A DNA stretch of 33,537 nucleotides from contig PNJO01000012.1 of the NCBI GenBank assembly GCA_013821905.1, forward strand, positions 1 to 33,537, written 5' to 3'. Below the pieces are notes generated by a model. It was not told the origin of the DNA and made no database searches. It was given only the letters and a program-made list of their open reading frames with translations. Position numbers and translations under genes: made by a program. Of the stretch, positions 1 through 33,537 are shown piece by piece (the stretch's first letter is position 1; each line of letters begins with the position of its first letter). This DNA comes from Sphingopyxis sp. Lineage in GTDB: Bacteria; Pseudomonadota; Alphaproteobacteria; Sphingomonadales; Sphingomonadaceae.

Positions 1-7
1 CTGAGCC

Positions 8-424
8 TCAGTCGTCGTCGAGCAGTGCCAGCTTGACGCGCGCGGTGCCGCTGCGGTGCATGCCGATTTCGCGTGCCGCGGCGTGGCTGACGTCGATCAC
101 GCGGCCGCGCGAAAAGGGGCCGCGGTCGTTGATGCGCACGATCACGCTGTCGCCGTTCGCGATATTGGTGACGCGCACCTTGCTGCCGAAGGGCAGGGTG
201 CGGTGCGCCGCGGTGAGCTGCGACGGGTCGAAGCGTTCGCCGCTCGCGGTGCGGTTGCCGGCGAGTTCGTTGCCGTAATAGCTCGCCATCCCGCCGTCGA
301 TTTCGGTTTCGGAATCGGGTTGCTGAACGATCTCGGCGACCGGATTGTCGATGACTTCGACTTCCTGCGCGGTGGCCGAGGCCGTGAGCAGAAGCGGAAG
401 CAGCATGGCTGAAAAGGCCCGCAT
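8..424 (-). CDS. RlpA-like double-psi beta-barrel protein, exported
   Basis: A 138-residue secreted protein of the RlpA family. The start at MRAFSAML is preferred to the longer ORF start because it gives a clean signal peptide (hydrophobic stretch, then ASATAQ) and has AAGGGG about 8 bases upstream. The body from about residue 42 matches the double-psi beta-barrel domain: GMASYYG, then TASGERF, AAHRTLPFGS and VRINDRGPF. In the larger RlpA proteins this domain carries lytic transglycosylase activity on peptidoglycan, with the Asp of the NDRGPF stretch conserved. No SPOR domain follows, so this is the short form and septal targeting cannot be assumed. It lies 100 bases downstream of gyrB on the same strand and may be cotranscribed with it. 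Family assignment is secure; enzymatic activity is inferred. Confidence 0.9.
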   Translation of the reverse strand: MRAFSAMLLPLLLTASATAQEVEVIDNPVAEIVQQPDSETEIDGGMASYYGNELAGNRTASGERFDPSQLTAAHRTLPFGSKVRVTNIANGDSVIVRINDRGPFSRGRVIDVSHAAAREIGMHRSGTARVKLALLDDD

Positions 425-524
425 GACATCATCCCCTTTCGGTGGAGGCGCCAAGAGCAGCGGCGGCCCGCCGAAGCAAGCCGCCGCGCGTTAAACGGAA
501 CCCTATTTGCGGCCGAACGTGCGT

Positions 525-3164
<2,640 letters not shown>

Positions 3165-3178
3165 CTAGTTTCGGGCGC

Positions 3179-3601
3179 ATGAAACAGAGTCTCCCGATGC
3201 TTCTCGCCCTCTCGCTCGCGGCCTGCAGCCAGCCCGCGCCCCCCGCCGACAATGCGCCTGCGGTCGCGGGCGAGCCGCTGGCGACGCGCGCGGTGATGAT
3301 CGGCACCGAGGGGCCGAGTCTGCCCGCCTGTTCGAGCATCAGCCGCGTCAAGGACGGCGGCACCGACGTCTATTGGGCGCCGGACGAAACGCGCGCGGTC
3401 AAGGCGAAGCTTGCCGGCGGCGCCAATGTGTCGCTGTGCGAGGCGACCGACGGCGATGCCTGGTTCGGCGTCGTCTTCGCGGCCCCCGGCACCGATGCCG
3501 ACATGTGCGGCGTCGGCAAGTCGGTGCCCAATGCCCGCGAATATCAGGGGCCGTGCCGCTGGGGCTGGATCCGGGGCGGAACGGTGCGGCTCGGGGCGTA
3601 A
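3179..3601 (+). CDS. Small lipoprotein of unknown function
   Basis: A 140-residue predicted lipoprotein. The start at MKQSLPML is chosen over the ORF-track start at 3113 because it gives a short charged N-terminus, a hydrophobic segment and the lipobox LAAC about residues 14-17. The sequence after the Cys is Pro/Ala rich, as in many lipoprotein linkers. The mature part contains four further cysteines (PACSS, SLCEAT, DMCGV, GPCRWGW), which could form two disulfides in the periplasm, and ends in a Trp-rich stretch. I do not recognise the family. It is transcribed divergently from gyrB with about 107 bases between the start codons, so the two may share a regulatory region. Confidence 0.75.
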   Translation: MKQSLPMLLALSLAACSQPAPPADNAPAVAGEPLATRAVMIGTEGPSLPACSSISRVKDGGTDVYWAPDETRAVKAKLAGGANVSLCEATDGDAWFGVVFAAPGTDADMCGVGKSVPNAREYQGPCRWGWIRGGTVRLGA

Positions 3602-3660
3602 GGCCTCAAAAGTCCCGCGACGGCATATCCGATTGATGCGCCTTGCGGCCTCGCGACAGG

Positions 3661-3719
3661 CTTAAGGCGACAAAGGCTACGGTCGTGCGCGCCGAAACTG
3701 TCGCCTTTGTCGTTTTAAG
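3661..3719 (+). terminator. Large imperfect inverted repeat, possible terminator
   Basis: CTTAAGGCGACAAAGGC (3661-3677) is repeated inverted at 3703-3719 with 15 of 17 positions matching and a 25-base loop. On the plus strand the right arm ends GCCTTTGTCGTTTT, giving a short T-run. It lies about 60 bases downstream of the lipoprotein stop, so a terminator is the simplest reading, although the loop is long. Confidence 0.4.
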
Positions 3720-3888
3720 GGGCTTGCGGGACATGGCCGGTGCGCCGGGCAGGATCGACGATTCAAAGAGCGAACGCGCAGGCTGGCATCGCCGGATAAT
3801 ATAGGAAAGCGCTGTTTTCCCCTGTCGCCCCGGATTGGGGTGGCGAATGACGGGAGTCGACCGGAAGGAGCCGGTAGCGGCCGTTGGC

Positions 3889-3963
3889 GATCCCCGGCGA
3901 AAGCCGGGGCCCATGAAGGAAAGGCCGTGTTCGCCATCTGGGCCCCGGCTTTCGCCGGGGATC
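3889..3963. repeat. REP-like paired palindrome
   Basis: The arms GATCCCCGGCGAAAGCCGG... (3889-3913) and its exact complement (3939-3963) match over 25 bases. Each arm contains its own smaller palindrome (CCCCGGC-GAAA-GCCGGGG). The element therefore can form either two small hairpins or one large cruciform. A related but diverged element occurs at 26548-26624. Such intergenic CCGGCGAAAGCCGG elements are common in sphingomonad genomes, from general knowledge. They probably act as transcription boundaries between convergent genes. Confidence 0.8.
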
Positions 3964-3999
3964 AGGGAAGGACAGCTAACGACCGGTTCGGACCTCCTT

Positions 4000-4025
4000 C
4001 TCCCCTCCCGCTTGCGAGAGGGGAG
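4000..4025. repeat. Short intergenic hairpin (CTCCCCTC type)
   Basis: CTCCCCTC (4000-4007) pairs with GAGGGGAG (4018-4025) around a 10-base loop CCGCTTGCGA. It resembles a second type of intergenic hairpin repeat and lies just downstream of the REP-like pair. There is no T-run. Confidence 0.55.
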
Positions 4026-4076
4026 ATCAGCGCGTCAATGCAACATTCCCTCACCATCCCAGAACCGACACCCCGG

Positions 4077-4583
4077 CTATCGGCAATCCTCGATCACCCG
4101 TCCGATCTCGGACTGCACCGGCAGTGTCAGGCCGGCGCCATCCGGGCTTTCGAGCGCGAAGCGGCCGCGGCTGAAGGCGATGCGGTCGAGCCGCGGGTCG
4201 CGCGCGGGCAGGCTTGCGCTGCCGCCCTCGAAGCGGATCCGGTCGGTACCCGCGCTCGTGCGCAGGCTGACGTCGCCCGCCAGCGTCGAGGTCAGGCGGA
4301 TCGATCCGCCGCTGCACGCCATGCTGAGCAGCGGGCTGCCGCTTCCCGTCGGGACGAAGGCTGCAGTGCGGCTTCCGGCATCGAAGCGCCACGCGCCATT
4401 GTTCAACGCGCGGTCCTCCCACGACCCGACGGGTGTCGGGGTCGGAGCGGGCGCCGGTGCGGGGGCGGGCGTCACCGGCGGCGGCGGCGGCGCCTCGGGG
4501 GTCGGGATCGCCGAGCAGCCCGCGACGAGCATCATCAACGGCGCCGCCATCGCATGGCGGAACCCGGCTTTCCTGCGGCGCAT
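4077..4583 (-). CDS. Lipoprotein with proline-rich linker, unknown function
   Basis: A predicted lipoprotein of 168 residues from MRRRKAGFRHAM. This start lies 20 bases past the nitroreductase stop and has GGGAA upstream; the ORF-track start at 4622 would overlap the nitroreductase. The basic N-terminus leads to a hydrophobic segment and the lipobox LVAGC. An Ala/Pro-rich linker follows (PPPPPVTPAPAPAPAP), long enough to span the inner periplasm. The C-terminal domain begins at about GSWEDRAL and includes WRFDAG, MACSGGSIRLTS, and a second Cys at the C-terminus (IEDCR), suggesting a disulfide. The family is not recognised. It is the last gene of the MoxR-DUF58 operon strand and is probably cotranscribed with the nitroreductase. 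Confidence 0.72.
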   Translation of the reverse strand: MRRRKAGFRHAMAAPLMMLVAGCSAIPTPEAPPPPPVTPAPAPAPAPTPTPVGSWEDRALNNGAWRFDAGSRTAAFVPTGSGSPLLSMACSGGSIRLTSTLAGDVSLRTSAGTDRIRFEGGSASLPARDPRLDRIAFSRGRFALESPDGAGLTLPVQSEIGRVIEDCR

Positions 4584-4602
4584 CACCGAAATTCCCGTCA
4601 AA

Positions 4603-5289
4603 CTAAAACCCTCGCCAATCAATCACTTCATCGAGGCCAACGCGCGGCACCGGCCAGAGGTTCACCGGTGCCTCCGTATCGGCATGGCCTATCGCAAGCC
4701 CGGTGAACAAAATCTGGTCGTCGCCGAGCGCGAGCGTGCGGCGGACCGTCGCGCCATACATAGCCCAGCATTCCTGCGGACAGCTGGCGAGGCCGTGCTC
4801 GACGAGCAGCAACATGACCGACTGGAGCCACATGCCCATGTCCGACCATTGCGGCGGCCCCATGATGCGCGAGCAGTGCAGGAAAAGCATCACCGGTGCG
4901 CCGAAACCCCGATAATTGTCCATGAACCGAGCGAGCCGGCCCGCCTTGTCCTCGCGGGGAATGCCCAGCGATGCGTAAAGCGCCTCGCCGACGCCGAAGC
5001 GGCGGTCGGTCCACGGCGCGGTCAGCGCCTTCGGATAGATGTCATATTCGGGTTCCTGCCCGTCGCGCCCCATCGCGATCCGCGCCGCGACCGCGTCCTT
5101 GACCGCCTGCCAGGGCTCGCCGGTCAGCACCGTCGCCTGCCAGGGCTGGAGATTGCCGCCCGACGGCGCGCGCTGCGCCGCCGCGAAAATTGCCCCGAGC
5201 GTTTCGGGATCGACCGGCCGGTCGGTGAACGCGCGCACCGAACGGCGCGCGTGGAGCGCTTCGGTCACGCTCATCTCAGTCGCTGGCAT
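4603..5289 (-). CDS. Nitroreductase family protein
   Basis: A 228-residue FMN-dependent nitroreductase-fold oxidoreductase, normally a homodimer that reduces nitroaromatics, quinones or related acceptors with NAD(P)H. Family signatures are RRSVRAF near residue 16 (FMN phosphate contact), APSGGNLQPW near 41, and a C-terminal GLAIGHAD stretch where many members bind the flavin. The start at 5289 (MPATEMSV) is set by a strong GGGAGGA about five bases upstream. It overlaps the end of the RDD gene by 14 bases, so translation is probably coupled. The physiological substrate cannot be told from sequence. Its presence at the end of a MoxR operon is unexplained. Confidence 0.9.
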   Translation of the reverse strand: MPATEMSVTEALHARRSVRAFTDRPVDPETLGAIFAAAQRAPSGGNLQPWQATVLTGEPWQAVKDAVAARIAMGRDGQEPEYDIYPKALTAPWTDRRFGVGEALYASLGIPREDKAGRLARFMDNYRGFGAPVMLFLHCSRIMGPPQWSDMGMWLQSVMLLLVEHGLASCPQECWAMYGATVRRTLALGDDQILFTGLAIGHADTEAPVNLWPVPRVGLDEVIDWRGF

Positions 5290-6145
5290 TTTTGTCCTCC
5301 CGCCGCTTACCGAACAGCAATTTGCGTTCGAGCCGGGCTTTCAGCTGGCGGTAATAGGAAAGCAGGAAGACGTCATCCTCCTCGGCGATCGGCCGCCCGA
5401 TCTTGGCGCGGATCGCATCGGCGACCTCGCGCATCGCGCGCGGGTCCTTGCCGCGCAGCACGCGTTCGAGTTCCTGCAGCTCGAAAATGCCATAGACCGC
5501 AAGCTCCTCTTCGCTGAAGCGCATCGCGTCGCCGGCGCCGTCGGTCGCGATGTCGGCATCGAGCTTGGCGCGTTCGGCCATCACCACCCAGGTGCCCGCG
5601 ATCAGGTCGCCCATCCGCATCCGGTCGCGGTTGAACAGCAGGAAGAGGCTGAGCGTCAGCGACCAGACTACGCCCGCGACCGCCGTCCACGCCGACACCA
5701 TCTCCTCGGCCGCGCCGACGCCGAGCATCATCAGCGGCAGGAACAGTTCGAGCTCGCGGATCAGGTTGCGCGCGACGACCGCGTCGGCCGTCAGGCGCCC
5801 GCCGTCGCGCGCGACGACGCGGATGCCCATCATGCGCTTGCCCGGCGTCGCGGCGCGCGAGCCGAGCTCGAAGCCGATGAACCAGAAGGTGCGCAGCACG
5901 AAGGCGCCGAGCAGCCAGATGCTCACCGCGATGTCGGACTGCGTCGCGATCCCGCCCCAGGCGACAAGCAGCGAAAAGAGGAGCAGCGACAGCATGATGA
6001 GCGTGAGGTCGAGCACCAGCGCACCGAAGCGCAGCCCCGAACTCGCGATCTTGAGTTCGAGATCGACGCCCTCGGGCGTGATGAACTGCCGCGTCTTCTT
6101 CTTGCGGTCGGCGCGAATCCGGGCGTTGGTCGCGGCGGCGGTCAT
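5276..6145 (-). CDS. RDD family membrane protein
   Basis: A 289-residue integral membrane protein with the RDD domain. The start is MTAAATNAR at 6145, where ATG overlaps the TGA of the SpoIIM-like gene (ATGA). The longer ORF-track frame beyond this is a shadow. The N-terminus is basic (RADRKKKTR). Hydrophobic segments follow (LVLDLTLIMLSLLLFSLLV, WLLGAFVLRTFWFIGFELG), then TPGKRMMGIRVV, typical of RDD proteins, another pair of membrane segments and NRDRMRMGDLIAGTWVV. A soluble, charged C-terminal region of about 90 residues (residue 200 on) contains acidic and Arg-rich stretches. The role is unknown; the operon position suggests work with the MoxR/DUF58 complex at the membrane. Confidence 0.9.
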   Translation of the reverse strand: MTAAATNARIRADRKKKTRQFITPEGVDLELKIASSGLRFGALVLDLTLIMLSLLLFSLLVAWGGIATQSDIAVSIWLLGAFVLRTFWFIGFELGSRAATPGKRMMGIRVVARDGGRLTADAVVARNLIRELELFLPLMMLGVGAAEEMVSAWTAVAGVVWSLTLSLFLLFNRDRMRMGDLIAGTWVVMAERAKLDADIATDGAGDAMRFSEEELAVYGIFELQELERVLRGKDPRAMREVADAIRAKIGRPIAEEDDVFLLSYYRQLKARLERKLLFGKRREDKNASD

Positions 6146-7182
6146 GTCACGTCCTGCCGGCGCGGGACGTAATAATAGGCGAGCCAGAAGGCCAGCATCA
6201 GCGTGCCGATGCCATAGCGCAGCATCGTGTCGGTGATCAGCTGGCGCCCGAATCCTTCGAGCAGCCCGGCGACGAGCAGCATCAGGATCACCCCGACCAT
6301 CACCTTGCCCGCGGTGCGCCCCGCCTCCGACGCCGCCTGCAATCGCCCGCGCGCGCCGGGGAACACCACCGCGGTGCCGATGCGCAGCCCCGCGGCGCCC
6401 GACAGCGCGGCGGCGAACAGCTCGGTCGTGCCGTGGATGAACAGCCAGCCGCCGAAATCGAAGCCCAGTCCCTTGCCCGCGAACACCGCCAGCATCGCGC
6501 CGAGCCCGATGCCCTGATAATATTCGAGCATCATCGTCGGCACGCCGAAGGCGAAGCCCAATGCAAAGGACAGGATCGACACCTGGCTGTTGTGCGTGAA
6601 CAAATAGGTCGCAAAGACGTGCAGCCCGCTTTCGGCATCGTCGTCGGCTTCCTTGCCGTGGCCCAGTGTCGATTGCAGATATTCGGCGGTCGCGCGCGGA
6701 TCGCGCCCGCCCGACATCTCTTCGGGCACGAAGTTGAAATACCATTCGGGGTTGTTCGCGACGAGCGAATAGCTCGTGAGCGCGCCCAATATGATGATCA
6801 GCGCGATGACGATCGTCTCTTTCCACACCGCGCGCACCGCGGCAGGCCAGTCGTAGAGGAAGAAACGGCGGAGGCGGTTGAGCCGCGATTCGCGCACGCC
6901 ATAGACGAGGAAATAGCCGCGGATCGACAGCGCCTCGAGATGGCCGAGCAGCGCCTTGTCGAGGCTGGTCGCGCGCGCGATCGACAGCGACGACAGGGTC
7001 GCGCGATAGAGCAGGGGGAGCTGCAGCAGCTCGTCGCTGGTCAGGGCCTTCGCGCCCTTTTTCTCGAGCTTGGTGAGCAGCAGGTCGAAGGCGATCCAGT
7101 CGGCCTCGCGCTCGGCGCGGAAGCGGCTGGTCGAAAAGCTCGGCGCATCGACGGCGCGGGCGGGGGTCATCGGCGGGATCAC
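6142..7182 (-). CDS. Stage II sporulation protein M-like (DUF95) membrane protein
   Basis: A 346-residue membrane protein of the SpoIIM/DUF95 family. The N-terminal 120 residues are soluble and helical. They are followed by about five membrane segments, beginning with ETIVIALIIILGALTSYSLVAN. The segment FLFTHNSQVSILSFALGFAFGVPTM contains the characteristic HN and FALG pattern, and FIHGTTELFAAALSGAAGL is another family hallmark. The organism need not sporulate: this family is widespread beside MoxR/DUF58 genes. The start is GTG at 7182, giving a 4-base GTGA overlap with the DUF58 stop; an ATG four codons later (7170) is an alternative. The 3' end overlaps the RDD start. Confidence 0.9.
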   Translation of the reverse strand: MIPPMTPARAVDAPSFSTSRFRAEREADWIAFDLLLTKLEKKGAKALTSDELLQLPLLYRATLSSLSIARATSLDKALLGHLEALSIRGYFLVYGVRESRLNRLRRFFLYDWPAAVRAVWKETIVIALIIILGALTSYSLVANNPEWYFNFVPEEMSGGRDPRATAEYLQSTLGHGKEADDDAESGLHVFATYLFTHNSQVSILSFALGFAFGVPTMMLEYYQGIGLGAMLAVFAGKGLGFDFGGWLFIHGTTELFAAALSGAAGLRIGTAVVFPGARGRLQAASEAGRTAGKVMVGVILMLLVAGLLEGFGRQLITDTMLRYGIGTLMLAFWLAYYYVPRRQDVT

Positions 7183-8498
7183 AGGCTGCCCGCCCTCTTG
7201 ATGCCCAGATAGGCCTCGACTGCGCTCGCACCCATCGCGTCGGCGGGCACCTCGATCACGTCGGCGCCGAGACGCTGGAGCCGCGCGATCACCAGCTGGC
7301 GGTCGCGCAGCATCGCCGCCGCGACGTTCGAGCGTGTCACGTCGGCACCCGTTTCGGGCCGCCGCCTCTCCTCGCTCTCGACCTCCTCGTCCTTGATGAC
7401 GACGAACAGCAGCCGGTGTTTCTTCACCAGCCGCCCGGCGGCGCGGATCATCAGGTCGGCGCTCGTCGCGTCGGTGAATTCGGTGAACAGGATGATCAGC
7501 GAGCGGCGGTTGAGCTGCGCGCTCAGCGTCGTCAGCGCGAGGGTGAAATTGCTCTCGACATGCGCATAGTCGATCAGGCTCGCCGCGCGCTGCAGCGCCG
7601 GGAAATCCTGCGTGTGCATATAGGCGGGAGTCAGGGTGTGCGGTTTCGCGGCAAAGGAAAAGAGGCTGACCCGGTCGTTCATCTTCAGCCCGACATAGGC
7701 GAGCAGCAGCGCCGCCGACACCGCGCGGTCGACGCGCGGCATGCCGCCGACGGGCTCGGCCATCGTCCGCCCGCTGTCGATCGCCAGCACGACGCGATTG
7801 TCGCGTTCGACGCGATATTCCTTGGCGAGCAGTTTGACGTGCCGCGCCGACGCGTTCCAGTCGATCGCGCGCCGGTCCATTCCCGGCTGATATTCGGCGA
7901 GCGCCTCATATTCGCTGCCCTCGCCGCGCAGGCGTTGCTGACGCAGACCGAACCAGCTGTTGCGCTGGAACAGGCGGCTGCCCTCTTCGGTCACCGCGCG
8001 CAGGCTCGGCACGACGCTGATCGCGCCGTCGATCGGAAAGCGGCGCTGTTTCCAGACGAGCCCGAGCGGTCCCGCCCAGCGGATCCACAGTGCCTCGATC
8101 AGCGCCTGTCCGCGGCGCGAGGCGGTCAGCGACAGGGTGCGCGCGATGGCCGGCCTGTCGCCGCCCACCGAACGCATGTCGGCCGCGAGCCGCCCGCCGC
8201 GCGCGAGCCGGTCGTCGAGCGCGAGCGCGAGCTCGGCGCGCGCCGGCACCGCGGGCCCGCGCGCCGCGAGCGACAGGTCGAACGCCTCGCCGACGCCGAC
8301 CTGATGCGGGAAATGCGCGTCGAGCGCGAGGTGGCGCGGATGCGCGCCGGCGACCGCATCGAGAAAGAGGCACAGCGCGATCACCACGATCCAGCCGGGC
8401 GCGACCAGCCACAGTTCGGGCCGCACGAGCCCGAGCGCGAGCGCCATCGGGGCGCCCGCGAGCAGCAGATAGATCGCGCGGCGGGTCGGATAGATCAA
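7179..8498 (-). CDS. DUF58 domain-containing protein (vWA-like)
   Basis: A 439-residue protein with two N-terminal hydrophobic segments ([18 protein letters not shown] and [21 protein letters not shown]), then a periplasmic-type beta region and a C-terminal von Willebrand A-like fold. DUF58 hallmarks are REYQPG-like [21 protein letters not shown] and the MIDAS-like DSGRTM. The start is the unusual TTG at 8498: TTGA overlaps the MoxR stop by four bases. The ORF-track extension to 8714 lies inside moxR and is a shadow. DUF58 proteins are the usual partners of MoxR AAA+ ATPases, by analogy with the vWA partners of other MoxR chaperones. The target substrate is unknown. Confidence 0.9.
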
Positions 8499-9460
8499 CG
8501 CGGCACCTCTTCGCGTTCGAGCAGCGCGGCGACGATCTGTTCGACGTTCCGGCCCTCGATCTCGGCGGCCGCCGACAGGATGACGCGGTGGCGCAGCACG
8601 CCGCCGGCGAGCCGCTGGATGTCGTCGGGGATGACATAGTCGCGCCCGTCGAGCGCCGCCGCCGCGCAGGCCGCGCGCGCGAGCAATGTCGCGGCGCGTG
8701 GGGACGCGCCGCATTCGAGGTCGGCGCTCTCGCGCGTCGCGCGGACGAGGCGGACGATATAGTCGACGATCTCCTCGGCGAGCCGCACCGTCCCGATCGT
8801 GTCGATCGCTTCGCCGATCGCCTTCGCATCGGCGACCTGCGTCACCCCGAAATCGCCGACCGCGGGGCTCTTGAAGCGGCCGCCATGGTCGGCGACGACG
8901 CGCCGTTCCTGTTCGGCGTCGGGATAATCGACGACCAGCTTGAACAGGAAGCGGTCGAGCTGCGCTTCGGGGAGCGGATAGACGCCCTGCTGTTCGATCG
9001 GGTTTTGCGTCGCGATGACGGTGAAGCGCGGGCTCATCACATGCGCCTCGCCGTTGATCGTCACGCGCCGTTCCTGCATCGCCTCGAGCAACGCGGCCTG
9101 CGTCTTGGGCGGGGTGCGGTTGATTTCGTCGGCGAGCAGCAGTTCGGTGAAGATCGGCCCCTTGGTGAGGGTGAAGCTCGACGTCTGGAAGTTGAACAGG
9201 TTCGACCCCAAAATGTCGCCGGGCATCAGGTCGGGGGTGAACTGGATGCGCCCGAATTCGAGCCCCGAAGCGCGTGCGAAGGCCTGTGCGAGCAGCGTCT
9301 TCGCGGTTCCCGGCGGGCCTTCGAGCAGTACATGGCCGCCCGCGAGCAGCGCGATCGTCACCATCCGCGTCAGGTCGGCCTGGCCGAACACGGCCTTGGC
9401 GACCTCGCCCTCGATCGCGGCGCCGAGCGCCTGAACGCTCGCGGTTGCATTAGCTGTCAC
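8495..9460 (-). CDS. MoxR family AAA+ ATPase
   Basis: A 321-residue MoxR-type AAA+ ATPase. It shows Walker A GPPGTAKT (about residue 49), Walker [10 protein letters not shown] (about 110), the [22 protein letters not shown] sensor/arginine-finger region, and the C-terminal lid with sensor 2 (GASPRA). These ATPases are thought to act as chaperones that remodel or activate vWA-domain partners, here probably the DUF58 protein encoded next. The start is GTG at 9460 with AGGAAGGA about nine bases upstream; it overlaps the DUF4350 stop by 11 bases. The ORF-track extension upstream to 9670 lies inside the DUF4350 gene. Confidence 0.95.
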
Positions 9461-10685
9461 GCAATAGATCCTTCCTGATGTCGTGCAGCGCCTGTGCGTC
9501 TGCAAGGAATTCATGGGTGTTGCGGGCGAGCGGCAGGCGCCGCGCGATCGCCGAGAACAGGTCGCTGCCGCGCGGCAGATGCCTGTCGATCCACGCGTCG
9601 GTTTCGGCAGCATCGAGCCCCGCGGGCGCATGCAGCCGCCGCGCAATCGCGCTGCGCTGGCTGTGGACATAGGCGTCGGCGCCGTCGAGCTCGCGGCGCG
9701 CCTGCTTGATCAGGTCGGCGCTGTTGGCGATCAGCGCTTCCTTCGACACGGGCATCGCGCGTTCGGGACGGAGCGCCGGGCCAAAGCGCGCCCACGCCTG
9801 CCACAGCGCGAGCAGCCCCGCCGCGATCAGGCACAGGGTGATGCCGATGAACGGCGGCACGAAAGCGAAGCGGAGCAGCGAGCGCTGGCTGCCGAAGCCG
9901 TTCAGCGTCAGGTCGAAGGCGATGCCGTCGGCCGCGCTGTCCTCGGCGACCGCATCGATCAGAAAGGCCGCCGAGCGCGCCTTGTCGCGCGAGGCAAAGG
10001 CGAGGTTGTTGATGAGATCGGGGTCGGCGAGGATGTAGAGGTCCTTTTCGCGCGTGCGCGCGAGCACCGCGCCGCCCGCCGGCCCGGCGATCAGCGTTTC
10101 GAGGCCCGGCCCCTCGACCGTCTGCACATCTTCGGGCAGTTCGACCGAAAAGCGCCGCCCGGCGATCTGGACCGCGACCGCCTGTGCCTTGGCGGGCCGC
10201 GCCTTGATCTCGACCTTGCCGAACTGTTCGGTCGGCAGGATCCGGGCGGGCGGGGTGCTGGCGAATCCCGCGCTGACCCAGCCGGCCTTGACCTTCTGCC
10301 CCGGAATCCGCCCGGCGATCCATTTCGGCAGCACGACGATGGTCCGGTTCAGATTGTTCGCGGCCAGCAGCTCGGCCATCTCGGGCGTCCTGGTCCGGTG
10401 CGTCGGGGTCAGCACGAGCAGCGGGTTATAATCCTCGTAGAGAACCGGCCCCGTGCCGCGCTCCATCGTCACCGTCGCGTCGCTGCGTTCGAGCAGGTCG
10501 ACGATCCCGGCATAGCCTGGCGCCGCCTTCGACAGCGCATGGCCGCGCCCGTCGTTGCCGCTCGACAGTTGCGGCCCGAGCGCGATCAGCGCCCAGAGTG
10601 CGATGAAGGCGATGACGCCGACCACGACCACCGCGATCACCAGCCGCGGGTTGAACCCGCCCTCGCCCGTTTCCGCCTTGCTCAT
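9450..10685 (-). CDS. DUF4350 domain-containing membrane protein
   Basis: A 411-residue protein starting [10 protein letters not shown] at 10685, where ATG overlaps the DUF4129 stop (ATGA). One membrane segment near the N-terminus ([22 protein letters not shown]) leads to a periplasmic-type domain of about 220 residues with repeated beta strands ([31 protein letters not shown]), which fits the DUF4350 fold. A second membrane segment ([20 protein letters not shown]) leads to a helical cytoplasmic tail. DUF4350 proteins are recurrent members of MoxR/DUF58 operons; no biochemical role is established that I know of. Coupled translation on both sides supports membership in one complex. Confidence 0.85.
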
Positions 10686-11368
10686 GCGCGCGCCCAATTC
10701 TTCGGCACGGTCAGCTCGGCATAGGCGCTGCGGCACTGCTGCCAAGCGTCGGCGTCGATCGAGCGGCCGCCGAACAGGCTGATCTCGACCGCGCGCGCGA
10801 TGCGGCTGAACGCCTCGCGCGCGACCGTCGGCAGGTCGCTCGCCTCGGCGAGCTCGCGCGAGGTCATCGCGGGGCGGACGAGTCCGGGGCGGCGGCCCTC
10901 GATATCCTCGACGCTGCGATAGAGCAGAAGATGCACCGCCTCGGCGAACCGCTCCTCATTGGCGAGCGTATCGGCCTCGGCGAGCAGCGCGCGGGCGGCG
11001 CCCGCCTCGGCGCGGCCGACCATATCGGCCTCGTCGATCTCCTCGCGCCGCCGCCGGAGCCGCAGATTGTCGACCCACTGCGCGAAACCCGGCACGAAAT
11101 GATAGAGGATGAACAGCAGGAGCAGCGCCGCGCCGATCCACATCAGCGGCTTGGCCGCGGGGGTCGCCCACTGGAAGAAGTTCGCGATCGCCTCGAACAG
11201 GCTTTTCAGCCATTCGGGGGTCTGCGGCGGCGGTTCGGGCGGCGGAAAGCTGGTCTGGATCCCGTTCCCCGCGATCGTCTGCGCATAGCCCGGGTCGACC
11301 AGTTCGGGATCGAGCAGCCAGCCCTGGTCGGGCGCCGCGGCCGCTGCCTGGGCGAGCCCCGTCATCAT
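10682..11368 (-). CDS. DUF4129 domain-containing membrane protein
   Basis: First gene of the MoxR operon, 228 residues from MMTGLAQAAAA. ATG codons at 11368 and 11365 are both possible and no clear ribosome binding site decides between them. The N-terminal 70 residues are exported or periplasmic, with a proline-rich patch (FPPPEPPPQTPEW). A single membrane segment (KPLMWIGAALLLLFILYHFV) is followed by a basic stop-transfer patch (RLRRRR) and a helical cytoplasmic domain with the DUF4129 pattern: LLYRSVEDIEGRRP, then TSRELA. The gene is divergent from the E1 dehydrogenase gene, with about 124 bases between. Known DUF4129 proteins often accompany transglutaminase-like or MoxR genes. Confidence 0.82.
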   Translation of the reverse strand: MMTGLAQAAAAAPDQGWLLDPELVDPGYAQTIAGNGIQTSFPPPEPPPQTPEWLKSLFEAIANFFQWATPAAKPLMWIGAALLLLFILYHFVPGFAQWVDNLRLRRRREEIDEADMVGRAEAGAARALLAEADTLANEERFAEAVHLLLYRSVEDIEGRRPGLVRPAMTSRELAEASDLPTVAREAFSRIARAVEISLFGGRSIDADAWQQCRSAYAELTVPKNWARA

Positions 11369-11492
11369 GTTGAAAAACTGGCCCCGCCCGGCTGCATCAT
11401 CGACACGGGTGGTAGCGCGAGCGGGCGCGGGAAGGCAAGAGATGCTTGCGCGCCGAACGGCCCCACGATAGCGCGCGGCTGATACAGGGAGA

Positions 11493-13700
11493 ATGACGGT
11501 GGACGCGGCGCAGGCGGTACATGAAAAATTCCTCGCGGCGCTGGCAGGGGGGCATCTGCCCGACCGCGCCGACGCGCCCGACCCGGCCCTGATCGGCCTG
11601 TCGCGCAGCGACGCCACCGATATCTTCCTGTCGCAGCTCACGAGCCGCCAGATGGACCGTCTGTCGCGCCATTTGCAGGCACGCGGCGAGGGCTTCTACA
11701 CGATCGGTTCGTCGGGGCACGAGGGCAATGCCGCGGTCGCCGCGGCGCTGCGCGTCACCGATATGGCCTTCCTGCACTATCGCTCGAACGCCTTCCAGCT
11801 TCACCGCGCGCGCCAGCTTCCGGGCGGCACCCCGACGTGGGATATGCTGCTGAGCTTTGCCGCCTCGTCCGAAGACCCGATCTCGGGCGGCCGCCACAAG
11901 GTGATCGGATCGAAGCCGCTCGCCATCCCGCCGCAGACATCGACGATCGCCTCGCATCTCCCGAAAGCGGTCGGCGCCGCCTTCTCGATCGGCATCGCGC
12001 GGCGGAACGGCATGAAGGACCTGCCGCTGCCCGACGATGCGGTGGTGCTGACCAGCTTCGGCGATGCCTCGGCGAACCATTCGACCGCGCAGGGCGCGTT
12101 CAACACCGCGGGCTGGGCGGCGTTCCAGGGCTCGCCGATGCCGCTGATCTTCCTCTGCGAGGATAATGGCATCGGCATCTCGACGCGCACGCCCACGGGC
12201 TGGATCGAGGCGCAGTTCCGCCACCGCGCGGGGCTGCACTATATCCAGTGCGACGGCACCGATCTCGCATCGGCCTATGCCGGGGCGGGCGAGGCGGCCG
12301 ATTACGCGCGGCGCACGCGCAAGCCCGTGTTCCTCCACATGGCAACGGTGCGGCTCTATGGCCACGCGGGCTCGGACGTGCAGGGCGCTTACCTTCCCAA
12401 GGCGCTGATCGAATCGGACGAAGCGCGCGATCCCTTGCTCAAGGGCGCGGCGCTGATGGCCGGGCAGGGCTGGATGACGCCCGCCGAGATTGCCGAAACC
12501 TATGAGGAAATCGGCGCCACCCTCGCGCGGCAGGCCGAGGCGGCGATTGCGCGGCCCAAGATCACGACCCCCGCCGGGGTGATGGCCAGCCTCGTCCCGC
12601 CGAAGCGCGAGGTGGCGCGCGCCAACACCCCGTCGGCCGAGGATCGCAAGGCGATGTTCGGCAGCGACGCCGGCCAGATGGACAAGCCGATGCACATGGC
12701 GCGGCTCTTGAGCTGGGCGCTCGCCGACCTGATGCTCGCGCACCGGGAAATCGCCGTGATGGGCGAGGATGTCGGGCCGAAGGGCGGGGTCTACAACGTC
12801 ACCGCGAAGCTCCACCAGCGCTTCGGCTCGTCGCGCGTGATCAACACGTTGCTCGACGAGCAGGCGATCCTCGGGCTTGCGATCGGCATGGCGCACAACG
12901 GATTCGTGCCGATGCCCGAAATCCAGTTCCTCGCCTATGTCCACAATGCCGAGGACCAGATTCGCGGCGAGGCGGCGACGCTCAGCTTCTTCTCGAACGG
13001 GCAATATACCAACCCGATGGTCATCCGCATCGCGGGGCTCGGTTACCAGAAGGGCTTCGGCGGGCATTTCCACAACGATAACAGCCTTGCGGTGTTCCGC
13101 GACATTCCGGGCGTGATCCTCGCCGTCCCGTCGAACGGGCGCGACGCGGTGCATATGCTGCGCGAATGCGTGAGGCTGGCGCGCGAGGAACAGCGCGTCG
13201 TCGTCTTCGTCGAACCGATCGCGCTCTACATGACCCGCGACCTGCATGAGGAGGGCGACGGCCTGTGGACCAGCGTCTATGAGGCGCCGGGCGAAGGCGC
13301 GCCGATCGCCTTCGGCGACGTCGGCGTCCACGGCGACGGCACCGACCTCGCGATCGTCACCTATGGCAATGGCTACTACCTGTCGCGGCAGGCCGAGAAA
13401 TTGCTCGCCGCGGACGGCGTCCGGGCGCGCGTGATCGACCTGCGCTGGCTCGGCCCGGTCGATGAGGACAGGCTGGTCGCCGCGGTCGGCGATGCGAAGC
13501 GCATCCTGATCGTCGACGAATGCCGCATCACGGGCTCGCAGAGCGAGGCGCTGATGGCGACTTTCGTCGAGCGCACCCCCGAGAAGAAATTGAAGCGCAT
13601 TGCCGCCGACGACAGCTTCATCCCGCTCGGGCGCGCCGCGACGCTGACGCTGCCGAGCCGCGACAGCATCCATGCCGCCGCCAAGGAGCTGCTCGCATGA
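11493..13700 (+). CDS. Fused alpha-beta E1 component, thiamine diphosphate-dependent 2-oxoacid dehydrogenase
   Basis: A 735-residue protein joining both E1 subunits of the pyruvate/branched-chain 2-oxoacid dehydrogenase type. Residues 1 to about 340 are alpha-like, with HYRSNAFQL, SHLPKAVGAA and a thiamine diphosphate motif beginning GDASANHSTAQGAFNTAGW at residue 190 (consensus GDG...N). From about residue 395 the beta-like half starts (MHMARLLSWALADLM, MGEDVGPKGGVYNVT, LDEQAILGLAIGMA). The C-terminal transketolase-type domain has TYGNGYYLSRQAEKLL and IVDECRITGSQSEAL. It should decarboxylate a 2-oxoacid and acylate a lipoyl E2, but no E2 or E3 gene is in the window. AGGGAG sits 1 base before the ATG but 7 before the GTG at 11499, which may be the true start. 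The 3' end overlaps the next gene by ATGA. Confidence 0.88.
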   Translation: MTVDAAQAVHEKFLAALAGGHLPDRADAPDPALIGLSRSDATDIFLSQLTSRQMDRLSRHLQARGEGFYTIGSSGHEGNAAVAAALRVTDMAFLHYRSNAFQLHRARQLPGGTPTWDMLLSFAASSEDPISGGRHKVIGSKPLAIPPQTSTIASHLPKAVGAAFSIGIARRNGMKDLPLPDDAVVLTSFGDASANHSTAQGAFNTAGWAAFQGSPMPLIFLCEDNGIGISTRTPTGWIEAQFRHRAGLHYIQCDGTDLASAYAGAGEAADYARRTRKPVFLHMATVRLYGHAGSDVQGAYLPKALIESDEARDPLLKGAALMAGQGWMTPAEIAETYEEIGATLARQAEAAIARPKITTPAGVMASLVPPKREVARANTPSAEDRKAMFGSDAGQMDKPMHMARLLSWALADLMLAHREIAVMGEDVGPKGGVYNVTAKLHQRFGSSRVINTLLDEQAILGLAIGMAHNGFVPMPEIQFLAYVHNAEDQIRGEAATLSFFSNGQYTNPMVIRIAGLGYQKGFGGHFHNDNSLAVFRDIPGVILAVPSNGRDAVHMLRECVRLAREEQRVVVFVEPIALYMTRDLHEEGDGLWTSVYEAPGEGAPIAFGDVGVHGDGTDLAIVTYGNGYYLSRQAEKLLAADGVRARVIDLRWLGPVDEDRLVAAVGDAKRILIVDECRITGSQSEALMATFVERTPEKKLKRIAADDSFIPLGRAATLTLPSRDSIHAAAKELLA

Positions 13701-14746
13701 GCGCGCGCAGGACCGCGCTCGTCGTCGCCCCCGGCCGCGGCACCTATGGCAAGGGCGAACTCGGCAGCATCGCGCGGCTGCATGGCGCGCGCTTTGCCGA
13801 TCGAATCGCGAACTTCGACGCCCAGCGTCGCGAACGCGGCCAGCCGACGGTGACCGAGCTCGACGGTGCCGACCGTTTCAGCGTCGCGACCCACATGCGC
13901 GGCGACGTTGCGGCGCCCCTGATCTACACCGCGACCGCGCTCGATTATCTGAGCATCGACCGCGAGGCATATGACATCGTCGCTGTCGCGGGCAATTCGA
14001 TGGGCTGGTACAGCGCGCTCGCGCTCGGCGGCGCGGTTTCGGTCGCGGACGGCTTCCGCATTTCGAACGCGATGGGCCTCAACAGCCAGACGCACGGCCC
14101 CGGCGGACAGATATTGCTGCAGGTCGTCGACGAGGACTGGCGTCCGGTGCCCGGCTTGCGCGAAAAATTGCTCGATCTCGTCGCCGCCATCGCCGCCCGC
14201 CCCGGCCACGATCTTGCGCTCTCGATCGACCTGGCCGGCATGCTCGTCCTCGCCGGCAACGAGGAAGGGCTCGCGGCCCTGCTCGCCGAGGCGCCGCCGA
14301 CCCCCGGCCGCGATCCGCTGCGCCTCGCCGGCCACGGCCCCTTTCACACGCCGCTGATGTTCGGCAGCGCGGACAAGGCGAAGGCGGAGCTTTCGCCCTC
14401 GCTCTTTTCGGGTCCCGCGATCCCGATGGTCGATGGCCGCGGCCATATCTGGCGGCGCTTCTCCTCCGACCCGGCCGCCGTGTGGGATTACACCTTCGGC
14501 CACCAGATCCTTGCGCCCTACGACTTCGCGCTGTCGGTGCAGGTCGCGGTCAAGGAGTTCGCGCCCGACGTCATCGTCCTGCCCGGCCCCGGCGACACGC
14601 TGGGCGGTGCGATCGCGCAGTCGCTGATCGGCATCGGCTGGCAGGGAATCGGGGGCAAGGCCGACTTCATGGCGCGGCAGGCGGCGGACCCGATCCTGCT
14701 TTCGATGGGCCGCGCCGAGCAGCGCGCGCTCGTCGTCGGGGAATAG
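13697..14746 (+). CDS. FabD-like acyl-CoA:ACP acyltransferase family protein
   Basis: A 349-residue member of the malonyl-CoA:ACP transacylase fold. The nucleophile elbow is GNSMGWY (Ser at about residue 101), with Asn where FabD has His (GHSLG). The catalytic His is probably in GPFHTPLM (about residue 217). FabD proteins are about 310 residues, so this one is slightly longer, and the Asn change suggests a specificity different from bulk malonyl transfer. The start ATG overlaps the E1 stop (ATGA), so the two proteins are made together. This suggests that an acyl group made or handled by the E1 enzyme is passed on to a carrier protein, which is inference. The ORF-track start at 13520 is inside the E1 gene. 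Confidence 0.8.
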   Translation: MSARRTALVVAPGRGTYGKGELGSIARLHGARFADRIANFDAQRRERGQPTVTELDGADRFSVATHMRGDVAAPLIYTATALDYLSIDREAYDIVAVAGNSMGWYSALALGGAVSVADGFRISNAMGLNSQTHGPGGQILLQVVDEDWRPVPGLREKLLDLVAAIAARPGHDLALSIDLAGMLVLAGNEEGLAALLAEAPPTPGRDPLRLAGHGPFHTPLMFGSADKAKAELSPSLFSGPAIPMVDGRGHIWRRFSSDPAAVWDYTFGHQILAPYDFALSVQVAVKEFAPDVIVLPGPGDTLGGAIAQSLIGIGWQGIGGKADFMARQAADPILLSMGRAEQRALVVGE

Positions 14747-14747
14747 G

Positions 14748-14789
14748 AAAAAGGGCCGGCAGAAGGGCGAAATGCCCGTCTGCCGGCCC
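14748..14789 (-). terminator. Strong stem-loop terminator between convergent genes
   Basis: GGGCCGGCAGA (14753-14763) pairs with TCTGCCGGCCC (14779-14789), and an inner stem GGGC/GCCC closes a GAAAT loop. Read on the minus strand, the stem is followed by TTTTT (14752-14748), so it is a classic intrinsic terminator for the LuxR-type gene. The stem may also stop plus-strand transcription from the E1 operon. Confidence 0.8.
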
Positions 14790-14926
14790 CCGTTGGGATG
14801 CGCGGCCAGGTGGGGTTGGCCACGTTTTTCGAACGGCGGCGCCAATGGGGACCAACACAAGGGCGCGATGCCGTTCGATCCCCTTATAGCAGCGATGCAG
14901 CGAAACCGGCCGCATCGGCCGCTGCT

Positions 14927-15580
14927 TCATGCACCGGAATGGACCCAGTTTTCGGGCGCGCCGCGCGCGAGCTCGGCGGTGAACTGCAGCCGGAGCAGCT
15001 CGGCGACATTCGCGGTGCCCGCGCGCCGCATGATATTGGCGCGGTGCACCTCGACCGTGCGCGGGCTCAGGTCGAGCCGCCGCGCGATCGCCTTGTTGCC
15101 GAGCCCCGCCGCGATCGCTTCCAATATATCGCGCTCGCGCCGCGTCAGCGCCGCCAGCCGCGCCTCGGCCGCGCGGCGATGCGCGAGCGCGTCCTGACGC
15201 GCCCGCCAGGCGCCGAGCGCGTCGTCGACGGCATGGCGGACGAGCCGCGGGTCGAGCGGCGCGGGCAGCAGGTCGTGCGCGCCGCCGCGCAATATCGCGC
15301 GCGCCTCGGCGATGCTCAGCCGCTCGGCGGCGACGAAGACGGCGAGGTCGCGGCGTTCCGAGAGGCGGCCGAGCAGCGCCGCGCCGTCGGTGGCGCCGGG
15401 CTGGCGCCAGTGAAAGATCAGGAGGCCCGCATCCGCCCCGGTGTCGGCCTCGATCCAGGCGTCGGCGCTCGCAAAGCTGCGCACCACGCGCGAACCGCCC
15501 GCCGCCAGCATGCGGAAGCAGGCCGCGCGCTCGGTCGGGTCCGGCAGGACGAGATGGATGTGGCCCCCGCTTTCGCTCAT
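14927..15580 (-). CDS. LuxR/FixJ-type regulator with degenerate receiver domain
   Basis: A 217-residue two-domain regulator. Residues 6-125 look like a response-regulator receiver, and residues 145-205 are a GerE/LuxR helix-turn-helix (LTRRERDILEAIAAGLGNKAIARRL, then SPRTVEVHRANIMRR). The receiver is unusual. Where FixJ-type receivers have the phosphoacceptor (LDVRLPG-like), this protein reads IFHWRQPG, placing His at the Asp position. The conserved Lys (EKP-like) is replaced in LLPAPLDP. It therefore probably cannot be activated by the normal phosphorylation and may respond by dimerisation or ligand. No kinase gene adjoins it. The strong terminator at 14748-14789 follows. Its targets are unknown; the neighbouring gtr-like operon is one possibility. 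Confidence 0.85.
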   Translation of the reverse strand: MSESGGHIHLVLPDPTERAACFRMLAAGGSRVVRSFASADAWIEADTGADAGLLIFHWRQPGATDGAALLGRLSERRDLAVFVAAERLSIAEARAILRGGAHDLLPAPLDPRLVRHAVDDALGAWRARQDALAHRRAAEARLAALTRRERDILEAIAAGLGNKAIARRLDLSPRTVEVHRANIMRRAGTANVAELLRLQFTAELARGAPENWVHSGA

Positions 15581-15661
15581 GTCGCAAGGGGTGCCGTGTC
15601 CGGCATGATCGGCCCAGCGCGACCGGCTCGGTTTCGGCTTCAGAATGAAGCGAAATGCGCC

Positions 15662-17176
15662 TCAGCGCACGCGGTAGAGATAGGCCGGTTCGTTCGGATG
15701 GCGAAGCTTGCGCCAGATGCCTGCGGGCAGGGCGCGGTCGGCGCCGACGCCTTCGAGCGCGATCGCGAGATAGCTCGGCGCGGGCGTGAAGGTCTCGACC
15801 AGCTCCCATTCCGGCTGCGGCTGGTAGAGCGGCGCCTGCGCCGCATCCATCCTGGCATTGGGTTTCGCGCCGCGCGCCGGGTTGTAATAGAAGAGCGTGC
15901 CCGGTGCCGGCGGCGCATCGACGGCGCGCGCGGTCGATCCGGCCCAGCGCAGCAGCAGATCGGCGCGATAGCGCGTCATCGGGTCGGTTCCGATGCGCGC
16001 CCCCGGCCGCGCGGCGAGCGCCGCGACGAACTGCTCCTCGCCGAAGGTCGGGTCGCGATTCTCGACGTAGATGCCCGCGAGATTCGTTCCGACGAGCAGC
16101 GCCATTCCCGCCAGCGCCGCCCGGCGCGCGCGCGTCGCGCCCTGCTGGACGATCAGCCCCAGCGCGGTGCCGGTGAGCAGGCACGCCATCGTCGCGGTGA
16201 TCATGAAATAGCGCGGGTTGAGCGGCAGCAGCTTCTGCGCCGCGCCGACGCAGACGAACCAGCAGAGTGCGAACAGCGCGAGCAGCCGCGCGAAATGGCG
16301 CACCCGGTCGGGCACCGCGCGCGCGAAGCAGAGCCACGCGCCGAGCGGCAGCGCGAAAAACATCAGCGCCATGAACTCCTGGTTGACCAGAAGCACGAGC
16401 AGCGGGTCGACCAGCGGGTGCACGATGACGTTGCCGGCGAGGTCGATCGACCGGTCGATCGTCGCGTCATGGTGGAGCGAGATGTTGAACCGGTAGAGCG
16501 GATCGCCGGTCATGATGCCGAGATAGAGGAGCTCGAGCGACCAGACCGCCAGGAAACCCACTGCGATCCACAGATAGTGCCAGCGACGGAAACGGTGCCC
16601 CGCGAGAAACAGCAGGCCGAAAAAGGGAATGATGAAGATCGCGGTTTCGCGCACGAGGAAGGCGAGCCCGACGAGCGCGCCCGAACCGATCAGCCGCGCA
16701 CGGTTCGGCCCTGCTTCGAGGCAGCGGAAACAGAGAATCCACGCGCCGAAGAGCAGCGCCATCTCGATCACGTCGACATTGGCGATCGACGCCTGCACGA
16801 CGAGCAGCGGGCTCGTCGCGCAGGCGAGCAGCGCGAAAAAGGCGGGCAGCGGCCCCGCGACATCGCGCGTCGCGCGCCATGCCGCGATCAGGAAGGCGAC
16901 GAGGTAGAGCAGCGACGGCAGCACCATCGCGAATTCGTTGCCGCCAAGCGTCAGGAAGGACAGCGCCATCGGGATGGTGATCGGATAGCGGATCGTGCCG
17001 TGCCCCCCGACGAAGGGGAAATGCTCGATCCAGCCATAGGCGCCGCGCGCATAGGTCACGTCGTCGGACGCGATGAAGCCGACCCACGCGAGCGTCACGA
17101 GCAGGGCGAACAGCGCGAGGCCGATCCACAGGCCGCGGCGTCCGGGTCCGGTCAGGCGTTCGATGGCATGGATCAT
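15662..17176 (-). CDS. GT39-family (ArnT/PMT-like) membrane glycosyltransferase
   Basis: A 504-residue polytopic protein with about 10-11 hydrophobic segments. After the first membrane segment it has ASDDVTYARGAYGW, the acidic pair and context typical of GT-C enzymes (GT39/ArnT) that use a polyprenyl-phosphate sugar donor. A periplasmic C-terminal region starts at about residue 365 (YVENRDPTFGEEQFV). The start MIHAIERL at 17176 overlaps the GtrA stop by ATGA; the ORF-track start six codons upstream would lie inside gtrA. As the third gene after GT2 and GtrA, it probably transfers the sugar from undecaprenyl phosphate to a surface glycan or lipid in the periplasm, as the type-specific Gtr protein does in serotype conversion. 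Confidence 0.85.
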   Translation of the reverse strand: MIHAIERLTGPGRRGLWIGLALFALLVTLAWVGFIASDDVTYARGAYGWIEHFPFVGGHGTIRYPITIPMALSFLTLGGNEFAMVLPSLLYLVAFLIAAWRATRDVAGPLPAFFALLACATSPLLVVQASIANVDVIEMALLFGAWILCFRCLEAGPNRARLIGSGALVGLAFLVRETAIFIIPFFGLLFLAGHRFRRWHYLWIAVGFLAVWSLELLYLGIMTGDPLYRFNISLHHDATIDRSIDLAGNVIVHPLVDPLLVLLVNQEFMALMFFALPLGAWLCFARAVPDRVRHFARLLALFALCWFVCVGAAQKLLPLNPRYFMITATMACLLTGTALGLIVQQGATRARRAALAGMALLVGTNLAGIYVENRDPTFGEEQFVAALAARPGARIGTDPMTRYRADLLLRWAGSTARAVDAPPAPGTLFYYNPARGAKPNARMDAAQAPLYQPQPEWELVETFTPAPSYLAIALEGVGADRALPAGIWRKLRHPNEPAYLYRVR

Positions 17177-17571
17177 AAGGGACGATATACCCACAGGCGC
17201 GAGAGCAGGAAGGCCGAGCCGATCACGACGATGTCGACCGCGATCTTGGCGAGATATTCATTGGCGCCGAGCCGCTCGATCGCGAGCCACAGCAAGGCCG
17301 AGGAGAGCAGCAGGTTGAAACCGAGCACCGCGAGATAGGAAGCGAACTGCCGCCCCGCGCCGTCGCGCTGCGCCCAGCGGAAGGTGACCTGCCGGTGCAG
17401 CACGAAGCCCAGCGCCGCGCCCGCGATCTTGCCCGCGACATTCGCGGTCAGGAACTGGCCGGGGATCAACAGCAACAGCGCCGAATAGACCGCGAAATCG
17501 GCCGCCAGCACGATCGCGCCGACGAAGCCATAGCGGATGGCATGGGCGATCCAGCCGTTGCCGGCGATCAT
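17173..17571 (-). CDS. GtrA family membrane protein
   Basis: A 132-residue protein with four hydrophobic segments and GtrA hallmarks: RYGFVGAIVLAADFAVYSALL at the N-terminus, GKIAGAALGFVLHRQVTFRW (the FxxxRxxxF-type centre) and SRLWVYRPL at the C-terminus. GtrA proteins are thought to flip polyprenyl-phosphate-linked sugar across the inner membrane. The start overlaps the GT2 stop and the stop overlaps the GT39 start, both by ATGA, so the three genes are translated as one set. No separate promoter is visible. Confidence 0.92.
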   Translation of the reverse strand: MIAGNGWIAHAIRYGFVGAIVLAADFAVYSALLLLIPGQFLTANVAGKIAGAALGFVLHRQVTFRWAQRDGAGRQFASYLAVLGFNLLLSSALLWLAIERLGANEYLAKIAVDIVVIGSAFLLSRLWVYRPL

Positions 17572-18599
17572 GGCTGCGGCTCGTGCGGGACGATGTCGGC
17601 GAGCGAAAAGGTCGGCTGGATCGGCACGCGCGGCTCGTTCGCCATGTCGAACGACAGGAAATTGAGCAGGAACTGCACGCCGAGAATGATCGGCAGCACC
17701 GCGATCATCACCGTGCCCGTGCTCGCGACCTCGCCGCTGCTCACCGAATGCGCCCATTGCACCGCGCCATAGATGGTGCCGAAGATCAGGAAGATCGCCC
17801 CGAACAGCAATTGCAGCGACGCCGGGCTGAAATCGCGCAGGAAATAGGTGTAGAAGATGCGCTTGGTCAGCTCGCGCATATTCTTCGCAAAGAAATGCCA
17901 GAGCTCTTTCCTGATATGGAGGTTGCTGACCTCGTCGCCATAGACGGCTTCCATCGGCACGTCGGCGACCACCGCGCGCGCGTTGCCGAGGTTGATCAGC
18001 ATGTCGGTCTCGAAGAAATAGCGCTCCGACACATTGGCGAATTCGATGCTGTTCAGCGCCGCCGCGTGGATCGCCGTATAACCGTTCGTGGGGTCGAAAA
18101 TGCCCCAGTAACCGCTCGACAATTTGGTCATGAACGACAGGCCGGCGTTGCCGTAGAGCCGTACGCGCGGCATCTTGCGCACGTTCCACAGGCTGTGGAA
18201 GCGGTTGCCCTTCGCATAATCGGCCTGCCGCGCGAGCACCGGGCGCGCGATATGGGGGATCAGCGCAGGGTCCATCTGTCCGTCGCCATCGACCTTGACG
18301 ACGATGTCGGCGCCCGCGGCGAGCGCGGCGCGATAGCCGCTGATCACCGCACCGCCGACGCCGCGGTTCTTTTCATGAAAGATAACGCGGACGCGCTTGT
18401 CGCGGCACTCGGCCTCGACAAAGCGTCCCGATCCGTCGGGGCAGGCGTCGTCGACGACGAAGATCATCGCGATCTCGGGCCCGATCCGCGCGATCACGTC
18501 CAGCACATGCGCCTTCACGCGATAGCTCGGGATCACCACCGCCAATATCTGGTCGGGGCGCGTCGAGCCGGGAAGCGGGACATGTCTGGGCTGCCACAT
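17568..18599 (-). CDS. Glycosyltransferase family 2, GtrB/dolichol-phosphate-mannosyltransferase-like
   Basis: A 343-residue enzyme with a cytoplasmic GT2 domain and two C-terminal membrane segments (ASLQLLFGAIFLIFGTIYGAV; GTVMIAVLPIILGVQFLLNFL). Catalytic-type motifs are VVDDACPDGSG and VKVDGDGQMDP, the DXD-containing stretch. The domain layout matches GtrB-type polyprenyl-phosphate sugar transferases. It should load a hexose from a nucleotide donor onto undecaprenyl phosphate, for flipping by the GtrA protein encoded next. A good Shine-Dalgarno sequence (AAGGAAGG) precedes the ATG at 18599. The gene begins only 70 bases after the 3' end of tRNA-Glu(CTC), so it may be read from the tRNA promoter or from a promoter in the AT-rich spacer. 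Confidence 0.9.
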   Translation of the reverse strand: MWQPRHVPLPGSTRPDQILAVVIPSYRVKAHVLDVIARIGPEIAMIFVVDDACPDGSGRFVEAECRDKRVRVIFHEKNRGVGGAVISGYRAALAAGADIVVKVDGDGQMDPALIPHIARPVLARQADYAKGNRFHSLWNVRKMPRVRLYGNAGLSFMTKLSSGYWGIFDPTNGYTAIHAAALNSIEFANVSERYFFETDMLINLGNARAVVADVPMEAVYGDEVSNLHIRKELWHFFAKNMRELTKRIFYTYFLRDFSPASLQLLFGAIFLIFGTIYGAVQWAHSVSSGEVASTGTVMIAVLPIILGVQFLLNFLSFDMANEPRVPIQPTFSLADIVPHEPQP

Positions 18600-18669
18600 G
18601 GCGCCTTCCTTAGCCCGGAAATGTAAAAATATGTTGTTTAATGATCGGGATGGCCGGTCTGGCCGGAGC

Positions 18670-18744
18670 TGGTGACCCCTACGGGAATCGAACCCGTGTT
18701 TCAGCCGTGAGAGGGCCGCGTCCTGACCGCTAGACGAAGGGGCC
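18670..18744 (-). tRNA. tRNA-Glu(CTC)
   Basis: The minus strand reads GGCCCCTTCGTCTAGCGG at the 5' end and closes with ...GGGGTC-A-CCA, so the CCA is encoded. The acceptor stem pairs with one G-T. The anticodon arm is CGGCC-CTCTCAC-GGCTG, giving anticodon CTC (Glu, GAG). The T arm shows GGGTTCGATTCCC. It forms the left border of the accessory region. Confidence 0.95.
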
Positions 18745-18866
18745 CTGAGATGCTCGGGGCATGAATCGCGCGTCGGATGTCAGTTTTTCGGGCAATTGTC
18801 CATGCCGAATCGGGATTCGACGCGTCAATCGGCTGCCGGAGCGGCCTCGGCGGCGGCGGGCGGGGT

Positions 18867-18926
18867 GGAATTACGGTGGGAATTACGGTGCCAGTTTGGA
18901 TTACGGTGCCAGTTTACTAAATAACC
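18867..18926. repeat. RAYT-associated repeat cluster, left of the transposase
   Basis: Three successive plus-strand units share GGAATTACGGTG: 18867-18878 (partial), 18879-18897 (through CCAGTTT) and 18898-18926 (GGATTACGGTGCCAGTTTACT then AAATAACC). The last holds the 23-bp sequence ATTACGGTGCCAGTTTACT+AAAT at 18900-18922, repeated exactly inverted at 19670-19692. The RAYT stop codon (18917-18919) lies inside it. Confidence 0.85.
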
Positions 18927-19591
18927 AGATTATCTTGTCGTTTTGGCCCACGTTTTTGTGCTTTGAGCGTTCGCCCTGTCCGCGCCTCCAACGCTTCGAT
19001 CCAAGCCTCGCTGCCGAGCGGCCTGCCGGACGTTTCGGACATCCGCAGTTGTCGCCAAGCGGTACCGTCGTCCCGTTCCTCGTCGAGGAAGGCAGCAAAG
19101 CTGCCATAACGATCGAGGGCGGGAGCAACCCTGACCAGTCCATCATCCTCACCCGCCAGATGCGCTGCAACGCTCGACCATCGCCAATCCTGCGCCCGCT
19201 TTACAAGCCTCGCCCGCACCGGATTGAGCGACACATAGCGCATCGCATGCGCCAGATGCTCCTCGCCCATCGCAACGGCGCCGAACCGGCCTTGCCACAG
19301 GTGGCCCGTCCAGCGATGCCGTGCATCGACGAAGCCGGTGTATCGCCGGTGCGTATCGGCAAAGGTCCGCCGCAAACCATCCTCATCGGCCGGTACGATA
19401 ATGATGTGGACATGGTTGGGCATCAGGCAATAGCACCACACCTCCGCCCCCGCTTTCTCGGCTGCTTGCGCTAGAAGATCGCGGTAGAGTGCATAGTCCT
19501 CATCCTCGAAAAACGTCGGCGCCCGGCGGTTGCCGCGCTGCGTAACGTGATAAGGAACTCCGGGAATCACGAGGCGAGGAAGGCGAGCCAT
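18917..19591 (-). CDS. REP-associated tyrosine transposase (RAYT, Y1/IS200-like)
   Basis: A 224-residue Y1 single-strand transposase of the RAYT group. It begins MARLPRLVIPGVPYHVTQRG, a characteristic start of the family; six extra codons in the ORF track reach into the repeat. The HUH metal-binding motif is MPNHVHIIIVP at about residue 61, and the catalytic Tyr is probably in AMRYVSLNPVRARLV (about 128). RAYTs are usually single-copy domesticated genes that act on short palindromic repeats placed around them. Here 23-bp inverted repeats bracket the gene and its 3' end runs into one. The reading frame is intact, so it may still be active. Further copies of the repeat lie at 20705-20839. Confidence 0.92.
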   Translation of the reverse strand: MARLPRLVIPGVPYHVTQRGNRRAPTFFEDEDYALYRDLLAQAAEKAGAEVWCYCLMPNHVHIIIVPADEDGLRRTFADTHRRYTGFVDARHRWTGHLWQGRFGAVAMGEEHLAHAMRYVSLNPVRARLVKRAQDWRWSSVAAHLAGEDDGLVRVAPALDRYGSFAAFLDEERDDGTAWRQLRMSETSGRPLGSEAWIEALEARTGRTLKAQKRGPKRQDNLVI

Positions 19592-19606
19592 CACACCGAC
19601 AATGCA

Positions 19607-19693
19607 CATTCTGTGTATTTGGTAAACTGGAACCGTAATGCCACCGTAATGCGTAATGGCATTCTGTGTATTTAGTAAACTGGCACCGTAATG
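19607..19693. repeat. RAYT-associated repeat cluster, right of the transposase
   Basis: Two direct units on the plus strand: CATTCTGTGTATTTGGTAAA... (19607-19640, followed by a partial CCACCGTAAT) and GCATTCTGTGTATTTAGTAA... through CTGGCACCGTAATG (19659-19693). Both are inverted relative to the left cluster. The second supplies the last codons and stop of the GIY-YIG toxin fragment. Confidence 0.85.
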
Positions 19694-20001
19694 TTGTTCA
19701 ACAATGGCGTATCGGGAACCTGTGACCTCGCTCCACCGAGGTGATCCATAAGACGCTGCTCAAGCCCCTTCGCCTGAGCTTTGCTCAGATTATTCGTGTA
19801 TAAAACTTCGCCAATCAATTCGCTCTTATCGATCGAGTCCGCGTGCGTGGAAAGCCGAGCGGGCGCGTCACCGCGACCGATGTATCGAATATTTCCTGCC
19901 TCATCGCGAAGAACATAGAGTCCCTGACCGGTCGCCTTGTTGTATGCGGCACCAGTGCCGCCAACGCCGCTGGGGAGGAGTCTACTTTCTGCGGCGATGC
20001 G
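19672..20001 (-). pseudogene. GIY-YIG nuclease-like polymorphic toxin C-terminal tip, fragment
   Basis: Not in the ORF track because it has no start codon. The minus strand directly after the SseB-like stop is open for 109 codons. Around residues 28-45 it reads GLYVLRDEAGNIRYIGRGD, a GIY-YIG-type core (LYVL...IRYIGRG). Then come AKGLEQRLMDHLGGA (about 78-91) and TPLLNNI (about 98-104), a pattern I know from the GIY-YIG-like nuclease tips at the ends of polymorphic toxins. A Gly/Ala-rich linker (SGVGGTGAA) precedes the domain. After LLNNI the frame enters the RAYT repeat, which adds five foreign residues and a stop. The delivery part of the toxin is absent and no immunity gene follows. It shares its frame with the SseB-like gene, which may be chance. 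The domain call is by eye. Confidence 0.7.
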
Positions 20002-20382
20002 CTAAGCGAAGTCGACGACAATCTGCCTAAGGCCTTCGGGCGTAACATCGAAGCCGACCGACTGCCCCGGATTCACCACCAGGCCGTAGCCATCAGGGAT
20101 GCCTTGCAAAAACTCGCTCCCATTGATGCTCAGGCAGTATGGGGCCAGACGGGAGAAGTCACCGATGCGCTCCATCGCTGTGAAACAGGCCACCATCTGC
20201 GTGCCACCCTTGTCGAACAGGACGGGTTGGAATCCGCTTCCATCGGGCATGATCTCGCTTCCGCTGGGAACGATGACGTCGGATTCGCTGAACAGACGAA
20301 GGAAGTTGGGCATGGAAGAACGCCCAGTTCGGGCTCTCTCCAACTCGCTCTCTAAGGCGTTCACAGGTGTAAAACCGGCCAC
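20002..20382 (-). CDS. SseB N-terminal-like protein, candidate immunity protein
   Basis: A 126-residue protein resembling the SseB N-terminal domain: it opens with NALESELERARTG, then PNFLRLFSESDVIVPSG, GTQMVACFTAMERIG, and YCLSINGSEFLQGIPDGYGLVVNPGQ. The start is GTG at 20382 with AGGGG about eight bases upstream. No signal peptide or membrane segment is visible, so it is cytosolic. It lies 11 bases after the CxxC mini-protein gene and directly before the GIY-YIG toxin fragment, on the same strand. SseB-like proteins occur beside toxin genes in several genomes, but none has an assured immunity role that I can cite. Its position in a toxin-tip array makes an immunity function plausible. Confidence 0.75.
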   Translation of the reverse strand: MAGFTPVNALESELERARTGRSSMPNFLRLFSESDVIVPSGSEIMPDGSGFQPVLFDKGGTQMVACFTAMERIGDFSRLAPYCLSINGSEFLQGIPDGYGLVVNPGQSVGFDVTPEGLRQIVVDFA

Positions 20383-20393
20383 GTCATCGCCCC

Positions 20394-20603
20394 CTAACCA
20401 AACGCCCTTGGATAAAATTTACGAGCCTTGGATTCTCGGATCGGCTCCGCCGAACGTTCATTCTGTTCCCAATAGGTGCCGCATACGCCGCACCGATGTA
20501 GGTATGCATGCCGCTCGATATTGGTTGCGATCTTAGGTGGCTGCTCGCCAGTTTCCCACTGGCGCCGGCACACCTTGCATCCCCGTTTCCCCCAAGGCAG
20601 CAT
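20394..20603 (-). CDS. CxxC mini-protein, candidate immunity protein
   Basis: A 69-residue protein from MLPWGKRGC. It has two CxxC pairs (CKVCRR and CGVCGTYWEQ) spaced by about 30 residues, a likely zinc ribbon. The start at 20603 is preferred to the ORF-track start at 20627 because it overlaps the stop of the preceding toxin fragment (TGATG). Such coupling of a toxin tip to a small gene is the usual toxin-immunity layout. The family is not recognised. The SseB-like gene follows 11 bases later. Confidence 0.6.
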   Translation of the reverse strand: MLPWGKRGCKVCRRQWETGEQPPKIATNIERHAYLHRCGVCGTYWEQNERSAEPIRESKARKFYPRAFG

Positions 20604-20722
20604 CAGAACTTCCTTACCGGTATCCATTCGCCATTCGGTCCGACCTTAAACATGACCGAGCCATTTGGCACTGCATTACCTCCAGGGATTACGAACTCGC
20701 GCGTGGGAATTACGGTGACAGT
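20603..20722 (-). pseudogene. Short polymorphic-toxin C-terminal tail fragment
   Basis: Not in the ORF track. The minus strand is open for 39 codons from a TAA inside the RAYT-type repeat (20725-20723) to TGA at 20605-20603. The first residues (TVTVIP) come from the repeat; after that it reads REFVIPGGNAVPNGSVMFKV and ends in a short Trp-containing tail. Tails of the type REFVIPGG...P.G...F/Y.V are known to me from the very ends of polymorphic toxins, but this was not checked by search. There is no start codon, so it is the 3' remnant of a larger gene cut at the repeat. It is coupled (TGATG) to the CxxC mini-protein. Confidence 0.5.
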
Positions 20723-20839
20723 TTACTTAATCCCCAATTGCGCTGGCCAGTTTGGTGGTTAAGTAAACTGTCACCGTAATTCCTGTCACCGTAATTCCGT
20801 CACCGTAATTCCCACCGTAATTCCGTCACCGTAATTCCC
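20705..20839. repeat. RAYT-type repeat cluster with inverted arms and direct half-units
   Basis: A perfect 24-bp inverted pair is formed by GGAATTACGGTGACAGTTTA+CTTA (20706-20729) and its complement (20760-20783), around a 30-base centre. To the right come direct partial copies of GTCACCGTAATTCC at 20785-20798 and 20799-20812, CACCGTAATTCC at 20813-20824 and GTCACCGTAATTCCC at 20825-20839. The core differs from the copies beside the RAYT at one position (GTGACAG here, GTGCCAG there). Toxin fragments begin at both outer edges and diverge. Confidence 0.9.
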
Positions 20840-21119
20840 AAAGTATAATTATCGAGGCGCCTTAACGATTTCTGAAGCAGAGCTTCGCCGTTTCGGCATC
20901 GATCATGCCGATATCACCGCAGCACAGCAGACGCGCTATGCCCGCTTCCGACAGGGTGGAGGAACTTTGACCTGGGAATCCCTACGCGAGATCGAGATCG
21001 GGTCGATGGTCGATGCGGGCATGGGACGGCGTTCGGCAACGAGGGCGGTTGATGCCGCCATTCGACAGCTGCAGGAATCGGGAGTACAAGGGCCCACCCG
21101 GATACCTTGGAGTAGATAA
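20835..21119 (+). pseudogene. Polymorphic toxin C-terminal tip, N-terminally truncated at the repeat
   Basis: Not in the ORF track. The plus strand is open for 94 codons from a TAA inside the last repeat unit (20832-20834) to TAA at 21117-21119. The immunity-like ATG follows with no gap. There is no plausible start near its beginning. Past the repeat boundary it reads GALTISEAELRRFGIDHADI, then GGGTLTWESLREIEIGSMV, and ends GVQGPTRIPWSR. The helical ...LTWE.LR.IE...GM....A...VD.A...L...GV..PTRIPW ending is a style I associate with toxin tips of the Rhs/CDI type, but I cannot name the family or its chemistry. Codon use is regular and the frame intact to the end, so only the N-terminal delivery part is missing. 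Confidence 0.6.
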
Positions 21120-21488
21120 ATGGCGCCAGAGATCGATGAATTTGGAAAGAAGATCATCCAGCTTGTTAGAGATCCGACGATCATGAGCGCCGAGATTATC
21201 AGAAATAAATTCTCTCGCTCGCCGACACGATTAAAACTCAATTCCTATGACGAAGAAATCGTGCAGGAGATATTGGATATTGTCATCCCGAAGGTGATCG
21301 ATAATACGATCTTTTATACTCTGCGAGCAATGGATGGCGGCGGCTTACGAATGATCTACCGGTCCGACGCTGGCAATGCCTGCGATTTGGACGAAGAAGG
21401 CATGGGAGAATTGGCTGGATGGCTCTTTGGGGACGAAGGATGGATCAAGACCTTTTCCCAGTATTCCACGGGGCAAGCCGACGAATAG
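21120..21488 (+). CDS. Immunity-like protein, copy 1 of a tandem pair
   Basis: A 122-residue soluble acidic protein with no signal peptide. It starts directly after the toxin-tip stop (TAAATG) and has TTGGAG about seven bases upstream. It is about 77% identical to the next gene by hand count (94 of 122, no gaps); the C-terminal CDLDEEGMGELAGWLFGDEG stretch is identical. The middle reads EILDIVIPKVIDNTIFYTL followed by AMDGGGLRMIY. I do not recognise a named family, though a '...ALD.G.L......DL...GE.AG...G..GW' layout occurs in small proteins of toxin/immunity clusters. This copy is visibly more AT-rich than the rest of the window and than copy 2, consistent with recent transfer. Cognate immunity to the tip encoded just upstream is the leading inference. 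Confidence 0.75.
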   Translation: MAPEIDEFGKKIIQLVRDPTIMSAEIIRNKFSRSPTRLKLNSYDEEIVQEILDIVIPKVIDNTIFYTLRAMDGGGLRMIYRSDAGNACDLDEEGMGELAGWLFGDEGWIKTFSQYSTGQADE

Positions 21489-21602
21489 CGGTATTGGGCG
21501 CGGATCTGATCGCTATTTCGCCGCAAATCCGCGCTTCCCGTTTCGGGGCAAAGCGGTGGCACTTTGCACCTTGTTAGGAATTTGCCCTGCGAGATCGAGA
21601 CA

Positions 21603-21971
21603 ATGACGCCAGAAATCGATGAATTCGGACGGAAGTTGATCGAGCTTGTCCGGGACCCGACGATCGACAGCGCCGAGGTTCTGAAGAATAGATTTTCGAA
21701 ATCGCCGGCGCGTCTGAAACTCAATACCTATGACGAAAAGACGGTCCAGGAAATTCTGGATATCGTGCTGCCCGATGTCATCGACGATACGATCTTTCAT
21801 GTCCTGAACGCGCTCGATGGCGGCGGCTTGCGAATGATCTATCAGTCCGACACCGGCAAGGCCTGCGATCTGGACGAAGAAGGCATGGGGGAATTGGCCG
21901 GATGGCTTTTTGGCGACGAGGGATGGATCAAGAGCTTTTCCCGGCATCCGACGGGACAAGCCGACGAATAG
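21603..21971 (+). CDS. Immunity-like protein, copy 2 of a tandem pair
   Basis: A 122-residue paralogue of the preceding gene, with the same length and no gaps in alignment. The start at MTPEIDEFG (21603) is chosen to match copy 1; the ORF-track start at 21564 adds 13 unrelated residues. It lies 114 bases after copy 1, and no gene of its own is convincing in that spacer. Differences from copy 1 cluster in the N-terminal half and in charged positions (for example VIPKVIDN against VLPDVIDD), as expected if the two protect against variant toxins. Its composition is closer to the GC-rich host. A matching toxin tip was not found before this copy, so it may be an orphan immunity gene. Confidence 0.72.
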   Translation: MTPEIDEFGRKLIELVRDPTIDSAEVLKNRFSKSPARLKLNTYDEKTVQEILDIVLPDVIDDTIFHVLNALDGGGLRMIYQSDTGKACDLDEEGMGELAGWLFGDEGWIKSFSRHPTGQADE

Positions 21972-22512
21972 TGGCATCGGATGCTGATTCGGCGGTGATT
22001 GCGGGTACGGTCCTTGCAATTCGTCGATGATCCGATCGCCTATTTCGTCGCCGACGGCGCGGCGATGCACGCGCTTTCGCCGGCCGAAGCCGAACCGCTG
22101 CAGCAGCAGGCGCTGGCCTATCGGCTAACGCGCCTGCTCCCGGTGATTGCACCGCTCGCGGCGCTCGCCGAGGCGCAGGGCCTGTCCGCCGACCCGAGGA
22201 CGCCCGCGCCGCCGAGCAGATTGCCCGAACCGCGCGTGAAGCCTGCGCCCGCACCAACGAAAATCCCGACCATGCGCCCCTCCACAGGACAGGGGCATTC
22301 CGAACGGCCTTTGAAGCGGCCAGCCCCACTCGAATGGGCCATCCGGCGAAGCGCGCAAAAGTTTAGAGAAAAGTTCGACCGCGGCGATTTTTTCTCTCGC
22401 CGATCCCGCGAAACTGGCGAACGGGCGCGTGCGACCGCGACGTCGGCGCGGCGCGCGAAATTGCGTGCACCGACTTTGCGCTCGGATATCGACGAAAGAA
22501 GCTTGAAGCCGA
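21972..22512. other. 540-base region between the immunity pair and tRNA-Glu(TTC)
   Basis: Apart from the doubtful reading frame at 21999-22350, nothing recognisable is seen. The last 160 bases before the tRNA have a mixed composition and no repeats of the RAYT type. The right end of the ORF-track frame runs antisense through the tRNA gene (the ...PTGLEPVFSP ending), a common false translation. Confidence 0.5.
21999..22350 (+). pseudogene. Unrecognised coding remnant or small gene
   Basis: From TTG at 21999 the frame reads LQFVDDPIAYFVADGAAMHA, LSPAEAEPLQQQALAYRLTR and LLPVIAPLAALAEAQGLSAD before becoming Pro/Arg-rich. Third codon positions in this first part are strongly GC-rich, as in real host genes. 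After about residue 85 the frame looks random and continues antisense into the tRNA. There is a stop just before the TTG and no clear ribosome binding site. It may be the remnant of a host gene broken when the accessory region was built, or a short gene I do not know. The given end marks where coding character fades and is approximate. Confidence 0.3.
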
Positions 22513-22588
22513 TGGTGACCCCTACGGGACTCGAACCCGTGTTTTCGCCGTGAAAGGGCGACGTCCTAGACCGCTAGACGAAGGGGCC
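22513..22588 (-). tRNA. tRNA-Glu(TTC)
   Basis: The minus strand reads GGCCCCTTCGTCTAGCGGTC at the 5' end and ends ...GGGGTC-A-CCA with encoded CCA. The anticodon arm is TCGCC-CTTTCAC-GGCGA, giving anticodon TTC (Glu, GAA). It shares its acceptor and T-arm sequence with the CTC isoacceptor at 18670-18744 and has the same orientation. It is 92 bases downstream of recJ. Confidence 0.95.
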
Positions 22589-22607
22589 GTCTGATCGGTG
22601 AGCGGGC

Positions 22608-22636
22608 GCCTTAGACGCGCGTTTCGGCGCGGTCAA
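22608..22636 (-). promoter_or_regulatory. Candidate promoter of tRNA-Glu(TTC)
   Basis: On the minus strand, TTGACC (22636-22631) and TAAGGC (22613-22608) are separated by exactly 17 bases. Transcription would begin about 10-13 bases before the tRNA 5' end at 22588. The -35 box is near consensus and the -10 box fair. No equally good promoter was seen upstream of tRNA-Glu(CTC). Confidence 0.5.
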
Positions 22637-22680
22637 GCAGCGGCGGCAAAATATTGCGCCGCGGCCGTCCGGTCGGCGCG

Positions 22681-24447
22681 TCAATCGGCCCAGGCGGCAT
22701 CCTCCAGATGCAGTTCGGCGGCCGGGCGGCTGCCCCAATCGTCGCGTTTCGCGCGTCCGGCGAGCCATAATTTGCGCCCGCGCGCGTGGAGCAGCGCCTG
22801 CCCCAGCTCGGTCCCGGCGCTGCGGAAGGCGATCGCCTTGAAGCGTGCGCCATCGTCGCCCGACACGATCAGCCGGACATGGTCGGTGCCGACGATCCCC
22901 GATTCGACGATGCGTACCGGCCCCGTCGCAACACGCGGCGCCGGCCAGCCGGCGCCATAGGGGCCCGCGCTCTCGATCGCGTCGCACCAGAGCGGCGAGA
23001 TGCCGCGCGGCGCGAGCACCGCGTCGATCAGCAACGACTTGTCGCCGCTCGCGCGCTCGACGTCGGCGGCGAGCCGTTCGTTGAGGAAGGCGCCGAGCGC
23101 GTCGAGGCGGTCCCTCTCGACCGTCAGCCCCGCCGCCATCGCATGACCGCCGCCCGCGACGAGCAGCCCCGTCTCCTTCGCGGCGAGGATCGCCGCGCCA
23201 AGGTCGACCCCCGAGATCGAGCGCCCCGACCCCTTGCCGATGCCGTTTTCGTCGACCGCGATGACGATCGCCGGACGGTGCAGCTTTTCCTTGAGCCGCC
23301 CCGCGACGATGCCGATCACGCCCGGATGCCAGCCTTCGCCCGCGACGATCGCGACCGGGGCATTGCCGCACGCCGCGCTCGCCTCGATCGCCTGGTCGAG
23401 CACCGCCGCCTCGATCGCGCGCCGTTCCTCGTTCAGCCGGCCCAGCTCGGCCGCGATATCGGCCGCCTCCTGCGGATCGCTCGTCGTCAGCAGCCGCACG
23501 CCGAGGTCGGACTTGCCGACGCGCCCGCCGGCGTTGATCCGCGGCCCCAGCGCAAAGCCCATGTCGCTCGCGGTCGGCGGTCTGGTCAGCCGCGCCGCGT
23601 CCATCAGTGCCGCCATGCCGATATTGCCGCGCCGCGCCATCACCTTCAGCCCCTGCGTGACCAGCGCGCGGTTGAAGCCGGTCAGCCGCGCGACGTCGGC
23701 GACGGTGCCGAGCGCGACAAGGTCGAGCAGTTCGATCAGCGCGGGTTCGTCGCGGCCGGCGAAAAAGCCGCGCGCGCGCAGCGTGCGGAGCAGCGCGGCG
23801 CCGAGCAGGAAGGCGACGCCGACCGCGGCAAGATTGCCGTGGATCGCCGCGTCGGCGTCCTCGTCGAGGCGGTTGGGGTTCACGACCGCCAGCGCATCGG
23901 GCAGGATCGTCGCGCACTGGTGGTGGTCGACGACGATCACCTCGACCCCCGCCGCCTTCGCCTCGGCGATCGCGTCGAACGCCTGCGCACCGCAATCGAC
24001 CGTCACGACGAGCTTCGACCCCGCCTCGCCGATCCGGACCAACGCCGCGCCCGACGGGCCATAGCCTTCCATCAGCCGGTCGGGGATATAGGCGCCGACG
24101 GGAACGTCGAGCGCGCGGAGCAGGCGGACGAGCAGCGCCGCCGAGGTCGCGCCGTCGACGTCATAGTCACCGAAAATGGTGATCGCCTCTTTCGCCTCCA
24201 CCGCATCGGCGATGCGCGCCGCCGCCGCCTCCATGTCGCGGAACAGCGACGGGTCGGGCATGAAGCCGCGCAGGGTCGGCGTGCGCTGGCGCTCGAGGTC
24301 GCCCCGCGCCACCCCGCGCGCGAGCAGCAACTGGGTGACGAGATCGTCGGGCGCCAGATTTTCGCCGCCCATGTCGGCGCTCGCGCGCCGCCAGTGCCAC
24401 GGCTGGCCGGCGATCGAGCGGGTGATGCCGAGCGCGGCGTCGCTCAT
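22681..24447 (-). CDS. recJ: Single-stranded-DNA-specific exonuclease RecJ
   Basis: A 588-residue 5'-3' single-strand exonuclease used in recombination and mismatch repair; E. coli RecJ has 577 residues. DHH-family motifs are present: IFGDYDVDGATSA (residues 92-102) with the metal-binding Asp residues, TVDCG (about 149), VVDHHQC (172-178), and the DHHA1 motif GGGHAMAAGLT near residue 410. The C-terminal OB-like region follows. The start overlaps the stop of the upstream PH-domain gene (ATGA), so recJ is the last gene of a three-gene operon before tRNA-Glu(TTC). All key residues seem to be present. Confidence 0.97.
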   Translation of the reverse strand: MSDAALGITRSIAGQPWHWRRASADMGGENLAPDDLVTQLLLARGVARGDLERQRTPTLRGFMPDPSLFRDMEAAAARIADAVEAKEAITIFGDYDVDGATSAALLVRLLRALDVPVGAYIPDRLMEGYGPSGAALVRIGEAGSKLVVTVDCGAQAFDAIAEAKAAGVEVIVVDHHQCATILPDALAVVNPNRLDEDADAAIHGNLAAVGVAFLLGAALLRTLRARGFFAGRDEPALIELLDLVALGTVADVARLTGFNRALVTQGLKVMARRGNIGMAALMDAARLTRPPTASDMGFALGPRINAGGRVGKSDLGVRLLTTSDPQEAADIAAELGRLNEERRAIEAAVLDQAIEASAACGNAPVAIVAGEGWHPGVIGIVAGRLKEKLHRPAIVIAVDENGIGKGSGRSISGVDLGAAILAAKETGLLVAGGGHAMAAGLTVERDRLDALGAFLNERLAADVERASGDKSLLIDAVLAPRGISPLWCDAIESAGPYGAGWPAPRVATGPVRIVESGIVGTDHVRLIVSGDDGARFKAIAFRSAGTELGQALLHARGRKLWLAGRAKRDDWGSRPAAELHLEDAAWAD

Positions 24448-25976
24448 CGCCGCGCCTCGGCGCCGAGAATGCGCGCACGCAGGTCCTGCGCGACGCCGAG
24501 CGGGATCGCGGGAATTTCATGGCTCGCGAGCGCGCTGCCGCCGGGAACGCCGAACACGAGCGTCGCAAGGCCGAGCGGACGCTGGAGGAAATCGGTGCTG
24601 AGGTCGGCGCTCTGCACCGATGCATAGGGCAGCAGGGTCAGCTTGGGTTTCCAGAAACCGCGGCGGATCGCGACCTGCTCGCCAAGGTCGGCCCAGCGGT
24701 GGCGGCGCGCGCCGACGAACGCGGTCAGCGCGATCAGCGGCGCTGCGAGCAGCGCGACCCAGCCGACCGGCTGCCCGAACGCCAGCGCGCCCGCGCCCGC
24801 GACGGCGCAGATCGCCGTGCCGATATAGGCGCCGAGCGCGACGATGCCGTGGCTGTGCTGCCACTCCTGATCCGCGCCGGGGCGGGTCATCGCGATCTCG
24901 GCGAGCACGGGGTCGATCGCGTCGAGCCTGGCGAAGGGGATGACCTGATGGTCCTTTTCCTTCTCGCCGTCGCTCGCGAGGCTCTGGAGGCGGAGTTCGT
25001 GCCAGCCGAAGCGCCGGCGAAACCAGCCGGTGACGAGGATCGCCGCCTGGACGCGCTTGACCGGCACCGCGACGTCGGTGCGCGTCGTGAGGCCGCGGGT
25101 GCGGCGCAGCGCGCGCGGCTCGCGCGTCAGGCGAAAGTCCCAGTTGGCGAAGACCATCGTCGCGATTCCGCTCGCGAAACCGATCAGCAGCAGCGACAGC
25201 AGCGCGCCGATCCCGGCAACCCAGCGATGCGCGATCACCCACTGGTCGAGGCCGTAATCGGCGGCGATGTCGATCCAGTCGCGCGGGTCGAAGATGTTGA
25301 AGTCGAAAGGCAGCAGATCGTCGAAGAACTGCATCGCCGCACCGACGATGGCGAGCGCGGCGAGCGAGAAGTTGAACAGCCCCGCGACCAGCAGCTGGCG
25401 CGGCCCCATCGCAAAGAGCAGCCGGTCCTCGGCGGGCGCGGCGGCGATGGGAGGCGTCGCTTCGGCCGTCGTGGCCGTTGCCGCCACGACCGGCGCGCTG
25501 CGATGCGCGCGGATCGTCGTGCGCAGCGCCTGCGCGGCATCGAGCGCGACCGCGTCGAGGCTCGCATCATTCTCCTTGCCGCCCGCACCCGTCTCGAACC
25601 CGACCTTGGCGATGCCGAGCGCGCGCGCGACCAGCCCCTGCTCGATGCTGACGTCCTGGATGCGGTCGAAGGGGATGGTGCGGTGCTGGCGCGAGAATAC
25701 GCCGCTTTCGATCACCACCTCGTCGTCGCCGACGCGGAAGCGGAAACGCAGCCAGTTCACCCAGGCGAAGACGAGCGAGACCAGCACGAACAGCCCGACC
25801 GCGGGGACGATATAGGCCCATTTGCCCGCGACGCCGAGCGCTGCCACCGCAGGCAGCATGTTGAGCGAGCGCGGCCCGAGCCTGACGATCGACAGCGCCA
25901 GCGTCGCGGGGCTCAGCCGCTGCCAGCCGGCGTCGTCCGCCGCGGCGACGGGCAGGGGGACGGCGCCATCGCTCAT
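24444..25976 (-). CDS. Bacterial PH-domain (YdbT-like) membrane protein
   Basis: A 510-residue membrane protein with repeated bacterial PH (bPH2/YdbT) domains. The start MSDGAVPLP at 25976 overlaps the upstream gene stop (ATGA). Near the N-terminus lies a membrane pair (LPAVAALGVAGKW, YIVPAVGLFVLVSLVFAWVNWL), followed by the first PH-like stretch: FRFRVGDDEVVIESGVFSRQ, then RTIPFDRIQDVSIEQGL. A second (WDFRLTREPRALRRTRGLTT, VPVKRVQAA) and a third (QVAIRRGFWKPKLTLLPYAS, VQSADLSTDFLQRPLGLATL) follow further membrane segments. An Ala/Thr-rich insert around residues 165-190 is a probable loop. With the smaller partner encoded upstream it makes the common YdbS/YdbT pair of unknown function. Confidence 0.9.
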   Translation of the reverse strand: MSDGAVPLPVAAADDAGWQRLSPATLALSIVRLGPRSLNMLPAVAALGVAGKWAYIVPAVGLFVLVSLVFAWVNWLRFRFRVGDDEVVIESGVFSRQHRTIPFDRIQDVSIEQGLVARALGIAKVGFETGAGGKENDASLDAVALDAAQALRTTIRAHRSAPVVAATATTAEATPPIAAAPAEDRLLFAMGPRQLLVAGLFNFSLAALAIVGAAMQFFDDLLPFDFNIFDPRDWIDIAADYGLDQWVIAHRWVAGIGALLSLLLIGFASGIATMVFANWDFRLTREPRALRRTRGLTTRTDVAVPVKRVQAAILVTGWFRRRFGWHELRLQSLASDGEKEKDHQVIPFARLDAIDPVLAEIAMTRPGADQEWQHSHGIVALGAYIGTAICAVAGAGALAFGQPVGWVALLAAPLIALTAFVGARRHRWADLGEQVAIRRGFWKPKLTLLPYASVQSADLSTDFLQRPLGLATLVFGVPGGSALASHEIPAIPLGVAQDLRARILGAEARR

Positions 25977-26500
25977 GCGAAGTCGGTCTGGATATGGCGG
26001 CGGATCGTCTCGCGCATCGCGGCGGCGAGGTCGGCGGGCAGGCCGGGCAGCGTCACCGTGCTGTTGTGCGTGCCCGAGGTGTGGACGATCAGGTGCGACA
26101 GGCCGAACCAGCGCTCGACCGGCCCCTGGCCGACGTCGATATGCTGGACGCGCACGAAGGGCACGATCGTGTCGGTGCGGAACAGCCAGCCGCGCGCGAC
26201 GCGCAGCTGCCCCTCGCCGATCTTGTAGCCCCAGCGCGACACGCGCCGCGACGGGAAGGTCACGATCATGACGATCGCCGCGATCCACGCGAGCATGGTG
26301 GTCGGCCCGTACGGCCCCTCGATGTGCCGGATCAGCAGCCAGTCGAAGACGCTCGCGCCGATCGCCAGCGGGATCAGGTTGAGCGCCGTCGTCACGCGCA
26401 GCACATGGGTAAAGGCCGGATCGACCGGATCGAGTCCCTCGATGGCGTTGATCGCGCCCGGTTCGAATGGGTCGGTGGGGTGGGCGGCGGTGTCGGTCAT
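25973..26500 (-). CDS. Bacterial PH-domain (YdbS-like) membrane protein
   Basis: A 175-residue protein with two central membrane segments (NLIPLAIGASVFDWLLI and TTMLAWIAAIVMIVTFP), followed by one bPH2 domain: RVSRWGYKIGEGQLRVARGW, LFRTDTIVPFVRVQHIDVGQ, and GPVERWFGLSHLIVHTSG. It is the first gene of the operon with the YdbT-like protein and recJ. The three starts and stops overlap by four bases each, so stoichiometric synthesis of the two PH proteins is likely. The N-terminal 40 residues are acidic and disordered-looking. Confidence 0.9.
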   Translation of the reverse strand: MTDTAAHPTDPFEPGAINAIEGLDPVDPAFTHVLRVTTALNLIPLAIGASVFDWLLIRHIEGPYGPTTMLAWIAAIVMIVTFPSRRVSRWGYKIGEGQLRVARGWLFRTDTIVPFVRVQHIDVGQGPVERWFGLSHLIVHTSGTHNSTVTLPGLPADLAAAMRETIRRHIQTDFA

Positions 26501-26547
26501 GATCCTCCCGTTAGAGCATGGCGATCTCTAAGTGAAATATTGTGTGT

Positions 26548-26624
26548 CCCCGCGAAGGCGGGGACCCATCTCCGGCGGGTTCGACCTTGCGCCGACGGGA
26601 GATGGGCCCCTGCCTTCGCAGGGG
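26548..26624. repeat. REP-like composite hairpin
   Basis: CCCCGCGAAGGCGGGG (26548-26563) forms one small palindrome and CCCCTGCCTTCGCAGGGG (26607-26624) another. Between them, CCCATCTCC and GGAGATGGG pair to form a longer arm. The layout is the same as at 3889-3963: two outward hairpins that can also pair with each other. It lies between the alkylsulfatase gene and the PH-domain operon and may limit read-through. Confidence 0.75.
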
Positions 26625-26661
26625 CGCACGGCCTTTTTCTGACAGGTCCGAACCGGGCAGT

Positions 26662-28623
26662 TCACGGCACAACCACATTGAAGCGCGGGTCCTGCGGCGG
26701 GTGCAGCGCGAACCACGACAGAAAGGCCATGCGGTCGCCCTCGATCCGGATTGCGCCCGACTGCATCAGCGCCGGGAACGCCGCCTGCCCCAGCATCACA
26801 TCGTCGAGCGTCTTGCGGTCGAGCGTGACCGTTGCGGTGGGCGCCGCGTCGGTCACGCCATAGCGCGGCACTTCCACGCCGCCGCCGACGACGATCGCCA
26901 CCGTTTCCTTGCTGTCGGGCAGGACGAACTGGAAGGTGCCTTTGAGCGCGGCGCCCTTTGCGGCGTCGAAACGCGTCGCGAGCGCGTCGAAGAAGACCCG
27001 CGTCGGGATCGCGCTGACGAACGACCGGCTCTGCCCGTTGCCCGACAGGCTTTCGACCGCCGTGCCGCGCAGCGTCGCCGCGGCGGCGAGATAATAGTTC
27101 CGCCATGCGCCGGACTCGGCCTGATAGCCCATCTGGTCATAGGCCGAGGCGAGCGCCGCGCGGGCCTCCTTGTTGGCAGGCTCGGCGAACACCAGCCTGT
27201 TCAGCAGCTCGGCCGCCCAGCGATAGTCGCCCGCGGCGATCGCCGCCTTGCCCGCCGCGAGCAATTTGTCCGCCCCGCCCGCCAGCGCGACATATCTGGG
27301 CGCCGACTGCTCGGGGGGCAGCGGGTTGAAATTGGCCGGATTGCCGTCCCACCAGCCGAAATAGCGCTGATAGACCGCCTTCATGTCGTGATTGACCGTG
27401 CCATAATAGCCGCGTGCGCCGAAATCTTGCCCCTGCCCCGGCGCCTCGGAGGTCGCGTCGGCGAGTTCGTGCAGCGTTGCGCCCTTGTTGGCGAGGAACA
27501 GGGTCCGGTCGTGGACATAGCGATAAATGTCGCGCTGGCTGGTCAGCAGCGCCGACACCTCGCCCGTGCCCCACGTCGGCCAATGGTGCGACGCCATCGC
27601 GACCTCGGCCTTGCCGCCCCATTTGAGCAGGGTCGCGTCGATCACCTGGCTCCAGTGCAGCGCATCGCGCACCTGCGCGCCGCGCAGCGTCAGCACATTG
27701 TGCAGCGTGTGCGTCACGACCTCGGTCGTGTGCAGCGCCTTATAGGCGGGAATGTAGAAGACGAACTCCGACGGCGCCTCGGTGCCGCCCGCGTCAAGAA
27801 AGTCGAACGCCAGCCCGTCGATCGTCAGCGTGCCGCCCTTTTCGCCCACCGTCTCGGTCGGCTCCATATAGCCGATGGTGCCCGACGACAGCTTCGGTCC
27901 CAGCCCGGTGTCGACCTGTCCCGCCGGCCCGGGCGGCAGGATCGACCCGAACATATAGAGCGCGCGCCGCCCCATCGCGGTGCCAGCGAGCACATTCTCC
28001 GACGTCGCTTCCTCCGAAAAACCGTGCGGCGCGATGATGCGGATCTTCTCTTTGGCGACCTGTTCGGGCGTCACGATCCCGCCGACGCCGCCGAAATGGT
28101 CGCTGTGGCTGTGGCTGAAGATCACCGCCTTGACCGGCAGCTTGCCCGATTTCGCCTCGACCGTGTCGGCGAACAATTTCCAGCTCGCCGCCGCCGCTTC
28201 CTCGGACAGCAGCGGGTCGACGACGATCCAGCCGGTCTTGCCGCGGATGATCGTCATCACCGAAATATCGTAGCCGCGCACCTGCCAGATCTTGCCCGGC
28301 ACCACCTCGAACAGCCCGTGCACCGCGTTCAGCCGCGCCTGCCGCCACAGCGACGGATTCACCGTGTCGGGCGCCGCCTTCGCGTCGAGGAAGGCATAGG
28401 GCCGGCGGTCCCACACCGTCTTGCCATTGCGGTCGAGAATGACGCCGCCGGGAATCTCGGCGAGCTTGCCGCGCAGCACATTGGCCTCGTCGCGCGGATC
28501 GTCGAGCGGCAGGCGTTTGGCGATCTCGGCCTGCGCGGCGCGGGTCGCTTCGCTCGCCGGGTCCTGCGCCAACGCCGCGAACGGCAGGCAGGTCGCGAGC
28601 AGCACGGTGGTCAGTCGGTGCAT
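26662..28623 (-). CDS. SdsA-like alkylsulfatase, metallo-beta-lactamase fold
   Basis: A 653-residue exported hydrolase resembling the alkylsulfatases SdsA1 and BDS1. The signal peptide is MHRLTTVLLATCLPFAALAQ. The N-terminal metallo-beta-lactamase domain has the zinc motif HSHSDHFGG (171-179), WIVVDPLLSEEAA (about 132), EFVFYIPAYKALHTTEVVTH and SHHWPTWG. A dimerisation domain follows (YYGTVNHDMKAVYQRYFGWW), then a C-terminal SCP2-like domain that in SdsA1 is thought to bind the alkyl chain. Family enzymes release sulfate from primary alkyl sulfates such as SDS in the periplasm. GGGGGAG stands upstream of the ATG. No sulfate transporter or alcohol dehydrogenase adjoins it. Confidence 0.92.
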   Translation of the reverse strand: MHRLTTVLLATCLPFAALAQDPASEATRAAQAEIAKRLPLDDPRDEANVLRGKLAEIPGGVILDRNGKTVWDRRPYAFLDAKAAPDTVNPSLWRQARLNAVHGLFEVVPGKIWQVRGYDISVMTIIRGKTGWIVVDPLLSEEAAAASWKLFADTVEAKSGKLPVKAVIFSHSHSDHFGGVGGIVTPEQVAKEKIRIIAPHGFSEEATSENVLAGTAMGRRALYMFGSILPPGPAGQVDTGLGPKLSSGTIGYMEPTETVGEKGGTLTIDGLAFDFLDAGGTEAPSEFVFYIPAYKALHTTEVVTHTLHNVLTLRGAQVRDALHWSQVIDATLLKWGGKAEVAMASHHWPTWGTGEVSALLTSQRDIYRYVHDRTLFLANKGATLHELADATSEAPGQGQDFGARGYYGTVNHDMKAVYQRYFGWWDGNPANFNPLPPEQSAPRYVALAGGADKLLAAGKAAIAAGDYRWAAELLNRLVFAEPANKEARAALASAYDQMGYQAESGAWRNYYLAAAATLRGTAVESLSGNGQSRSFVSAIPTRVFFDALATRFDAAKGAALKGTFQFVLPDSKETVAIVVGGGVEVPRYGVTDAAPTATVTLDRKTLDDVMLGQAAFPALMQSGAIRIEGDRMAFLSWFALHPPQDPRFNVVVP

Positions 28624-28688
28624 GATGATCTCCCCCTGTATCGGGGAGCAGCTTGCGCGCCGCGCCGCGGCTTGGCAAGCATCGGCGC

Positions 28689-29174
28689 ATGACCGACGCG
28701 CTGCACCTGCTCATCGTCTGGCACAGCCGCACCGGCGGCAGCGAGGCGCTCGCGCGCGCCGCGGCCGAAGGGGCGGCGACGGCACAGCTCGTCGCCGCGG
28801 ACGATGTCATGCCGGAGGCGCTGCAAGCCGCGGGCGGCTATCTTTTCGTGGGCCCCGAAAATCTCGCCGCGCTGTCGGGCGCGATGAAGGAGATGTTCGA
28901 CCGCTGCTATTATCCCTGCCTCGGGCAGATCGAGGGGCGGCCCTACGCGACGATCATCTGCGCCGGCTCGGACGGCGAGAATGCCCAGCGCCAGCTCGAC
29001 CGCATCGCGACCGGCTGGCGGCTGAAGCGCGTCGCCGACCCGCTGATCGTGAACACCGCAGCGCAGACGCCCGAAGCGATATTGGCGCCGAAGACCATCC
29101 CCGCAGAACGCCTCGCCGAAGCGCGCGATCTGGGCGCGGCACTCGCCGAAGGTCTGGCGGCGGGAATCTTCTGA
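28689..29174 (+). CDS. Flavodoxin-like / NAD(P)H-FMN reductase family protein
   Basis: A 161-residue flavodoxin-fold protein. It starts at MTDALHLLIVWHSRTGGSEA, where the WHSRTGG loop after the first strand is the FMN phosphate-binding turn. YLFVGPENLAALSGAMKEMF follows at about residue 50, and ATIICAGSDGENAQRQLDRI at about 97. There is no signal peptide. The ORF-track start 12 codons upstream has no better ribosome binding site. It is divergent from the alkylsulfatase gene, with 65 bases between starts. The partner and substrate are unknown. Confidence 0.82.
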   Translation: MTDALHLLIVWHSRTGGSEALARAAAEGAATAQLVAADDVMPEALQAAGGYLFVGPENLAALSGAMKEMFDRCYYPCLGQIEGRPYATIICAGSDGENAQRQLDRIATGWRLKRVADPLIVNTAAQTPEAILAPKTIPAERLAEARDLGAALAEGLAAGIF

Positions 29175-29189
29175 GCTGCGGGCCATGGC

Positions 29190-29229
29190 CAATCCTTGCT
29201 GTATTGCAATGATAATACAGCAAGGATTG
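29190..29229. terminator. Perfect 16-bp inverted repeat between convergent genes
   Basis: CAATCCTTGCTGTATT (29190-29205) and AATACAGCAAGGATTG (29214-29229) are exact complements around an 8-base loop. It lies between the flavodoxin-like gene and the large exported-protein gene, which converge, so a bidirectional terminator is the default reading. There is no T-run on either side and the stem is AT-rich, so an operator or a small mobile-element end are alternatives. Confidence 0.55.
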
Positions 29230-29253
29230 CGGGGTCAAGACGCCGCCGCCGCG

Positions 29254-30831
29254 CTACCTGGCGCCCGCCTTCCGCGCCGCCCTCCGGGCCTCGAGCTCGG
29301 CGGGCGAGGGGATGGCGCGGCGCAGTTCGGCGACCACGTCGTCGGCGGCGAAATATTGCGTCTCGGCCATCATCGGCTCGCCCGGGTCGCCGAAGCGGAC
29401 GAAGCCGTAGATCGGCCGTTCGCGGTCGCGCCAGAAGGTAAAGCCGGCCTTGCCCTTCTGCTTCGCGAGCAGCGCGGCGTGGAGCAGCATGCTGTCGTTG
29501 CACGGCTGCCAGCCCGCCGGATTGCAGTCGATGTAGAACATGCCTTTCGCCTTGGGCGATTCCTTGCCCAGCATCTTGCTCTTCTCGACCTTCCACACGC
29601 GGCCCGACATCGTTTCGAACGAGCCGACATCGGCATAGGGCAGGATCTTGCCGAACAGCGTCTTGTTGTCCTTGTCCTGCGCCAGCAGTTCGGCGAGCCG
29701 CGTCTCGCGGCGCTTCTTCAGGATTTCGGCCGGATCGGTCGCCAGCGCGCCGGCCAGCTCGGCGGGCGCCGCGTTGGCGCGCAGCAGGCCGTTCAGGTGG
29801 AGCGACTGCGCGAGCGTGATCCCGACCCATTCGGACCGCCCGGCATAGCGCCGCCGCGCCTCGACCATCTCGCCGCGGTCGATCAGTTCGAGGATCTCGA
29901 ACAGGTCGAAATGCTCGATGATCCGCGAGGTATCGGTTTCGGGCTTGCCGCGCGTCTTGCGGTCCTCGAAATTGCGGCGCGCATCGGCGATCAGCGCGCG
30001 GGCGCGTTCGCGATTGCCCGCGATATGCTGCACGATCGCGGTGGCGGTCAGATATTCGGTGTTGCGTTCGTCGAAGCCGAGCCCGCCATGATAGTCGAGA
30101 TAGGCCTCGTCGGCTGCGGCGGCTTCCCGCCAGCGGCCGGCAAGCTGGAGCCGGGCGGACAGCACCCAGATCTGGTTGTGGTCCATCCGCGCGAGGCTGC
30201 GCAGCCATGCGATCTCGGCTTCGGTGACGTCCGACGACAGGCCGATGAAGTCCTCGGTCGCGCCGACGACGAACAGGCTGTTCGGATAGGCGACCGCCTT
30301 TTCGAGCAGCTTGGCCTTGGCCTCCGCGACCTGACCCTGCCGCGCCATGATCGCCGCCTCGATCCGGTCGAGCGACTGGCCGAACGAGCGGTCGAAATAG
30401 ATGTCGCCGTTGAGCCCGGCGGCGGCGGCCTCGCCGCGCGCCTTGTCCACATCGGCGCGGGCGCCGGCATAGTCGAGCGCTTCGACGCGGTGCACCGCGC
30501 GCGCCAGGATCAGCGGCAGGCGCCGCGCGACATTGCCCTCGGCCCTGGCGCCGTCGATCAGCGCCGAACAGGCGTCGACGCCTTCGGTCCCGAACTTCCG
30601 GGCCTCGGCATCGGGCGCCTCGACGGGCGGCGCGAACAGCGCGAGCAGCGTCACCGCGCCGATGAAGCGCGCGATGCCTTCGCCCGCCGACATATTGTTC
30701 GGATTGCCGTCGCATTGCAGATAGAGCGACGGCGCTTTTCCGCCCTTCGCCTCGTCCGCCGATACGGCCGGCGCCATGCCGTTCGTTGCCGCCGCGGCCA
30801 ATGCCGCGGCGATTGCCAGTCCGGTCCTCAC
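29254..30831 (-). CDS. Large exported protein of unknown function, TPR-like
   Basis: A 525-residue protein with an N-terminal signal peptide (MRTGLAIAAALAAAATNGMA...VSA). The start is GTG at 30831, with GGAGG about seven bases upstream. The central 300 residues are helical and rich in A-R/E patterns (VHRVEALDYAGARADVDKAR, then AEAKAKLLEKAVAYPNSLFV), as in tetratricopeptide-type repeats. The C-terminal part has IYLQC-like Cys (YIDCNPAGWQPCNDSM) and an acidic/basic tail (ARRAARKAGAR). The first mature residues contain LYLQCDGNPNNM, another Cys; disulfide bonding in the periplasm is possible. I do not recognise a named family. It is followed by the 29190-29229 inverted repeat. Confidence 0.75.
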   Translation of the reverse strand: MRTGLAIAAALAAAATNGMAPAVSADEAKGGKAPSLYLQCDGNPNNMSAGEGIARFIGAVTLLALFAPPVEAPDAEARKFGTEGVDACSALIDGARAEGNVARRLPLILARAVHRVEALDYAGARADVDKARGEAAAAGLNGDIYFDRSFGQSLDRIEAAIMARQGQVAEAKAKLLEKAVAYPNSLFVVGATEDFIGLSSDVTEAEIAWLRSLARMDHNQIWVLSARLQLAGRWREAAAADEAYLDYHGGLGFDERNTEYLTATAIVQHIAGNRERARALIADARRNFEDRKTRGKPETDTSRIIEHFDLFEILELIDRGEMVEARRRYAGRSEWVGITLAQSLHLNGLLRANAAPAELAGALATDPAEILKKRRETRLAELLAQDKDNKTLFGKILPYADVGSFETMSGRVWKVEKSKMLGKESPKAKGMFYIDCNPAGWQPCNDSMLLHAALLAKQKGKAGFTFWRDRERPIYGFVRFGDPGEPMMAETQYFAADDVVAELRRAIPSPAELEARRAARKAGAR

Positions 30832-30915
30832 CCTCGCCCCTCCCCCGATGTCGTCAAGACATCTCGGTGAAGCCGGAATTTCCCGTCATGGCAAGGGGCT
30901 CTGTCCCCCGGCCGG

Positions 30916-31887
30916 TCAGTGGGCGCGATGCTCGCCGCGGACCCAGCGCACCGTGCCCGACGACGCGCGCATCACCACCGTCTCGGTCGTCATCACGCCG
31001 TCGCGGCGGCGCTTGACGCCGCGCAGCAGCGATCCGTCCGTGACGCCGGTCGCGGCGAAGATGACGTCGCCCCTGGCGAGATCCTCGAGGTCATAGACGC
31101 GCTCGAGATCCTCGATGCCCCATTTCCTGGCGCGCAGCCGCTCGTCGTCGTTGCGGAACAGCAGCCGGCCCTTGAACTGGCCGCCGACGCAGCGCAGCGC
31201 CGCCGCGGCGAGCACGCCCTCGGGCGCGCCGCCCGAACCCATATAGATGTCGATATTGGTTTCGGGGTTGGTCGTCGCGATCACGCCGGCGACGTCGCCG
31301 TCGGGGATCAGCGCGACGCCGCAGCCGATGTCGCGCAGCTCGGCGATGATCGCCTCGTGGCGCGGGCGGTCGAGCACGCAGACGATGATCTGTTCGGGCG
31401 GACAGCCCTTTTCGCGCGCCACCGCCTCGACATTCTCGCGCACGCTATTGTCGAAATTGACGATGTTCGGCGAATAGCCGGGGCCGACCGCGAGCTTGTC
31501 CATATAGACGTCGGGGGCGTTGAGCAGACAGCCTTCCTCGGCGATCGCGAGCACGGCGAGCGCGTTGGGGCCGGCCTTGGCGGTGATCGTCGTGCCTTCG
31601 AGCGGGTCGACCGCGATGTCGATCTTCGGGCCCTTGCCGGGGGCGTTGCCGACCTTTTCCCCGATATAGAGCATCGGTGCCTCGTCGCGCTCGCCCTCGC
31701 CGATCACGATGGTGCCGTCCATATAGAGGGTGTTGAACGCGTTGCGCATCGCCTCGACCGCGGCGGCGTCGGCTGCTTTCTCGTCGCCGCGCCCGATCAG
31801 CTTTGCGGCGGCGATCGCGGCGGCCTCGGTGACGCGCACCATTTCGAGCACGAGCACCCGGTCGAGGTTGCTGCCGGTATCCGTCAT
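30916..31887 (-). CDS. glpX: Class II fructose-1,6-bisphosphatase
   Basis: A 323-residue GlpX-type phosphatase of gluconeogenesis and, where present, the Calvin cycle. It hydrolyses fructose-1,6-bisphosphate to fructose-6-phosphate. Family motifs are IVIGEGERDEAPMLYIGEKV (about residue 60), IDIAVDPLEGTT (about 90), NVDIYMGSGG-like NIDIYMGSGGAPEGVLAAAA, and GVTDGSLLRGV. The start is ATG at 31887: GGAGAG lies about eight bases upstream, whereas the ORF-track GTG at 31896 would have no spacing to it. The C-terminus (SSGTVRWVRGEHR) is normal. It lies near homoserine dehydrogenase and on the same strand as recJ, in keeping with alphaproteobacterial hom-glpX-recJ neighbourhoods, here with other genes between. 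Confidence 0.96.
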   Translation of the reverse strand: MTDTGSNLDRVLVLEMVRVTEAAAIAAAKLIGRGDEKAADAAAVEAMRNAFNTLYMDGTIVIGEGERDEAPMLYIGEKVGNAPGKGPKIDIAVDPLEGTTITAKAGPNALAVLAIAEEGCLLNAPDVYMDKLAVGPGYSPNIVNFDNSVRENVEAVAREKGCPPEQIIVCVLDRPRHEAIIAELRDIGCGVALIPDGDVAGVIATTNPETNIDIYMGSGGAPEGVLAAAALRCVGGQFKGRLLFRNDDERLRARKWGIEDLERVYDLEDLARGDVIFAATGVTDGSLLRGVKRRRDGVMTTETVVMRASSGTVRWVRGEHRAH

Positions 31888-31941
31888 GTCGGTCACTCTC
31901 CGTCTTTACTTGTTCCGCCGCCTTGGCATGGTGGGCGCCAT

Positions 31942-32430
31942 ATGGTCGCCTGCGCCACTTGTCGAGGACACTTCGCCCGATTCGGCGCCGCTTTCGCCTT
32001 GGCCTGTGTCATAGCCATGACGATGTCCCCGGCCGCGACGGCGCAGATGCAGGGCCCGCCCGCGCCGCCGCCGCCGAAGTCCGCCGCCGACGAGGCGGCC
32101 CGGAAGGCGAAGGAGCTGGTCGACCCGATCCGGCGCTGCAAACCCGCCGAGGACGGGTCGATCGACGTGTGCGGCACCGATACCGAACGCTACCGCATGT
32201 CGCCCGAGCTGCGCGCGATCGCGGGCGTCGGCAAATCGACCAAGACCAACATTCCCGACGCGCCCTACATCAACCCGACGATCTGGGACACGCTGCCCTA
32301 CAACTGGATCTCGATCGGCGGCCGGGTGAAGCCCGGCCCTGAGTATAATGAGCAGTTTGAAGCGGTGAAGCGCGCGACCGACCCCGAAACCGGTACCCCG
32401 GCGCCGCCCGAGGAAGAGCCCGAGCCCTAA
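31942..32430 (+). CDS. Small exported protein, unknown function
   Basis: A 162-residue protein from ATG at 31942. The start gives a signal peptide (FARFGAAFALACVIAMTMSPAATAQ); the much longer ORF-track frame is a shadow of glpX. A Pro-rich segment (GPPAPPPPKSAADE) is followed by a short domain with two cysteines (RRCKPAEDGSIDVCGTDTER), YRMSPELRAIAGVGKSTKTN and a Pro/Glu-rich tail. The two Cys probably form a disulfide in the periplasm. The family is not recognised. Its stop overlaps the stop of the convergent membrane-protein gene by three bases. It is divergent from glpX, with 54 bases between starts. Confidence 0.72.
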   Translation: MVACATCRGHFARFGAAFALACVIAMTMSPAATAQMQGPPAPPPPKSAADEAARKAKELVDPIRRCKPAEDGSIDVCGTDTERYRMSPELRAIAGVGKSTKTNIPDAPYINPTIWDTLPYNWISIGGRVKPGPEYNEQFEAVKRATDPETGTPAPPEEEPEP

Positions 32431-33263
32431 GCGAAAACCTCGGACGCCGCGACGTGCGGCTGGGCAGCGCGCAGGAAACCCGCCGCGAACAGGATCTGCC
32501 CCAGGAACCAGGCGACGAACAGCGCGAGCCAGCCGAAACCCATCGCCGTTTCGAGCAGCGTCCCCGGCTCCTGCGCATTGTTCCAGATGACCGCGCCGTG
32601 GAGCAGGACGAGCCCGCCGAACGCCGCCGCGGCGAGCAGGCCATAGAGAAAATAGAAGGCGAAGAGCCGCCACTGCGCCTCGCGCGTCAGTCGCCACGAT
32701 TCGGCGAAGGCCGACACCGGCTCGAGCTTCCCCGCCGCGCCCATGATCGCGCCGGTCAGGCACAGCCGCGCGCCGATCCAGGTGCCGAGCAGCGACAGGA
32801 GCAGGCGATAGGCTTCGCTGACCAGCCCGTCGGCAAGCTCGCCCCATTCATAAATGCCGACCGTCGCGACGACCGGCAGCACGGCGAGCATGCCGATGCC
32901 GGCGTAGAGGAGGATGTTGCCGATAAGGAAGGCGGCGCCCGCGACCATCCCGTACATGATCTCCGAAACATAGCCCTCGCGCATCTCGGCGAGGATCGCG
33001 TTCCACGCCGCGAGCATCGCCCCCGCGGCGAGCACCGCGACGATGCCGAGCAGATAGAGCGGCCCCGCGACCGAGCCGCTGACATGGGCGCTATAGGGCG
33101 ATACGATCATTGCCATCACCGTGCGCAGGTCGAAGATCGGCTCGCTCGACAGCAGCAGATAGGGGACGACGACGCCGAGCACGGCATAGGCGAGCAGGGG
33201 CCGCCAATGCTCGGCCGCCAGCCCCCGCGCCTCGGCCAGTCCGCGCCTGATCTCGATATCCAT
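32427..33263 (-). CDS. Multi-pass membrane protein, unknown function
   Basis: A 278-residue integral membrane protein. The start MDIEIRRGLAEAR at 33263 has GGGGGCGG upstream; the ORF-track extension to 33365 reads back into hom. There are about six hydrophobic stretches, including LLAYAVLGVVVPYLLL, AGPLYLLGIVAVLAAGAMLA, ILLYAGIGMLAVLPVVATVG, LSLLGTWIGARLCLTGAIMG and LALFVAWFLGQILFAAGFL. The motif SAFAESWRLTREAQWRLFAF resembles the loop between helices in glycerophosphoryl diester phosphodiesterase membrane domain or YciC-like proteins, but this is only a similarity by eye. It follows hom by 58 bases on the same strand and may be cotranscribed. Confidence 0.75.
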   Translation of the reverse strand: MDIEIRRGLAEARGLAAEHWRPLLAYAVLGVVVPYLLLSSEPIFDLRTVMAMIVSPYSAHVSGSVAGPLYLLGIVAVLAAGAMLAAWNAILAEMREGYVSEIMYGMVAGAAFLIGNILLYAGIGMLAVLPVVATVGIYEWGELADGLVSEAYRLLLSLLGTWIGARLCLTGAIMGAAGKLEPVSAFAESWRLTREAQWRLFAFYFLYGLLAAAAFGGLVLLHGAVIWNNAQEPGTLLETAMGFGWLALFVAWFLGQILFAAGFLRAAQPHVAASEVFA

Positions 33264-33321
33264 GTCCGCCCCCTGCTCCCCGGCGACAGGGCTATCAGAG
33301 GCGTGCGCGATTACAAGCGCA

Positions 33322-33537
33322 TCAAAGCGCCAGGATCGGCATGTGCATCGGTGTGCCGACGACATGGTCCGACGCGCCGAGCACCGCGAGCGCCGACAGG
33401 ATCGCGCTGGCAGGCCCCTCGTGCGTGACGAGGACGATCACGACGCCGCTGCCGTCCTCGCTGCCGCGCTGGATCAGGCTTTCGATCGATACGCCCGCGT
33501 CGCGCATCGCCGTCGCGATCTCGGCGAGCACGCCGAT
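33322..33537 (-). CDS. hom: Homoserine dehydrogenase, C-terminal end (runs off the window)
   Basis: The last 71 codons of a gene that extends beyond the right edge. The sequence IGVLAEIATAMRDAGVSIES, then LIQRG, VVIVLVTHEG and HVVGTPMHMPIL matches the C-terminal ACT regulatory domain of long-form homoserine dehydrogenases, which bind threonine for feedback inhibition. The catalytic domain is not in the window. The enzyme reduces aspartate semialdehyde to homoserine in threonine and methionine synthesis. Assignment rests on this tail and on the glpX neighbourhood. Confidence 0.85.
   Translation of the reverse strand: MGVLAEIATAMRDAGVSIESLIQRGSEDGSGVVIVLVTHEGPASAILSALAVLGASDHVVGTPMHMPILAL

Follow-up and report, generated by a model that had tools for sequence, protein, structure and literature searches.

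A wrecked Rhs toxin locus beside tRNA-Glu in Sphingopyxis sp., with two intact and probably orphaned immunity genes

We analysed a stretch of 33,537 nucleotides from Sphingopyxis sp. (assembly GCA_013821905.1, contig PNJO01000012.1; hereafter the window) and found, beside tRNA-Glu, what is probably a wrecked Rhs toxin locus whose two intact immunity genes would now provide orphan immunity against Rhs-armed relatives. In the intact relatives, a giant Rhs/YD-repeat protein ends in a C-terminal tip of about 110 residues bearing the pattern GHH...H; this tip is most likely a DNase of the His-Me-finger (HNH/Endo VII) type, belonging to the Tox-SHH family or standing close to it. The Rhs protein would deliver this tip into neighbouring bacteria, where DNA would be cleaved, and the 122-residue product of the gene immediately 3' would bind the tip and neutralise it. 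In the window genome the rhs gene was broken: its body has been lost, 29 codons from its start and the truncated tip lie opposed, and REP/RAYT-type repeats stand at the break; the first immunity gene (imm1) would confer immunity to the local tip variant, and the second (imm2) would derive from a second module with a decayed tip.

The truncated tip is encoded by a frame of 94 codons lacking a start (20835-21119, +). The initial annotation had described it as running on the plus strand from the last repeat unit to a TAA followed at once by an ATG, and a reading of the open frames agrees exactly, with the stop TAA at 21117-21119 and the ATG at 21120. Its first codons lie inside the last GTCACCGTAATTCC unit of a tandem array (20770-20838), and its toxin-homologous part (20841-21116) is 89% identical to the last 92 residues of an Rhs protein of the Sphingopyxis MAG Bin6, with dS 0.89 and dN/dS 0.074. 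Given this identity to an Rhs C-terminus, the dN/dS of 0.074 and the dN/dS of 0.15-0.23 in the immunity genes, neither the tip frame nor the immunity genes are chance reading frames. Despite a dS of 0.57, the window and Bin6 proteins agree at every residue in the second half of the tip; all replacements are located in the first half, which may therefore be a candidate specificity region. The frame opens about 12 residues past the position of the GHH motif of its relatives, at the edge of the repeat array, so that the motif is missing and only the later conserved histidine is kept. Because it has neither the GHH motif nor a start codon, and because no RHS repeat was found in the window's own genome assembly, the tip is an N-terminally truncated remnant, and its use as a toxin is not supported; the assembly is 90% complete in 362 contigs, such that an rhs gene could be missed, and no functional rhs gene (a complete frame with a start and RHS repeats) was found in it. 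With both GHH histidines lost, the remnant is predicted to be inactive and, since it can be neither started nor delivered, non-toxic. The earlier interpretation as a polymorphic-toxin tip thus stands for the family, which forms Rhs C-termini in two other genomes and occurs in a toxin array of a third (see below), and is not supported for this copy as a usable toxin.

Directly after the tip TAA begins imm1 (21120-21488, +), the presumed cognate of the truncated tip, with a GGAG shortly 5' of its ATG, within the last tip codons. It is followed by imm2 (21603-21971, +), the orthologue of the Bin6 immunity gene. Both genes encode 122 residues (imm2 as mechanically called has 135, from an upstream TTG), and their measured protein identity of 77.0% matches the value of about 77% previously counted by hand. 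Compared with the Bin6 gene, imm2 is 96% identical and differs by 9 synonymous and 5 non-synonymous changes (dS 0.12, dN/dS 0.15), and imm1 is more divergent (dS 0.63, dN/dS 0.23), these ratios mostly reflecting the time before the wreck. The immunity proteins are intact, and purifying selection acted on them up to recent times at the least. Their present role is most likely orphan immunity against Rhs-armed relatives.

The relatives of the pair provide the context that the window itself has lost. One other Sphingopyxis genome, MAG Bin6 (L002), yielded a relative of the immunity gene, and the gene directly 5' of it there encodes an Rhs/YD-repeat protein of more than 2000 residues that ends in the tip; a four-base overlap joins the rhs stop to the immunity ATG, and the protein (L002/L020) contains PF05593 repeats and a LysM domain. 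The Bin6 rhs frame is interrupted once, near L020:4139-4208, where it is split into two overlapping frames that reflect either a frameshift or an assembly error. On a Bergeyella plasmid, a tip with 32% identity (E=7e-9) is followed by a homologous immunity gene (BLASTP E=1e-6), and in an alphaproteobacterial genome (G477) a tip with one in-frame stop (E=6e-14) is likewise followed by a homologous immunity gene (BLASTP E=3e-9). The G477 tip adjoins DUF637 hemagglutinin sequence in a CdiA-type array (PF04830 E=2e-17); its 11-kb contig (L019) carries DUF637/CdiA-type fragments, several toxin ends including a WHH/colicin-DNase end, and small downstream genes. In a further genome (G1008) the tip forms the end of a 4333-residue open frame, and the gene downstream is unrelated to the imm genes. 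The homologous immunity gene thus lies directly 3' of the tip in three settings (Bin6, G477 and the Bergeyella plasmid), and one tip family is found on different carriers, an Rhs protein in Bin6 and DUF637 hemagglutinin-type sequence in G477. A tip at the C-terminus of an Rhs protein, adjoining homologous immunity genes and varied carriers together make up the pattern of a polymorphic toxin with its immunity gene, which suggests that the pair represents a polymorphic toxin family of the Rhs-CT/RhsI type. It had been proposed beforehand that the tip should be sought on full-length proteins followed by this immunity family, and it was indeed recovered as an Rhs C-terminus in Bin6 and G1008 and within the DUF637/CdiA-type array of G477, with the immunity family following in Bin6 and G477.

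The family seems to be sparsely distributed. The tip was sought in about 300 genomes from the bacterial family, 385 from the class, 398 from the phylum and 340 from the class to which G1008 belongs, with few matches, so the tip family is rare in these genome samples; several weak class-level matches (E 0.006-0.01) were regarded as chance. When the three Sphingopyxis immunity proteins were combined into a profile, only the Bergeyella-plasmid and G477 homologues matched it among 2253 ORFs of the fetched loci. Neither the tip profile nor the immunity profile found a relative in viral contigs, where one partial match to the Bergeyella tip was seen, and there was no match in phages or in sequence searches of the PDB.

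A GHH motif lies upstream of the part retained in the window in all relatives (GGHHP in Bin6, GHHP in Bergeyella and G1008, GHHV in G477), and each of these four tips contains the GHH together with a later conserved histidine. The published signature of Tox-SHH is [SG]HH plus H (PMC3482391), and in the Tox-SHH DNase V2c of Agrobacterium 1D1609, H384 and H408, i.e., the second SHH histidine and the later histidine, are required for DNase activity (PMC10902643). The tip family shares with Tox-SHH (PF15652), of which V2c is an example, the GHH and conserved single histidine, the C-terminal position and Rhs among the known carriers. It differs in falling below the Pfam model, in an HH-to-H spacing of about 29-46 compared with 24 in V2c, and in its immunity protein, which matches no curated family, whereas the immunities listed for Tox-SHH are SUKH, Imm11, Imm24, Imm30 and Imm55. 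The Tox-SHH model matched neither the window, Bin6 and Bergeyella tips nor the G477 pieces; the G1008 tip was the only relative with any score, at 16.5 bits below the cut-off of 22.7, and no gammaproteobacterial genome in the Tox-SHH comparison scored above cut-off. Tox-GHH2 (PF15635), e.g., Tse7, shares the [AGP]HH motif and Rhs carriers, but the HxxxH that completes its signature (s[AGP]HH plus HxxxH) is absent from the tips studied here, which also have no Pfam match to it. We class the tip as Tox-SHH-like in its presumed action and possibly a divergent branch of that family, not as an established member.

Structure prediction was of low confidence: AlphaFold gave a pLDDT of 60 for the Bin6 tip (2-row alignment; the GHH part below 50) and of 49 for the immunity protein (3-row alignment), and a Foldseek search of the Bin6 tip model (pLDDT 60) against the PDB returned nothing below E=3. 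The initial annotation could name neither the tip nor the immunity family, and our searches of Pfam, NCBIfam and PADLOC, at the thresholds used, yielded no family match for either. On balance, we favour the interpretation that they constitute an uncatalogued pair, a putative divergent GHH-type His-Me-finger branch with an immunity family of its own, distributed across Alphaproteobacteria and Bacteroidota on Rhs and CdiA-type carriers, and surviving in the window only as two orphan immunity genes once the weapon had been lost.

The locus lies within an inserted segment of about 3.76 kb (18745-22508) between tRNA-Glu(CTC) (18670-18744) and tRNA-Glu(TTC) (22513-22588). Genome G351 has the empty site: window positions 16095-18744 and 22509-24284 align to adjoining stretches of it, and this continuity identifies 18745-22508 as an insertion. 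In 21 congeners the spacer of the tRNA-Glu pair measures 17-63 bp; the insertion has set these tandem genes 3.77 kb apart (18670-22588), and tRNA-Glu(CTC) may have had to acquire another promoter. The tip is cut off at its N-terminal side by a repeat region (20706-20838) composed of an inverted pair (GGAATTACGGTGACAGTTTAC..., 20706-20783) and the tandem array already mentioned. The other end of the rhs gene is found further downstream, on the opposite strand: its first 29 codons (MVGIFVGAGAGFTRGSGNLLGGAGVLGSA, 22187-22273, -) are identical to L020:261 onwards and are accompanied by the upstream region up to tRNA-Glu(TTC). Window positions 22186-22541 as a whole correspond to the reverse complement of L020:1-348 of Bin6 (87% identical), in which the 29 codons align without gaps, and the Bin6 contig opens within a tRNA-Glu gene, at its 3' end, and passes directly into the rhs gene. 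In the window the 29 codons are oriented opposite to the tip and abut a truncated LuxE-like fragment whose homology stops at 22192. The inverted 29 codons and the truncated tip thus represent the 5' and 3' ends of rhs, both present in opposite orientation, with the body of the gene gone.

A REP-associated tyrosine transposase-like gene (Y1_Tnp; 18917-19609, -; PF01797 E=7.7e-10, NF047646 76.7 bits against a cut-off of 80) lies in the same segment and is flanked by the same repeat family, repeats being located at 18879-18917, 19622-19690 and 20706-20838; it is possible that this gene was the agent of the rearrangement. Allowing up to 3 mismatches, the 21-base repeat end has only six occurrences across the genome assembly, and five of these are within the inserted segment, a number that characterizes a low-copy element and not a dispersed REP. 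In Bin6 a fragment resembling this transposase-like gene (L064:518-640; G342:C274) is situated beside a glycosyltransferase gene adjoining the tRNA-Glu site, and the element may therefore recur at this hotspot. The inserted segment also contains a second wrecked module (19672-20627, -) with a 77-residue CxxC ORF, an SseB-like protein (PF07179 E=1.5e-9) and a GIY-YIG-like tip fragment (Pfam E=0.07), which has no start and whose C-terminal end is cut by the same repeat family; the module resembles a further immunity-toxin array that was disrupted at repeats.

The sequence around the two immunity genes indicates that they belong to different modules. By their dS to Bin6 (0.89 and 0.63 versus 0.12), the tip and imm1 make up a divergent pair of alleles, and imm2 belongs to the other, Bin6-type module. 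Downstream of imm2 the DNA remains 93-95% identical to Bin6 over a truncated 5' fragment (21972-22192, +) of the weakly LuxE-like gene that trails the Bin6 immunity gene, ending at 22192. Between imm1 and imm2, local alignment revealed a 22-bp remnant of post-immunity sequence, namely the start of the LuxE-like gene of Bin6 (21503-21524, +; dinucleotide shuffling reached its score once in 3000 trials), and, 5' of imm2, 71 bp left over from a second, decayed toxin tip (21530-21600, +; aligned to the window tip, 0 of 3000 shuffles). These remnants indicate that the array once read tip-imm-tip-imm. A simple recent duplication giving rise to imm1 and imm2 was rejected, as imm2 is far nearer to the Bin6 gene than to imm1 and a tip remnant lies between the two copies. 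The second variant immunity copy noted earlier is present, and it was retained from a second, now decayed tip-immunity module.

The two genes might be pure debris, intact merely because the wreck is recent, unexpressed and giving no protection. No promoter-like site was found upstream of imm1 on the plus strand, the break took away any upstream promoter of the rhs operon, and the remainder of the locus is fragmented. However, both immunity frames are intact, a GGAG precedes imm1, and imm2 shows constraint even at its small divergence from the Bin6 gene, and we therefore think this explanation unlikely, though it deserves serious consideration. A stored tip-immunity module available for recombination onto an rhs gene, a role suggested for orphan rhs-CT/rhsI modules, would account for the tip frame still being open, and in CDI systems start-less orphan CT modules do work when joined to a full-length gene (PMC3150448). 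Yet in that study the orphan cdiA-CT modules usually retain the VENN motif that marks the boundary, whereas the window tip is without its GHH region and junction, and the genome yielded no RHS repeat as a partner for recombination, which makes such a silent cassette very improbable.

That the paralogues are a metabolic or regulatory pair and chance neighbours of the fragment seems hardly credible. No curated family names them, and a weak match to CTD9 (E=0.09) was obtained; however, in three genomes unrelated to one another their homologues trail homologous tips on different carriers, and a survey of 80 genomes from the genus found no homologue away from a tip. We therefore retain orphan immunity, left by a wrecked Rhs locus, as the probable explanation.

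Orphan toxin-immunity modules are a well-known kind of locus (PMC3150448). The window resembles the orphan rhs-CT/rhsI and cdiA-CT/cdiI modules of Poole et al. 2011 (PMC3150448) in its start-less tip fragment followed by an immunity gene, in the mobile DNA nearby and in the existence of an intact version on a full-length Rhs protein in another strain, but it has no main rhs gene alongside or detected in the genome, the cut through its tip falls within the toxin domain, and the locus is both divided and inverted. With the homogeneous polyimmunity loci of Zhang et al. 2012 (PMC3482391) it shares closely spaced, paralogous immunity genes in tandem on one strand; toxin cassettes never intervene in those loci, whereas here a decayed tip lies between the genes, and there are two copies only. 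The tip-immunity family itself appears to be uncatalogued in the curated libraries searched (Pfam, NCBIfam and PADLOC), and the locus would thus add a toxin tip and an immunity family, unnamed in current libraries, with an intact relative in which they can be tested. It would also record the loss of a weapon, through insertion at tRNA-Glu, duplication of the module, breakage at repeats and inversion, with the antidotes staying intact, and so selection for keeping orphan immunity genes becomes a testable question in an environmental bacterium.
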